Assembly: GCA_009692615.1 (NCBI GenBank)
Contig: SHYW01000002.1
Location: 1-64,000, forward strand
Direction of reading: 5' to 3'
Source: Deltaproteobacteria bacterium
Lineage (GTDB): Bacteria > Desulfobacterota > Binatia > UBA9968
DNA: 64,000 nucleotides
The position numbers were made by a program, and so were the translations under genes. Numbering within the stretch: the stretch's first letter is position 1; each line of letters starts with the position of its first letter. Positions 1 through 64,000 of this stretch are shown in pieces. Under the pieces are notes generated by a model, which was not told the origin of the DNA, made no database searches, and was given only the letters and a program-made list of their open reading frames with translations.

Positions 1-1
1 G

Positions 2-88
2 TGCGGCCTCAACCACGGTGATCTCGCTGCGATATACTTGTTGAATTACGTCTAGTCGTTTCTCGTCTTTCATTGTCAGGGTTGTCAT
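2..88 (-). mobile_element. N-terminus of an IS transposase, cut by the left edge
   Basis: A reading frame starting with ATG at 88 reads MTTLTMKDEKRLDVIQQVYR and continues to the window edge (29 codons). This resembles the helix-turn-helix N-terminus of ISNCY/IS481-like transposases, which begin with a short lead, then a KDxKRLDVI-type helix and a 'RSEITVVEAA' segment. Only the first helix is visible, so the family is tentative. Upstream of the start lies a pair of short direct repeats typical of an element end. Confidence 0.45.
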
Positions 89-95
89 CCTTCCA

Positions 96-142
96 CCCTG
101 ACATAATTACGTTGCCGTTAACCCCTGACATAATCACTTTGC
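96..142. repeat. Direct repeat pair at the insertion-element end
   Basis: Two near-identical 20-mers, CCCTGACATAATTACGTTGC at 96-115 and CCCTGACATAATCACTTTGC at 123-142, lie in tandem 27 bases apart, just outside the transposase start. They are probably terminal transposase-binding sites. The element's outer boundary is probably near 142-150, but no target duplication can be checked. Confidence 0.5.
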
Positions 143-172
143 TACAACAGTTACAAAAAATTATTTCGCGCG

Positions 173-1048
173 TTAAAGAATCAGCCACAACACCAGCGGA
201 ATCGTCAGTAGCGAGAGAAACGTGCCGATGACGACGATGGAAGCGGCAAGCGCCGGATCCTGGCGGTATTTTTCGGTGAGGACGAAATTGATCACGGCGG
301 CGGGGAGCGCGCCGTAGAGCAGCAAGACTTGGCGGTTGACGCCCTGGGCGCCGATCAAATAGACCGCGACATTGGCGGCGGCAAAGCCGCCGACCATGCG
401 CACTAGCGCGCCGCCCAGCGCATGGCCCCATTGCAGCGATTCGACTTCATGGAGACGATAGCCGAGGCTGATCAGCATGAACGGAATCGTCGCTTGGCCG
501 AGCAAGCCGATGGGCTGGAGCAAGATTTCCGGCAATTTGATTTGCAATAAATTAAACCCTAGCCCGGTGAGGGTCGCGTAGATCAGCGGCAGGCGAAAAA
601 TTTCCGTCCAGTTGCCGCGGCCGTTCAAAATATAAATTCCCAGCGAGTATTGGAGAAAGGTGATGATCACGAACAGCAGCGTCGCCCGCTGCATGCCGGC
701 CGGGCCGAAGGCGAACAGCGCCAGCGGTATGCCCATGTTGCCGGCGTTCATGAACAACGCCGGCAGGGCGAAGCCGCGGGAACTGAATCGAAAGAGCAAA
801 AAATAAATCCGGATCAGCAAGCCGACGCCGGCGAAGATCAGCAAAATGCCGCTCAACAGTACGCCAATGTCGCCGGCGTAGAGCGGTTTGCTCGCCAGCG
901 AACTAAACACCAGCGACGGCGTGCCCAGGTAGACGATCAGCTCGGTAACGGAGGTTAGATTGATTTTTTTCCAATGGGCGAAAACGAAACCGGCGGCGAT
1001 CAACAAAAAGACCTGCAGGACCGGAGAAAGGGGCTTTAAAATTTCCAT
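173..1048 (-). CDS. AEC (auxin efflux carrier) family permease
   Basis: This is a polytopic inner-membrane protein of 291 residues with about ten hydrophobic segments, which is normal length for the AEC family (secondary carriers, often of malate, malonate or other organic acids). The NAGNMGIPLA segment near the middle matches the conserved N-x-G-N/x-x-G-x-P motif of the first half, and 'ALPAAVINFVLTEKY' matches the corresponding C-terminal signature. It lies 16 bases downstream of the CobS-like gene on the same strand, so the two may be co-transcribed. The substrate cannot be read from the sequence. Confidence 0.85.
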   Translation of the reverse strand: MEILKPLSPVLQVFLLIAAGFVFAHWKKINLTSVTELIVYLGTPSLVFSSLASKPLYAGDIGVLLSGILLIFAGVGLLIRIYFLLFRFSSRGFALPALFMNAGNMGIPLALFAFGPAGMQRATLLFVIITFLQYSLGIYILNGRGNWTEIFRLPLIYATLTGLGFNLLQIKLPEILLQPIGLLGQATIPFMLISLGYRLHEVESLQWGHALGGALVRMVGGFAAANVAVYLIGAQGVNRQVLLLYGALPAAVINFVLTEKYRQDPALAASIVVIGTFLSLLTIPLVLWLIL

Positions 1049-1064
1049 GAAAAAAATATGCTGC

Positions 1065-1772
1065 TCAGAGCGTTGCTAACATAACCAAGCTCAGAGTTTC
1101 GCTGAACTCGATGGCGGCGCCAAAGTTGCTGTGGGTCAGAACCGCGTGGCGGCGATGCAATAGACTGCGGGCGAATAAGGCCAAGGCTGACAAGGTCAAG
1201 GCGAGCCACAGTCCTTTGCGTCCGACTAAGTAGACGGTCAGACCGAGGGTCGCCAGTGTCGTCACTACGAGATGCCAGAAGCGGACGTTTTCAGCAATGC
1301 GCCGGGGCGTTTCTGCGCAACGGTCATGGTAGCCATAGATAAAAATCACCAACGCCCAACGCGCCAGCGCCGGCGTCAGCAGCAAGCTCATGGTCAGTGT
1401 GTCATCCAAACTGTTGATCGCGCTGACTTTGAACAGAATGATAAAAATGATCGTTACCAAGCCAGCAATTTTTTCACCGGAGTTATCAGCGCGCGCGGGA
1501 TTATTGACGAATGCTTCGACGGTCTGCTTGATGCCTTCGAGCGGTGCGCCGCCGGTGGCGATTAGTAATATCGCAACTAAAGAGACGCTAAGAATCTGCG
1601 CATCGATGTAGGTACTCAGTCCGTAGTTGAGTAGCGCCAAAATAAAACCGAGAGCGATGCCGACCATGGGGAAATACACCGCGCCGCTACCGATCGATGA
1701 CGGCGTCGGCTGAATCACATTTATGCGGCCCCAAACCGTGAGATATTTGAACGCCGCGATCAGGCTTTGCAT
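1065..1772 (-). CDS. CobS-like membrane protein lacking the catalytic aspartates
   Basis: It is 235 residues long, with six or so membrane segments, and is similar in layout to adenosylcobinamide-GDP ribazoletransferase (CobS, last step of cobalamin assembly). Family landmarks are visible: 'LTVWGRI' near residue 11, 'YFPMVGIALG' near 33, 'FKVSAINSL' and 'LTPALARWALV'. The CobS active-site signature, normally L-D-G-x-x-D-T-x-D, appears at residues 78-86 as L-E-G-I-K-Q-T-V-E: the glycine and threonine are kept, but all three aspartates are replaced by E79, Q83 and E86. No other cobalamin gene is nearby. It may be a repurposed or inactive homologue; family membership is likely, enzymatic activity is doubtful. 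Confidence 0.6.
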   Translation of the reverse strand: MQSLIAAFKYLTVWGRINVIQPTPSSIGSGAVYFPMVGIALGFILALLNYGLSTYIDAQILSVSLVAILLIATGGAPLEGIKQTVEAFVNNPARADNSGEKIAGLVTIIFIILFKVSAINSLDDTLTMSLLLTPALARWALVIFIYGYHDRCAETPRRIAENVRFWHLVVTTLATLGLTVYLVGRKGLWLALTLSALALFARSLLHRRHAVLTHSNFGAAIEFSETLSLVMLATL

Positions 1773-1909
1773 GCCACTCCTTTTCCCTTAGTAGTGGTGA
1801 GCTGTCAACCTTGGCGGAGCGATTTCAGCGAACTTTCACGGGGATTTGCTCCCGCCCCCAAAAATCATTTTTTTTGCATTAACTATCAACGGCTTAGCGG
1901 CACTCTTGA

Positions 1910-4450
<2,541 letters not shown>

Positions 4451-4516
4451 TGCATCGGCAGAATTTTTAAACGCTGCTCCGAGAAACCCATCACGCAGTT
4501 AAGTTAGCGAGCATTC

Positions 4517-6988
4517 ATGGAAGCGACTATCAGACCGCAAAAGGTTCCGGTTTACATCGAAGAAGAGATGCGCGAGTCGTTCATGGCCTACGCCATGAGT
4601 GTCATCATCAGCCGGGCGTTGCCCGATGTGCGCGATGGACTGAAGCCGGTGCATCGGCGCGTGCTATACGCCATGTACGATGCCAGCAACACTTCGGATA
4701 AGCCCTACAAGAAGTCCGCCCGTCTGGTCGGCGACATCATGGGTAAGTATCATCCCCATGGCGACACGGCGATCTACGACACGATCGTGCGCATGGCCCA
4801 GGACTTCAACCTGCGCTACCCGCTGGTCGACGGCCAGGGAAATTTTGGCTCCATCGACGGCGATAATCCCGCCGCCATGCGTTACACGGAAATTCGCATG
4901 ACCCTGTTGGCCGAGGAGATGCTCGCCGACATTGAAAAAGACACCGTCGACTTCGTCGCCAATTACGACGATTCGCTCAGGGAGCCGTCGGTGCTGCCGT
5001 CGCGCATTCCCAATTTGCTGATCAACGGCTCCGCCGGTATCGCCGTCGGCATGGCGACCAACATTCCGCCGCACAATTTAAGCGAAGTGATCGATGCCTT
5101 GGTGGCGCTGGTGGACAATCCCGACATGACGATCAAGCAGTTGATGCGCCATATCCCCGGTCCGGACTTTCCCACCGCCGGTTTCATTCATGGCCGCGAA
5201 CCGATCATCCGCGCCTACCATGAAGGCAAGGGCATCATTCAGATGCGCGGCAAGGCGTTTACCGAAACCGTCAAGCGCACCGGCAAAGAGCAGATCATCA
5301 TCAGCGAAATTCCTTATCAGGTGAACAAGAAGCGGCTGATCGAACAGATCGCCGAGCTGGTCAACGACAAAAAAATCGAAGGCATCGGCGATCTGCGCGA
5401 CGAATCGGACCGCGACGGCATGCGCATCGTCATCGAGCTCAAGCGCGACGCCATCGCCGAGATCGTTTTGAACCAGCTGCACAAACATACCGCGCTGCAA
5501 GAATCCTTCGGCATGAACATGCTCGCCATCGTCGACGGCAAGCCCAAGCTGCTGACGCTCAAAGAAGCGCTCAAGTGTTTTCTCAACCACCGCCGGGAAG
5601 TGGTCACTCGGCGCACCGCCTACGAACTGCGCAAGGCCGAAGAGCGGCTGCATATTTTGGAAGGCTTTCGCATCGCGCTCGACAACCTCGACGCGGTGAT
5701 CGCGTTGATCCGCAATTCCGCCGACGGTAAAGCCGCCAAAGACGGCTTGATGAGCACCTTCGCGCTGAGCGACTTGCAGGCCCAGGCGATTCTCGATTTG
5801 CGATTGCAGCGCTTGACCGGCTTAGAGCGCGACAAGATCATGGAAGAGCACCGCGAGACTGTCGACCTGATCGCCAAGCTCAGGGCGATTCTCGCCGACG
5901 AGAACGAGATCTACCGCATCATCGTCGGCGAGCTCAAAGAGATCAAGAAGCAGTATGGCGACGAGCGGCGCACTCAGATCGTCGATCACTCCGATGATAT
6001 TTCGATCGAAGACATGATCGTCGACGAAGATATGGCGGTGACGATTTCCCACGAAGGCTATATCAAGCGCAATGCCGTGACGCTTTATCGCGCCCAGCGG
6101 CGCGGCGGTAAGGGCAAGATCGGCACCACCACCAAGGAAGAGGACTTCGTCGAATATTTGTTTATCGCCTCGATGCATTCCTACATTCTGTTTTTCACCA
6201 CTGTCGGCAAAGTGTACTGGCTCAAGGTCCACGAGTTGCCCCAGGCGAGCCGGGCGGCGCGGGGTAAGCCGATTATCAATCTGCTCAATCTCGAAGCCGG
6301 CGAAAAGGTTTCGGCGTTTCTCACCGTGCGCGAATTCCAAGAAGGGCGCAACATCGTTTTCGCGACCAAAAAAGGCTTGATCAAGAAAACCGAGTTGATG
6401 GCCTACGCCAATCCGCGCGCCAATGGCATCCGCGCCATCGGCATCGAGGATGGTGACGAAGTGATCGCGGTGCGGCTCACCGATGGCCAGCAGGAAATTA
6501 TTCTCTCGACTGCTGCCGGCCAGTCGATTCGTTTCAAAGAAGAGCAAGTGCGCTCCACCGGGCGTGGCACCTTCGGTGTTGTCGGTATGCGTCTTGACCC
6601 CGACGACCACGTCGTCAGCATGGAAATTTTGACCTTCGGTTTCGATGTCCTGTCGGTGGCCGATGGCGGGTACGGCAAGCGTACCGAGATGACCGAGTAC
6701 CGGCTCCAGTCGCGCGGCGGCAAGGGCATCATCACCATGAAGACGACGGACAAGACCGGTCCGGTGATCGGCGTGCAACAGGTAACCACCGAAGACCAGC
6801 TCATGTTGATCACCAATATCGGTAAGATCATTCGCCTGCGCGTCAAGGACATCCGAGTCATCGGCCGCAACACTCAAGGCGTGCGTTTGATCGAACTCGA
6901 AGAGGGCGAGCGAGTGGTCTCGCTGGCGCGCTTGGCCGAAAAAGAAGAAGAGGAAGACGAAGCCGGTCCGGTTGACACTGAGCAATAG
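4517..6988 (+). CDS. gyrA: DNA gyrase subunit A
   Basis: This is the DNA cleavage and religation subunit, 823 residues. The catalytic tyrosine is Tyr123 in [10 protein letters not shown]. The quinolone-resistance region [10 protein letters not shown] carries Thr84 and Asp88 at the positions of E. coli Ser83 and Asp87. A GyrA box QRRGGKG at 527-533 marks it as gyrase rather than topoisomerase IV, and a second, degenerate blade motif SRGGKG lies further on. The C-terminus is acidic ([10 protein letters not shown]), like other gyrase tails that tune supercoiling. It is downstream of gyrB and probably in the same transcript. Confidence 0.98.
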
Positions 6989-7046
6989 CCGGCGTTGGTG
7001 TTGGCAGTTGCGCGCGCCATGATCTGGACGATTTTCTAAAATCAGT

Positions 7047-8054
7047 ATGGCTAGGGAGATTGGAGTCGTCGGCGCCGGCGGGTGGGGCACGGCGCTGGCC
7101 AAAGTGTTGGCGGACAAGGATGACCGGGTCGCGCTTTGGTGCCACGGCTCTGAATGCTTTCGCGATATTGCCGAACGGCGTGAAAATCGTCTCTATCTGC
7201 CTGGCATCGAGCTTCCCGCCAATGTGACGCCGACCCAGTCGTTGGCCGCCGCGGTTACCGCCAAAGAGTTAGTGATTTGCGCCGTGCCGTCCCACGCGGT
7301 GCGTGAAGTTTTTACCGCCGCGGCAGTGCAAATCGCGCCCGAGACGATATTGCTTTGCGGCACCAAGGGATTGGAAGAAGGAACGCTGGGCACCATGGGC
7401 GAGCTGTTCGGCTCGATTTTCGGCCCGGATAACCGCAACCGGCAGGCTTTTCTTTCCGGGCCGACCTTCGCCATCGAGGTGTCGCGCGGCCTGCCGGCGG
7501 CGGTGACTGCTGCCGCTTACTTCGAGTCGGTGGCGAAGACCGTGCAGGAAATCTTAAATACGCCGAGCTTGCGAGTTTATACTTCGACGGACGTGGTCGG
7601 CGTGCAGATCGGCGGGGTGGTAAAAAATATTATCGCCATCGCCGCCGGCATCAGCGATGGTCTGGGGTTGGGGCAAAATGCGCGGGCGGCGTTAATTACC
7701 CGCGGCTTGGCCGAGATGACGCGTTTAGCCACCCGTATGGGTGCGGAGTCGATGACCCTTGCCGGTTTGCCGGGTTTGGGCGACCTGATTCTTACCTGTG
7801 CCGGCGACTTGAGCCGTAATCGTGGTGTCGGCTTGCAGATCGCAGCCGGCAAAAGTTTGGCCGAGATCACCGCCTCCACCCGGAGCGTGGCGGAAGGCGT
7901 GCGCAATACCCGATCGCTGTTCTTATTGGCAGAGAGCTTAGGCGTGGAGATGCCGATCGTCGAACAGATGCACGCGGTGCTTTATGGAGCCAAGGCGCCG
8001 GCAGCGGCGGTGCGCGATCTCATGCAGCGTTCGTTGAAATCTGAGGCGGGCTAA
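7047..8054 (+). CDS. gpsA: NAD(P)-dependent glycerol-3-phosphate dehydrogenase
   Basis: It reduces dihydroxyacetone phosphate to sn-glycerol 3-phosphate for phospholipid synthesis, in the cytosol. It has 335 residues, the usual length. The Rossmann motif GAGGWG is at residues 9-14. The catalytic lysine is K193 in [12 protein letters not shown]. '[13 protein letters not shown]' and 'SRNRGVG' are typical substrate-domain segments. It lies between gyrA (58 bases upstream) and rpmH, an unusual position, since this block normally adjoins dnaA or mnmE. Confidence 0.96.
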
Positions 8055-8140
8055 TATCGCCGGCAAAATTGACTTCGGCGAGCCGGTATGGTTCAAATAG
8101 CGACTTGGCCGCGCTGGCGGCCCGAGGGAGTATCATTTCT

Positions 8141-8302
8141 ATGAAACGCACTTATCAACCGAGTAACATAAAGAGAAAGCGCTCCCATGGTTTTCTCGCC
8201 CGCATGGAAACCCCCGGCGGCCGCAATGTGATCCGGCGGCGGCGCGCCAAGGGGCGGAAAAAGCTCACGGTCAGCGTGCCGCCCAAACGGATACGCACCT
8301 AA
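8141..8302 (+). CDS. rpmH: 50S ribosomal protein L34
   Basis: It is a 53-residue, strongly basic protein of the large ribosomal subunit. [20 protein letters not shown] is the universal L34 N-terminus, followed by [16 protein letters not shown]. An upstream in-frame extension to 8069 is open but not conserved; the start at 8141 fits the family and follows a purine-rich GGGAG at 8124-8128. It is followed directly by rnpA, the canonical pair. Confidence 0.97.
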
Positions 8303-8311
8303 GCCCGGCCC

Positions 8312-8677
8312 ATGTCCTTGAGCGGCAGTGAGCGGTTTCCCAAAACGGCCCGCCTACGAAAACGGCCACAGTTTTTGCAACTGTCACGCACCGGCAGCAA
8401 GTTTCAATCGGTTAATTTTGTCGTGATCAGCAGGGTCAATGACGGTGCCGAAAGCCGCTTGGGGATCACCGTGAGCGGCAAGGTCGGCAATTCCGTCGTG
8501 CGCAATCGGATCAAGCGTCAGGTGCGGGAGTTTTTTCGCCGCCGCCGCGGTTCATTGCCGCTAGCAGCGGACTACCTCGTCATCGCTCGCAACGGCGCCG
8601 CGACTCTGGCCAACCATCTGATCGCCGGCGAACTGGAGCGGGCTTTTTCAAATCAACGAAGCCGGCGTAAAGCGTGA
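8312..8677 (+). CDS. rnpA: Ribonuclease P protein component
   Basis: This is the protein subunit of RNase P, which trims the 5' ends of tRNA precursors. It is 121 residues long, with the family signature RNRIKRQVREFFR (RNR motif) and an N-terminal FPKTARLRKRPQF that matches the usual F-x-K-x-x-R-L segment. Its TGA stop overlaps the GTG start of yidD by four bases (GTGA at 8674-8677), pointing to translational coupling. Confidence 0.95.
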   Translation: MSLSGSERFPKTARLRKRPQFLQLSRTGSKFQSVNFVVISRVNDGAESRLGITVSGKVGNSVVRNRIKRQVREFFRRRRGSLPLAADYLVIARNGAATLANHLIAGELERAFSNQRSRRKA

Positions 8678-8904
8678 AGCGTATCAAGCAAATAACAGGA
8701 AACCTGCTCGGTCTGCTGCTGCGTGGCTATCGCCAAGGAGTATCGCCGTGGCTGCCTGCCGCCTGCCGCTTTTACCCTAGTTGTTCGGCGTATAGCGAAA
8801 CTGCCATTCAAAAATACGGAGTCCTTAAAGGAATTTTTTTCGGCTTGTTGCGTATCGCGCGCTGCCATCCCGGCAGTGACGGCGGTTACGATCCGGTGAA
8901 ATAA
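8674..8904 (+). CDS. yidD: Membrane protein insertion efficiency factor YidD
   Basis: It is a small (76 residues) membrane-associated protein that assists YidC-dependent insertion. The conserved CRFYPSCSAYS and CHPGSDGGYDPV motifs are both present. It starts with GTG overlapping the rnpA stop, and lies nine bases before yidC. The rpmH-rnpA-yidD-yidC-jag order is standard. Confidence 0.96.
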   Translation: MKRIKQITGNLLGLLLRGYRQGVSPWLPAACRFYPSCSAYSETAIQKYGVLKGIFFGLLRIARCHPGSDGGYDPVK

Positions 8905-8913
8905 ATTTGATCC

Positions 8914-10503
8914 ATGGATAAACGCGCGCTCATTGGCATCGCTCTATCGGTAATGGTGTTGGTCGGTTACCAGGAGTTCATTAGTTATTATTATGGCCCG
9001 CCGCCGGTCGCCGAACCGGCGCCGACCGCCGCCAAAAGCGCGGAGCCCACGGCTGCGCCAGCACCGGCCGCGGCCGCAGTCGCCCCAGCGGCGGTTGCGC
9101 CAGCCCAGGTGCCTGCCGGTCAGCCGGCCAAAGAGATCACCGTCGAGACCGACAATTATACTGCGGTGTTCACCAGCCATGGCGCGCGGCTCAAGAGTTT
9201 TAAGTTCAAAAAATATCGCAGCACGTCGGACCTCAAGAGCCCGCCGTTTGAAATCATCACGGCCGGCGTGCCGTTGCCTTTGGGTGTCGGCTTGGCCGCG
9301 GCCGACGACGGGGCGATCAATTATTCGGTTCAAGGCGCCGATCTAAATTTATCCGGCGATGCCAAAGGCACCGTGATATTTTCCGGCCAGAGTGCCAACG
9401 GCACGGTAGTTACCAAAACCCTGAGCTTTTCCGGCGCCAAGTATGCCATCGGTCTCGAGGTCGCAGTCAAAGGGGCTGAAGGCGCGGCCATGGCGCCGGA
9501 AGTGTTGCTGACCGATAGAAGCGATCACAGCGTGGTCAATCATGATGCGCCGTTTGAGGGTTTCATCGCCCTGGTCGATAACAAGATCAAGCGCGAAACC
9601 GCTGCCGATGCGCTCAAGGGGCACGAGTTCAGCGGCGATGTCTCCTGGGCCGGCTTCGGGCACACTTATTTTTTCTTCGCTTTGCTGCCGGAGAATGGCG
9701 CCCAGCATAAATTTTCCGTACGCCAAACCGGCGCGGCGCTGACGGCGTCGGTGGGCGGACCGGCGACCAGCGGCCGCTACACATTATTTATCGGCCCGAA
9801 GGATTTCGACCTGCTCGAATCCATGGGCAAAGGTTTCGAGCGTGCCATCGACTTCGGCTACTTCGGTTTTGTCTCCAAGCCGCTGCTTAATATCCTCCAT
9901 TTCTTCCATCGCTTCACCGCGAGCTACGGCGTCGATATCATCATTCTGACGATCCTGATCAAGCTTCTAATGTGGCCGCTCACCCACAAGAGCATGGCGT
10001 CGATGAAGTCGATGCAAAAGTTGGCGCCGCAAATGGAAAAGCTCAAGGAAAAATTCGCCAACGACAAAGAACAGCTCAACCGTGAAATCATGGAGCTCTA
10101 CAAGCGCAACGGCGTCAACCCGCTGGGCGGCTGCTTGCCCATGGTGTTGCAGCTGCCGGTGTTTTACGGGCTCTACAGCGTGCTCGGCACGCCCATCGAA
10201 CTGCGCCATGCGCCGTTTCTATGGATTCAGGACCTGGCCCGGCCGGATTGGGAATCGTTGCCGTTCATTTTCAATGACTGGCATCTCGGTGTGCCGATTC
10301 TGACGATTCTCATGGGCGCGAGCATGTTTTTGCAGCAGTGGATGACGCCGACGGCGGGGGATCCCAATCAGCGCAAGATGATGATGCTGATGCCCCTGAT
10401 GTTTACTTTCATGTTCGTGTCGTTTCCCGCCGGTCTGACGGTTTACTGGCTGGTCAACAATGTCCTCAGCATCGTCCAACAGTATTGGATCAACCGTAGG
10501 TAA
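8914..10503 (+). CDS. yidC: Membrane protein insertase YidC
   Basis: This is an inner-membrane insertase of 529 residues with Gram-negative (long) architecture: an N-terminal membrane segment, an Ala/Pro-rich linker around residues 30-70, a periplasmic beta domain, and the five-helix insertase core from about residue 330. Core landmarks are 'GYFGFVSKPLLNIL', 'IKLLMWPLTHKSMASM', 'NPLGGCLPMVLQLPVFYGLY' and the last helix 'TFMFVSFPAGLTVYWLVNN'. The hydrophilic-groove basic residue that is arginine in E. coli (R366) is a lysine here, as is common in deltaproteobacterial relatives. Confidence 0.97.
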   Translation: MDKRALIGIALSVMVLVGYQEFISYYYGPPPVAEPAPTAAKSAEPTAAPAPAAAAVAPAAVAPAQVPAGQPAKEITVETDNYTAVFTSHGARLKSFKFKKYRSTSDLKSPPFEIITAGVPLPLGVGLAAADDGAINYSVQGADLNLSGDAKGTVIFSGQSANGTVVTKTLSFSGAKYAIGLEVAVKGAEGAAMAPEVLLTDRSDHSVVNHDAPFEGFIALVDNKIKRETAADALKGHEFSGDVSWAGFGHTYFFFALLPENGAQHKFSVRQTGAALTASVGGPATSGRYTLFIGPKDFDLLESMGKGFERAIDFGYFGFVSKPLLNILHFFHRFTASYGVDIIILTILIKLLMWPLTHKSMASMKSMQKLAPQMEKLKEKFANDKEQLNREIMELYKRNGVNPLGGCLPMVLQLPVFYGLYSVLGTPIELRHAPFLWIQDLARPDWESLPFIFNDWHLGVPILTILMGASMFLQQWMTPTAGDPNQRKMMMLMPLMFTFMFVSFPAGLTVYWLVNNVLSIVQQYWINRR

Positions 10504-10533
10504 AGCTAGGCGATTTTGAGAAAGGTTTAAGTC

Positions 10534-11379
10534 ATGGATTTTGTCGAAAGCGAAGGCGATAGCATCGACGCCGCCATCGAAAACGCGCTCCAGCAGCTCG
10601 GTGTCCAACGCGACAAAGTGACCGTCGATATTATCAGCGAAGGACGCAAAGGGATTTTCGGCTTCGGCGCGCAAAAGGCCAAAGTGCGGGCCGAGCTGAG
10701 AACTAAAAGCGTTGCGCCCAAAGCGCCGGCGGTGCCGGCATTGGAGCGGCGCCGGGAAGAAGAATTACCGCAAGCTGTGTTAGCGGAACCGGCCGCGCCC
10801 GTCGATCAATCGGCGGCGATTGAGAAAACCCGCGCCGTGCTGTGCGAAATTCTCAAGCGCATGGGGATCGCCGCCACGGTGGAACAAAAGAGCGCCGCCA
10901 ATGGCGCCGAGATTATCCTCGAAATCAAAACCGAGGAGAGCGGTCTTTTGATCGGCCGCAAAGGTCAGACGTTGGAAGCTCTGCAGTATCTAGTCGAGCG
11001 CATCGCCGGCGAGCGCCAGAGCGGCGAAGGCGCGCAGATTATCATCGATATCGAAAACTACCGTGAGCGGCGCCGCCGTTCTCTCGAAGACATGGCGTTG
11101 CGGCTGGGAGAAAAAGCTAAGCGGCAGCGTAAGACCGTCACCGTCGATGCCCTGGACGCCGCCGACCGGCGCGTGGTTCATGCGGCGCTGCAAGACGATC
11201 CCTGGTTGACCACCCGCAGCCTCGGCCAAGGTCCGTATCGACGCTTGTTGATCATTCCCGAAGGGGATCGAAAGATCAAAAACCAAGCCGCGCCGGGCGC
11301 TCAAGAGCCCCGTGACGGGCGGCCGCAAAGAGAAGCTCCTAAGGCCGCGGCACCGCAGGAACCGGACGAAGAGAGCTGA
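10534..11379 (+). CDS. jag: Jag/SpoIIIJ-associated RNA-binding protein (KhpB-like)
   Basis: This is a 281-residue cytosolic RNA-binding protein. The Jag-N domain is seen as ESEGDSIDAAIENALQQLGV with 'GRKGIFGFGAQKAKV'. It is followed by a KH domain with LLIGRKGQTLEALQYLVERI (GxxG loop) and an R3H domain with 'YRERRRRSLEDMALRLGEKA'. The C-terminal 50 residues are a charged, disordered tail. It closes the rpmH-yidC cluster. The mnmE and mnmG genes that often follow are absent here. Confidence 0.93.
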   Translation: MDFVESEGDSIDAAIENALQQLGVQRDKVTVDIISEGRKGIFGFGAQKAKVRAELRTKSVAPKAPAVPALERRREEELPQAVLAEPAAPVDQSAAIEKTRAVLCEILKRMGIAATVEQKSAANGAEIILEIKTEESGLLIGRKGQTLEALQYLVERIAGERQSGEGAQIIIDIENYRERRRRSLEDMALRLGEKAKRQRKTVTVDALDAADRRVVHAALQDDPWLTTRSLGQGPYRRLLIIPEGDRKIKNQAAPGAQEPRDGRPQREAPKAAAPQEPDEES

Positions 11380-11456
11380 GCGGCGCGCCGAAATTACTAA
11401 TCGACGTTGACAGCGGCGCGATTGACCCCAGCAGGTCGCTTCTCTATAGTCATGCC

Positions 11457-12554
11457 ATGATTGAACGCCGAAAAACCCGACCGTTACAGATTGGCAAGCT
11501 CACCGTGGGCGGCGACGCGCCGATCACCGTGCAGTCGATGACCAAGACCGACACCCGCGATGTGCGCGCCACGGTGCAGCAGATCTGGTCCTTGGAAGCC
11601 GCCGGCTGCGACATCATTCGCTGCGCCGTGCCGGTACGCGAAGCGGCCGAGCAACTGGGCGAGATTAAAAACCGCATCCGCATTCCGCTGGTCGCCGACA
11701 TCCATTTCAATTACAAATTAGCTTTGATCGCCATCGAGCAAGGGGTCGACGGCTTGCGTCTCAACCCCGGCAACATCGGCGCGCGCAAGTATGTCGAAGA
11801 GGTGGTGAAGGCGGCGTCGGAAAGAAAAATTCCTATCCGCATCGGCGTCAACGCCGGCTCGCTGGAAAAAGATCTGCTGCAAAAGTACAACGGCCCGTCG
11901 GTCCAGGGCATGGTCGAAAGCGGCCTGCGCCACATTCATATCCTTGAAGACGTCGGCTACCGCGAAATTAAAATTTCACTCAAGGCCTCCGATCCGTTGA
12001 TGATGATCGAAGCCTATCGCGCGCTCGCCGATCAGGTCGATTATCCGTTTCATCTCGGCGTCACCGAAGCGGGCACGCCGACGGTGGGCACGATCAAATC
12101 GGCTGTCGGTTTGGGCACCTTGCTCGCCGAAGGCATCGGCGACACGATCCGGGTTTCGCTGGCCGCCGATCCGGTGGAAGAAGTGCGTGTCGGGCGGGAA
12201 ATTCTCAAGGCGCTGGGTCTCAAGAAAGATGGTCTGACCTTCGTCGCTTGTCCGTCCTGCGGCCGGGCCGATGTCGATCTGGTCGGCCTGGCGAAAAAAG
12301 TCGAAGAACGCATGTTGCCCTACAGCAATTTGAATCTCCACGTCGCGGTGATGGGCTGCGAAGTCAACGGTCCGGGCGAAGCGCGCGCCGCCGATCTCGG
12401 CGTCGCCGGCGGCAAAGGCATCGGCCTGATCTTCAAGCGCGGCGAAGTGATTCGCAAAGTTCCCGAAGCTGAAATCGTCGACGCGCTGATGCAAGAAGTG
12501 GAAAAGTTCGCCGCCGAAAAAGCCGCCGAACAAAGCGCCGCCGCGGATGCGTGA
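11457..12554 (+). CDS. ispG: 4-hydroxy-3-methylbut-2-en-1-yl diphosphate synthase
   Basis: This is the penultimate MEP-pathway enzyme, converting MEcPP to HMBPP with a [4Fe-4S] cluster. It has 365 residues and is the bacterial short form, without the plant-type insert. Cluster ligands are C265 and C268 (CPSCGR), C301 (MGCEVNGPGE) and E308. 'VQSMTKTDTRDV', 'LVADIHFNYKLAL' and 'RLNPGNIG' are typical TIM-barrel segments. It stands 77 bases after jag and is followed by a CACGAAG-type palindrome. Confidence 0.97.
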   Translation: MIERRKTRPLQIGKLTVGGDAPITVQSMTKTDTRDVRATVQQIWSLEAAGCDIIRCAVPVREAAEQLGEIKNRIRIPLVADIHFNYKLALIAIEQGVDGLRLNPGNIGARKYVEEVVKAASERKIPIRIGVNAGSLEKDLLQKYNGPSVQGMVESGLRHIHILEDVGYREIKISLKASDPLMMIEAYRALADQVDYPFHLGVTEAGTPTVGTIKSAVGLGTLLAEGIGDTIRVSLAADPVEEVRVGREILKALGLKKDGLTFVACPSCGRADVDLVGLAKKVEERMLPYSNLNLHVAVMGCEVNGPGEARAADLGVAGGKGIGLIFKRGEVIRKVPEAEIVDALMQEVEKFAAEKAAEQSAAADA

Positions 12555-12600
12555 TTTCGTCTCTCTCGGTTTGACTAACCGGCAAATGAGAAAACAGTTT

Positions 12601-12680
12601 CCACCACGAAGGACACGAAGAGCACGAAGGTCGGAGCATTAATTATTTGAACCCTTCGTGTCCTTTGTGCCTTCGTGGTG
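12601..12680. repeat. CACGAAG-type palindromic repeat, copy 1
   Basis: The left arm CCACCACGAAGGACACGAAG (from 12601) is mirrored by CTTTGTGCCTTCGTGGTG ending at 12680, with an AT-rich centre. The arms consist of short 'CACGAAG' units about nine bases apart. The same design recurs at 17281, 21986, 43331 and 48254. It lies between ispG and proS and could act as a transcript end or processing site. Confidence 0.85.
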
Positions 12681-12703
12681 AGGTCGGGTAATACGAACCA
12701 TTT

Positions 12704-14425
12704 ATGCGTTGGAGCAAAACTCTCATACCGACATTGAAAGAAGTGCCGGCGGACGCGGAAGTCATCAGCCATAAACTGCTGGTGCGTGCCGGTTATATTC
12801 GCCAAATCAGCCGGGGCATTTATGATTATTTCCCGCTGGCGCTAAAAGTCATCCGCAAGATCGAAAACATCGTGCGTCAGGAAATGGACCGCGCCGGCGC
12901 GCAGGAACTGCTCATGCCGATCTCTTCTCCCGCCGAGCTTTGGCAGGAGAGCGGCCGCTGGGAATATTACGGTAAAGAACTTTTGCGCTTCAAAGATCGC
13001 CACGAACGAGATTTTTGCCTCGGTCCGACCCATGAAGAAATTATCACCGATTTAGTGCGCCGCTCGGTGCGTTCCTACCGCGAGCTGCCGATGAATCTGT
13101 ATCAGATTCAAACCAAATTTCGCGATGAGGTACGGCCGCGCTTTGGCTTGATGCGCGGCCGAGAATTCATCATGAAGGACGCTTACAGTTTTCACACCGA
13201 CATCGACGACTGCCGGCGCGAGTATGAAAACATGTATCAAACCTACAAGCGCATCTTCACGCGCTGCGGTTTGAGCTTTCGTCCGGTGGAGGCCGACACT
13301 GGCGCCATCGGCGGCAGCCTATCCCATGAATTCCAAGTGCTCGCCGAGTCCGGTGAAGACGCGATCGTCAGTTGCAACAGTTGCGATTACGCGGCCAACG
13401 TTGAGAAAGCCGAGATCAAAGCGGGTCAGCCGGCAGGACGTACCGTCGGTGAGGAAGCGCCGCCGTTGGAAAAAGTTTCGACGCCGGGGAAAAAGACTGT
13501 TCCCGACGTAGCGGGCTTTCTAAAATTATCCGCTGAGCGTTTCATCAAGACGTTGGTCTACAAAACCGACGGCGATGAACTCATCGCGGCGCTGGTGCGC
13601 GGCGATCATGAAATCAATGAACTCAAGCTGCGCACGGTGCTTGGCTGCCGCGAAGTGGCTCTGGCCGATGAGACCGCCGTGGCTACTGCTACCGGTGTGG
13701 TGCCAGGCTATTTAGGTCCCATCGGTTTGAAACTGCGTGTGCTCGCCGATTTGAGCGTGCAAGGGATGCGCGGCGCGGTGACCGGCGCCAATGAAGCTAA
13801 CGCGCATTATGTCCAAGTCGATCAAGAGCGCGACTTTACGCCGTCGGCATTCGCCGATTTGCGTTTGGCCACCGCCGGCGATCCCTGTCCGCGCTGCGCG
13901 GGTGGCAAGTTGGAAGCCCACCGCGGCATCGAAGTGGGCCAGGTTTTTTATCTCGGCACCAAATACAGCGAGAAGATGAGCGCGACGTTTCTCGACGCCG
14001 AAGGTCAGGCGCGGCCCATCGAGATGGGCTGCTACGGCATCGGCATCAGCCGCATGGTGGCGGCGGCGATCGAACAAAATCACGACGCTAACGGCATCAT
14101 CTGGCCGTTTTCCATCGCGCCGTTTCAAGTTTTGGTTTTGCCGATCAATTACCTGGAAGAAAAGTTGCGCGACGCGGCGGATAAGCTGTATGGAGAATTG
14201 CAACAAGCCGGTGTCGATGTTTTGCTCGACGACCGCGACGAGCGGCCGGGGGTGAAATTCAAAGACGCCGATCTGGTCGGCATTCCATTGCGCATCACCA
14301 TCGGCGCGAAAAGTTTGGACAAAGGTTGCTACGAGCTACGCCGGCGCCGCGACGGCAAGACCGAAGAGATCGCCGTCGGCGACGCGGTGCAGACGATTAA
14401 AAATCTGATCGCCCAAGCTTTGTAA
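12704..14425 (+). CDS. proS: Prolyl-tRNA synthetase (bacterial type, with editing domain)
   Basis: This class II synthetase charges tRNA-Pro. It has 573 residues, the length of the bacterial form with the INS editing domain inserted at about residues 225-390. Motif 2 is in 'FRDEVRPRFGLMRGREF', the proline-binding GPTHEEII precedes it, and motif 3 is GCYGIGISRMVAAAIEQ. The C-terminal anticodon domain ends 'DAVQTIKNLIAQAL'. It begins 23 bases after the palindromic repeat and is followed by pyrF after nine bases. Confidence 0.97.
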   Translation: MRWSKTLIPTLKEVPADAEVISHKLLVRAGYIRQISRGIYDYFPLALKVIRKIENIVRQEMDRAGAQELLMPISSPAELWQESGRWEYYGKELLRFKDRHERDFCLGPTHEEIITDLVRRSVRSYRELPMNLYQIQTKFRDEVRPRFGLMRGREFIMKDAYSFHTDIDDCRREYENMYQTYKRIFTRCGLSFRPVEADTGAIGGSLSHEFQVLAESGEDAIVSCNSCDYAANVEKAEIKAGQPAGRTVGEEAPPLEKVSTPGKKTVPDVAGFLKLSAERFIKTLVYKTDGDELIAALVRGDHEINELKLRTVLGCREVALADETAVATATGVVPGYLGPIGLKLRVLADLSVQGMRGAVTGANEANAHYVQVDQERDFTPSAFADLRLATAGDPCPRCAGGKLEAHRGIEVGQVFYLGTKYSEKMSATFLDAEGQARPIEMGCYGIGISRMVAAAIEQNHDANGIIWPFSIAPFQVLVLPINYLEEKLRDAADKLYGELQQAGVDVLLDDRDERPGVKFKDADLVGIPLRITIGAKSLDKGCYELRRRRDGKTEEIAVGDAVQTIKNLIAQAL

Positions 14426-14434
14426 ATTTACACC

Positions 14435-15187
14435 ATGGCTTCCAAGCTCGAGCTAGTGCGAAAACGGGGTTCCATGCGCGACCGTTTGATCGTCGCGCTG
14501 GATGTCGACTCCTTGGAGCAAGCCCAGAACATCGTCCGGCTGCTCGCCAAAGAGGTCGGCATGTTCAAGATCGGCAAGCAGCTTTTTACCCATGCCGGGC
14601 CCCAAGCGGTGCGTTTGATTCAAGAGCTGGGCGGCGAAATCTTTCTCGATCTCAAATTTCACGATATTCCCAACACCGTCGCCAAGGCGGCCATCGAAGC
14701 GACGCGCTTGGGCGTCAAAATGTTCAACGTGCATGCCTCGGGCAGTTTGGAAATGATGCGCCTGACCGTCAAGGAAGTGCGCCGGGTGTGCCGCCAAGAG
14801 AAACGGCGCCAGCCGATCATGCTGGCGGTAACCGTGCTGACCAGTTTGAATCAGGACGATCTCAAGCGGGTCGGCGTTGAAACCCAGGTCGCCGCGCAAG
14901 TCGTGCGCTTGGCCGCGCTCACCCAAGAGGCCGGCATGGACGGCGTGGTCGCCTCGCCCCAGGAAGTGACCGATATTCGCGCGGCGTGCGGCCGCCGTTT
15001 CATTATCGTCACGCCCGGCATTCGCCCGGCGGAAACCCAACACAACGATCAACAGCGCGTGATGACGCCCCAGGACGCCGTGCGCGCCGGCGTCGATTAC
15101 ATCGTCGTCGGCCGGCCGATTATTGAAGCGAAGGATCCAGTCGCCGCGGCGCGGGCGATCGTCGCCGATATGGAACTGGCCAAGTAG
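14435..15187 (+). CDS. pyrF: Orotidine 5'-phosphate decarboxylase
   Basis: It catalyses the last step of de novo UMP synthesis. It is 250 residues from ATG 14435, but ATG 14474 (MRDRLIVALDVD) would give the usual family N-terminus, so the first 13 residues are uncertain. The catalytic signature is FLDLKFHDIPNTV (D-x-K-x-x-D). 'GVVASPQE', 'TPGIRP' and 'VDYIVVGRPI' form the phosphate-binding loops. It lies nine bases after proS. Confidence 0.95.
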   Translation: MASKLELVRKRGSMRDRLIVALDVDSLEQAQNIVRLLAKEVGMFKIGKQLFTHAGPQAVRLIQELGGEIFLDLKFHDIPNTVAKAAIEATRLGVKMFNVHASGSLEMMRLTVKEVRRVCRQEKRRQPIMLAVTVLTSLNQDDLKRVGVETQVAAQVVRLAALTQEAGMDGVVASPQEVTDIRAACGRRFIIVTPGIRPAETQHNDQQRVMTPQDAVRAGVDYIVVGRPIIEAKDPVAAARAIVADMELAK

Positions 15188-15204
15188 CCGCGCTTTCGCG
15201 CGGC
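15187..15204 (+). terminator. Hairpin at the pyrF stop
   Basis: GCCGCGC (15187-15193) pairs with GCGCGGC (15198-15204) around a TTTC loop, directly at the end of pyrF. There is no T-run behind it. It sits between convergent pyrF and thiD and may end transcripts from one or both sides. Confidence 0.45.
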
Positions 15205-15211
15205 ATTGCTG

Positions 15212-15246
15212 ATTTCAAATTACAGATTCCAAATTCCAGATTTTCG
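15212..15246. repeat. ATTTCAAATTACAGATT-type AT-rich repeat, copy 1
   Basis: This is an AT-rich stretch of imperfect short units (ATTTCAAATTACAGATTCC, AAATTCCAGATTTTC) in otherwise GC-rich DNA. A close relative is found at 44211-44246, in both cases directly after a hairpin following a gene end. Confidence 0.5.
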
Positions 15247-15251
15247 ACGGG

Positions 15252-16049
15252 CTAGGTTTTCCAGGTGCGATAGAAATGATTTACCGGGCTGTGGCCGGCG
15301 CCGATGGAGAAGCTCGACTGAATCGCTTGAGTGATAAATTTTTTCGCCAGCGCGACGGCGCGGTCGAGCTTTTCGCCTTGGGCTAAATAGACCGCGATCG
15401 CCGCCGAAAACGTGCAGCCGGTGCCGTGGGTGTTCTTGGTTCGAATGCGCGGCGCGGACAATTCATAAAACTTCTTGCCGTCGTAGAATAGATCGATGGC
15501 CGGCCCTTTGAGATGGCCGCCTTTGATGACCACGGTTTGCGCGCCCATTTTTACGATTCGCCTTGCCGCTTCTTTTATTTCTACCGTAGTTAGCAATTTC
15601 ATGCCGGTGAGTTCTTCGGCTTCGGGAATATTGGGTGTGACCACACTCGCCAGCGGGATCAGTTTGTTGCGCAAAGCCGCGACGGCGTCTTTTTGAATCA
15701 GCAAATCGCCGGAAGTGGCCACCATCACCGGGTCGACGACGATGTTTTTCAAGCGATGCTGGCGAATTTTTTTTACGACCATGTCGATGATCGCCGTATT
15801 GGCAAGCATGCCGGTCTTGAGCGCATGGGCGCCGATGTCATCGATGATTGCGTCGATCTGCGCGCCAATTAATTTCGGACTGAGCGCCAAGACTTGAGTG
15901 ACGCCGACGGTATTTTGCGCCGTGATCGCAGTGATCGCCGATGTGCCGTAGACGCCCAGCGCCGCGAAAGTCTTCAGATCGGCCTGAATCCCCGCGCCCG
16001 CGCCGGAGTCGGAGCCTGCGATGGTCAATACTTTACGAATAGCTTTCAT
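15252..16049 (-). CDS. thiD: Hydroxymethylpyrimidine/phosphomethylpyrimidine kinase
   Basis: It phosphorylates HMP and HMP-P in thiamine synthesis and salvage. The start is placed at ATG 16049 (MKAIRKVLTIAGSDSGAGAG); the frame is open nine residues further. The N-terminal AGSDSGAGAGIQAD, 'VVDPVMVATSGD' and the ribokinase-family anion hole NTHGTGCTFSAAIA are all present. At 265 residues it is the normal monofunctional length, with no ThiE fusion. It is divergent from the binding protein at 16208, a superfamily that includes pyrimidine-binding ThiY/THI5. Confidence 0.95.
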   Translation of the reverse strand: MKAIRKVLTIAGSDSGAGAGIQADLKTFAALGVYGTSAITAITAQNTVGVTQVLALSPKLIGAQIDAIIDDIGAHALKTGMLANTAIIDMVVKKIRQHRLKNIVVDPVMVATSGDLLIQKDAVAALRNKLIPLASVVTPNIPEAEELTGMKLLTTVEIKEAARRIVKMGAQTVVIKGGHLKGPAIDLFYDGKKFYELSAPRIRTKNTHGTGCTFSAAIAVYLAQGEKLDRAVALAKKFITQAIQSSFSIGAGHSPVNHFYRTWKT

Positions 16050-16207
16050 TAATTTCAATCGTAGCAAAGCAGGCACGAGGTTGCGAATGATCTTCCATTG
16101 ACCGACCTTTGTGGCCTTGGCGGGCTTGGCGCGAGATCATTCGAGATACGTTTGCCGCGTTGCGTCACTGTGGTAAATACTCTTTCAGATTAAAGGCATT
16201 GGGGTTA

Positions 16208-17227
16208 ATGCGCAAAATTTCCGTAATCTTAGTCTATTTGTGTGTTTCTCTCGTCAATTGGACAGACGCGCTTGCCGCGGCGGCTAGGCCCAAGGTGGTC
16301 ATCGCGCATGCGGCGATGAATTTCCGCGTGGCGCCGCTCTGGGTCGCGCAGGATCAGGGCTTTTTCAGTAAGTACGGTATCGACTCGGAGATTATCTACA
16401 TGCGCGGTGGGCCGACGCTGATGTCGGGCATGTTGTCCGGCGACATTCAGATCGGCTGGACCGCCAGCTCGATCCTCGCGCCCATCGCCGAGGGCGCCGA
16501 TTTTGTCGTCGTCGCCGGATTCAACAATCGGGTGACCGACGAATTGATCGTCCGACCGGGCATCAAGCGGCCGGAAGATTTGCGCGGCAAGCGTTTCGGC
16601 GTGCAAAGCATCGGCGGCGGCGGTTGGATGGGCGCCATGCTCGGCTTGGAGTCGTTGGGCTTGGAACCGAAGCGCGACGATATTCGCGTACTGGTCGTCG
16701 GCGACAACACCTTTCGCAGTCAAGCGCTCGAAGCCGGCTCCATCGACGCCACCGTGCTCGACGGCGCCTTCAGCCGCAAAGCGAAGAGCAAAGGTATGAT
16801 TTCGTTGGCCGATTTTTCTCAGGCCAATTTGCCGATGATGAATCATCTGGTGGCGGTCAGAAGAACTTATCTGCAGCGCCAGCCGGAGATTGTCGAAAAT
16901 GTTTTGCGCGCGCTGGTCGAAGGCTTGGCGTTTACCTGGTCGGCGAAAAGCAAAAGCGCGGTGCTGAAAAGCGTCATGCGCCGGCTGCGGATCACCGAGA
17001 TGAATATCGCCGAAGACGGCTATCAAGAATTACTGACCCGCGGCGGCCTGGAAAAGAGGCCCCATCCTTCGCTTGAAGGTGTGCGCAACGTGCAGCGCCT
17101 GATGACGACCAGCAACCCACGCGTCGGCGAGGTTAAGCTGGAGGAGATCATCGACCGCAGCATCATGCGCAAACTCGACGACAGCGGTTTTATCGACCGG
17201 ATGTATGGGGTTTATTCGGCGAAGTGA
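16208..17227 (+). CDS. NMT1/TauA-type periplasmic solute-binding protein
   Basis: It is a secreted binding protein of the THI5/NMT1-SsuA/TauA superfamily, 339 residues from ATG 16208. An N-terminal signal peptide (MRKISVILVYLCVSLV, cut near ALAAAA) precedes the family opening 'APLWVAQDQGFFSKYGIDSE'. 'RPEDLRGKRFGVQSIGGGG' is the second-lobe landmark, and 'DDSGFIDRMYG' is a C-terminal tail shared with other paralogues here. No permease or ATPase gene adjoins it. It is divergent from thiD with a 158-base gap, so a role in pyrimidine uptake is possible but unproven. Confidence 0.85.
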   Translation: MRKISVILVYLCVSLVNWTDALAAAARPKVVIAHAAMNFRVAPLWVAQDQGFFSKYGIDSEIIYMRGGPTLMSGMLSGDIQIGWTASSILAPIAEGADFVVVAGFNNRVTDELIVRPGIKRPEDLRGKRFGVQSIGGGGWMGAMLGLESLGLEPKRDDIRVLVVGDNTFRSQALEAGSIDATVLDGAFSRKAKSKGMISLADFSQANLPMMNHLVAVRRTYLQRQPEIVENVLRALVEGLAFTWSAKSKSAVLKSVMRRLRITEMNIAEDGYQELLTRGGLEKRPHPSLEGVRNVQRLMTTSNPRVGEVKLEEIIDRSIMRKLDDSGFIDRMYGVYSAK

Positions 17228-17280
17228 TTGTAGATTTTATCCTCGAATTTCCTGCCGCGCTGGGACTGGGAACGGAGATA

Positions 17281-17354
17281 TAACCACGAAATACACGAAA
17301 GGCACGAAAAAATAGGACCGGAGTTTTTTTCGGATTTCGTGTGTTTCGTGGTTA
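17281..17354. repeat. CACGAAG-type palindromic repeat, copy 2
   Basis: AACCACGAAATACACGAAAG at 17282 onward is mirrored by ATTTCGTGTGTTTCGTGGTT ending at 17353. This is an A-richer variant of the same design, between the binding protein and the MmgE/PrpD gene. Confidence 0.8.
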
Positions 17355-17389
17355 ACCTTCTTTGACTATAGGCAAACAGGGGAATCATC

Positions 17390-18730
17390 ATGGGAAAAAC
17401 GGAAACCGCGCTGGCGCAGTTCGTCTTAGACTTTCCGACTGAAAATGTGTCGGCGGAGATCATGCATTTAGCCAAGCGCTGTTTGATGAACTACGCCGGC
17501 GTGGCGCTATACGCGACCCTCGATCCGTCGATCAACATCATGCTCGATTTCCTGCGCGCCGAAGGATGCACCGAGCAAGCGACCGTTGTTGGCAGCGGGT
17601 TGCGCACTTCGGCGCAGAACGCGGCGTTGGCAAATGGTTTCTTGGGACACTTCGAGGATTATGACGATACCCATTCAACGGTGATCCATCCCACCGCACC
17701 GATCTTGCCGGCGGCGCTGGCGCTGGGCGAGCAGCGCGGTATCAGTGGGCGAGAGTTGCTCGCGGCATTTGCCGTCGGCGTCGAGGTCGCTTGCCGCATC
17801 GGCTTGGTGATCTACAAAAACTTTCGCGACGGCGCGGCGCACTGGCATATCACCAACACCTGCGGCGTGCTCGGCGCCGCCGCCGCCGCGGGCCGCCTGC
17901 TCAAACTTACTGAACAACAAATGGTTTACGCCTTCGCCATCGCCGGCACCCAGGCGAGCGGCGTGCGCGAGGTGTTCGGTTCCATGTGTAAACCCTTGCA
18001 CGCCGGTAAAGCGGCGCAGAACGGTTTGGTCGCCGCGCTGTTGGCGCAGCGCGGCTTCACCGCCACCGACGGCATCTTCGAAGGCGAGCGCGGCCTGGTC
18101 GGCGTGATGGCCACCGGACACGACATTACATCAGCGACTAAAGATCTCGGTAGTCATTGGGAGTTGCCGGCCAACGGACTCAAACCTTACGCCTGCGGCG
18201 TCGCCAATCACGCCTTCATCGACGCGATGATCAAGCTCCGCCAAAAGCCCGGCGTGTCCGCCGACACCGTAAAACATATTCAAGGCAGCGTGCTCGCGGC
18301 TGCGCCCGCGCTAGTGCGCCGCCGTCATCCACGCACCGGCACCGAATCGAAATTCTGCTACTACCATTCCATGGCCGTAGGATTTCTCGACGGCCAAGCG
18401 CTGCCGGCCCAGTACACCGACGCCCGCGCCGTCGACCCGCTAGTCGCATCGATCCACGATCGCATCGATATCAGCGAAGACCCGTCTCTGCCGCGCTGGA
18501 CTGTGAGCGTGACTGTCGAGTTGAACGATGGCACGAAATACACCGAACGGATTCCGCATCCGACCGGGATGATGGACACACCCATGAGCGACGCGATGGT
18601 GCAGCAAAAATTTGACGGGTCAGCGGCTGCGGTGATGGGCGCGGAGAAAGCGGCGAAAGCGCACCGCGCGTTGTGGGAAGCTGATAAGCTTTCGGATGTG
18701 CGCGAGTTGATGCCGTTCTTGATGAAGTGA
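17390..18730 (+). CDS. MmgE/PrpD family protein
   Basis: It has 446 residues and resembles 2-methylcitrate dehydratase PrpD and related dehydratases and isomerases (all-helical core plus alpha/beta cap). Characteristic stretches are 'CLMNYAGVALYA', 'NGFLGHFEDYDDTHSTVIHP' and 'SMCKPLHAGKAAQNGL'. A clear ribosome binding site (AGGGGAATCATC) precedes ATG 17390. It is not in a prp cluster, so methylcitrate is not assured as substrate; relatives next to binding proteins act on other tricarboxylic or itaconate-like acids. Confidence 0.88.
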   Translation: MGKTETALAQFVLDFPTENVSAEIMHLAKRCLMNYAGVALYATLDPSINIMLDFLRAEGCTEQATVVGSGLRTSAQNAALANGFLGHFEDYDDTHSTVIHPTAPILPAALALGEQRGISGRELLAAFAVGVEVACRIGLVIYKNFRDGAAHWHITNTCGVLGAAAAAGRLLKLTEQQMVYAFAIAGTQASGVREVFGSMCKPLHAGKAAQNGLVAALLAQRGFTATDGIFEGERGLVGVMATGHDITSATKDLGSHWELPANGLKPYACGVANHAFIDAMIKLRQKPGVSADTVKHIQGSVLAAAPALVRRRHPRTGTESKFCYYHSMAVGFLDGQALPAQYTDARAVDPLVASIHDRIDISEDPSLPRWTVSVTVELNDGTKYTERIPHPTGMMDTPMSDAMVQQKFDGSAAAVMGAEKAAKAHRALWEADKLSDVRELMPFLMK

Positions 18731-18835
18731 GCGCGCGGCAGCGACGTACGGCGTCATATGAACGTCATAACTCAACAATCAAGGTCGGGATGCAGGGTCA
18801 GATTTTTTTCCATACTTTCTCGAAACACGCGAAAG

Positions 18836-20401
18836 TTACTCGCCGATCGCTCCGACAATCGTGCCGCGGCCATCTTTGGGCGGGAAGTTTGGGCCGCGCA
18901 GCTGAGCCATTGTCATTTTGTTGACGTGGTCGATGATCGAGGCGAACGCGCGCACCGAGCGGCTCATGCCTTCGGCGGGAACCATCTCGGGGGTGTCGAG
19001 GCTGGTGTGGTAGACGACGTGGTTGATGATGTGGATGGACGGCGCGTAGTTGCCGTTCTTGGGGCCGTCTTCGACGCCGTAAACCGACACGCCGAAGTCG
19101 CGCAGCTGCTCGAAAGCCATTCTCTCAAACTCCGCGCTACCCAAAGCGTTCCACCGCGCAGAGCTCATCTGGTTGGTCGCGGTTAAATCAGAATTGTACA
19201 TGTAGAGGAGCGTCTCGGAGGGATGCTCCATGGTGAGCTTGAGCGCGACCTTGCTCCAATTGTAAGTCGCGTCGATGCCGACGTCTTTGCGGCCGCGGGC
19301 AACTTCGCCATGGTGATGATCGGGAAACTGAATGAACACCATGGTGCGCGGACGCTGCGCCTGCGGTATCGCCGCATAGTGGCGCGCTAATTCCAGTGCG
19401 CCGGCCATGCCGGAATTGTTATCCGTCGCGGCTTGGAAGTAGCCGTCGGTGTGCGTCATGATCACGATTTGTTCGTCCGACGCGCCTGGCAGAGTGGCCA
19501 TTGTCCACGCGGTCTCGACGTTGGTCACCTGCGGAGTATTCAAGTGCAGCGTGAAAATAATTTTCTCGCCGGCGCCGAGCCGGTCGCGCAGAGCGAAGCC
19601 TTCGTCCTGGCTGACGGTCATCTGCGGAATGTTGCTGAGTCCGCCTTCGGGTTGGAATTGGCCGTTGCCGGGGACCGCAATGACGTTGATCACCATGGCG
19701 GCGCCGAGTTGCTGCGCGCGCGCATTGGCATTGAACAAACCGGCGCGATCGGAAGCCGAATGGCTACGGCCGCCGGGAACGAAGGTGCTGTAGATGATAA
19801 CGGCCTTGCCTTTGACATCGCGGCCGAGAAAATCAGCCTGGGCGCCGATGCCAACCCAAATCGCTTCAGCGCTAATGCCGCTGGCGCTCGTTCCTTTGGT
19901 ACCTGACACTGGGAATGCAGTCGCGAGTTCGATCTTGTTGCCGTTCGCTGTGGTGTAACTAGCGTTCCAACTTTGCGGCAGCCAATCTCTTGGCAACGTC
20001 TACGGGAAGGACTCGACTTTCAAACCCAGCCGCGTAAATTCATCGGTCATGAACTTCATGCCGGCTTTGTCGGCGTCGGTGCCAGGGAAGCGGCCCCACC
20101 ATTGTTTGTTGACGGTGTCGCGGTAGCGCAGCGCGATCTGCGACAAAGCGACGACATCTTTCTTCATGCGCGCGCCATCGATGTCCTTATAGATTTCCTG
20201 TCCCGGTTTGAGTGGAAATACCGGATAGTCTTTGTCGGCAAACAACTGCGAACCGTGATCCCGCGGCAGTCCAATGCCGTAAGTTTTTTCAGTCTTCGGT
20301 CCTTTGTCCATCTGCGACATGGCCGCGTTGCTCGACAATACGGCGATCATCAGGGCAAAGCTCGCAAGGATTCGCTGCATCGATATCGCTGGCTTTTTCA
20401 T
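18836..20401 (-). pseudogene. M28-family metallopeptidase interrupted by an in-frame TAG
   Basis: A single reading frame of 522 codons on the minus strand is broken only by one TAG at 20002-20000, after residue 133 (...GLKVESFP-TAG-TLPRDWLPQSW...). The upstream part has a good ribosome binding site (GAGGAACGATCAA), a signal peptide and the prodomain-like region. The downstream part holds the peptidase, with metal-site segments 'VIMTHTDGYFQAATDNNSG' and 'PDHHHGE'. CAG to TAG is a one-base change. It could be a recent nonsense mutation, a sequencing error, or a readthrough site. If intact it would be a secreted Zn aminopeptidase-like enzyme. Confidence 0.75.
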
Positions 20402-20457
20402 TTGATCGTTCCTCGATCCAAGAGTTTGTTATGGCATGTCGAGACAGTTAACTGGGA

Positions 20458-21954
20458 TCAGGTACCGCAAAAAGTCCTGTAGCCTTCCTGTCCATCCGGC
20501 GCCGGTTCCCTGAACGCAGTAAACTCCGGTTGTTCGTCAAACGGTCGCGATAAAATTTTTAGCAGCGTTTCGAAGGGGGCGTAATCGCCGCGCTCCACGG
20601 CGGCGCTCAAGGCTTCTTCGACACGGTGATTGCGTGGAATGAATGCGGGACTGACGCGCCGCATCATCTGCGCGCGCTGCGCGGGTGTTATTTCTTCACG
20701 CGCCAGCCGCGCGTGCCAGTGTTCACTCCAGATATCGTAGGCGGACGCATTGGCGAACAGTGCGCGAATTTTTTCTTCGTCGCCTGAGACCGCTTCGGCG
20801 AGGTTACGGAACGCCAGTGTGTAATCAACTTCCTGGTTCCCCATCGCAGTGACAAATCCGGTGGCCAGGTTGAGATCGGCTTCGTCTTCAGTCACTAGTC
20901 CGAGTTTCGCGCGCATGCCTTGCAGCCACTGGCGTTCGTATTGTTGGGGAAAGGCGTTGATCACCTCGCTAGCCTGCGCAATGGCGCGGTTACTGTCGGC
21001 GTCGATCAACGCCAACAGCGTCTCGGCCAAGCGCGCGAGGTTCCATTGCGCGATGCTCGGCTGATTGCCGAAGGCGTAGCGGCCGCGGCTGTCGATGGAG
21101 CTAAAGACCGTCGCCGGATCGTAACGATTCATGAAGGCGCATGGGCCGTAGTCGATGGTCTCGCCGGAGATCGTCATGTTGTCGGTGTTCATCACGCCAT
21201 GGATGAAGCCGACATGCATCCAGTTGGCGACGAGAGCGGCTTGTCTGTCGCATACGCAGGCGAGTAAGGCGAGGTAAGGACTCGCGTGGTTTTTCACTTC
21301 GGGATAATGGCGTCCGATCACATAATCGGCCAAGCGTTTCACCTTGTCCTGCTCACCACGGGCGGCGAATAACTGGAAAGTGCCGACGCGGATGTGGCTC
21401 GCCGCGACGCGCGTCAAAACCGCGCCCGGCAGCGCGGTCTCGCGAAAGATTTGTTCGCCCGTGGTCACCGCGGCGAGCGCGCGCGTAGTCGGGATGCCGA
21501 GCGCGTGCATCGCTTCGCCGATTAGATATTCACGCAGTACCGGTCCGAGCGCGGCGCGGCCGTCGCCATTGCGCGAGAAGGGAGTGGGACCGGAACCTTT
21601 GAGCTGAATATCGCGGCGCCGGCCGTTGCGGTCGATAACTTCGCCTAAGAGCAGCGCGCGGCCGTCGCCGAGCTGCGGCGAGAAGCCGCCGAACTGATGG
21701 CCAGCGTAGGCTTGGGCCAGCGGCAGCGCACCTGCGGGAGTTTCATTGCCGGAAAAAATTCGCGCGCCTTCGTCGGAATCGAGAGCAGCGGCATCGAGCG
21801 CCAACTCTTCGGCCAACGCGTAGTTGAGCTTCACTAACGTCGGCTGCGCCACCTGCGCAGCTTTCCACGGCATGTAGAAACCTTCGAGTTCGCGGGCGTA
21901 AGTATTGTCGAAAGTGAATCGCGCGGCAGCGGTGTTGTTTGGAATATACATCAT
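20458..21954 (-). CDS. selO: Protein adenylyltransferase SelO (YdiU/UPF0061)
   Basis: This pseudokinase-fold enzyme transfers AMP to proteins during redox stress. It has 498 residues, normal for the bacterial form. 'AGHQFGGFSPQLGDGRALLLGE', 'IQLKGSGPTPFSRNGDGRAAL' and 'GVMNTDNMTISGETIDYGPC' are the family's ATP- and metal-binding segments. The C-terminus reads RTFCGT, so a cysteine stands third from the end, where animal SelO carries selenocysteine. The ribosome binding site AAAGGAAG precedes two adjacent ATG codons (21954 and 21951). Confidence 0.96.
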   Translation of the reverse strand: MMYIPNNTAAARFTFDNTYARELEGFYMPWKAAQVAQPTLVKLNYALAEELALDAAALDSDEGARIFSGNETPAGALPLAQAYAGHQFGGFSPQLGDGRALLLGEVIDRNGRRRDIQLKGSGPTPFSRNGDGRAALGPVLREYLIGEAMHALGIPTTRALAAVTTGEQIFRETALPGAVLTRVAASHIRVGTFQLFAARGEQDKVKRLADYVIGRHYPEVKNHASPYLALLACVCDRQAALVANWMHVGFIHGVMNTDNMTISGETIDYGPCAFMNRYDPATVFSSIDSRGRYAFGNQPSIAQWNLARLAETLLALIDADSNRAIAQASEVINAFPQQYERQWLQGMRAKLGLVTEDEADLNLATGFVTAMGNQEVDYTLAFRNLAEAVSGDEEKIRALFANASAYDIWSEHWHARLAREEITPAQRAQMMRRVSPAFIPRNHRVEEALSAAVERGDYAPFETLLKILSRPFDEQPEFTAFREPAPDGQEGYRTFCGT

Positions 21955-21985
21955 GAATGCGACTTCCTTTAGGCCCGAAGATTTT

Positions 21986-22065
21986 TACCACGAAAAGCAC
22001 GAAATACACGAAAATTAGTTCCGAGTCTTTTTCCCTCTTTCATGCCTTTCGTGTGTTTCGTGGTT
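21986..22065. repeat. CACGAAG-type palindromic repeat, copy 3
   Basis: TACCACGAAAAGCACGAAAT from 21986 is mirrored by CCTTTCGTGTGTTTCGTGGT ending near 22064. It lies between the COG2509 flavoprotein stop and the selO start on the same strand. Confidence 0.8.
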
Positions 22066-22072
22066 CATGTCT

Positions 22073-23632
22073 TTATTCCGATCTCACCGCAGCCTCGGCA
22101 CAGCGCTCGCCATCCATGGCCGCTGAGACGATGCCGCCAGCATAACCCGCGCCTTCGCCGCAGGGAAATAAATTCGCAATCTGTGGATGCTGTAAACTCA
22201 CTTTGTCGCGGGGGATGCGCACTGGCGAAGAGGTGCGGCTTTCGACGCCGATGATCTGCGCGTCGTTGGTTAGGTAGCCTGGCATTTTTTGTCCGAAGCT
22301 TTGAAATCCCTGACGCAGCGCATCGGTGATAAATGGCGGCAGGAATGCGCGCATGTCCGCGGCAATTAGTCCGGGATGGTATGAGGTGTCGAGCGACGTG
22401 GAGGATTTTTTGTCGTTAACGAAATCGACCAAGCGCTGCGCCGGCGCGACTTGCGACTTGCCGGCGACGTCCCAAGCATTTCGTTCGACTTCCGCCTGAA
22501 ACTCCATGGCGGCGAGAGCGCCGAAGCGCTGGAGATGCTGGTAATCGTTCTCATCGACGGCGACGACGATGCCGGAGTTGGCGAAGCGGGCATTTCTTTG
22601 CGACGGGCTCATGCCGTTGACGACCAACTCGCCCGGCGCAGTCGCCGCCGGCACGATGAAGCCGCCGGGGCACATGCAAAACGAGAAGACGCCTTTGGCT
22701 TTGCCATCGATCTTCGCCTGATGCACCAGCGCGTAGGCCGCGGCGGGTAAATACGCGCCGCGTTCGTCCTGGCAGTGGTATTGAATGCTGTCGATCAGGC
22801 TTTGCCGATGCTCCACGCGCGCACCTAAGGCAAATGGCTTCGCTTCGATAAGAATCTTTTTATCGTTCAGTAAGCGAAATATATCGCGAGCGGAGTGGCC
22901 GGTGGCTAAAATCGTTGCCCGCCCTTCGATGACATCGCCATGCTGGGTGCGCACGCCTTTGATTTTGTTGCCGTCGAGCACGAAGTCTGTCACGCGGGTT
23001 TCGAAATGGACTTCTCCGCCCGCCTGTTTGATACTCTCGCGCAGTTCGGCGACGAGTTTGGGTAATTTATTCGTGCCGATGTGCGGATGAGCGTCGAAAA
23101 GAATGTCTTCCTTGGCGCCGTGGGCGACCAATATTTCCATGATGCGCTGAACGTCGCCGCGTTTCTTAGAGCGTGTGTATAATTTACCGTCGGAGTAAGT
23201 GCCCGCGCCGCCTTCGCCGAAGCAATAGTTGGAGTCGGGATTGACGACCTGTTCTTTATTGATGGCGGCGAGATCGTAGCGGCGCGCTTGCACGTCCTTG
23301 CCGCGTTCGAGCACGATCGGTTTGTAGCCCAATTCAATCAACCTTAGCGCGGCAAACAAACCGGCCGGGCCGGAACCGATAATGACGATTGGCTCTTTGT
23401 TATGTACCGAAGGATAATCTTTGGTACGTCGCGGCGGTATGTTGGCGCGCTCGACGATTTCATACTGGACGCGGACAACGATGTTACGGCCGCGCGCATC
23501 CACCGAACGTTTCACTGGCACGACCACCCGATTGCCGGCGCGGGTAATCGCCAGCTTCTTATACAAAGCCGGTATGAACAAAGCCTCGTCAAAAGCTTCC
23601 GCCGGTGTCAGAACCAATTCTTTGATGTTCAT
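22073..23632 (-). CDS. FAD-dependent dehydrogenase of the COG2509 family
   Basis: It is an uncharacterised conserved flavoprotein. The start is taken as ATG 23632 (MNIKELVLTPAEAF); a TTG at 23656 is an alternative. An N-terminal RNA-binding-like region is followed by the FAD motif IGSGPAGLFAALRLIELG, 'NYCFGEGGAGTYSDGKLYTR', 'ATGHSARDIF' and the C-terminal FAD-binding 'LFPCGEGAGYAGGIVSAAMDG'. The last motif ends eight or so residues before the stop, as usual. The physiological substrate of the family is not known to me. Confidence 0.9.
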   Translation of the reverse strand: MNIKELVLTPAEAFDEALFIPALYKKLAITRAGNRVVVPVKRSVDARGRNIVVRVQYEIVERANIPPRRTKDYPSVHNKEPIVIIGSGPAGLFAALRLIELGYKPIVLERGKDVQARRYDLAAINKEQVVNPDSNYCFGEGGAGTYSDGKLYTRSKKRGDVQRIMEILVAHGAKEDILFDAHPHIGTNKLPKLVAELRESIKQAGGEVHFETRVTDFVLDGNKIKGVRTQHGDVIEGRATILATGHSARDIFRLLNDKKILIEAKPFALGARVEHRQSLIDSIQYHCQDERGAYLPAAAYALVHQAKIDGKAKGVFSFCMCPGGFIVPAATAPGELVVNGMSPSQRNARFANSGIVVAVDENDYQHLQRFGALAAMEFQAEVERNAWDVAGKSQVAPAQRLVDFVNDKKSSTSLDTSYHPGLIAADMRAFLPPFITDALRQGFQSFGQKMPGYLTNDAQIIGVESRTSSPVRIPRDKVSLQHPQIANLFPCGEGAGYAGGIVSAAMDGERCAEAAVRSE

Positions 23633-23791
23633 ATTCGGAAGGTTTTTATCCTTCAATTATTTGCCGTAACTCTCGTCTGCACCATAATGATAGCAGCAGA
23701 TTCGCGATTCACGAAGAGCTTCGCTCGCGTTCACTCGGAGAGCGTTCTTATAGGCTTGCAGTGCGAGCCCGCACGGCTGTAGATTCCCGCC

Positions 23792-24622
23792 ATGGTCAAC
23801 CATTATGAAGTTGAAGAGCGAGATGTCGAGTATCAACACCTGGCGGGCAGGCCGTGGATGGCGCGCATCTATCAACCTCAAGGTAGCGGGCCGTTTCCAA
23901 CTATTGTCGATATTCACGGCGGTGCCTGGCACAACGGCGATCGGCTGAACAACGCCGGTGTCGACCGCGCTCTGGCGGCGCGGGGCATCGTCGTGGCGGC
24001 GATCGAGTTCCGCCAGCCGCCCGAAGCGGATTATCCGGCTTCGATTTGCGACGTGAATTTAGCGGCCCGCTGGCTCAAGGCTCATGCGGCAGAGTTTAAC
24101 GGCACGAGCAAAATCGGCGCCTACGGCAATTCCAGTGGCGGTCATCAAGTGGTGCTCAGCGCGCTGCGGCCGCGCCACGCGGCGTATTCATCGCTGCCGC
24201 TGGCGAATCATCCTGAGCTTGATGCGAGCATCGCTTACGTGATTGCGGCGTGGCCAGTGATCTGTCCATTGTATCGTTTTCGCTACGCCAAAGAGATCAA
24301 CAACCAGGGACACATCCAGGCGCACATAGACTACTGGCGCACGGAAGCGGCGATGGCCGAAGGCAGTCCGCAGACGATTATTGATAGCGACGAGCGGATC
24401 GAATTGCCGCCGATTTTGTTCTTGCTCAAGGCCAACGACAAAAATCATCCGCTGGCAATGCAAGAGCAGTTCATCGCGTCCTATCGCAAACGCGGCGGAC
24501 CGATCGACGTGCAGACTTTCGACGGCCTGCCGGAGCACCGCATGGTGCCATCGCCAAGCCAGCCGGAAACGATACGTTTCATCGACATCGTCAGTGCATT
24601 CATCTTTGCTCGATGCGTTTGA
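23792..24622 (+). CDS. Alpha/beta hydrolase (esterase/lipase-like), 3' end at a rearrangement junction
   Basis: It has 276 residues. The oxyanion-hole motif HGGAWHNGD, nucleophile elbow G-N-S-S-G-G with Ser114, a late 'ANDKNHP' acid region and PEHRM histidine are consistent with a BD-FAE/acetyl-hydrolase type enzyme. The last residues and the stop codon (from about 24607) come from sequence homologous to the binding-protein gene at 27971, so the native C-terminus was lost at the duplication breakpoint. Probably only a few residues are affected, because all catalytic motifs are upstream. Confidence 0.85.
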   Translation: MVNHYEVEERDVEYQHLAGRPWMARIYQPQGSGPFPTIVDIHGGAWHNGDRLNNAGVDRALAARGIVVAAIEFRQPPEADYPASICDVNLAARWLKAHAAEFNGTSKIGAYGNSSGGHQVVLSALRPRHAAYSSLPLANHPELDASIAYVIAAWPVICPLYRFRYAKEINNQGHIQAHIDYWRTEAAMAEGSPQTIIDSDERIELPPILFLLKANDKNHPLAMQEQFIASYRKRGGPIDVQTFDGLPEHRMVPSPSQPETIRFIDIVSAFIFARCV

Positions 24623-25042
24623 CGATGGATGCGTCGAAGATCAAGTTCGGATCGGTTTGCTTGGCTTGGGGATATTGAAGCGAGAGAATATCCAAACCGC
24701 TCTTGATCACTGCCAGCGACGGCTGCGGTGACGCATCCATGGTATTCATCGTCGTCTGATAGGCTTCGTCGAGAACGTCGTCACTCGTGCCGCGCAGATA
24801 TTTTTTCCAAACCGCTAGGCTCTTTTCCTTATTCGATCGGAACAGCGCGCGGCCTTCCAAGATGATTTTCAAAACCTTCTCGAGCAAATCGGGAGTCTTG
24901 CCGATGGTTTGGCGCAAGGTCGTCACCGTGTTGTAGGGATAAACGATGCCGACGGTTTCGTAATTGACCAGTTCGCGAAAGCCCAGCTTGCGCGCCAGCG
25001 CCACCTGCGGACCAGAAAATGACGCGCCGTCGACGACGCCGC
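24600..25042 (-). pseudogene. 3' fragment of a duplicated binding-protein gene
   Basis: Sequence from about 24607 to 25042 is a near-identical copy of 28005-28443, the C-terminal third of the binding protein at 27971-28975 (for example 'VTTLRQTI', 'RSNKEKSLAVWKKYLRGTS'). It has a few substitutions (GKTPDLLEKV versus NKNPDLLDKV). The copy lacks the 5' two thirds and ends IEQR-stop instead of IEQSGFVDALNKK. It has no start or signal peptide and is a remnant of duplication. Confidence 0.9.
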
Positions 25043-25205
25043 GCGTGGCGCCGAAACCCCGCGTCGAGCGCTACGAGCGCGCCGAGTCCATCGGCTGGGC
25101 GCTGCCGATGGACGACACGAGCTTCCGCGTCTACGTCGCGGGCCGCGTGCGCGAGCTTGTGGCGCGCACATCGCGGGCTTATGATAAACCGTTGCTTTAC
25201 AACGC
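25043..25205 (+). pseudogene. Fragment resembling the C-terminus of a Rieske oxygenase large subunit
   Basis: The plus-strand frame reads RVERYERAESIGWALPMDD then TSFRVYVAGRVREL. This resembles the C-terminal catalytic-domain segment of phthalate-dioxygenase-like Rieske oxygenases (G-W-x-x-P-x-D-D-T-x-x-x). No start codon or remaining domain is present. It begins exactly where homology to the duplicated binding-protein gene stops. The identification rests on a short motif and is tentative. Confidence 0.4.
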
Positions 25206-25220
25206 TTCAAGGGGGATAGA

Positions 25221-26174
25221 ATGAAACGGATCGTATCGTTGATGCTTGGCTTGGTGTTCTTGGGTGGTTGCGCCGTCGCTAGCCTGGATGACTACAAGGA
25301 GCTCATACTCCCCGCGAGCCCCGTGACGGGCGCCGGAAAAAAGAACCTGACCGTGATTTTCATCGGCGTCTCGACGCTGCTGTTCGATGATGGTGAGACG
25401 GCCTTCATGACGGATGGATACTTTTCCCGCGTTGCGTATAATTCTCTAGCCAGGATCGAACCGGATCGCGATCGGATTGCCCGATCCCTGCAGCGTGCCA
25501 GCGTGAAGTCGCTCGCGGCCGTCATACCGACGCATACGCACTTCGATCATGCGCTCGATTCCCCGATTGTGGCGCAGCAAACCGGGGCGCTGCTGGTGGG
25601 TTCCAACTCAACCGCGAACATCGGCCGGGGATATGGATTTCCGGAACCTCGCATACGGACGGTCAAGAACGGCGAATCGCTGAGCTTCGGCCGTTTCAAG
25701 GTCACATTCGTGACCTCTAGGCACCTGCCGATCGATTTTGCCCTGGGCGAAATCACGTCGCCGCTTTCGGTCCCCGCGAGAGCAAGCGACTTCAAGATGG
25801 GCGACGTCTACTCGCTGCTGGTCGAGCACGACGGCCGCACGTTGCTGATCCAGGGCGGCGCGGGCTTCACCCCTGGCGCGTTGAAAGGCCGCAAGGCCGA
25901 CGTGGTGTATCTCGGGATAGGTGGCCTGGCGGAGCGCGATGACTCCTATCGGGATGCCTACTGGCGGGAAATCGTCCAGGCCGTGGGCGCGCGGCGGGTC
26001 GTGCCGATCCATTGGGACGACTTTTACGGATCTCTGGACCGGCCGCTGGTGCCGTTGCCGGGATTCGACCGGTCGATGGGATTCCTGCAGGCCCGCGGCA
26101 AGAAGGACGGCGTGGACATTCGCCTCCAGCTGGAATGGACGCCGGTTGACCCGTTTTCAGGTTTGCAGCGCTGA
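25221..26174 (+). CDS. Metallo-beta-lactamase-fold lipoprotein
   Basis: It has 317 residues. MKRIVSLMLGLVFLGGC is a lipoprotein signal with lipobox L-G-G-C at Cys17, so it is probably membrane-anchored in the periplasm. The MBL motif H-x-H-x-D-H is at H105, H107, D109 and H110 (THTHFDH). Later metal-site candidates are 'TSRHLPIDF' and a C-terminal 'PIHWDDFYG'. A strong AAGGGGGA ribosome binding site precedes ATG 25221. It lies within a segment foreign to both flanks, suggesting recent acquisition. The substrate is unknown; it resembles UlaG/RomA-type hydrolases more than beta-lactamases. Confidence 0.85.
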   Translation: MKRIVSLMLGLVFLGGCAVASLDDYKELILPASPVTGAGKKNLTVIFIGVSTLLFDDGETAFMTDGYFSRVAYNSLARIEPDRDRIARSLQRASVKSLAAVIPTHTHFDHALDSPIVAQQTGALLVGSNSTANIGRGYGFPEPRIRTVKNGESLSFGRFKVTFVTSRHLPIDFALGEITSPLSVPARASDFKMGDVYSLLVEHDGRTLLIQGGAGFTPGALKGRKADVVYLGIGGLAERDDSYRDAYWREIVQAVGARRVVPIHWDDFYGSLDRPLVPLPGFDRSMGFLQARGKKDGVDIRLQLEWTPVDPFSGLQR

Positions 26175-26280
26175 ATGGCGCAAGCGCACGGCCACGGAGT
26201 TCTACGACTTCCTGTTCAACCAGTCCAAGCAAATCCAGGCGGTGCTAGACACCGCCGCCAACGCGATCACGATTTTTTGA
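26175..26280 (+). pseudogene. Unidentified 3' coding remnant
   Basis: Directly after the MBL gene a plus-strand frame with protein-like composition (TATEFYDFLFNQSKQIQ, ending NAITIF-stop) runs to 26280 with no start codon of its own. It looks like the tail of a gene brought in with the same segment. I do not recognise the family. Confidence 0.25.
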
Positions 26281-26303
26281 TGCCGCCGCGCGGTGATGAT
26301 CAG

Positions 26304-26413
26304 TCAAGCACAACCGATACCTGACCGTGTTCTTTGCGAGTCGGCCTGACGGTGATCTCAGCGTCTTGGCCGAGCGCAATTAATTTGTGCCCACTTAATT
26401 TCGTGACCCGCAG
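26304..26413 (-). pseudogene. Unidentified short coding remnant
   Basis: A minus-strand frame without a start (LRVTKLSGHKLIALGQDAEI, ending VVLD-stop) fills the space between the foreign segment and the stop of the binding protein at 26415. It may be the end of a degraded gene. No family is assigned. Confidence 0.22.
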
Positions 26414-26414
26414 T

Positions 26415-27407
26415 TCATCTGTTGCCCAGCTCTTTTAATGCATCCTTCAAATAACTCTGATCCACGTATCTTGCCGGACTTGGCAGCGGTCCCTTGAGTT
26501 GACCCTGCTCGCCGTAGATTTGTATCAGGGTCTTAACGCCCTCGGTATTGATATCCGAGTCCGGGTACCAAATTCGATTCGCTGTATAGTATTCCCATCC
26601 CTTACGGGCGTGCGCCGGTTTAAGCTTCATTTCCTTGGTTAGAAAATCAATCGCCGGCTCCTTGTTTTCAAACACCCAACGCATCGCCATAACCATGCCC
26701 TTGACGAAACGGATTAACAGAGGCCGGTTGGCTTCCGCCCAGGAGCGCCGCACCGTCATCGCGGTGAGCTGATAGTTCGGCAATACGTCTCGATACCAGC
26801 CGATCACATTGAATCCCGCTTCTTCAGCGGCAAAATTAAGCGGTATCGCGAGCGGTGCCGCCGCGATCTGGCCGCTCGATAGCGCCGCGAAAAGATCGGC
26901 GGTTCCACCGACGTTGACCAGCTTGTAATCGCGCGGATATTCCAGTCCCTTTGATTTTAACACCTGTTTCAAGGGGAACGTGATGCCTGAGGTCAGGCTC
27001 TGACCGCCGATCGTCGCGCCGCGTAAATCTTCATAGCGTTTATAATTTTTCCCACCCATGATCGCGTGAGAGAGACCGTTGATTAAACCCACCACCATCA
27101 CCAGATCGATTCCGCGCTCGCTTACGTCCATCACCGCATCCGGAGTAGCGCCGCCAACGTAAACGGAGCCGGCGACAAGCGCTTGAACCGACGGAGGCGT
27201 ACCACGCAGGAGAATCACCTGAGCATCCAGACCCTGCTGGTCGAAGAAGCCGTGTTTCCAGGCGACCCAAAGAGGCCCATACCCCAGGGTCTTACTGGAC
27301 GCAGCAATCGGAAATTTCACTTTTTCCTGGGATCGACAGGGGAAAGACGAGAGCACTAAGAGCGAGGCTATAATGCTCAAGCTAACCCTAAGCCGGGATA
27401 ATCTCAT
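26415..27407 (-). CDS. NMT1/TauA-type periplasmic solute-binding protein
   Basis: It has 330 residues. A signal peptide (MRLSRLRVSLSIIASLLVLS, cleavage near CRSQ) is followed by 'GYGPLWVAWKHGFFDQQGLD', the superfamily's opening strand and helix. 'YEDLRGATIGGQSLTSG' is the second landmark. Ribosome binding site GAGGGAG precedes ATG 27407. No transport partners adjoin it. A 370-base region without genes lies upstream. Confidence 0.85.
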   Translation of the reverse strand: MRLSRLRVSLSIIASLLVLSSFPCRSQEKVKFPIAASSKTLGYGPLWVAWKHGFFDQQGLDAQVILLRGTPPSVQALVAGSVYVGGATPDAVMDVSERGIDLVMVVGLINGLSHAIMGGKNYKRYEDLRGATIGGQSLTSGITFPLKQVLKSKGLEYPRDYKLVNVGGTADLFAALSSGQIAAAPLAIPLNFAAEEAGFNVIGWYRDVLPNYQLTAMTVRRSWAEANRPLLIRFVKGMVMAMRWVFENKEPAIDFLTKEMKLKPAHARKGWEYYTANRIWYPDSDINTEGVKTLIQIYGEQGQLKGPLPSPARYVDQSYLKDALKELGNR

Positions 27408-27778
27408 GTGGCACGCTCCCTCGACGAGAGATCGATTAGCGCGAAGCGCTTACTTGTTTGGCTGAGTATTAAGCGTTCAGTTTACGAGGCGGAGCATATT
27501 AGGCCGGCAATTGGAATGTCAAGCAATCATTTCCGTGGAAATGAAACAATTAGGAGCGCACTGACACTGGGTTCTGACATAACAATCTTTCTTCTCGGAT
27601 CGACGGCGCGAGACCGAACGTGATTATAAAGTCTATTCGTCATTCGACTGAACAATTGCCCGAACGATTACGCATCAGGGCCGAAACGTGGGGCTGCTTG
27701 GTGCCGAGAATTGCGCCCGCTTCAACCTGTATGAGGCCGCAACTCATGATGATGCGGTAAATCGTCCGGAAAGCTCAC
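27408..27778. other. Gene-free stretch
   Basis: It lies between the start of the binding protein at 27407 and the amidohydrolase remnant ending at 27779. The open frames are short and not protein-like, and no hairpin, tRNA or recognised repeat was seen. It presumably contains the promoter of the minus-strand binding protein and sequence eroded during rearrangement. Confidence 0.5.
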
Positions 27779-27966
27779 CTACAGCCCGTAGAACCTGCGC
27801 GGATGATCTTCGACGATCTTGCGCGCCACCGCTGCCGGAATATCGCCGGTGGCGCCGCGCCGTTCGATCCCGTCTAACGCTTCGATCTCCGCCGACTGAC
27901 CGGCGTGGCTGTAGTCGGTGCCGATCATCACGCTCTCTTCGGTGCCGTCGCGCGGGAGATAGGTGA
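27779..27966 (-). pseudogene. 3' remnant of an amidohydrolase (amidohydrolase-2 family)
   Basis: The minus-strand frame ends at TAG 27781-27779 and reads ESVMIGTDYSHAGQSAEIEA near its start and KIVEDHPRRFYGL at its end. This matches the C-terminal 'IGSDYGHQDPSEE...KIFFDNPKLLYPL' layout of the intact amidohydrolase at 50457. About 60 residues remain; everything upstream has been replaced by the binding-protein gene, whose TAA at 27971 lies a few bases away. Confidence 0.7.
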
Positions 27967-27970
27967 AAAA

Positions 27971-28975
27971 TTATTTTTTGTTAAGCGCATCGACAAAGCC
28001 GCTCTGCTCGATGCGTTTGACGATAGAAGCGTCGAAGATCAAGTTCGGGTCGGTTTGCTTGGCTTGGGGATATTGCAACGACAAAATATCCAAACCGCTC
28101 TTGATCACTGCTAGCGACGGCTGCGGTGACGCATCCATGGTATTCATCGTCGTCTGATAGGCTTCGTCGAGCACGTCATCACTCGTTCCGCGCAAGTATT
28201 TTTTCCAAACCGCTAGGCTCTTTTCTTTATTCGAGCGGAACAGCGCGCGGCCTTCGAGGATGATTTTCAAAACCTTATCGAGCAGATCGGGATTCTTGTT
28301 GATGGTTTGGCGCAAGGTCGTGACCGTGTTGTAGGGATAAACGATGCCGACGGTTTCGTAATTGACCAGTTCGCGAAAGCCCAGCTTGCGCGCCAGCGCC
28401 ACCTGCGGACCAGAAAATGACGCGCCGTCGACGATGCCGCGCTCTAAAGCTTGCAGCGCCAGGGCGGGCTCGCCCACAGGTAAAATTTTCACGTCGCGAT
28501 CGGGTACGAGGTTTAACTTGGCGCGTAACACGTAGCGCGCCATGATGTCGCCCAGGGCGCCGGGCCGGCCCGAGCCGATGGTTTTTCCCTTCAAGTCCTC
28601 GGCGCTTTTGATCTCTGGTTTCGTGAACAAAACTCCGGGAACTTTGCTGCTGAAGGTCAGAATAATCACCTGGTCTTTGACGCCGAGGATATGCGACGTG
28701 AGCGCGCCGGTGCCGCTGGCGATGACGATCAGCGCTTCGTTGCCGATCAATAATTGCTGCGGTCGGGCGCGCCCGGCATAGACCGCTTTCAAATCGATGC
28801 CATATTTCTTGCCGATACGATCTTCGACGCCGATCCACAGCGGCACGTAGTCGCCGGAAAAAGACGAGTAGCCGACGGTGACGCTTTCAAGTTGCGCGGC
28901 GTGGCTGTGCGCGGCGCAAATTATCAGCGTGGCGAATAACCCAGCGACAAGTTGCGCGCGCCGATGGTTAAACAT
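27971..28975 (-). CDS. NMT1/TauA-type periplasmic solute-binding protein
   Basis: It has 334 residues. The signal peptide ends near AHSHAA; the mature start is 'VTVGYSSFSGDYVPLWIGVE'. 'KSAEDLKGKTIGSGRPGALG' is the mid-protein landmark, and the C-terminal 'SGFVDALNKK' is the usual family tail. Ribosome binding site GAGGAG lies six bases before ATG 28975. It follows the binding protein at 28998 after 22 bases, so two different binding proteins form one operon. Its 3' third was duplicated to 24600-25042. Confidence 0.87.
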   Translation of the reverse strand: MFNHRRAQLVAGLFATLIICAAHSHAAQLESVTVGYSSFSGDYVPLWIGVEDRIGKKYGIDLKAVYAGRARPQQLLIGNEALIVIASGTGALTSHILGVKDQVIILTFSSKVPGVLFTKPEIKSAEDLKGKTIGSGRPGALGDIMARYVLRAKLNLVPDRDVKILPVGEPALALQALERGIVDGASFSGPQVALARKLGFRELVNYETVGIVYPYNTVTTLRQTINKNPDLLDKVLKIILEGRALFRSNKEKSLAVWKKYLRGTSDDVLDEAYQTTMNTMDASPQPSLAVIKSGLDILSLQYPQAKQTDPNLIFDASIVKRIEQSGFVDALNKK

Positions 28976-28997
28976 TTTGGACTCCTCTCATGCAGGC

Positions 28998-30050
28998 TCA
29001 GCGAGTCTGGCCGTACAGTTGATCGATGGCGCCACTCTGTTCGAGCTCGCGGACGAAGCGGGCGTCGATGAATCCCTGCGGGTCGGCGCTCTTGGCGCGC
29101 GGGTCGCGCGCCGCGGCGAGGTCGAAGATGATCTGCACGGCGGCGGGTGTCGCGTAGGGAACCCTGGGAAACTGTTTGACGACGAAAGATTCGTAGGCGT
29201 CTTCCAACGCTTCGCGATCTTGGACGCGGAGATATTTCTGCATGATCTTCAACGCCGCTTCGCGGTTGGTCTTGGCGTAGTGGATCGCTTCGACGATGAC
29301 GCGGATCATGCGCCGGACGGTGTCCTCGTTCGCTTTGACGTAGGCGCGCCGGGTCACCAGGCCGCCTTGTAAAAATGGAATACCAAGTTCCACACCGTCG
29401 GCCAAGACGCGAAATCCCATGCGCCGGGCTTGCACGGTCTGCGGCGAGTCGAGCACCGTGGCGTCGACTTTTTTCGCTTCCATGGCCGCCAGGCGAGTGG
29501 ACGGACCGCCGCCGCCGGCCTGGATGATCTGCACGTCTTTATTCTCGTTGATGTTGAGCTTACGCAAAATTAATCGTAGTGCCCAGTCGGCGGCGGCGCC
29601 GAATCTGCTGATGGCGATCACTTTGCCGCGCAGATCCTCGGGGCGGCGAATTTCCGGGCGGGCGATCAGCTGATACGAATTCAGATTGCACCAGCCGGCG
29701 AGCATGACTAAATCCAGGCCGTTGAGATAAGGTCCGACGGCCAAGCCGCCGGACATGGTCGCCATGGGCGCCGCTCCGGCGGTGAGCGCTTGCACCGCCG
29801 GGGTGGAGTCGACATAGATCAATTCGGCATTCAAACCATGGCGCTCGAAGAGTCCGGCTTCGCGGGCGAACCAAGTGGCCGAGTTGGTCATCGTGAATTG
29901 GCTATAGATGACTTTAAGCCGCTCTTGAGCCTCAAGGCGCAGCGGAACGAAAGCGGCGAGCGCGCCAAGAATTGCGAACAGGTAAACTCGCTTATACCGA
30001 CGACGGCATATGTTTCGTATGATCAGCGCGGCAGCGGAACTAGTTTCCAC
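28998..30050 (-). CDS. NMT1/TauA-type periplasmic solute-binding protein
   Basis: It has 350 residues starting at GTG 30050, supported by an AGGAG six bases upstream. A basic N-terminus (RRRYKR) and hydrophobic core give a long signal peptide cut near LRLEAQ. 'SATWFAREAGLFERHGLNAE' and 'RPEDLRGKVIAISRFGAAAD' are family landmarks, and the tail is 'SGAIDQLYGQTR'. It is the first gene of a two-binding-protein operon. Confidence 0.86.
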   Translation of the reverse strand: METSSAAALIIRNICRRRYKRVYLFAILGALAAFVPLRLEAQERLKVIYSQFTMTNSATWFAREAGLFERHGLNAELIYVDSTPAVQALTAGAAPMATMSGGLAVGPYLNGLDLVMLAGWCNLNSYQLIARPEIRRPEDLRGKVIAISRFGAAADWALRLILRKLNINENKDVQIIQAGGGGPSTRLAAMEAKKVDATVLDSPQTVQARRMGFRVLADGVELGIPFLQGGLVTRRAYVKANEDTVRRMIRVIVEAIHYAKTNREAALKIMQKYLRVQDREALEDAYESFVVKQFPRVPYATPAAVQIIFDLAAARDPRAKSADPQGFIDARFVRELEQSGAIDQLYGQTR

Positions 30051-30242
30051 GCGTAGCTCCTGTAAGGATTTGACACCGGTCTACTCAAAGCTACGCGAGT
30101 TGCGCCTTGCGGGTCAAGAACTAAATCTCGGCGTGAACCGTTTGAAACTCGCGCTTAGCTGAAGTAAGCCAAACCAAGTGTTTGACGATAGCGCTCGGTG
30201 ACTTCAGGCGACCGTGCCGAGCGAAATTTTTGGAGGCAAACG

Positions 30243-30947
30243 ATGAAACTGATCGGATTGATCTCGCCCAATAGCAGCGACGAAACCTTGGCCGATGTTT
30301 ATAAAATTTTTCCCGACGGGATTCGCATCGAAGCGCGTACGTTGCACGTGAGTAATTATACCGACGATGAGTTTGCGCGCGCGGAGCAAACCTTTGTCGG
30401 CCTGGTGCGCGACTTGGCGCGCCAACCGTTGGATTTTCTCATGGTCACCGGTGAGCTGTTTCTGTCCTACAAAGGGCCGGGCTCGGACCGGGCAATTTTA
30501 AATCTGGTCAAACAAGTGACGCCGACTCCTGCTTCCACCGTGCTCACGGCGGTGACGCGCGGCTGTCAGAAGGTCGGACTCAAGCGCGTGGTGATGGCTT
30601 CACCGTTTCCCGCCGATCAAGACGAGCGGCTGGTAAAATTTCTCGCCCATGACGGCATCGAAGTGGTGGCGTGGCGCGGCCTCGGTTGTCCCAACGCCGA
30701 AGTAATTTGGCAGTTGGCGCCGGAGAGCGGTTATGATTTGTCGATGGAGCTGTTGCGCGAACATCCCGACGTCGACGGCGTCTACATGCCGTGCAATAAG
30801 TGGCGCACCGCGTCGGTCATCGAGCGCATTGAAAAAGATAGCGGCAAGCCGGTGGTGACCAACACCCAAGCGTGGACCTGGGAAGCGCTGCGGGCGATGG
30901 GGATGAAAGAAGCGATCCCCGGTTATGGCCACCTGTTAAATTCGTGA
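30243..30947 (+). CDS. Asp/Glu racemase superfamily protein (arylmalonate decarboxylase/maleate isomerase-like)
   Basis: It has 234 residues from ATG 30243, fixed by a TGGAGGC ribosome binding site; the frame is open 15 codons upstream. The fold is suggested by 'LIGLISPNSSDETL', 'TRGCQKVGLKRVVMASPFP' and 'DVDGVYMPCNKWRT'. Only the second catalytic cysteine (in MPCNKWR) is present. The first, usually in a G-C-T/S loop, is replaced by the V-T-G-E loop, as in arylmalonate decarboxylase, where a glycine takes that place. A decarboxylase or isomerase of a small dicarboxylate is the likeliest role. Confidence 0.7.
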   Translation: MKLIGLISPNSSDETLADVYKIFPDGIRIEARTLHVSNYTDDEFARAEQTFVGLVRDLARQPLDFLMVTGELFLSYKGPGSDRAILNLVKQVTPTPASTVLTAVTRGCQKVGLKRVVMASPFPADQDERLVKFLAHDGIEVVAWRGLGCPNAEVIWQLAPESGYDLSMELLREHPDVDGVYMPCNKWRTASVIERIEKDSGKPVVTNTQAWTWEALRAMGMKEAIPGYGHLLNS

Positions 30948-30960
30948 TCTGGTTTTAACA

Positions 30961-30982
30961 TCCCCCTTTTGAAAAAGGGGGA
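30961..30982. terminator. TCCCCCTTTT/AAAAGGGGGA palindrome (possible bidirectional terminator)
   Basis: A perfect 10-bp stem (30961-30970 with 30973-30982) has a two-base loop, between the convergent racemase-like and ferredoxin genes. This is also a dispersed repeat: a second copy is at 44314-44334, inside the penicillin-binding protein gene. Confidence 0.6.
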
Positions 30983-31013
30983 CCAGCCTAGCGCTCGGCT
31001 GCGTCGATCGATC

Positions 31014-31334
31014 TCAAAACACGCCGGCATCGAGCAACTGGTAGACGATATCTTTCAACGATCCGTCGATGGTGTCGAGGCGAGTGACGGCGGGGCCGCC
31101 GGCGAGAGAGTTCAAAATCTCTGGCAGGTCTTCTTTTTTGACGCCGGCGTACCAGTTTTTTTGCGGGTGGACGACGATGTTGGGGCCGAAGTCGCAGCCG
31201 CCAAAGCAGATGTACGGTTTCACTTCCGCGTCTATCGATTTCGCCGCGACTTGGGCGGTGAGTTCTTTCATGAGCTCTTCGGAGCCCCGTTGTTGGCAGT
31301 CGATGTTTTGGCAGACAAAGCAATTTTGTTTCAT
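31014..31334 (-). CDS. Thioredoxin-like [2Fe-2S] ferredoxin
   Basis: It is a 106-residue cytosolic ferredoxin of the Shethna/NuoE-like fold. Cysteines at 5, 8 and 13 (NCFVCQNIDC) and at 43 and 47 (CFGGC) supply the four cluster ligands with one spare. 'PNIVVHPQKNWYAGVKKEDL' is a typical C-terminal part. It precedes the VOC gene's reverse neighbour by 34 bases (the VOC gene is upstream on the same strand), so they may be co-transcribed. Confidence 0.85.
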   Translation of the reverse strand: MKQNCFVCQNIDCQQRGSEELMKELTAQVAAKSIDAEVKPYICFGGCDFGPNIVVHPQKNWYAGVKKEDLPEILNSLAGGPAVTRLDTIDGSLKDIVYQLLDAGVF

Positions 31335-31368
31335 CGCGGTGAGTTCCTTTACAATTTAGAAAATTTAA

Positions 31369-31845
31369 TTAGTGCACGCCCAGGCCGCTGGCTTGGGCGA
31401 CAATGGCGTCGACGCTCTGATCCAAATCGAGCTTGCGGTTGATGCGCGCGTCGTCGCGCTCGGCCACCAGGGCGTAAACTTCGATGCGGTTGCCTTCGGG
31501 ATCGAGAAAATAGCATGAGACGGTGTTGCCAAACTCGGTGTAGGCGTGGCTGACGCAGTGGTCGATGGGCACGCCCTGGGCTTTGAACTTGTCGTAGAAT
31601 TCTTTGACTTCGGACGGCTTGTCGACTTTCCAGGCGATATGAGCGATCAGCTTGGCTTGTCCCTCGCGTCCAGTGGTGAGGGCGAGTTCGTGATCTTCCT
31701 TGCTTGGGTCGGAGGTGAGAAACACCATGCGTCCAGCGTTTACACGATACTTCACCAGTCCCAGCACCTCGGTGTAGAAATTGACCATTTTGTCGAGATC
31801 GTTGACGTACAATACGATGTGACTCAGTCCTTTGATGGTTGGCAT
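31369..31845 (-). CDS. VOC family protein (glyoxalase/extradiol dioxygenase fold)
   Basis: It has 158 residues and two beta-alpha-beta-beta-beta modules. His9 in GLSHIVLYVND, the central 'LIAHIAWKVD' and 'DPEGNRIEVYAL' supply the expected His/His/Glu metal site. 'FYTEVLGLVKYRV' is the classic linker. Similar proteins are ring-cleaving dioxygenases or glyoxalases; the substrate is not evident. Confidence 0.85.
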   Translation of the reverse strand: MPTIKGLSHIVLYVNDLDKMVNFYTEVLGLVKYRVNAGRMVFLTSDPSKEDHELALTTGREGQAKLIAHIAWKVDKPSEVKEFYDKFKAQGVPIDHCVSHAYTEFGNTVSCYFLDPEGNRIEVYALVAERDDARINRKLDLDQSVDAIVAQASGLGVH

Positions 31846-31952
31846 AGCTGCCTCCTTAAATCTGTTCGGCTGGTTGTGAACCTACCCGATTCAAAGGTTT
31901 TATGTCAACTTGGCCGATCAATAACAACAAGCTGAGGGGCGGAAAAATTAAC

Positions 31953-32414
31953 ATGAAGCGAAGATCAGCAGTAAAAATTAAGCGGGTTACTTCCCTGGCG
32001 GAGCTGGTGCAGGCGCTGACCATCCGTATCCGCGTGTTCGTCAAAGAGCAGCGCGTGCCGGCGGAGATCGAGCTCGATGCTGAAGATCGGCACGCGATTC
32101 ATTTCCTGGCGATTCAATCTGGCAGAGCGGTGGGGACGGCGCGCATCGTGATGAAATATGATAGCGCCAAGATCGGCCGCATGGCGGTGTTGAAAAGTTA
32201 TCGGCGCAAAGGCGTGGGCGCGCAGTTGCTCAAGCATGCGCTGACGACGGCGCAGAGATTACATGCGCGAAAAATTTATCTCAACGCGCAATTAGCGGTG
32301 ATCGGCTTTTACCAGCGAATGGGTTTTCGCGCCGTCGGAAAAGTCTTCGATGAAGCCGGCATTGCCCATCGCAAAATGGTTTTCGGAGGGGGAGTTAACC
32401 ACAAAGGGCACTAA
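31953..32414 (+). CDS. GNAT family N-acetyltransferase (ElaA-like)
   Basis: It has 153 residues from ATG 31953, preceded by AGGGGCGG; an earlier ATG at 31902 is less likely. The acetyl-CoA pyrophosphate loop is seen in 'RMAVLKSYRRKGVGAQLL' (R-x-x-G-x-G/A). 'RIRVFVKEQRVPAEIELD' is the N-terminal signature of the YjcF/ElaA subgroup. The 3' end runs into CACAAAGGGCAC, a partial CACGAAG-type repeat, so the last few residues (NHKGH) are repeat-derived. Confidence 0.85.
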   Translation: MKRRSAVKIKRVTSLAELVQALTIRIRVFVKEQRVPAEIELDAEDRHAIHFLAIQSGRAVGTARIVMKYDSAKIGRMAVLKSYRRKGVGAQLLKHALTTAQRLHARKIYLNAQLAVIGFYQRMGFRAVGKVFDEAGIAHRKMVFGGGVNHKGH

Positions 32415-32468
32415 GTAAGAATTCATGGATTCGGAGAATGGCCGCAAAAAGCGCAAAGGGCGCAAAAA
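32397..32468. repeat. Partial CACGAAG/CGCAAAG repeat arms
   Basis: AACCACAAAGGGCACTAAG and, 30 bases on, GGCCGCAAAAAGCGCAAAG are left arms only of the dispersed palindromes; no right arm is found. They lie at the 3' end of the acetyltransferase gene. Confidence 0.45.
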
Positions 32469-32553
32469 CGATTCGCCAATTGTTCTGTCTTTCCATTAGT
32501 TCCGGCATTACGATACAGTCCGGTCATCACTCAAGCGTAGATTGGAGGCTGCG

Positions 32554-33411
32554 ATGGAACCGATTGCAAACAATATTCTTCAAGATGCCAACGCCAAAAG
32601 CCGACGGCTCAGAGAATTGGTCCGCGCGCCGGAGATTCTCGTCATGCCCGGCGCCTACGATGTGCTGAGCGCGCTGCTGTTTCAGCAGTTGGGCTTTCAA
32701 GCGATTCAATGCACCAGCGGCGGCATCGCCGCGGCGCTGGGTTATCCCGACGGCGAGGCGATGAGCCGGGACTTGTTCATTCAATTGACTGCGAGCTTCG
32801 CCGCCGCCGTGTCGGTGCCGGTCAATGCCGACGGCGAAAAGGGTTACGGCGATGAAGAAGGCGTGAAGGAAACCGTCCGATCGCTGGTCGCCGCCGGTGT
32901 GGCTGGAATGAATTTGGAAGACAGCATCGCCAAAGGCGGCAGCGGACTGGTCGAGCTTTCGCAGCAACTGCGCAAGATTAAATCCGTCATGGATGCCAAG
33001 CGCGAGCTCGGCAGCGAGTTTTTTCTCAACGCGCGGGTCGATTCGTTTCACGTTTTTACGAACGATCCTAAGAAAGCGCTCGATGAAGCGCTTCGCCGCG
33101 GCAACGCTTACGCTGAGGCGGGCGGCGACTGCATTTTTTATTTAGGTCTTCATTCCGCAGATACCATCCGGACAGTCGCTAGAGAAGTGAAGGCGCCGAT
33201 CAGTATTCTCGCCGGGCCGCAGTCGCCGAGCGTGAGCGAGTTGCAAGACTTGGGCGTGGCGCGGGTGAGCTACGGTTCAGGCTTCATGAAGGCGGCGATC
33301 ACCGGGACTAAGAAATTGGCCCAAGAGATTTTGGAAAAGGGTACATGCAGTCTGTTGAAAGACGGCGTGCAGACGCCGGAGATCAATGCGCTGGTGGCGA
33401 AAAAGAAATAA
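32554..33411 (+). CDS. Isocitrate lyase/PEP mutase superfamily protein
   Basis: It has 285 residues from ATG 32554, placed by GGAGG at 32544-32548. It belongs with carboxyphosphonoenolpyruvate mutase, oxaloacetate decarboxylase and methylisocitrate lyase. 'VMPGAYDVLSALLFQQLGF' and 'GGIAAALGYPDGE' are N-terminal family segments; 'VPVNADGEKGYGDEEGVK' is the metal-binding D-x-D-x-G-Y-G region with a shifted spacing; 'VAGMNLEDSIAKGG' carries the acid pair. The lyase active-site KKCGH loop is not present, arguing against true isocitrate lyase. Confidence 0.85.
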   Translation: MEPIANNILQDANAKSRRLRELVRAPEILVMPGAYDVLSALLFQQLGFQAIQCTSGGIAAALGYPDGEAMSRDLFIQLTASFAAAVSVPVNADGEKGYGDEEGVKETVRSLVAAGVAGMNLEDSIAKGGSGLVELSQQLRKIKSVMDAKRELGSEFFLNARVDSFHVFTNDPKKALDEALRRGNAYAEAGGDCIFYLGLHSADTIRTVAREVKAPISILAGPQSPSVSELQDLGVARVSYGSGFMKAAITGTKKLAQEILEKGTCSLLKDGVQTPEINALVAKKK

Positions 33412-33420
33412 GCGACTGCG

Positions 33421-33894
33421 ATGAACACTGGATCTCAGGTCGTGTCGCTGCACATCGCACCGATCGCGGCCGCGCCGATGCAAGCGGTTGACGCCGTCAA
33501 TGCCGTCGCCGGCCGCGGTCTCGAAGGCGACCGCTACTTCAACAATTGTGGAACCTATTCGGATCATCCGGGTGACGGGCGGCATGTGACGTTGATCGAG
33601 GTTGAAGCCATCGCCGCGCTTGAGCGTGAATATCAGATCGAAATCGCTCCCGGCTTGGCACGGCGCAACGTTGTCACCCGCGGCGTGGCGCTCAATCATT
33701 TGATTGGTCGCGATTTCAACGTTGGCGCAGCGATCCTGCGCGGCACGCGGCTGTGCGAACCCTGCCTGCATTTAGATAATCTCAGTCGCAAAGGCGCCAT
33801 GCGCGGTTTGATCCATCGCGGCGGATTGCGCGCGGAGATTATTTCCGGCGGCGTCATTCGTGTTGGCGAGCCGATTCTCGCGGCGCAAGATTAG
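33421..33894 (+). CDS. MOSC domain protein
   Basis: It has 157 residues, the length of stand-alone YiiM/MOSC proteins that handle sulfur and molybdenum cofactor. 'GRGLEGDRYF', 'ARRNVVTRGVALNHLIGRDF' and the conserved-cysteine stretch 'GTRLCEPCLHLD' match the domain, and 'RGGLRAEIISGGVIRVGEPI' is the C-terminal core. It starts nine bases after the PEP-mutase-like gene and is probably in one operon with it and the downstream permease. Confidence 0.9.
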   Translation: MNTGSQVVSLHIAPIAAAPMQAVDAVNAVAGRGLEGDRYFNNCGTYSDHPGDGRHVTLIEVEAIAALEREYQIEIAPGLARRNVVTRGVALNHLIGRDFNVGAAILRGTRLCEPCLHLDNLSRKGAMRGLIHRGGLRAEIISGGVIRVGEPILAAQD

Positions 33895-33915
33895 CCTCAC
33901 GACCACGGTTTTGTC

Positions 33916-34776
33916 ATGACGATTGGCGCGTTGATTCTGGTTCTGGTTGCCGCGGTGATCCACGCCACCTGGAATCTGCTCAACAAGCAGGCGAGCGGCC
34001 ATCCGACGTTTACTTGGCTGGTCGCGGTGCTGTCGGCGATGTTTTACGCGCCGGCTACTATCGCCATCATTGAAATCTGGCAAATCAAAATCGGCTTCGT
34101 CGAAGTCGGCAAGATAGCCGGAAGCGCGGCGCTGCACACGGCTTATTTCGTCCTGCTCCATCAAGGCTACCGCTCCGGCGATCTGTCGTTGGTCTACCCG
34201 ATTGCGCGCGGCAGCGGGCCGCTGCTGGCAACCATCGCGGCGATTGTTTTTCTCGGCGAGCGGCCGTCGCCGGTTGCGCTCCTTGGCGTATTGCTGATCA
34301 TCGGCGGCGTGTTCGTTCTATCCGGCAATCTCACGCGATTGCGTCAGGGGGAACATCGCTCGGCGGTCGGTTACGCGTTGATCACCGGATTATTCATTGC
34401 TGCTTATACTTTGTGGGACAAGCAGGCGGTGAGTCGTTTTGCCATCGCGCCAATCGTTTTGGACTGGGGCGCCAACGTCGGCCGCGCGGTGTTTCTTACG
34501 CCCTACGCGCTGAAATATTCCGACGATGCGATCAACGAGTGGCGCGAACATAAGTTCGAAGCGATCGCCATCGCGATCCTGATTCCCCTCGCCTACATTC
34601 TCGTGCTCACGGCGATGCGTTTTACGCCGGTGAGCTACGTCGCCCCGGCGCGCGAGATTAGTATTCTGATCGCCACGGTGATGGGCGCGCGACTTTTAGC
34701 CGAAGGCGATGCACCTCGGCGCGTGGCGGCGGCCTGCGCGATGGTGTTGGGCGTGGTGGCGTTGGCGGTTGGATGA
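33916..34776 (+). CDS. EamA/DMT family transporter
   Basis: It has 286 residues and ten predicted membrane helices in two EamA repeats. 'VIHATWNLLNKQASGHPTF' is the N-terminal signature and 'YPIARGSGPLLATIAAIVFLGE' ends the first repeat; 'TPVSYVAPAREISILIATVMG' ends the second. It is probably an exporter of metabolites or amino acids. It lies 21 bases after the MOSC gene. Confidence 0.88.
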   Translation: MTIGALILVLVAAVIHATWNLLNKQASGHPTFTWLVAVLSAMFYAPATIAIIEIWQIKIGFVEVGKIAGSAALHTAYFVLLHQGYRSGDLSLVYPIARGSGPLLATIAAIVFLGERPSPVALLGVLLIIGGVFVLSGNLTRLRQGEHRSAVGYALITGLFIAAYTLWDKQAVSRFAIAPIVLDWGANVGRAVFLTPYALKYSDDAINEWREHKFEAIAIAILIPLAYILVLTAMRFTPVSYVAPAREISILIATVMGARLLAEGDAPRRVAAACAMVLGVVALAVG

Positions 34777-34813
34777 AGTTCAAACCGGTCAAGCCGTTCG
34801 GCTCGGAGCTGCG

Positions 34814-35158
34814 ATGAACGCTAAAGATGAATCGTTTAAAGATTACGTGGTCGATCAACTTCACCAATTGAACGAAGTCGAAGCGCGCCGCATGTTCGGT
34901 GGATTTGGCTTGTATCAAGACGAAACTTTCTTCGGCATCGTTCACAAAGGCAAGCTGTTTTTCAAGATCGACGAATCTACTGTCGGCGAATATCGTAAGC
35001 GAAAGATGAAACCGTTCTGGCCCAACCGGAAGCAGACGCTCAAGAGTTACTACCAAGTTCCGGCGGATGTTATCGAGGACGCGGACGCGTTATGCGCGTG
35101 GGCTGGGTGGGCGGTGAGATGTCAACGCAAGGGGGAAATAGATCGCATTACATATTGA
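34814..35158 (+). CDS. TfoX N-terminal domain protein
   Basis: It has 114 residues from ATG 34814, preceded by CGGAG; longer frames starting inside the permease gene are unlikely. 'VEARRMFGGFGLYQDETFFG' and 'LFFKIDESTVGEYRKRKMKP' are characteristic of the TfoX/Sxy N-terminal domain. The C-terminal DNA-binding half of competence regulators is missing, as in many small stand-alone homologues, so a role in competence cannot be assumed. Confidence 0.88.
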   Translation: MNAKDESFKDYVVDQLHQLNEVEARRMFGGFGLYQDETFFGIVHKGKLFFKIDESTVGEYRKRKMKPFWPNRKQTLKSYYQVPADVIEDADALCAWAGWAVRCQRKGEIDRITY

Positions 35159-35391
35159 GCGGTTGAGAATGTATCGGACATCTTTGAAAACTACCGCCAA
35201 CACGGGGAAGATCAATTTACGCAACCTTTGTAATCCCGACAAAAATGGATTCACGGGGTGCGAAGGACCGAGCTGTTTGTAAGTGTGACGCGAAACCTAG
35301 TTTCGTATTTAAATAAACACCATGAATAAACGATCCAGTCTGACGCGTCGGTTTTATTTTTGCCGATCTTAGCTGATAATAGAGTCTTGCT

Positions 35392-36537
35392 ATGAGCAAG
35401 GTCGCGGTAAAATCTGATTTAATCAGCTGGGCGCGCGAGCGGTCAGGTGTCGCAAGCGATGAATTGTTAAAACGCTTTCCGAAGTATCGAGAATGGGAAA
35501 GCGGCGCGGCGCAGCCTACCCTGCGCCAGCTCGAAGCGTTGGCCAAGACCACTTTTACGCCGTTAGGATATTTTTTTCTCCCCGAACCGCCTGAGGATCG
35601 CTTACCCATCCCGGATTTTCGCACATTGCCTGGCGCCCAACCGAAACGTCCAAGTCCGAATCTTCTTGAGACTATTCAAACAATGCAACAGCGCCAAGGC
35701 TGGATGCGAGATTTCTTGAGAGAACAGGGGCAGGAGCCTCTGGCGTTTGTTGGTAGCGTCTCATTGGGGGTCGATCTGAACGAACTTGCTGCCGGGATTC
35801 GTGCGGCTCTTTCCTTGTCGAACGACTGGGCGCACCGCGAATCGAATTGGACGGAAGCATTGAAAACGTTACGGGAAGCAACCGAAGACGCGGGCATCTT
35901 AGTCGTGATCAACGGGGTCGTCGGCAACAACAACCGTCGCAAACTGGATCGAAGTGAGTTTCAAGGATTCGTTTTGACCGATGAGTACGCGCCATTGATT
36001 TTTATCAATGGGGCGGATTTCAAAGCGGCGCAAATGTTTACCCTCGCACATGAACTAGCGCATTTGTGGCTTGGACGCGGCGGGGTTTTCAGCTTTGAAG
36101 AAATGCAGCCTGTTAACAACGAGGTTGAAGTAATCTGCAACCGCGCGGCAGCGGAATTCTTAGTGCCGGCGGCGCAGTTGCAATCCGTTTGGCAGGAATC
36201 TCAAGAAACCGACGAACCGTTTCAGTTTCTCGCCAGGCATTTTAAGGTTAGTCCAATCGTTGCCGCGCGCCGCGCGCTTGACCTTCAGCTCATGAGCCGC
36301 CCAGAATTTTTTGAATTCTATCACGCGTACGAGGAAGATGATCGCCGTCAGAAGCAGACGAGCAGCGGTGGTGACTTTTATGCTACGCAGGGAACGCGGA
36401 TCGGTGAAAGATTTGCGAACACGGTCATTCGTGCGGTAATAGAGGGACACCTGCTATTTCGAGACGCCTATCGGCTAACGGGTTTATATGGCAAAACCTT
36501 TGACCGCTACGCCGACTATCTTGGGTTTCGCCTTTAG
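35392..36537 (+). CDS. XRE/ImmA-IrrE type regulator-metallopeptidase
   Basis: It has 381 residues. An N-terminal helix-turn-helix (residues 7-50, 'LISWARERSGVASDELLKRF' then 'REWESGAAQPTLRQLEALAK') leads to an ImmA/IrrE zinc peptidase with H-E-L-A-H at 220-224. A C-terminal region 'TVIRAVIEGHLLFRDAYRLTG' is typical of this fused family. It is followed two bases later by a DUF4411 PIN-like gene. The pair is a toxin-antitoxin-like module, in which this protein is the expected antitoxin or regulator. Both genes are visibly less GC-rich than their surroundings, consistent with horizontal arrival. Confidence 0.9.
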   Translation: MSKVAVKSDLISWARERSGVASDELLKRFPKYREWESGAAQPTLRQLEALAKTTFTPLGYFFLPEPPEDRLPIPDFRTLPGAQPKRPSPNLLETIQTMQQRQGWMRDFLREQGQEPLAFVGSVSLGVDLNELAAGIRAALSLSNDWAHRESNWTEALKTLREATEDAGILVVINGVVGNNNRRKLDRSEFQGFVLTDEYAPLIFINGADFKAAQMFTLAHELAHLWLGRGGVFSFEEMQPVNNEVEVICNRAAAEFLVPAAQLQSVWQESQETDEPFQFLARHFKVSPIVAARRALDLQLMSRPEFFEFYHAYEEDDRRQKQTSSGGDFYATQGTRIGERFANTVIRAVIEGHLLFRDAYRLTGLYGKTFDRYADYLGFRL

Positions 36538-36539
36538 AC

Positions 36540-37061
36540 ATGCCTCCTGACAGGAAATATTTATTAGACTCGAATGTCTTTACCCAAGCGAAGCGGCGCT
36601 ACTATGCGTTCGACATCTGTCCTGGGTTCTGGGAGTGTCTCATTTGGCACCATCAAGGAGCAATGGTGCAGAGCATTGACCGCGTGAAAGAGGAACTGGA
36701 GCGAGGCGGCGATGAACTGAATGATTGGGTTCAGGCAACAATGCCAGCATCTTTTTTTGCTTCGTCCGATGACGTGGGGGTGATCGAGCAATATTCGCAT
36801 ATTCAGCTCTGGGCGCGTCAACAAGGACAGTTCACAGAATCTGCAAAAGCTGAGTTTGCCGCGAAAGCCGATGCGTGGTTGATTGCGTACGCGAAAGCTA
36901 AACATCTTGTGCTTGTTACACACGAGGTTTTTGATCCGCATATTCAAAGAAAGATTCCAATGCCGAATGTTTGTGAAGTCTTTAATGTTGTTCATATCGA
37001 TACATTCGCGATGCTCCGAGAGTTGGTAGCTCAGTTTCACTGGCAAAAGCCAACACAGTAA
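36540..37061 (+). CDS. DUF4411 PIN-like protein (probable toxin)
   Basis: It has 173 residues. The PIN-type first acidic motif is LLDSNVF with Asp10; 'DRVKEELERGGDEL', 'KADAWLIAYAKAKHLVLVTHE' and the late 'VCEVFNVVHIDTF' complete a PIN-like layout. It starts two bases after the ImmA/IrrE gene, so expression is coupled. By analogy with other PIN toxins it may cleave RNA, but DUF4411 activity is inferred only. Confidence 0.85.
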   Translation: MPPDRKYLLDSNVFTQAKRRYYAFDICPGFWECLIWHHQGAMVQSIDRVKEELERGGDELNDWVQATMPASFFASSDDVGVIEQYSHIQLWARQQGQFTESAKAEFAAKADAWLIAYAKAKHLVLVTHEVFDPHIQRKIPMPNVCEVFNVVHIDTFAMLRELVAQFHWQKPTQ

Positions 37062-37197
37062 AAATCCATGGTCGAGCCCAGACTCCTTATTTTGGGGAAG
37101 GCCCAAACTTTAAATAAGGCTGCTAGCTAACTAGGATTCAACCAACAGTTCGTACCACGAGTCCGAAGCGATCTTTATTTGATCGCTACCTGATGGA

Positions 37198-37587
37198 TTA
37201 GGGGTTAGGGGCTCTTTTCGGCGGGACGCTGTAGAGCTTTTCTGGTGGGTTGAAGAAGTGATCCATGACCAGCCACAGGCTTCGTGAGTGGTGGAAAAAC
37301 AGCAAGGGAAAGATTACCGCGAAGGGTACCCAAAGAGCGAGCTGCTGGTTGATCGTGATGTTGGTGAAAGTGTCGAGGAGGAAGAATCCAGGGACGGCGA
37401 TGCCGACCGTGGCGGTGTAGTTGATGTAGATGGCGCCGATGAAGTAGCCCTGTTCGCGTTCGAACTTGAGCGCACAATTGCCGCAATGCTCGGTCATCTT
37501 GAACGGCTTGCCATACAAATTGCCAACGCCGCAGCGCGGGCAGCGCAGGCGCAGACCGTGGGCGAGCATGGTGAAGATTCTTGCCAT
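37198..37587 (-). CDS. DUF983 membrane protein with zinc ribbon
   Basis: It has 129 residues from ATG 37587, five bases after the uvrA stop; a longer frame inside uvrA is unlikely. The N-terminal CPRCGVGNLY and CGNC form the zinc ribbon typical of DUF983; two membrane segments follow ('IYINYTATVGIAVPGFFLLD' and 'ALWVPFAVIFPLLFFHHSRS'). The function of the family is unknown to me. It is probably co-transcribed with uvrA. Confidence 0.85.
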   Translation of the reverse strand: MARIFTMLAHGLRLRCPRCGVGNLYGKPFKMTEHCGNCALKFEREQGYFIGAIYINYTATVGIAVPGFFLLDTFTNITINQQLALWVPFAVIFPLLFFHHSRSLWLVMDHFFNPPEKLYSVPPKRAPNP

Positions 37588-37592
37588 GCCAA

Positions 37593-43271
<5,679 letters not shown>

Positions 43272-43330
43272 GTGCGAGCTCGGTTTCAGTTTCTAATTTT
43301 GCTGGTTCCCAGGTTGCTGCGAAAGAGTTT

Positions 43331-43395
43331 GCACCACGGAGGACACGAAGCGCACGAAGGTCGGAGTTTAGAATATCAGAACTCTTCGTGTCCGT
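43331..43395. repeat. CACGAAG-type palindromic repeat, copy 4 (right arm shortened)
   Basis: GCACCACGGAGGACACGAAG from 43331 is answered by CTCTTCGTGTCCGT ending at 43395. The right arm lacks its last unit. It lies between the divergent uvrA and queE genes. The rest of this 230-base gap shows no further structure that I can support. Confidence 0.7.
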
Positions 43396-43501
43396 ACCGC
43401 GCACGGCTGGAAGCATAAGCCAGCGTGTCAACCTCATACCTCTACCACAGGGCCGGTTCGAATCAAGTTTCATTCGCGCTGATGGTTTGTTAGTTTGCGC
43501 C

Positions 43502-44188
43502 ATGCGCATCAGCGAAGTTTTTTACTCGATCCAAGGCGAAGGCCGGCTGCTCGGTGTGCCGTCGGTGTTCATTCGCACGTCCGGTTGTAACCTACGCTGC
43601 GTCTGGTGCGATACGCCTTATAGTTCATGGCAGCCGGAAGGCAAGAGCTGGAGTGTTAAGAAACTCCTCGACGAGGTTGTCAAATATCCGGCGCGCCATG
43701 TGGTCGTCACCGGCGGCGAACCGCTGTTGGCGCCGGAGGTCGGCACGCTGACCGAGCAATTAAAAGCCGCCGGCCTGCATATCACCATCGAAACCGCGGC
43801 GACGCTGTTCAAGCCGGTGCAGTGCGATTTGATTTCCCTCAGTCCGAAGTTGGCCAATTCAACGCCGTGGAAAAGAGCGCGGGGAAAATTCGCCGCGCCG
43901 CATGAGCGCCGGCGGCTCAACCTTGGTGTGATTCAGAAATATTTAGACGCCCACGATTATCAGCTCAAGTTTGTCGTCGAGCAAAAAGCGGACTTCGGCG
44001 AAATTCGTCGGATCATCGAGCAACTGCGCAACGTCGATGCGGCGCGGGTCTTGATCATGGCGCAGGGGACGACCAACCGAGAGTTGAATCGGCGCGCTAA
44101 GTGGATCGTCGAGCAGTGTAAATTTTTTGGCTTCAGTTACACGCCGCGCTTGCATATTCAGCTGTTCGGTAATCGCCGCGGCACGTGA
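43502..44188 (+). CDS. queE: 7-carboxy-7-deazaguanine synthase
   Basis: This radical SAM enzyme converts CPH4 to CDG in queuosine/7-deazaguanine synthesis. It has 228 residues from ATG 43502 (MRISEVFYSIQGEGRLLG). The cluster motif C-x-x-x-C-x-x-C is at C29, C33 and C36 (SGCNLRCVWC). 'VVVTGGEPLLAPEV' is the SAM-binding GGE motif. The C-terminal 'TPRLHIQLFGNRRGT' is typical. No other queuosine gene is nearby. Confidence 0.95.
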   Translation: MRISEVFYSIQGEGRLLGVPSVFIRTSGCNLRCVWCDTPYSSWQPEGKSWSVKKLLDEVVKYPARHVVVTGGEPLLAPEVGTLTEQLKAAGLHITIETAATLFKPVQCDLISLSPKLANSTPWKRARGKFAAPHERRRLNLGVIQKYLDAHDYQLKFVVEQKADFGEIRRIIEQLRNVDAARVLIMAQGTTNRELNRRAKWIVEQCKFFGFSYTPRLHIQLFGNRRGT

Positions 44189-44210
44189 TGGCGCGTTGCG
44201 CGCCATCACG
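44184..44210 (+). terminator. Perfect hairpin at the queE stop
   Basis: CGTGATGGCGCG (44184-44195) pairs with CGCGCCATCACG (44199-44210) around TTG: a 12-bp perfect stem that begins within the last codon and includes the TGA stop. AT-rich sequence follows, but no clean T-run. It lies between convergent queE and the penicillin-binding protein gene. Confidence 0.6.
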
Positions 44211-44246
44211 AATTTCAAATTTCATATCTCAAATTACAGATTTCGG
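44211..44246. repeat. ATTTCAAATT-type AT-rich repeat, copy 2
   Basis: AATTTCAAATTTCATATCTC and AAATTACAGATTTCGG resemble 15212-15246. Both copies follow a gene-end hairpin directly. Confidence 0.5.
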
Positions 44247-44267
44247 AATGGGTCGGTGTGCGTTTTC

Positions 44268-47200
44268 TTATTGCGCGGGGCGCATGAGAGCGTTTGCTTG
44301 AATGCTCCGAACATCCCCCTTTGGAAAAGGGGGAGCGAGGGGGATTTGGTGGTGTCGTGTCGTGGTTGTCTTGTCGCTGATCGGCTGAGCGGGAACGTCG
44401 GCTGGGGTTTCTTCGACAGGGGCGCTCGGCGGCAGGGCTTTATTGTTGAGCCTGGCGTTGATCGTCGGCGCGAGCAGTTTCAAGATCGTCACCGGTAGAC
44501 CGCTGGTGAAGTGATAGTTTTCGGCGTCGCGGCCTTGGACGAAGGCGGTGATGACGCCGAAATAACGCTGGCCGATGTAGAAGATAAACGTCGCGGTGCG
44601 GTTGGTGGCGCGCGAGCTGGTGACGGCGCCGGCGCGATTGAAGGTTTGAAAGCGATTGTCGCCGGAGCCGGTTTTGCCGCCGGCGGTGACGACTTCGCCG
44701 TTGGCTAGCTTAAACGCGCCATTCAAGCGGCGCGCCGTGCCCTGTTCGACCACTGTGGCCATGGCGCGGCGGGCGACGCGGGCGACTTCAGGCGCCAGGA
44801 CTTGCTCGCCTTTGGCTTGGCTCGGTTCGAGCAAAGTTTCGTACGGCGTCGCGGTGGCGAATTGGACTTTATTTAAACTCGTTGACGGCCGGCGTACGCC
44901 GTCGTTGACCAATATTCCGACCAGCTCCGCCAGCGCCACGGGACGATCCGAAGAGCTGCCGATGGCGGTGGCGTAAGTGGGCACCAAGGTTTTAAATGGA
45001 AAGCCGAGCCGCTGCCAATAGGGCGCCATGCGGTTGAAGGCTTCCTTTTCTATGCGGATGCGCAGGCGCAGATCCTGAGCGCGACGATTGCGGTTGTTGA
45101 GTAACCAAGAAGAGCCGGCGCGGCGCGCTTCGCCGCTGTTGGCCCAGAGTTTTTCCCAGGTGAGATTGGGATCGTTGCGAAATTCGCTGGCGCACCAAAG
45201 ATCGAGCGGGTGAAAGCCGAGCAGATAGGCGTAATCGACCAGCGTCAGGCGCGGGTTGTGAAAGGCGCGGAACAGTTTGCCAACGTCGACTTCGGCGGTG
45301 TTGATCTGATGTTGCGTCAGCCAGTCGCTGAGCGCCGGCTCGTCGCTGCCGATATGCCAAGCGAAAAATAGGATCGTCAGGCGCCGCTCGATATTGCCTT
45401 TGGTGCCGAGTAAACGGCTGACGATCTCTTCGAGAGTTTGCTTGGCAAAGCTCTGGTAGGCTTTGCGTAACGCGCTACGCGATTCTTCTTCGGCGATCTC
45501 CTGGAGCATTCTTTGCCGGTCGGCGTTGGCCGGACTGTTCATCACGTCTTCGGAACGATAACTGAGCCGGGCGCGATGGTAGCTTACCAGGTCGCGCATC
45601 AGGCGGATGAAGACTAAGTTGGTCGAGTTGCGAAAAGCGTCGCGCAATTCAAAAATCTGATTGTCGTCTTTGTCGTCGAAATTTTCGAAATGATGCACGC
45701 CGCCGCCGGTGAAAAAGGTTTCATAGGGGCTCGCCGAGTAGCGGCGGGTCATGGCCTTGGCGAGAAACGCCGGCAACGCCAGCTGCTTTTCTTCGAGCAA
45801 CGTCTCGCAGCTCCACTTGGTGAGCGGATCGATCGCGGCCTTGGCTCGTTCTGACAATTCCGTGGCATCGAGCCCGCCGAGTTCCTTGTGCAGCTCGGCG
45901 ATGATTTCTAAATAATGGGTCAAGGTGCGGAGCTTCGCCGTACTGCCCAGTTCGAGTTTGACGCTTTTATTGAAATCGAAGGGCGCGGCGAAATTATCCG
46001 CCTGGACGCGCACCAGATTGCCGGTCGCTGTCGCCTCGACGAGGAGAAAAGAGTAAATCACTTTGCTCGGATCGTCCTGTTCGAGCAGCCGCTCGCCGTT
46101 CAAACCGAGAGCGTCGACGACTTTCTTGTCGGCCAGGCGGCCGATGAATTCAGTGACCTGCTTTTGCAGCGGCACGTCGATGGTGCTGTCGACTCGCAGG
46201 TGCAGCCGGTTCAAGTCGTAGAGATTGGCTACGCCCAGCGACTCCATCATGGTGTTGCGGATGGCGTTGGCGGCTTTGTTCTTGACCGAGGACGGTTGCG
46301 GCGGCAGCGGCGCGCTGGATAAAAACTTGATCGGGGTTTTTTGCAGCTGGTCGGCGAATTCACTGTCGATGACGCCTTCGCGCGCCATGAGCCGGGTAAA
46401 CTGGCCGACTTTCTCCTCCAACGAATCGCGCTCGTCGATCAGAAAGACCGATGGCGCGCGCACCGAGATCAGCAAGGTGAGGGCGTGCTTGAAGGCGCGG
46501 ATTTTCTCGGCGCTGCTGTCCGGCCCTTGGAGCGCTTTCACCACATCATTCAAACTCAGGCCGAACCAAGCGTGCAGTCCTTCGCCCAAGCCGTGAATCT
46601 CGCCGTAGCTCGGCGCCGCCGCCAGCGGCACGGTGTTCAAATAATTGACCACGATGCTTTCGCGCCAAGCTTTGGTGTTGGCCCCTTCGCGGTAGGCTTT
46701 CAAACTGGCGCCGACGATTTGGCGCAATTTTTCCACCGGCCCGTCGGTGCGGCCATTGGGCGAGTGGCGAAATTTTTCCAACTGCACGGCGAGTGTACTG
46801 CCGCCTTGAACCGGCACCGGCAGCGACAACTTGGAGCCGAGATAAAAGAGCGCAGCTTTGAAAATGCGCTCCCATTCGATCACCGGGTTTTGCCACGGCG
46901 TCGCCGGCCGGTCGAGGTCGCGGTTTTCTAAAAACAGCAGCGTCTTGACCAGCAGCGGCGGGATATCGTCGATCTTTTGAAAAAGAAAATCCGCTTGGGC
47001 GTAGTGAAACAGCTGCGCGCCGTCGGCGCCGAGAATTTCCAGCCCAGTGTCAGGCCGTTCAAGATAGGGCGGCGACACGCCCCGATCGAGCAGCGTCCGC
47101 ATGGTTTCCGACTGGCGCGTCTGTTGGCTTACCCGATAGCCCTGGGCTTCGAGTTTGGACTGGAATTGCGCCAGCTTCGAATAGCCGCGCCGATCGTCAA

Positions 47201-47459
47201 AGGGGGCTGCGCGCGGAAAGCGGATTTTTTTGTTCCGTCCATTCTCCAACTTGTAGGACAAACGCTCGTTGGTGCTGGTGAAAAACCAGGATTGCAAAAC
47301 CGAGGTCTGCATCTCGATGAACAGACAAGCGGCGACGATGGCGAACAGCGCCAACCACCAAAGCCAGACTTTGAGCTTGGTGAAGTTGAGAAAGAAAAAA
47401 AACCGGGAGGCGAACGACGGGCGGCGTGGCGCATCAGATGGGATAGTTTTTCCGCTCAT
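44268..47459 (-). CDS. Divergent class A penicillin-binding protein (transglycosylase/transpeptidase)
   Basis: It has 1,063 residues from ATG 47459; a start at 47483 is also possible. One membrane anchor (about residues 28-50) precedes a GT51-like domain with 'FLENRD' and 'QGGSTLAVQLEKFRHSPNG'. The usual RKxxE motif reads RQIVG, so the second catalytic glutamate is not apparent. A complete transpeptidase domain follows: S-T-A-K near residue 504 (LGSTAKL), S-T-N (FRNSTN), and K-T-G-S near 929 (GGKTGSG). It is longer than ordinary PBP1 proteins. The last 30 or so residues (PLAPPFPKGDVRS) are encoded by a dispersed palindrome. Confidence 0.85.
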   Translation of the reverse strand: MSGKTIPSDAPRRPSFASRFFFFLNFTKLKVWLWWLALFAIVAACLFIEMQTSVLQSWFFTSTNERLSYKLENGRNKKIRFPRAAPFDDRRGYSKLAQFQSKLEAQGYRVSQQTRQSETMRTLLDRGVSPPYLERPDTGLEILGADGAQLFHYAQADFLFQKIDDIPPLLVKTLLFLENRDLDRPATPWQNPVIEWERIFKAALFYLGSKLSLPVPVQGGSTLAVQLEKFRHSPNGRTDGPVEKLRQIVGASLKAYREGANTKAWRESIVVNYLNTVPLAAAPSYGEIHGLGEGLHAWFGLSLNDVVKALQGPDSSAEKIRAFKHALTLLISVRAPSVFLIDERDSLEEKVGQFTRLMAREGVIDSEFADQLQKTPIKFLSSAPLPPQPSSVKNKAANAIRNTMMESLGVANLYDLNRLHLRVDSTIDVPLQKQVTEFIGRLADKKVVDALGLNGERLLEQDDPSKVIYSFLLVEATATGNLVRVQADNFAAPFDFNKSVKLELGSTAKLRTLTHYLEIIAELHKELGGLDATELSERAKAAIDPLTKWSCETLLEEKQLALPAFLAKAMTRRYSASPYETFFTGGGVHHFENFDDKDDNQIFELRDAFRNSTNLVFIRLMRDLVSYHRARLSYRSEDVMNSPANADRQRMLQEIAEEESRSALRKAYQSFAKQTLEEIVSRLLGTKGNIERRLTILFFAWHIGSDEPALSDWLTQHQINTAEVDVGKLFRAFHNPRLTLVDYAYLLGFHPLDLWCASEFRNDPNLTWEKLWANSGEARRAGSSWLLNNRNRRAQDLRLRIRIEKEAFNRMAPYWQRLGFPFKTLVPTYATAIGSSSDRPVALAELVGILVNDGVRRPSTSLNKVQFATATPYETLLEPSQAKGEQVLAPEVARVARRAMATVVEQGTARRLNGAFKLANGEVVTAGGKTGSGDNRFQTFNRAGAVTSSRATNRTATFIFYIGQRYFGVITAFVQGRDAENYHFTSGLPVTILKLLAPTINARLNNKALPPSAPVEETPADVPAQPISDKTTTTRHHQIPLAPPFPKGDVRSIQANALMRPAQ
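44314..44345. repeat. TCCCCCTTT/AAAGGGGGA palindrome within the penicillin-binding protein 3' end
   Basis: The stem 44314-44322 with 44326-44334 is followed by GCGAGGGGGATTT. It is the same family as 30961-30982 but with the longer, typical flank. On the coding strand it is translated as part of the protein's C-terminus. Confidence 0.7.
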
Positions 47460-47561
47460 CGAAGTGTGCTCGCATGATAACACACTGGCGGAAAAAACCT
47501 AAGATGCTTTTTAGTTGAGAGGATGAATGCTGGCGATGACCGTTGCGGAAGATGTTCAGGA

Positions 47562-47670
47562 TTTTCTCCCGCAAAGGCGCCAAGCCGCAAAGTTAAATAA
47601 GACTCGACGACGAAAAATTCGCCAAACCAAATTTCCGAACTTAGCGTCTTTGCGCCTTTGCGGGAGAAAA
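47562..47670. repeat. CGCAAAGGCGC-type palindromic repeat
   Basis: TTTTCTCCCGCAAAGGCGCC from about 47562 is mirrored by GCGCCTTTGCGGGAGAAAA ending at 47670. It is related in design to the CACGAAG palindromes (short tandem units, AT-rich core with 'TTCCGAAC'). It lies between the convergent-side cupin gene stop and the penicillin-binding protein start. Confidence 0.75.
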
Positions 47671-47677
47671 ATCCGAG

Positions 47678-48109
47678 TTAATTCCAGTCGGCGAGGACAC
47701 CCATATCTTGGCCGCCGCCGTGTTGGAAGACAACCCGCTTGCCGGTCTTTTCGTCGATCTCATTTCTCTGGCCGCCGGCTTTGGCGACGTCTTCCGCGGT
47801 GGCTTTGTGGCTATTGCCTAACAAGATCATCGGCTCGTCATTGGGATTGGACCCTTCGTAAAATTCATGGGCCGGGATGCTGATGATCTGCCCCTGGGAG
47901 ACCTCGTGGGTTTCATTGCGCCCTTTGACGATGCCTTTGCCGGTCAAAACATAATAGCTCCGGTCCGACGGATGGTTGTGCATGACTTGCACGTCTCCGG
48001 GGGGAAAAATCAGAATCCAGGTTTCTAAATTCTCCCGGCGGAACAGATCGATGCGGCGCTGGCCTTTTTTGCGGCCCTTGGACATTTCCAAAACATCTAA
48101 GACTTTCAT
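47678..48109 (-). CDS. Cupin domain protein
   Basis: It has 143 residues with a single cupin barrel. Motif 1 'GDVQVMHNHPSDRSYYVLTG' supplies two histidines and the distal residues; motif 2 'GQIISIPAHEFYEGSNPND' supplies the third. The N-terminus (LDVLEMSKGRKKGQRRIDLF) is basic. It may be a small metal-dependent enzyme or binding protein; the substrate is unknown. Confidence 0.8.
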   Translation of the reverse strand: MKVLDVLEMSKGRKKGQRRIDLFRRENLETWILIFPPGDVQVMHNHPSDRSYYVLTGKGIVKGRNETHEVSQGQIISIPAHEFYEGSNPNDEPMILLGNSHKATAEDVAKAGGQRNEIDEKTGKRVVFQHGGGQDMGVLADWN

Positions 48110-48253
48110 GGGAACCTCCTTTTGAGTTACCGTTACTAATGACGCAAATCTATTCCCGTCGGTCTCACCCTGTCAAGGTCAAGTTTGTCTGCCGGCGCCA
48201 ACCGTAATATAGGAGTCTTTAGGCTTTACGTGTGTCGTTCAGATGGTTTTGTT

Positions 48254-48331
48254 CATCACGAAGGCACGAAGGACACGAAGGGCTCGGAAAATAAAACTCC
48301 GAACTTCGTGCTCTTCGTGTCCTTCGTGGTG
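48254..48331. repeat. CACGAAG-type palindromic repeat, copy 5
   Basis: CATCACGAAGGCACGAAGGA from 48254 is mirrored by CTTCGTGTCCTTCGTGGTG ending at 48331, around an AT-rich core with 'CTCGGA...TCCGAAC'. It lies in the leader of the binding-protein gene at 48380. An open frame reads through it, but the true start is downstream. Confidence 0.85.
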
Positions 48332-48379
48332 AAAACATCTTCACACGAAACTCGGAATCATCACAAAGGAGAAAAGGTC

Positions 48380-49279
48380 ATGAGTCTAACCAAGCTCAGT
48401 TGCATGTACGGCCATCTCGAAGGTATCGACGGCAAGTTCGCCCGCGACATCACCGGCTATCTGTCTATCGACGCCGGCATTTACGCCAAACATGGTCTGG
48501 AGGTTTCTTGGAATCATGTGCAAGGAACCGAAGAACGATATCGGAGATTGGCAAATGGTGAAGCGCAGCTTTCGTTCGTCGTCGGGCGCGCCTCGTTGCA
48601 ACATTTTCTCGACACCAAGACGACTCGAGTGATTGGTTGCGCGATGAATACTTGTCCCTATCTGTTGGTTGCCGACGGGGCGATTAAAGAGATCAAAGAT
48701 TTGAAAGGCCAAACCGTGGTCTGCCGCGAAGGGCCGGCGCGCGGCGTGCCGCTGGGTTGGCAGTTCCAACAGCTCGGCGGCCTTGCCTTGGGTCACGACT
48801 TCCAACTCAAGCTCGTGCCGAGCGACCAAGAAGCGTTTCATACGCTGCTCGACAAGAAAGCCGCGGCGGCGATCGTGCCGCGTCCCTACGGATTTGTCGC
48901 CGAAGACAAGGGCTTTCACCGCATGGTCGAGTGGAACGACTTGGTTGACGATCCATTGCCAATCACCATCGAGACCACGCAGAAGCTCTTCGGTGAGCGC
49001 GAGAAAGACTTCAGAGCGTTTCTCGCCGCGCACAGCGAAGGGATCGTTCACGCCAAGGCCAATCGTGAGAAAGCGGTGCAGCTGCTGATCGACAAGTTCG
49101 GCCACTATCGTTCGCTGGCCGAGAGGACGTTCGACGATTATCTTTGTTATATGGATGAGTCGTTGACGGTCGACGTAAAGCAGCTGAGTAAGTTGTTGGC
49201 CCAAGTTGCGTTGCAGTCCGTTCAGAACGCCCGCGAAGTGGCAGCCGAGTGGCTGATGGCTGGAGCGCTGCTGTCTTAG
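48380..49279 (+). CDS. TauA/NMT1-like solute-binding-protein-fold protein without a signal peptide
   Basis: It has 299 residues from ATG 48380, with AAAGGAG and AAAAGG just upstream. The mature-like fold starts at once (MSLTKLSCMYGHLEGI), with 'GYLSIDAGIYAKHGLEVSW', 'EIKDLKGQTVVCREGPARG' and 'EKDFRAFLAAHSEGIVHAKA' as family landmarks. No hydrophobic leader precedes it; the frame upstream is only a translation of the palindromic repeat. It may act in the cytosol, as yeast THI5 does, though no THI5-like C-C-C-F-C motif is visible. Confidence 0.75.
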   Translation: MSLTKLSCMYGHLEGIDGKFARDITGYLSIDAGIYAKHGLEVSWNHVQGTEERYRRLANGEAQLSFVVGRASLQHFLDTKTTRVIGCAMNTCPYLLVADGAIKEIKDLKGQTVVCREGPARGVPLGWQFQQLGGLALGHDFQLKLVPSDQEAFHTLLDKKAAAAIVPRPYGFVAEDKGFHRMVEWNDLVDDPLPITIETTQKLFGEREKDFRAFLAAHSEGIVHAKANREKAVQLLIDKFGHYRSLAERTFDDYLCYMDESLTVDVKQLSKLLAQVALQSVQNAREVAAEWLMAGALLS

Positions 49280-49282
49280 TAG

Positions 49283-49305
49283 GGGCGACCGGCGGTCGCC
49301 CTTTT
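49283..49305 (+). terminator. Rho-independent-like terminator
   Basis: GGGCGACC (49283-49290), loop GGC and GGTCGCCC (49294-49301) are followed by TTTT, five bases after the stop of the preceding gene. The core also belongs to the dispersed 'GTAGGGGCGACC' repeat type. Confidence 0.65.
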
Positions 49306-49406
49306 CGAACTTCTAGGCCTAGCGGAACCGACTCGTTTCTTGCTATATGTCAGCCGCTGGCGTGATTGTACGTCGGACAAAACTATCGGGGCTGGAGTGT
49401 GATCGA

Positions 49407-50405
49407 ATGACGAAATTCTCATTGCTTTGTCCAAGCATCTTTCAAGTCTCCCGCGCTATGGCAGCTCTAGGCTTGATCTTTTTTTGTAACTCGAATGGCT
49501 CTGCCGCCGAGGTGACCATCGCGCTGCCGACGAAAAGTTTTCAGCAGATTATTTTTCCGCTGGCGGTTGAGCGCGGTTACATGAAGGAAGAGGGCATCGA
49601 TCTGAAGATCACTTTCATGGAGCCGACGCCGAGTATTCAAGCGCTGGTCGCCGACAGTATTCAACTCACCGGTTCCGGCGGCAGCGCCATGGTGGCGATC
49701 GCGCGCGGCAATGTGCCGATGAGAGTTGTGCTGGCGGTCAACGATCGCGTGCATCAGTGGATTCTCAGCCGGCCCAACATCACGAGCTTGCGAGATTTGA
49801 AAGGCAAGATTGTCGCCACGCCGGGCATCGCCGCGGTTTCCACTTTTATGTTTAAACAGGTGCTGTCGAAGTATGGCCTCGACGGCAGCAAGGATGTCAC
49901 CTTCGTCGATCCCGGCGTTGGCAATCAGGTGGCCGCGTTGATCTCCGGCGCCGCCGAAGGCGCCATCGCCAGCGTCGAACAGCGCTACGCCGGCGTCGAC
50001 GCTGGCATGAAAGAGCTCTTGTATTTGGGTAACGAAGTGAAAAATTCCTGGGGCACGACGGCGGCTTCGGACAAGTTCATCAAAGAACAGCCCAGGCTCT
50101 TGGCCGGCTTCATACGTGCGACGCTCAAAGCGCTGCGCTTGATCAAGCGCGAGCGCGACGGAACTATCGCCGCGTACGCGAAATTTTCCGGCTTACCGGC
50201 AGCGACAGCCACTCGGCTTTACAACGATTTAATCGGCACATTTACGGCGGGCGGCAGCGTCGACCTCGACACGCAGAAAAGCGATCTCGAAGTGATTCGC
50301 CAAGTTTTGGATGCCAAGGAAGCGTTGCCGGCGGCGCGGGTTTTCGATTTCAGCGCGGCGCTGGAAGCGGACGCGCAGCTCAACAAGACTGGCTGGAAAC
50401 CATAG
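49407..50405 (+). CDS. NMT1/TauA-type periplasmic solute-binding protein
   Basis: It has 332 residues from ATG 49407. A signal peptide ends near NGSAA; the mature start is 'EVTIALPTKSFQQIIFPLAV'. 'SLRDLKGKIVATPGIAAVST' and 'LGNEVKNSWGTTAASDKFIK' are shared with its paralogue at 51644, as is the C-terminal LNKTGWKP. The two paralogues flank an amidohydrolase gene, suggesting one functional unit. Confidence 0.88.
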   Translation: MTKFSLLCPSIFQVSRAMAALGLIFFCNSNGSAAEVTIALPTKSFQQIIFPLAVERGYMKEEGIDLKITFMEPTPSIQALVADSIQLTGSGGSAMVAIARGNVPMRVVLAVNDRVHQWILSRPNITSLRDLKGKIVATPGIAAVSTFMFKQVLSKYGLDGSKDVTFVDPGVGNQVAALISGAAEGAIASVEQRYAGVDAGMKELLYLGNEVKNSWGTTAASDKFIKEQPRLLAGFIRATLKALRLIKRERDGTIAAYAKFSGLPAATATRLYNDLIGTFTAGGSVDLDTQKSDLEVIRQVLDAKEALPAARVFDFSAALEADAQLNKTGWKP

Positions 50406-50456
50406 ATTACGTTTCAAACCGTGAAAAATTAAAATGCACACTAAAGGAGAAAACCC

Positions 50457-51551
50457 ATGGCAGGCATAATCGATTCGGATACGCATATATCGGAAGGCGA
50501 GGCGATGTGGGCGATGATGGACAAGGAGATGTACGGGCGCCGGCCAGTGTTGATCAAAAGCCCGGAAGACACGCTCTACGGGCCGCGCAATGCGTTTTGG
50601 TTGATCGACGGTAATATTTTCCCCAAACCCAACGGCAAGGGCAGCTTTCGTTTGATCACGCCGTCGGCGTCCAAGCTTGAATCTTCCCGCGGCGATATTC
50701 ACCTCGCCTATCGCGAGATGACCGACATCCCCGGCCGGCTGCGCGATATGGACAAGCTCGGCGTCGATCTGCAGGTTGTTTTTCCGACTTTGTTCTTGAT
50801 CTACATCACCGACGATGCCGCCCTCGATATCGCCATGGCGCGGGCCTACAACCGCTTCATCGCTCAGGCCTGCGCGAAATCCGGCGGGCGCATTCGTTGG
50901 GTGGTGGTGCCGCCGCTGCACTCGGTCGAGGAATCGGTGAAGGAAATCAAATGGGGCAAAGACAACGGCGCGGTGGGGGTGTTCTTCCGCGGCATCGAGG
51001 GGCAGCGTACGCTCGACAATCCTTATTTCAATCCGATTTACCAGGCGGCCAGCGATACCGGTCTGCCGATTCTGATCCACACCGGCGCCGGCTGTCCGTT
51101 GTTCATCAATCTGTTCGATGTCGAGCGCAACCACACCTTTGGTCACAGCCGGGTGCAGCCATTGTTCGCCTTCCGCGATCTGATCGCCAACAAAATTCCT
51201 GAGCAGTTTCCCAAACTCAAGTTCGGCTTCATCGAAGCATCGGCCGGCTGGGTGCCGTTCATGATGCACATCATCAAGCGGCTGTTCAAAGAAAAATGGA
51301 AGTTCGCCAACGACGCCGACATGTTCCGCGAGTATCGGATTTTCGTTGCCGCCGAAGCCGACGAGGATGTCAGCTACATCGCCCAGTACACCGGCGAAGA
51401 TCATCTGATCATCGGTTCGGACTACGGCCATCAAGATCCGTCGGAAGAACGGCAATTGGTCGCCGCCATGCGCGCCCGCGAAGACATCGCGCCGGCGCTG
51501 ACGAATAAAATTTTCTTCGACAATCCGAAATTGCTCTATCCGCTGAACTGA
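50457..51551 (+). CDS. Amidohydrolase family protein (amidohydrolase-2, decarboxylase/hydrolase)
   Basis: This TIM-barrel metal enzyme has 364 residues. The N-terminal metal motif is D-S-D-T-H (IIDSDTHISEGE); the catalytic strands 'VGVFFRGIEG', 'LPILIHTGAG' and 'LIIGSDYGHQDPSEE' carry the histidines and last aspartate. Relatives include ACMS decarboxylase, gamma-resorcylate decarboxylase and other C-C hydrolases of aromatic catabolism. AAAGGAG lies before ATG 50457. It stands between two paralogous binding-protein genes. Confidence 0.88.
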   Translation: MAGIIDSDTHISEGEAMWAMMDKEMYGRRPVLIKSPEDTLYGPRNAFWLIDGNIFPKPNGKGSFRLITPSASKLESSRGDIHLAYREMTDIPGRLRDMDKLGVDLQVVFPTLFLIYITDDAALDIAMARAYNRFIAQACAKSGGRIRWVVVPPLHSVEESVKEIKWGKDNGAVGVFFRGIEGQRTLDNPYFNPIYQAASDTGLPILIHTGAGCPLFINLFDVERNHTFGHSRVQPLFAFRDLIANKIPEQFPKLKFGFIEASAGWVPFMMHIIKRLFKEKWKFANDADMFREYRIFVAAEADEDVSYIAQYTGEDHLIIGSDYGHQDPSEERQLVAAMRAREDIAPALTNKIFFDNPKLLYPLN

Positions 51552-51585
51552 TTCGTGCGTCAACACTCACTTGATCCATCCTTTT

Positions 51586-51619
51586 CCTCACCCTCTCCCG
51601 CGTGCGGAAGAGGGTGAGG
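51586..51619. repeat. CCTCACCCTCT/AGAGGGTGAGG palindrome
   Basis: An 11-bp stem (51586-51596 with 51609-51619) lies just before the binding protein at 51644. It is a widespread type of intergenic palindrome and may also end transcripts from the amidohydrolase. Confidence 0.6.
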
Positions 51620-51643
51620 GTGGTTTTCAACCGAGGAGCGACG

Positions 51644-52651
51644 ATGAAATACCGATCGAAGCTGATCTCGTCCATGGGAAGTTGCCGGTTGTTGGCCGTC
51701 GCGTTATCCGCGCATTGCTTCTCTTTAAGTCCCGTCAGCGCTCAGTCATTGCAGATCGTCAACATGGCGATTCCGGCGCGCAGCTTTCAGATGGTCATCT
51801 ATCCCGTTGCCCAGCAAAAGGGCTACATGAAAGAAGAAGGCCTCGACTCGCGGGTGATCTTCATCGCCGCGACCACGAGCATTCAAGCGATGCTCGGTGG
51901 CGACGTGCACTTCACCGGCGCGGGCACCAGCGCATTAGTCAGCGTGGCGCGTTCAAGTACGCCGCTCAAAGTTGTTTTGGCGACCAACGACCGGGTGTTG
52001 CAGTGGCTGGTGACCAGACCGGAAATCCAAAGCCCGAAAGATTTGAAAGGCAAGAAGATCGCCGTTACCGGCATCGCCGCGATGGCGACTTATATATTGA
52101 AGCAGGTTTTGACCAAGCACGGCCTCGACGCCAATAAAGATGTAACTTATTTGGATGTCGGCGCCACCAATCAACTGCCGGCGCTGCTCGGCGGCGGCTT
52201 CGAAGCGGCGACGCTGAGCGTCGAACAACGCTACGTCGCCCTCGACAAAGGCATGAAGGAGATGTTTTTCTTCGGCAACGAAGTAAAAAATTCTTGGGGC
52301 ACGTTGGCGACCACCGATAAACTGATCAAGGAAAATCCCAAAATGATTGCCGGCGTTATGCGCGCGACCTTGAAAGCGATGCGCTACATCCGGCATGACA
52401 AGGAAGGGACGATCGTGGAGATGATCAAGTTCGCCAACGTTTCACGCCAACAGGCGATCCGTGTCTACGATGATATCATTCCAACCTTCACGCGCGCCGG
52501 CGTGGTCGATGACGAGACGCAGAGAAACGATCTCAACATCATCCGCCAAGTGATCAATGGTAATGAAACTCTGCCCAACGCCAAAGGCTATGACTTCAGT
52601 ATCGCTCTGGAGGCGGAGCAGCAGTTGAATAAGAGCGGCTGGAAGCCGTGA
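51644..52651 (+). CDS. NMT1/TauA-type periplasmic solute-binding protein
   Basis: It has 335 residues from ATG 51644, supported by GAGGAG. The signal peptide is cut near VSAQS; the mature start is 'LQIVNMAIPARSFQMVIYPV'. It is close to the 49407 protein in layout and sequence ('FGNEVKNSWGTLATTDKLIK', C-terminal LNKSGWKP). Probably an old tandem duplicate, split by the amidohydrolase gene. Confidence 0.88.
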   Translation: MKYRSKLISSMGSCRLLAVALSAHCFSLSPVSAQSLQIVNMAIPARSFQMVIYPVAQQKGYMKEEGLDSRVIFIAATTSIQAMLGGDVHFTGAGTSALVSVARSSTPLKVVLATNDRVLQWLVTRPEIQSPKDLKGKKIAVTGIAAMATYILKQVLTKHGLDANKDVTYLDVGATNQLPALLGGGFEAATLSVEQRYVALDKGMKEMFFFGNEVKNSWGTLATTDKLIKENPKMIAGVMRATLKAMRYIRHDKEGTIVEMIKFANVSRQQAIRVYDDIIPTFTRAGVVDDETQRNDLNIIRQVINGNETLPNAKGYDFSIALEAEQQLNKSGWKP

Positions 52652-52655
52652 CCGA

Positions 52656-52713
52656 GTAGGGTGCGCTAGGCGCACCATTTTGATCAAGTCACGGTGCGCA
52701 AGCGCACCCTACG
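52656..52713. repeat. GTAGGGTGCGC...GCGCACCCTAC palindrome
   Basis: GTAGGGTGCGC near 52656 and GCGCACCCTAC ending at 52713 form an inverted repeat, each arm itself containing a smaller hairpin (GGCGCACC and GGTGCGCAAGCGCACC). It is a dispersed intergenic element between the binding protein and the PQ-loop gene. Confidence 0.65.
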
Positions 52714-52732
52714 GGATGAAAGTGAAACATTC

Positions 52733-53014
52733 ATGATTGAAGCCCTGGGCATGGTTAGCGGCATCGTCATGCCGTTCTTCAATATTCCGTTGATTCTGCG
52801 CATCGTCCGGCGCCGCTCTTCCGAGGATATTAGTTTGGTCTGGGTAGTCGGCGCGTGGATCTGTGTGATGGGAATGGTGCCGCAAAGCTTGCAGTCGACC
52901 GATCCAGTTTTGATGATGTTCGGTATCGTCAACGGTCTCTTTTTTACCGGCGTGTTTGTGAGCGTGCTGCTATTTCATCCCGCCATCAAGAAAAGATTTC
53001 GACACCGCGATTAA
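52733..53014 (+). CDS. SemiSWEET/PQ-loop-like small membrane protein
   Basis: It has 93 residues from ATG 52733, with three membrane helices. 'PFFNIPLILRIVRRRSSEDI' and 'WVVGAWICVMGMVPQSLQS' (containing a P-Q) resemble the PQ-loop repeat of SemiSWEET sugar carriers, which work as dimers. The match is by pattern and size; other three-helix families are possible. Confidence 0.55.
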   Translation: MIEALGMVSGIVMPFFNIPLILRIVRRRSSEDISLVWVVGAWICVMGMVPQSLQSTDPVLMMFGIVNGLFFTGVFVSVLLFHPAIKKRFRHRD

Positions 53015-53060
53015 TCGATCCTGGCGGTTTCTTGCGCTGAGACTTGGACGGAGGCGAAGT

Positions 53061-53960
53061 TCAAGCTCGCTGAGCAAGGTCGGTCTTCGCCAACTCCTCG
53101 ACAAACTTCACCAGCCCGGAGTGATCGAGATCGCCGAGCCCCATGCCTTTCATCGCGGTCATTATTTGACCGACGACGCCGGTGACCATCAGCGGCACGC
53201 CATATTCTGAGCCAGTCGCGAGGGCGATCTTCATGTCCTTCTCGTGCAAACGGATGCGGAAGCCGGGCTTAAAATTTCGGTCGAGCATTTTCTGACCATG
53301 GGCTTCGAGGATTTTCGACTGGGCGAAGCCGCCGAGCAGCGCTAGTCTGACCTTCGCCGGATCGACGCCGGCTTTGGCGGCGAGCACCAGCGCTTCGCTG
53401 ACGATCGCGATGGTCGTGCCGACGACCATTTGGTTTGCGGCTTTGGTTACCTGTCCGGCACCAGCGTCGCCGACATGGACGATATTTTTGCCGAGCTTCT
53501 CGAAGATCGGCATGGCACGTTCGACCGCCGACGTTTTTCCGCCGATCATGATCGATAGCGCCGCGGCGATGGCGCCAGCTTCACCACCGCTCACCGGCGC
53601 GTCGAGCATATCGCAGCCGCGCTTTTCGGCTTCCACGGCAAGCTTGCGCGCGACCACCGGCGAGATGCTCGACATGTCGATCAGTAACGTTGCCGATTTT
53701 ACACCGGCGAAGATGCCTTGCTCACCGGCGTAAACTAATTCCACATCCGGTGAATCAGGCAGCATGGTGATGATGACTTCGCTGCGCGCCGCGACTTCTT
53801 GCGAATTCGCCGCAACCTGGGCGCCTTCTTTGCTCAGCTCATCGACCGCCGCGCGGCTCCGGTTATGAATTACCAAAGGATATCCTGCTTTGAGTAGGTG
53901 GCGCGCCATGGGTTTGCCCATGATGCCGAGACCGATGAAACCGAGGGTTGGGTTGCTCAT
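53061..53960 (-). CDS. garR: 2-hydroxy-3-oxopropionate reductase/3-hydroxyisobutyrate dehydrogenase family
   Basis: It has 299 residues. The NAD(P) motif is GFIGLGIMGKPMA (residues 7-19); 'DAPVSGGEAGA' is the substrate-binding signature and 'GQVTKAANQ' carries the catalytic lysine. The protein would reduce tartronate semialdehyde to glycerate, linking to glyoxylate and to the glycolate oxidase genes at 60864-64000, but family members act on several beta-hydroxyacids. Confidence 0.85.
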   Translation of the reverse strand: MSNPTLGFIGLGIMGKPMARHLLKAGYPLVIHNRSRAAVDELSKEGAQVAANSQEVAARSEVIITMLPDSPDVELVYAGEQGIFAGVKSATLLIDMSSISPVVARKLAVEAEKRGCDMLDAPVSGGEAGAIAAALSIMIGGKTSAVERAMPIFEKLGKNIVHVGDAGAGQVTKAANQMVVGTTIAIVSEALVLAAKAGVDPAKVRLALLGGFAQSKILEAHGQKMLDRNFKPGFRIRLHEKDMKIALATGSEYGVPLMVTGVVGQIMTAMKGMGLGDLDHSGLVKFVEELAKTDLAQRA

Positions 53961-54006
53961 GATTATCTCCTATTCAAGTTCGCGGCTATAGAATAACTTT
54001 CTCGGA

Positions 54007-54033
54007 GTCCTTCGACAGGCTCAGGACGAACGG
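54007..54033. repeat. GTCCTTCGACAGGCTCAGGACGAACGG dispersed repeat
   Basis: This short sequence of the CCTTCGACAGGCTCAGGACG type is found between genes in many proteobacterial genomes. It carries a TCCT/AGGA partial palindrome. A single copy was noticed here, between garR and the downstream-reading binding-protein gene. Confidence 0.6.
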
Positions 54034-54072
54034 AAAAACCACTGCGGAGAACGCTACACATTGTTCGACGTT

Positions 54073-55038
54073 CTACGGCAAGTAGCTCAGATCGATGACC
54101 TGCTGCGGCGTGACGCTTTTCGCTTTGGGATTTTCTTTCACTAGTTCGTCGATGGCCAATTGGATTCCCTTCAACGTCGGTTTGCCGTCGTCTGGGAAGG
54201 CGCGGGCGCGGAAGTTGTAGTCGGCCTCGGCAAGCTGGCGGTCGTCGGTACGGATCGCTTTCATGGTTTCTTTGACGGCGCCCTCGCGGTTGGTTTTGTA
54301 GTAACGGATCGATTCAACATAGGCGCGCAGGAAACGGCGCAGCGCGTCGGGATTGTTTTTCAAATAGTCGCCGCGACTGACCACGCCGGTCATCTGATAA
54401 TCGATTTCCTTTTCGGCGAAGTCGACTAGGGGATTCAGGCCGGCTTTCTTGGCGACATGGCTGACGCCAGAGATCAGCGACGTCGCGTCGATGCTGCCCG
54501 CTTGTAGCGCGTTGATGCGCCCCACCGAGCCGCCGCCTTGGATAAATTTTACGTCGGTCTTGAGATTCAATCCGAGCTGCTCCAATGCCATCCTAGTCGC
54601 CAGTTCGTCGGTGCTGCCGTAGCGCGTGATGCCGACGACTTTACCTTTGAGTTGCGCGGCGCCGGTGATGTTGGGCCGGCTGAAAAACGTGTAGGGAAAA
54701 CGGTTATTGACGCCGCCGACGATCTTCACGTCGGCGCCTTCGACGTAGCCGTGCAGGAAAACCGTGGCGCTGGTGGTGATGATGTCGAGGCTTTTCGCGA
54801 GCAACACCTGCATAGCCACTGGACCGCCGGTGATTAGAACAATTTCCAATTCGAGATTATGTTTCCTGAGAATGCCGGCGTCTTTGGCCAAGGCGAAGGC
54901 GACTTTTTCAGTGCTGGTGGCGGCGGTGGTGCCGAGGCGAATCTTGGTGACTTGGGCGTCGGCATTGCCCATTGTCAGCGCGGCAAAGAGTGCGAGTAAG
55001 AATACAGACAAGCTTCTCAAGATTAGAATTTCTCCCAT
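54073..55038 (-). CDS. NMT1/TauA-type periplasmic solute-binding protein
   Basis: It has 321 residues. The signal peptide (core SVFLLALFAALTMG) is cut near ADAQ; the mature start is 'TKIRLGTTAATSTEKVAFAL', then 'DAGILRKHNLELEIV'. 'AAQLKGKVVGITRYGSTDEL' and 'KFIQGGGSVGRINALQAGSI' are landmarks. No transport partners adjoin it. Confidence 0.87.
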   Translation of the reverse strand: MGEILILRSLSVFLLALFAALTMGNADAQVTKIRLGTTAATSTEKVAFALAKDAGILRKHNLELEIVLITGGPVAMQVLLAKSLDIITTSATVFLHGYVEGADVKIVGGVNNRFPYTFFSRPNITGAAQLKGKVVGITRYGSTDELATRMALEQLGLNLKTDVKFIQGGGSVGRINALQAGSIDATSLISGVSHVAKKAGLNPLVDFAEKEIDYQMTGVVSRGDYLKNNPDALRRFLRAYVESIRYYKTNREGAVKETMKAIRTDDRQLAEADYNFRARAFPDDGKPTLKGIQLAIDELVKENPKAKSVTPQQVIDLSYLP

Positions 55039-55176
55039 GGGTGTTTTGTTTCAGTCAGATATGACAAATGGGCGGGTAAACGCAAGGCGGTGAATGGGGT
55101 GGGACAGTTGCGACCGTCCCCTACATTCGGATATGCCTTTGTCATCGTAATTTGGTTGCGGTATGTTACGGGCAAG

Positions 55177-55860
55177 ATGGAAACAAAAATATTTTCATGG
55201 CTGGGCAGAGAGTTTGTCGAGATTGTCGGCGAAGCGCGAACCGGTGTGGCGGTCGAGGCCGCGACCGCCGAGTTGTTTCAGAGATTCGCCGACACCCTCA
55301 GTCCGCTCGGTTTGTCGCTCGATAACGCGGTGCGGATTCGGGTCTTCGGCCGCGACCGACAGGCGCGTACAGACGCGACGGTGGCGCGCTCCATGGTTCT
55401 CAACGGCAACCGGCGCGCCGCGAGTTCGAGTTTCATATCGCAGGAATGGTACGATTCGAACGGCGCCGCTGGACTGGAACTGCTGGTCATGCGGCCGCTG
55501 AATTCCGCCGCGCGAAGACAGCCGGTCGATTTCGTACCGGCGCGCAATTATCTCTGCTATCTAGTTTACGATTCGCTGTTGTTTTTCTCCGGCTTTACTT
55601 CCGAGGGGGCGACTTTGGCAGAGCAGGTTAGTGATGTGCTCGGCACCTTGGATCGCGCCTTCGCGCGGGCGCAAACCGATTGGTCGAAAGTGAAAAAATT
55701 ATCGTTGTTGCTGCAACGCGGTTCAAATGTTGACAAGGTGCGGCAAGTTCTTGCCGCCGCTAATCGTCTGAGCGTGCCAGACATAGAGTTTACGTTTGTC
55801 GATGGTTTCGCCGGCGAAAAATATTTGGTCGAGATCGAGGCGACGGCGTTGGCTGTTTAG
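55177..55860 (+). CDS. RidA-like (YjgF/YER057c/UK114 superfamily) protein
   Basis: It has 227 residues from ATG 55177; an upstream open frame is not protein-like. Two RidA-like alpha/beta modules are suggested by 'AELFQRFADTLSPLGLSLDN' followed by a strand RIRVFG, and by 'GTLDRAFARAQTDWSKVKKL' followed by SLLLQ; the C-terminus 'GEKYLVEIEATALA' matches the fold's last strand. The catalytic arginine of true RidA deaminases is not clear, so only the fold is proposed. Confidence 0.55.
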   Translation: METKIFSWLGREFVEIVGEARTGVAVEAATAELFQRFADTLSPLGLSLDNAVRIRVFGRDRQARTDATVARSMVLNGNRRAASSSFISQEWYDSNGAAGLELLVMRPLNSAARRQPVDFVPARNYLCYLVYDSLLFFSGFTSEGATLAEQVSDVLGTLDRAFARAQTDWSKVKKLSLLLQRGSNVDKVRQVLAAANRLSVPDIEFTFVDGFAGEKYLVEIEATALAV

Positions 55861-55993
55861 GACGCCCTCGCTACGGCCCTGCGGGCCTACTCGGGCAATC
55901 GGAAGGAATGCTCGATGATTTCGCACGCCAGCAAAGCGACGGCGTTGATAAAAGGTTAAGAGCGGTCCGACTTCCTTTCCGATTCCCTGAGTA

Positions 55994-56013
55994 GCGACCG
56001 TCGTCGGTCGTGT
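55994..56013. repeat. CGACCGTCGTCGGTCG hairpin
   Basis: GACCG and CGGTC pair around a short loop within 'GTAGCGACCGTCGTCGGTCG'. It is related to the GTAGGGGCGACC family. It lies in the 180-base gap between the RidA-like gene and the stop of the binding protein at 56041. Confidence 0.45.
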
Positions 56014-56040
56014 AGCGAGGGGTGCAATTTTACTCTTCGA

Positions 56041-57048
56041 TCACTTCTTCCAAAACAGCTCCCTGAATTCTTTCTCGTATTCACTAACCTTGCGGAACAT
56101 GTCGGCGGGGACGTAGTGGATTTTTAGCGCGGCTTGATCGAGCTTCGAGATTGTCGGTTTGACGCTCGGACGGACCGGTACGCGTGACAGGTTCTTGATG
56201 ATCGTTTGACCTTCTTCCGACATGACGTAGTTGATCAGCAGCTTGCCGGCATTGGTATGGGGAGCTTTGGTCGAGAGCGCGATGACATTGATCGAGGTGA
56301 CGATGGGATCGGACGTGGCCGACCAGTCGACGCGCGCGCCTTTTTGTTTGAGCTGTTCGATCTCGAAGGGAAAAACCAGCGCGGCGTGAAATTCTCCCGC
56401 CGCGAGTAGCTGGGCAAGCAGACTATGGCCGCGGCGGAGCTGCGGCTGTTGCGCCGCCAGGGCGCGCAGAAATTTTCCGGCTTTCTCCCGGCCCCAGTAG
56501 TCGACCAGCGTGCCGTACCACTCGAACTCTTCTTCGTCCATGGCGAACTTGCCCTTCCAAAAGGGCGCGAGTAAATCATTCCAATCCTTGGGGCGATCCT
56601 TTTCGCCGAGCATCGCGGTGTTGTAGCCGATCACGAAGTTGCGCGCATAGATCGCGGTGAAGTTTTTGTCGCGGTCTTTGGCACGCGCCGGATAGGCTTC
56701 GGCTTCCGGCGGGTCATAGGCTTGCAGCAGGTTGCGCGATTTGAGCAAGCCCATCTCCATGCTGCTGACGCTCACGACATCGGATAAAAATTGGCCCGCC
56801 GAGGTTTCCGCCAACACGCGCTGGCGCAGCTTCTCGCCGGTGCTGCGCAGCACTTGAACTTTGAGAAACGGATATTTTTTGCTGAAGCCGGCAACGATCG
56901 CCTGGTTATCGCCGGCGGAAGTGGTGGTGTACCAGACGACTTCCTTGTCGTTCTTCGCGGCGGTGGTGAGTGAATTCAAATCGGCCTGCGCCCAAGCGTC
57001 GATTCCAAATAGCAACGCAATGATCAGCAGCGCAAAAGTTTTTTTCAT
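56041..57048 (-). CDS. Family 1 (AfuA/FutA/PotD-like) periplasmic solute-binding protein
   Basis: It has 335 residues. The signal peptide MKKTFALLIIALLFGIDAWA is cut before QAD. 'KEVVWYTTTSAGDNQAIVAG' and 'ERVLAETSAGQFLSDVV'-like segments, 'RNFVIGYNTAMLGEKDRPKD' and 'YVMSEEGQTIIKNLSRVPVR' are typical of the ferric-iron/thiamine/polyamine class, unlike the TauA-type proteins elsewhere in the window. It follows the diiron protein gene by nine bases and has no permease or ATPase neighbour. Confidence 0.88.
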   Translation of the reverse strand: MKKTFALLIIALLFGIDAWAQADLNSLTTAAKNDKEVVWYTTTSAGDNQAIVAGFSKKYPFLKVQVLRSTGEKLRQRVLAETSAGQFLSDVVSVSSMEMGLLKSRNLLQAYDPPEAEAYPARAKDRDKNFTAIYARNFVIGYNTAMLGEKDRPKDWNDLLAPFWKGKFAMDEEEFEWYGTLVDYWGREKAGKFLRALAAQQPQLRRGHSLLAQLLAAGEFHAALVFPFEIEQLKQKGARVDWSATSDPIVTSINVIALSTKAPHTNAGKLLINYVMSEEGQTIIKNLSRVPVRPSVKPTISKLDQAALKIHYVPADMFRKVSEYEKEFRELFWKK

Positions 57049-57057
57049 CGGATTTTC

Positions 57058-57729
57058 TTAGGCGTACTCGCGATAGAGACCTTCGAATTTGCCGAGCTTG
57101 ATGCGCACCATGTATTGAGCGCTTTCACGAACCAGCCGTTCCTCACGGGGGGTTTTGACCATCTTGGCGATCAGCTCCGCCGAGCGCGCGGTGTGGTCCT
57201 GGTCGGCGACCATGTGGACGGAGAAAAACGTCAGGTCGCGGTCCGAGAGGCCGTAGTATTTGCGGCCGGCGTTCAAGAATTCTTTCGAGTAACGGCAGAC
57301 CATGCTTTCGCTGGTCAGCGCCGAGGCGCGATTTTGCGGCGCGTAGCCCATCAGCGTGTTGTAGACCGTGCGCGCGGAATGAATCTGACATTCGAACATC
57401 TGCGTCGCCTCGCTGAAGTCTTCTTCTTTGAGACCGATGGCGAGGCCAAAGCGTTTCGCCAAGTCGGGGTGGCTTTGCTCTTCGGTGAATTGCTCGGTGA
57501 AGTAGTCGAACATCACCGGCTCGTGGGCGTTTTTCACCATGCCGAGCGCGAAGGACTTTAGAATCGCTTTGTTGTGCAGGTAGTGCTGGATCGCCCAGCC
57601 CTGCATTCTTTTGAGCGATAATTTGCCCGCGCGCAGTTCGGTGAAATACTGCGTGTCCAGCAAACTCTGAATGCCTGGTTCGATGATTTCTTTTCTTACC
57701 GAATCAACGAGCGCTTTGCCGTCTATCAT
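57058..57729 (-). CDS. Haem-oxygenase-like diiron protein (TenA/PqqC/CADD/UndA type)
   Basis: It has 223 residues from ATG 57729; the AAAGGAG seven bases upstream decides this start over 57747. It is all-helical. 'WAIQHYLHNKAILKSFALGM' and 'TEQFTEEQSHPDLAKRF' (E-x-x-H) and 'FFSVHMVADQDHTARSAELI' (H-x-x-x-D-x-x-H) match the ligand pattern of haem-oxygenase-like diiron oxidases; a middle 'TSESMV' offers the third acid. Members include pABA synthase CADD and fatty-acid decarboxylase UndA. It is the middle gene of an operon between two different binding proteins. Confidence 0.75.
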   Translation of the reverse strand: MIDGKALVDSVRKEIIEPGIQSLLDTQYFTELRAGKLSLKRMQGWAIQHYLHNKAILKSFALGMVKNAHEPVMFDYFTEQFTEEQSHPDLAKRFGLAIGLKEEDFSEATQMFECQIHSARTVYNTLMGYAPQNRASALTSESMVCRYSKEFLNAGRKYYGLSDRDLTFFSVHMVADQDHTARSAELIAKMVKTPREERLVRESAQYMVRIKLGKFEGLYREYA

Positions 57730-57764
57730 ATAAAACTCCTTTGCCAACTGATTACTGACAACTA

Positions 57765-58748
57765 TTATTTCCCAGCCAACACCTGATCGAGCAAGCTGTA
57801 GTCGGTTACCGCGGCGACATTGACTGGCGCCGGGATCTGCTTCTGAGCATAAGCTAGGTCAAAATATTCTTGCATGTCTTTGATCGCGATCTTGCCATCC
57901 GCTGTCAGCGTCGACAGCCATTGCTCATAAACCGTCTCGGCGATTTTTTGCTCGATGCGCCAGCGCTCGCGAATGTAATTGACCACCCAGTTGCGCTCCT
58001 TGTGGCTGAATGCGTTGGCGTCGAGCATGACGCGCATGACGCTCTTGATGCGGTTGGCGTCGTTTTTTAGTCTGACGTCGTTGACCACTAAGCCGCTGGT
58101 GGGAAACTGCATGGGCAACTCGTCCGCCGAGGCGATCTGGCGAAATCCTTTTTGCGTCATGATGACGTTATGCGGGCCGGAGAGCACCGCCGCCGACACC
58201 GCGCCTTGGCCGAGACTGGTTACGGTGTTCGACACGGAACCGGTTTGCGTGAAACTAACCTTTTCCGGATCGCCACCCTTCGCCTTCAATAGCAGACGCA
58301 CGACCAAATGCTGCAAGCTGCCGATGCGATCGACGCCGATGCGTTTGCCGGCGAGATTGCTGACGGATGAAACGGTTGGCTCGGCGACGAGAAAGAACGG
58401 CGGCTTGCGCAGGCCGATCATCACGCCCTTGAGCGGCGCGCCTTGGGCGGTGGCGACGATGCCGGTGGTGTAGCCGGTCAAGAAGTCTATTTCACCGGCG
58501 GCTAGCGCTGCCACCGGCAACGGGCCGGCCATCTGAATCAACTCGACATCAATGCCATGCTTTTTGAATAAGCCGGCGTCGCGGGCGATGAAGATATTCA
58601 AAAACGAGACGCTGAAGGCGGAGTAGGCCATGCGCACACGGCGATTGTCTTGAGCGAGCGCGCCACCGGCAATTAGCAACGGCAGTAGAAAGACTAGCCA
58701 CGCGATGCGCGGCTGGAAGCTTCGATTGCTTGATGTCTTACCAGTCAC
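57765..58748 (-). CDS. NMT1/TauA-type periplasmic solute-binding protein
   Basis: It has 327 residues. The signal peptide (core AWLVFLLPLLIAGGALA) is cut before QDN. 'FLNIFIARDAGLFKKHGIDV' is the family opening and 'VSNLAGKRIGVDRIGSLQHL' the second-lobe landmark. It is the first gene of a three-gene minus-strand operon with the diiron protein (35 bases on) and the family 1 binding protein. Confidence 0.87.
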   Translation of the reverse strand: MTGKTSSNRSFQPRIAWLVFLLPLLIAGGALAQDNRRVRMAYSAFSVSFLNIFIARDAGLFKKHGIDVELIQMAGPLPVAALAAGEIDFLTGYTTGIVATAQGAPLKGVMIGLRKPPFFLVAEPTVSSVSNLAGKRIGVDRIGSLQHLVVRLLLKAKGGDPEKVSFTQTGSVSNTVTSLGQGAVSAAVLSGPHNVIMTQKGFRQIASADELPMQFPTSGLVVNDVRLKNDANRIKSVMRVMLDANAFSHKERNWVVNYIRERWRIEQKIAETVYEQWLSTLTADGKIAIKDMQEYFDLAYAQKQIPAPVNVAAVTDYSLLDQVLAGK

Positions 58749-58808
58749 GCAGCGACTATATCCAGCGTCGAAAGCTTGTCAACGTTTCGCCGTGGCAAAG
58801 TTGGGTGG

Positions 58809-58852
58809 CTAAACGAACAAGACCGAGCCTGGGCTCGGTCTTGTTCGTTTAG
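58809..58852. terminator. Perfect 21-bp-stem palindrome
   Basis: CTAAACGAACAAGACCGAGCC (58809-58829) pairs without mismatch to GGCTCGGTCTTGTTCGTTTAG (58832-58852) around a two-base loop. It lies just past the stop of the lytic transglycosylase (minus strand) and upstream of the next operon on that strand. Its length and perfection are unusual for an ordinary terminator, and no T-run follows on either side. Confidence 0.7.
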
Positions 58853-58873
58853 GCTGATTGTCGAATCGTTGCG

Positions 58874-60097
58874 TTATGCCTGCGGGATCACCAGCAACGC
58901 GCCGGCCCGGACGAAGCGGGCTTGGCGCAGGCCGTTGGCTTGTAAGATGCGCTGCACCGATGCGTTGTAACGGCGGGCGATTTGAAAAATCGTCTCACCC
59001 GGTTTGACTCGGTGGTGCACTACCTGAGTTTGCACCGCCGGTTGGCGCGTCGTTGGCTGCGCTTGGACGACGGCGACGGGCGGTTCACTGCTGCGATCTT
59101 GCGGTAGCTTTACGCGATAACCGGCCGGCGCGATGCTCATGGCCGGGCTCAGTGCCGGGTTCCAACTGAGCAACTCGTCGCGGCTCAAGCCGCTGGTCTT
59201 GATCAACGAAGCGACTGAAGTGTTGGCGCTCAGCTGAATTTCTTGCACGGGCGCCGCCGGCTCGAGTTTGAGTCCGGGAAAGTATTGATCGTACTTGCTG
59301 CCGATCTCGACCGCGGCGAGGAATTCGGCATAAAAGTGTTTCGGCGCGAAGCCAAAGTAGGGATGTTGATAACGTTGAATCAGATCGACGAGGTTATTCG
59401 AACCGACTTCGCGGACGGCGCGAGCGATGCCGGCGGGGCCGTAATTATAAGACGTGATCGCCAGCGGCCAACTGCCCAAGAAATCGTAGGCTTGTTTCAA
59501 ATAGGCCGCGGCGGCGCGAGATGCGTCGTAGGGATCGCGCCGTTCGTCGATGGCGGCGTTGACGCGCATGTACTGGCGCCCGGTGGCGGGCATGAATTGC
59601 CAAATGCCCAAGGCGCCGACCGACGAACGGGCGCTGTTGTCGTAGGACGATTCGACGATCGGCAAATAGGTCAGCTCCGCCGGTAAACCACGCTCGCGAA
59701 AAATTTGCTGGATCTGGGCGATGTATCGGCCCGAGCGTTTGATGCCGGCGGCGGTGCGTTCTTTGACGCCGCGCTGGGCTTTGACGCGCTCGATGTCGAC
59801 GTTGTTGGCCGCGGCGATGCGGGCGCGCTCGCCATTGATATATTCGTTGCTGCGGCTGTCTGGGCCGACATCGTTCGCTTCGTAGATCTTGCTCGGATCC
59901 TGAGGATCGAAGTAGATCAACTGGGCGAGACTATATTCGGTGAAAATCTTTTTCCAGAATTCGATCGATGACTCGAGTCCCGCCGGGATCGGAAACGAAT
60001 ACTGACTGGACGAATTGATTTGGGCACCGACCTGGGCCGGCGCAAAAGCCAAAACGCATATCAACAGAAGTGAGAACCGCCTCATATGTGCACCCAT
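58874..60097 (-). CDS. Lytic transglycosylase with LysM domain (MltD-like)
   Basis: It has 407 residues from ATG 60097, fixed by a near-perfect AAGGAGGTGA. A signal peptide (core FSLLLICVLAFAPAQVGA) is followed by an SLT domain with catalytic Glu149 in 'LPIVESSYDNSARSSVGALG' and the G-I-W-Q-F and 'ITSYNYGPAGIARAV' motifs. A linker rich in Gln, Pro and Val leads to a C-terminal LysM ('HRVKPGETIFQIARRYN'). An extra degenerate LysM-like segment ('SANTSVASLIKTSGLSRDEL') precedes it. It cleaves peptidoglycan in the periplasm. Confidence 0.92.
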   Translation of the reverse strand: MGAHMRRFSLLLICVLAFAPAQVGAQINSSSQYSFPIPAGLESSIEFWKKIFTEYSLAQLIYFDPQDPSKIYEANDVGPDSRSNEYINGERARIAAANNVDIERVKAQRGVKERTAAGIKRSGRYIAQIQQIFRERGLPAELTYLPIVESSYDNSARSSVGALGIWQFMPATGRQYMRVNAAIDERRDPYDASRAAAAYLKQAYDFLGSWPLAITSYNYGPAGIARAVREVGSNNLVDLIQRYQHPYFGFAPKHFYAEFLAAVEIGSKYDQYFPGLKLEPAAPVQEIQLSANTSVASLIKTSGLSRDELLSWNPALSPAMSIAPAGYRVKLPQDRSSEPPVAVVQAQPTTRQPAVQTQVVHHRVKPGETIFQIARRYNASVQRILQANGLRQARFVRAGALLVIPQA

Positions 60098-60333
60098 CGT
60101 TGTCACCTCCTTATAAAACCCACAACCACAGAGCAGCAACTCAAGTGCCAACGCACATGGAGCGTATTGTAGGGAAGTTTCTTGGTATAAACAATCCTAT
60201 CTTGGCAGTTAAACGATTGCTGACGCGGTTTGTTGCCGGCGAACTTGCACTGTGAGGGTAGCGCGGTCAGGCAAATAGTTCCTAAAAGTATATTCCCGGC
60301 CGCGATTTGACGCGGCCGGCGGCACTGACTATA

Positions 60334-60867
60334 ATGCGGCGAAATTTAGTTGGGGGGTTGGATTTGGAATATTCGACGTTAGTTTTGCTGGCGGAAGCGG
60401 TGCTGCGCGCGATCTTGGGTTGGCGCATGTTGATCAGCGGCGTGAGCAATGTCCAGCGCTGGCCCAATCCGGTGCAGACCGCGAGCATCTTGTTTCCCAA
60501 GGGCGCGACTTTTTTCGGCGCGGCGGCGACCTTTTTAATGATCGTCGGTGGTTTCGGCACGGCGGTGGGATTTCAGACGCCGATCTGCGCGGTGATGATT
60601 ATTATTTTTCTGCTGCCGACTTTCGCTCTGCACTGGCATTGGCTCAAAGTGCTGCCGACCATGGTGCCGGTCGTCCAAGCGGCGCTCAAAGACGACAAGA
60701 CGAAAAATTATTTTCGTTCCTTCGACCGGCAATCCTATCATGCCCACGAAGTCGGCCTGCGCGACAATTTGGTTTTCGTTTCCGCCGCAGTTTATTTCGC
60801 CGTCAAAGGCAGCGCCGGCTTCGGCATCGACAATTGGCTCAGTAATTGGGTTATCCGATTCTTCTAA
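60334..60867 (+). CDS. DoxX-like membrane protein
   Basis: It has 177 residues from ATG 60334; a TTG at 60364 preceded by GGGGGG is an alternative start. There are four membrane helices; 'AEAVLRAILGWRMLISGVSN' and 'GATFFGAAATFLMIVGGFGT' resemble the DoxX/SURF4 quinone-reductase-like family. The C-terminal 'NLVFVSAAVYFAVKGSAGFG' is the usual fourth helix. It converges with the glcE gene (4-base overlap of ends). Confidence 0.6.
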   Translation: MRRNLVGGLDLEYSTLVLLAEAVLRAILGWRMLISGVSNVQRWPNPVQTASILFPKGATFFGAAATFLMIVGGFGTAVGFQTPICAVMIIIFLLPTFALHWHWLKVLPTMVPVVQAALKDDKTKNYFRSFDRQSYHAHEVGLRDNLVFVSAAVYFAVKGSAGFGIDNWLSNWVIRFF

Positions 60868-62141
60868 AGACCAGCGACGAATCGTCCTGGATTGAGAATT
60901 GTCTGCGGGTCGAACTTCTGTTTGATTTCGCGCATCAGCGCGAACGCCGGCGGCGTCGGCCCCCAAACTTCTACGCCCTGCTTGAGTGCCGCCGGCGCGG
61001 CGAACATGACCGCGTAGCCGCGCTCTTGTCGAGCTAACTCGATCAGTCGTGAAAACTCGCCGGCGAAAGCGCGATTCGCCGGACCGGCAAACCATATAAT
61101 GCCTAGCGCCATGTCGGCGGCGATCACTGTCGTCGCGGTCTGAGAATTTTCTCGTGCGCGGATCATCGCCTTCAGTGATTTTCGCGGTATCGTCAAGCGA
61201 AAAGCCAACTGTTCAGCGGCGAAAGGCAGGTCGCGCAGATCTTGCCAGAGATGCTGAGCGCTTTGTGCTGGCAGCGATTCGCTACGCATGCCGAGCTGTT
61301 GCGCCATGGAATCTACTTCGCGCAGCTGGCGCGCGACGGTTTCGGCGAATCCTTCGAAGCTGACCGCGAGCTGCCAATTTTTCTCGCCGTCGCCGCGCAG
61401 AAACAGTGCGGCGGGTAGCAGTTTCGAATTGTTAATTGCGTCGGCTAATTCTTCAACTTGTTTCAAGCTGCCCTGAGCGACGGCGCTGGCGCTGTGCTCT
61501 GGAATCGGTGCGACGCGCATCGTCAATTCCGTGATGATGCCCAAAGTGCCGAGCGAACCGGTGAACAGTTTACACATGTCGTAGCCGGCGACGTTCTTGA
61601 CGACTTTGCCGCCGGCTTTGATCTGCTCGCCGGAAGCGAGCGCGACTTTCATGCCGATCACCAGATCGCGCACGGCGCCCCAACTGCTTCTTCGCGGCCC
61701 ATACAAATTCGCCGCGACTATGCCGCCGAGAGTCGCGCGTTCGGGAAACGGCGCATCGAAGGGCGCGAATTGTTTTTGCTTCGTCAGCTCCGCTTGCAGA
61801 GCGTTCAGCGTCATGCCGCTTTGTACCGTAACGGTGAGATTGGCGGCATCGTGTTCGATCAATCGATTCAACTGCGTCGTGGCGATGACCACGTCGGCTT
61901 GGCGCGGCGGATTGCCGAGCGCCATCGCCGTGCCGCCGCCCCAGGGAATCACCGCCGCTCGAACGCTATTGCAAATTCGTAGCGCGACGGCCAACTGTTC
62001 TGCTGACACCGGTTGGCAAATCAACGCCGGGACTTTGCCATCGACGGCGTGGGCCGCCAGTGTGCTGGGTTCGGTGCTGACGTTGGCGGCGCCGAGTTCG
62101 CTTTCGAGTTGGCGCGTCAGTTGCTCGGCGGAGATTTTCAT
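60864..62141 (-). CDS. glcE: Glycolate oxidase FAD-binding subunit
   Basis: It has 425 residues from ATG 62141, which overlaps the glcF TGA by four bases (ATGA); the frame is open far upstream inside glcF but is not protein-like there. The PCMH-type FAD domain is seen as 'VIPWGGGTAMALG', 'ERATLGGIVAANLYGPRRSS' and 'KNVAGYDMCKLFTGSLGTLG'. The C-terminus 'KFDPQTILNPGRFVAGL' is characteristic. Part of the glycolate:acceptor oxidoreductase GlcDEF. Confidence 0.93.
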   Translation of the reverse strand: MKISAEQLTRQLESELGAANVSTEPSTLAAHAVDGKVPALICQPVSAEQLAVALRICNSVRAAVIPWGGGTAMALGNPPRQADVVIATTQLNRLIEHDAANLTVTVQSGMTLNALQAELTKQKQFAPFDAPFPERATLGGIVAANLYGPRRSSWGAVRDLVIGMKVALASGEQIKAGGKVVKNVAGYDMCKLFTGSLGTLGIITELTMRVAPIPEHSASAVAQGSLKQVEELADAINNSKLLPAALFLRGDGEKNWQLAVSFEGFAETVARQLREVDSMAQQLGMRSESLPAQSAQHLWQDLRDLPFAAEQLAFRLTIPRKSLKAMIRARENSQTATTVIAADMALGIIWFAGPANRAFAGEFSRLIELARQERGYAVMFAAPAALKQGVEVWGPTPPAFALMREIKQKFDPQTILNPGRFVAGL

Positions 62142-63445
62142 TTCGTCTCGGCGTCGTCGTCGCCGTAGGCGCGATCGAGCAAGTCCATTAAATGGTAGAC
62201 GGTAACGTTGGGGCCGTAGGTTTGCGCGCCGTAGCGCAGCTGCAACATGCAGCCGGGATTGGGCGCGACCACGGCGTCGGTATGCGTCGCGCTGACGGAC
62301 TGCATTTTTTCCTTGAGCAGATGCTGCGACATAACTGGATGCGTAATGTTGTAAATCCCGGCGCTGCCGCAGCAGCGGTCGGAACCTTCCATCTCGACCA
62401 GCTTCACACCGGGAATCGCTTGCAAGAGTTGGCGCGGCTGGCGGCGAATTTTTTGTCCGTGCGCGAGATGGCAAGGATCTTGATAGGTGACGGTCATATT
62501 CACTGGCGTCATTGCGCCGACCAGGCCGAGGTCGGCGAGAAATTCGCCGGCGTCTTTGACCAAGTTGCTAAAGCGTTTCGCTTTTTCGGCATACTCGGCG
62601 TCGTCACGCAGCAGGTAGTCGTATTCCTTCATCGCCGCGCCGCAACCGGCTGCGTTGACGACAATGGCGTCCACTTCCGCTTCGAGGAAGGCGTCGATGT
62701 TGCGGCGCGCCATTTGCTTTGCCGCCACGTTCTCGCCGTTGTGCGTGTTGAGCGCGCCGCAACAGATTTGCCGCATGGGAAAGATCACTTCGCAACCGTT
62801 AAGCCGCAGCACGCGCACGGTGGCGGCATTCACTTCGCCGAACATCAGCGGCATGACGCAGCCGTTGAGCATGGCGACCCGGGCGCGGCGCGGGCCGATG
62901 GCCGGCAGAACATTCGCTTCAGGCTGAAAAAACTTTTTCGCCATCGCCGGCAGCATGGCGTCCATGTCGCGCAGTTTCTGTGGCAGTAACGGACGCAGGA
63001 GTTTTTGCAGTCCGCTGCGCTGGTACAAACGCAGGAGTGCGAAGGCGAGCTTGAGACGGTTGGGAAAAGGCAACAGCTGGGTGAAGACGAAATGCAATAT
63101 CGCTTGCGCCATGGGCGAGCCCGGCGGGCCGATATGCTCGCGGGCGGTTTCAGCGATGCGGCCATATTGCACGCCGGACGGACAGGCGCTCTCGCAGGCG
63201 CGGCAGAGCAGGCAGAGATAAATATGTTCTTTGAAGCGTTCGCTAAGTTCGATGCGTCCATCGGCGGCGGCTTGGACCAAATGAATTCTACCGCGCGGCG
63301 ATTCCGGTTCGAGACCGGTGGCGCGGTAGGTCGGACACTGATTTAAACACAAGCCGCAGTGAACGCACTGGTGCAGTTCGGCGAGATCGAGACTCGCGAT
63401 CGCCGGCTTGTCGCCAGGCTCGATGTGATGATGGGGATGAGCCAA
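62138..63445 (-). CDS. glcF: Glycolate oxidase iron-sulfur subunit
   Basis: It has 435 residues from a TTG start at 63445, three bases after the glcD stop. Two [4Fe-4S] motifs (HQCVHCGLCLNQCP and 'LLCRACESACPSGVQYG') are followed by two CCG domains ('MRQICCGALNTHNGE' and 'MEGSDRCCGSAGIYN'). It passes electrons from glycolate oxidation to the respiratory chain. A His-rich N-terminus (HPHHHIEPGD) is notable. Confidence 0.94.
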   Translation of the reverse strand: MAHPHHHIEPGDKPAIASLDLAELHQCVHCGLCLNQCPTYRATGLEPESPRGRIHLVQAAADGRIELSERFKEHIYLCLLCRACESACPSGVQYGRIAETAREHIGPPGSPMAQAILHFVFTQLLPFPNRLKLAFALLRLYQRSGLQKLLRPLLPQKLRDMDAMLPAMAKKFFQPEANVLPAIGPRRARVAMLNGCVMPLMFGEVNAATVRVLRLNGCEVIFPMRQICCGALNTHNGENVAAKQMARRNIDAFLEAEVDAIVVNAAGCGAAMKEYDYLLRDDAEYAEKAKRFSNLVKDAGEFLADLGLVGAMTPVNMTVTYQDPCHLAHGQKIRRQPRQLLQAIPGVKLVEMEGSDRCCGSAGIYNITHPVMSQHLLKEKMQSVSATHTDAVVAPNPGCMLQLRYGAQTYGPNVTVYHLMDLLDRAYGDDDAETK

Positions 63446-63448
63446 TTT

Positions 63449-64000
63449 TTAGATCCACATTCCCGCGGCAATTTTCGCCGGCTCGAGCCGCACTTCACCG
63501 CAGCTCGCCGGCGTGGGAAATAATTTTGCCGGATTGAAACGGCCGTCGGGATCGAAAACTTGGCGCACCCGCGTCATCGCTTCGAGATCCGCCTCATTAA
63601 ATAACAGTCCGATGTAAGCCTTCTTTTCCAAGCCGACGCCATGTTCGCCGGTGATGCTGCCGCCGAGTTCGATGCAGGCGCGCAACGTTGCCGCGCCGGC
63701 GGCGATGACCCGATCGAGCGCGCCGGGATGACGCATGTCGAACAAGATATTCGGATGGAGATTGCCGTCGCCGGCGTGAAACACATTGGCGATGGGTAAG
63801 TTAAATTCTTTACTGATGGCGGCGATGCGGCGCATCATTTCCGGTAATTGGCTGCGCGGCACGACGCCGTCTTGGACATAATAGTTGGGTGCCAACGTGC
63901 CCATGGCGCCGAAGGCGCCTTTGCGCGCTTTCCACAGCGCTTGTCGCTCACCGTCGTCCTTGGCGATTTTCACTTGGCGCGCGTGGTTGGCTTGGCAAAT
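63449..64000 (-). CDS. glcD: Glycolate oxidase subunit GlcD, C-terminal part (cut by the right edge)
   Basis: 184 codons are open to the window edge. 'RQALWKARKGAFGAMGTLAP', 'YVQDGVVPRSQLPEMMRRI', 'ANVFHAGDGNLHPNILFDMR' and 'GGSITGEHGVGLEKKAYIGL' are the FAD-oxidase C-domain motifs, with the HAGDGNLHP metal/flavin site. The end is followed by glcF after three bases. The N-terminal FAD-binding domain lies beyond the window. Confidence 0.94.
   Translation of the reverse strand: MCQANHARQVKIAKDDGERQALWKARKGAFGAMGTLAPNYYVQDGVVPRSQLPEMMRRIAAISKEFNLPIANVFHAGDGNLHPNILFDMRHPGALDRVIAAGAATLRACIELGGSITGEHGVGLEKKAYIGLLFNEADLEAMTRVRQVFDPDGRFNPAKLFPTPASCGEVRLEPAKIAAGMWI

Follow-up and report, generated by a model that had tools for sequence, protein, structure and literature searches.

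A heme-oxygenase-like dimetal oxidase gene recurs beside an orphan binding-protein gene in a deltaproteobacterial genome and its relatives

We analyzed a 64,000-nucleotide stretch of deltaproteobacterial DNA (the window; contig C2 of the genome designated G000) and found in it a gene for a heme-oxygenase-like dimetal oxidase (HDO) that directly follows a gene for an NMT1/SsuA-family periplasmic binding protein. The recurrence of this adjacency in orthologues and paralogues is more than chance. We tentatively favor the view that the cytosolic HDO and the periplasmic binding protein act jointly in catabolism, scavenging and oxidizing a small compound that would be imported by a shared permease. 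The features of the region are the following.

53061 to 53960, minus strand: 2-hydroxy-3-oxopropionate (tartronate semialdehyde) reductase, garR-like (TIGR01505, 354.8 bits, above the cut-off of 340.75)
54073 to 55038, minus strand: second NMT1-type binding protein, downstream and outside the conserved pair (PF09084, 1.9e-17)
55180 to 55860, plus strand: RidA-like (Ribonuc_L-PSP) gene, separating the second NMT1 gene from the operon
56041 to 57048, minus strand: SBP_bac_6-type periplasmic binding protein, the optional third gene (PF13343, 6.4e-21)
57058 to 57729, minus strand: HDO-like dimetal oxidase/oxygenase, 223 aa from the ATG (PF14518 and six ligands), no evident signal peptide
57736 to 57741, minus strand: ribosome-binding site AAGGAG of the HDO gene, read directly from the sequence
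57765 to 58748, minus strand: NMT1/SsuA-family (TauA-type) periplasmic binding protein with an N-terminal signal-like segment (PF09084, 6.6e-23)
58874 to 60094, minus strand: lytic transglycosylase (SLT) with LysM, the upstream syntenic neighbor (PF01464, PF01476)
60864 to 62132, minus strand: glycolate oxidase subunit, GlcE-like (NF008439, 197.7 bits)
62138 to 63445, upstream of the GlcE-like gene: glcF, from its position and homologues in loci L036, L039 and L042
63449 to 64000, upstream of the GlcE-like gene: glcD, cut by the window end, assigned on the same grounds

A preliminary description of this DNA had reported three closely packed genes, and this arrangement is confirmed: on the minus strand the order is NMT1, HDO, SBP_bac_6, and the genes are 35 and 9 bases apart. 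Pfam searches revealed no permease or ATPase gene adjoining the operon and no PF00528 match on the window contig, and no other catabolic enzyme is encoded inside the operon. Signal-like hydrophobic N-termini are present in the sequences of both flanking binding proteins and not in the HDO; the natural reading is therefore that the binding proteins are periplasmic and the HDO cytosolic. Against TIGR01728, the model for SsuA/TauA sulfonate-binding proteins, the NMT1 protein of the window scored 83.4 bits, under the cut-off of 163.5. The HDO gene likely starts at ATG 57729, which lies six bases after AAGGAG and is also where the orthologues begin. The mechanically called ORF opens earlier, at TTG 57747, and residue numbers are counted here from that TTG (subtract 6 for numbering from the ATG).

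The HDO matched PF14518 (iron-containing redox enzyme) at 50.2 bits (3.6e-13), exceeding the cut-off of 28.9, and PF03070 more weakly (36 bits, 6.7e-9). The motifs named when it was described as a haem-oxygenase-like diiron protein, E90-x-x-H93 and H178-x-x-x-D182-x-x-H185, are indeed present, and in an alignment of 21 homologues all of these ligands, together with E147, are unchanged. Judged from this alignment, the six residues are the full 3-His/3-carboxylate (3H/3C) set of heme-oxygenase-like dimetal oxidases, the ligand set of the HDO superfamily (PMC13108848). An Fe2 cofactor and O2 chemistry would be expected from such a set. Three further residues, H55, E119 and H123, are likewise invariant in the 21 homologues and are candidates for lining the substrate pocket. 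An AlphaFold2 model meant to show the seven-helix haem-oxygenase fold, built from two sequences (the window protein and that of L007), reached a pLDDT of only 39 and was discarded. L007 is the closest named record, from a MAG labelled Syntrophobacter sp. SbD2; it matches genome G011, and the taxonomy of its label may not apply to this lineage. We conclude that the protein is a new subfamily within the known HDO superfamily.

By sequence, the nearest solved structures to the HDO, and its closest characterized relatives, are CADD and the p-aminobenzoate (pABA) synthase of Nitrosomonas (NePabS). This kinship, together with a match of 70.2 bits to TIGR04305, could be taken to mean that the HDO is a CADD-type self-sacrificing pABA synthase, an analogy that had been drawn in the preliminary description; however, the cut-off of that model, 200 bits, is not reached. 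Self-sacrificing pABA synthases require Tyr27 and Lys152 in CADD numbering (PMC11965152). The sacrificial tyrosine (Tyr27/Tyr25) aligns with F35, an invariant phenylalanine, and the amine-donor lysine (Lys152/Lys159) aligns with F157, a position occupied by histidine in L043 and L044. Phenylalanine at both self-sacrificing positions contradicts the analogy, and we regard a pABA synthase as virtually out of the question. The PF03070 match, next to a gene of PF09084, the superfamily of ThiY, would instead be in keeping with a true TenA thiamin-salvage hydrolase working with a ThiY-like binding protein. However, G000 has a separate, strong TenA (C47:18296, 161 bits) that lacks all six ligands in the same alignment, whereas the HDO keeps them. 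Moreover, no Rfam match, to a TPP riboswitch or otherwise, was found in 50-64 kb of the window, and no thi genes lie beside the HDO gene. The residues, rather than a structure, thus indicate that the HDO is not a true TenA, the placement that would have spoken against the preliminary description, and that assignment is extremely improbable.

To describe the distribution of the pair, we refer to homologous loci by L-numbers. Strong homologues of the HDO were found in 19 of the 25 genomes of the family and in 28 of the 148 genomes of the class, all confined to one order and, within it, to two families; among 395 sampled genomes of the phylum there were none outside the class, and viral contigs and plasmids yielded none. 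A search of genome contigs returned only one near-identical locus. Within the branch to which the window gene belongs, an NMT1 gene lies directly upstream of the HDO gene in the window, L036, L037, L039, L040 (with a 315-base gap) and L041, orthologues that share synteny and are not all independent cases. A diverged paralogous pair (58% for the HDO and 46-49% for the binding protein) is found in L043 and L045, in genomes that also carry the first pair. The pair is likely present in L097 too, with the binding-protein gene split in two pieces. In L042 and L044 the HDO gene stands alone, with no NMT1 partner. When a profile of the window NMT1 protein was run against 24 genomes, the best eight matches all adjoined an HDO gene and the next three, close homologues, did not. 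In addition, the pairwise identities of the two partners correlate (r=0.95 over 8 pairs), which fits duplication of the unit and common descent. Together, these sequence comparisons show that the NMT1-HDO pair is conserved and moves between contexts, and that it has probably been duplicated as a unit. The proposed functional link between the TauA-type binding protein and the HDO is thereby supported. Co-occurrence of all three genes in relatives held only in part, for this pair; the SBP_bac_6 gene is limited to the window, L036 and L039, 3 of about 10 orthologous loci.

In a more distant branch, the surroundings of some HDO genes differ: a different NMT1 protein is encoded downstream in L035, L049 and L053, a major-facilitator transporter near the HDO gene in L046 (by Pfam) and L047, and Liv-type transporter genes in L051 and L052 (by inspection). 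Long ORFs beside the HDO genes of L091, L092, L093 and L087 were rejected as neighbors; they look like antisense artefacts, and those of L091, L092 and L087 have no Pfam match.

The genome as a whole puts this adjacency in perspective. G000 (5.05 Mb) contains at least 150 PF09084 (NMT1) genes, with 479 first-look candidates, about 117 PF13343 (SBP_bac_6) genes and at least 150 Amidohydro_2 (PF04909) matches, and only 80 PF00528 matches, many of which are the two halves of one fused permease. Orphan binding proteins have thus multiplied to a very great extent in this genome. Some of the genes stand in tandem arrays, four NMT1 genes at C85:19028-22675 and at least five SBP_bac_6 genes at C56:5035-11180. 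Because binding proteins are so abundant, some adjacency to enzyme genes is expected, and the chance reading needed testing: the HDO and the binding protein might have no joint function, their proximity being a by-product of several hundred orphan binding proteins and short-range synteny. NMT1 genes account for 17 of 382 sampled gene models, and the SLT gene is syntenic with the pair too, as this reading would have it.

HDO genes are themselves numerous in G000, which has 26 PF14518 HDO-like genes, 23 of them above the curated cut-off (about 25 HDO genes); of 14 control genomes, just 2 gave a match in the same search. Five of the ligands are kept in nearly all the aligned genes, and the position of D182 is mostly D, sometimes E or N. 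A same-strand NMT1 gene lies within 100 bp of 8 of the 26 HDO genes (C2 in the window, C62, C147:4774, C17, C160, C79, C180 and C93:6005) compared with 12 of 325 background genes (3.7%; Fisher p=2e-5), an approximately eightfold excess over a hand-chosen background of non-SBP genes in 400 kb of other sequence, obtained with an NMT1 profile built partly from HDO neighborhoods, a threshold set during the work and some HDO genes that belong to one cluster. One of the eight neighbors, at C79 (L158:4475-6601), is a 708-aa ORF whose NMT1 binding-protein part continues into what resembles a double-cupin domain, either a real fusion or the result of a lost stop codon; leaving it out gives 7 of 26 (p=1.5e-4). 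An SBP_bac_6 gene on the same strand within 100 bases was seen for 0 of the 325 background genes. In a distance test on the PF09084 matches listed (at least 150), 4 of the 26 HDO genes were near an NMT1 gene against 1.3% expected (p=3e-4). The same test on the same matches gave 9 of 138 for Amidohydro_2, also against 1.3% expected, and 1 of 38 for luciferase-like genes, no excess. The NMT1 association is therefore not unique to HDOs, a result that favors the by-product explanation. Against that explanation stand the survival of the pair where the remaining synteny is lost (L037, L041, L043 and L045), the excess of NMT1 neighbors at HDO genes, and the NMT1 clade whose best eight members all adjoin an HDO. 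We consider a mere by-product somewhat unlikely, though it must be weighed seriously.

The third gene had been described as encoding a ferric-iron-type binding protein, which suggested iron supply to the enzyme or import of an iron chelate that the HDO would degrade. At the level of the superfamily the description stands, since iron-binding proteins are among the nearest solved structures; the best curated models are those of 2-aminoethylphosphonate-binding proteins, far under their cut-off. FbpA-type ferric binding proteins are defined by a Tyr-Tyr pair of iron ligands. Such a pair is absent throughout the window SBP_bac_6 protein and its two orthologues, and the window protein has no tyrosine at all in residues 185-273. 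Given that this pair is lacking and that the gene is optional, missing from most orthologous loci, iron supply is not supported; with no permease or ATPase nearby either, we judge a role in iron or chelate import very unlikely. A second operon, with the order NMT1, HDO, SBP_bac_6, NMT1 and start/stop overlaps, was found at C180 (L159:1-2995), its HDO being distant from that of the window. The earlier statement that no system of this composition has been described holds in the literature searched; the arrangement is not as unusual as it seemed, with binding proteins everywhere in the genome and this second operon besides.

We then considered what the HDO might act upon. Near other HDO genes of G000 are genes for gentisate/5-aminosalicylate-dioxygenase-like cupins, UbiD-type hydroxyaryl decarboxylases, amidohydrolases (Amidohydro_2) and class II aldolases. 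In a sister family (L080-L085), an HDO orthologue (57-59%) is encoded by the first gene of an operon that also specifies a luciferase-like monooxygenase and a gentisate/5-aminosalicylate-dioxygenase-like cupin. A divergent TctC binding-protein gene accompanies that operon, and past it L080, at least, carries one more HDO-like gene. Around the window pair, the garR-like reductase gene adjoins the HDO gene in L039 and L042, which represent two other genera; the order glycolate oxidase genes, HDO, tartronate semialdehyde reductase is repeated in L039 and, without binding proteins, in L042. These flanking genes are a hint of C2/C3 acid products. Characterized HDOs are mostly biosynthetic, making natural products and cofactors (PMC13108848), and by analogy the enzyme could make a metabolite or signal that the binding proteins recapture or sense. 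However, no NRPS, carrier proteins or ligases are among the conserved neighbors, and relatives of the HDO adjoin enzymes of catabolic type, so that we find a biosynthetic role unlikely. It is these neighbors, and the glycolate oxidase and tartronate semialdehyde reductase flanks, that lead us to favor catabolic oxidation.

In the catabolic model, the NMT1/SsuA-type protein would capture a small, probably anionic, organic compound in the periplasm, and a permease and ATPase presumably encoded elsewhere in the genome would import it. The HDO would then oxidize the compound at its 3-His/3-carboxylate dimetal center, with Fe(II) and O2, for entry into central metabolism. The SBP_bac_6 protein would serve as an optional extra capture protein and not as an iron supplier. 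Both the catabolic role and the import through a shared permease are what we infer from gene context. Points against this model are the absence of permease and ATPase genes from the surroundings, the sheer number of binding proteins, the HDO genes of L042 and L044 that have no NMT1 partner, the three close NMT1 homologues that adjoin no HDO gene, and the lack of a further catabolic enzyme in the operon. A broader proposal, which we put forward with more reserve and hold to be possible if on balance doubtful, is that the HDO fold has radiated in this lineage into many catabolic oxygenases, many of them matched to their compound by an orphan binding protein working with common permeases. If that proposal is correct, the window operon is one capture-and-oxidize module and one of the first HDO systems of a catabolic kind. 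Functional validation exists for only about a dozen HDOs (PMC13108848). A lineage in which about 25 HDO genes neighbor those of orphan binding proteins and of enzymes for aromatic acids would add a catabolic half to the superfamily. Each binding protein also gives experiments a way in: identifying its ligand would reveal the substrate of the HDO, which is hard to read from sequence.

Several known systems invite comparison. CADD and NePabS share the His/carboxylate ligand set with the window HDO, and NePabS also the phenylalanine at its F177 position (F174 in the window HDO); in contrast to both, the window HDO has neither the sacrificial tyrosine nor the amine-donor lysine and sits in a different operon. 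The first glutamate ligand is spaced ExxH, as is reported for UndA, unlike the E81...H88 of CADD. The 3-His/3-carboxylate pattern is that of UndA and other 3H/3C HDOs, and those characterized have fatty acids or amino acids as substrates and are mostly biosynthetic (PMC13108848). We found no literature describing UndA-type or other 3H/3C HDOs with orphan binding proteins and, in the open-access literature, no description of an HDO with a binding-protein partner or a catabolic role; as far as we searched, the pairing of an HDO with an orphan binding protein is undescribed, and so is a genome whose HDO genes, about 25 in number, lie in surroundings that look catabolic. TenA/ThiY salvage modules combine the same broad fold family with an NMT1-family binding protein; unlike them, the window HDO has dimetal ligands, absent from the TenA of G000, and has neither thi genes nor a riboswitch around it. 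Orphan binding proteins have expanded in other bacteria as well, examples being the Bug proteins of Bordetella and the 434 TTT-family binding proteins of Rhodoplanes (PMC5994714). As in those bacteria, binding proteins far outnumber permeases in G000; in contrast to them, the families expanded here are NMT1 and SBP_bac_6 rather than TctC, and they are coupled to HDO genes.
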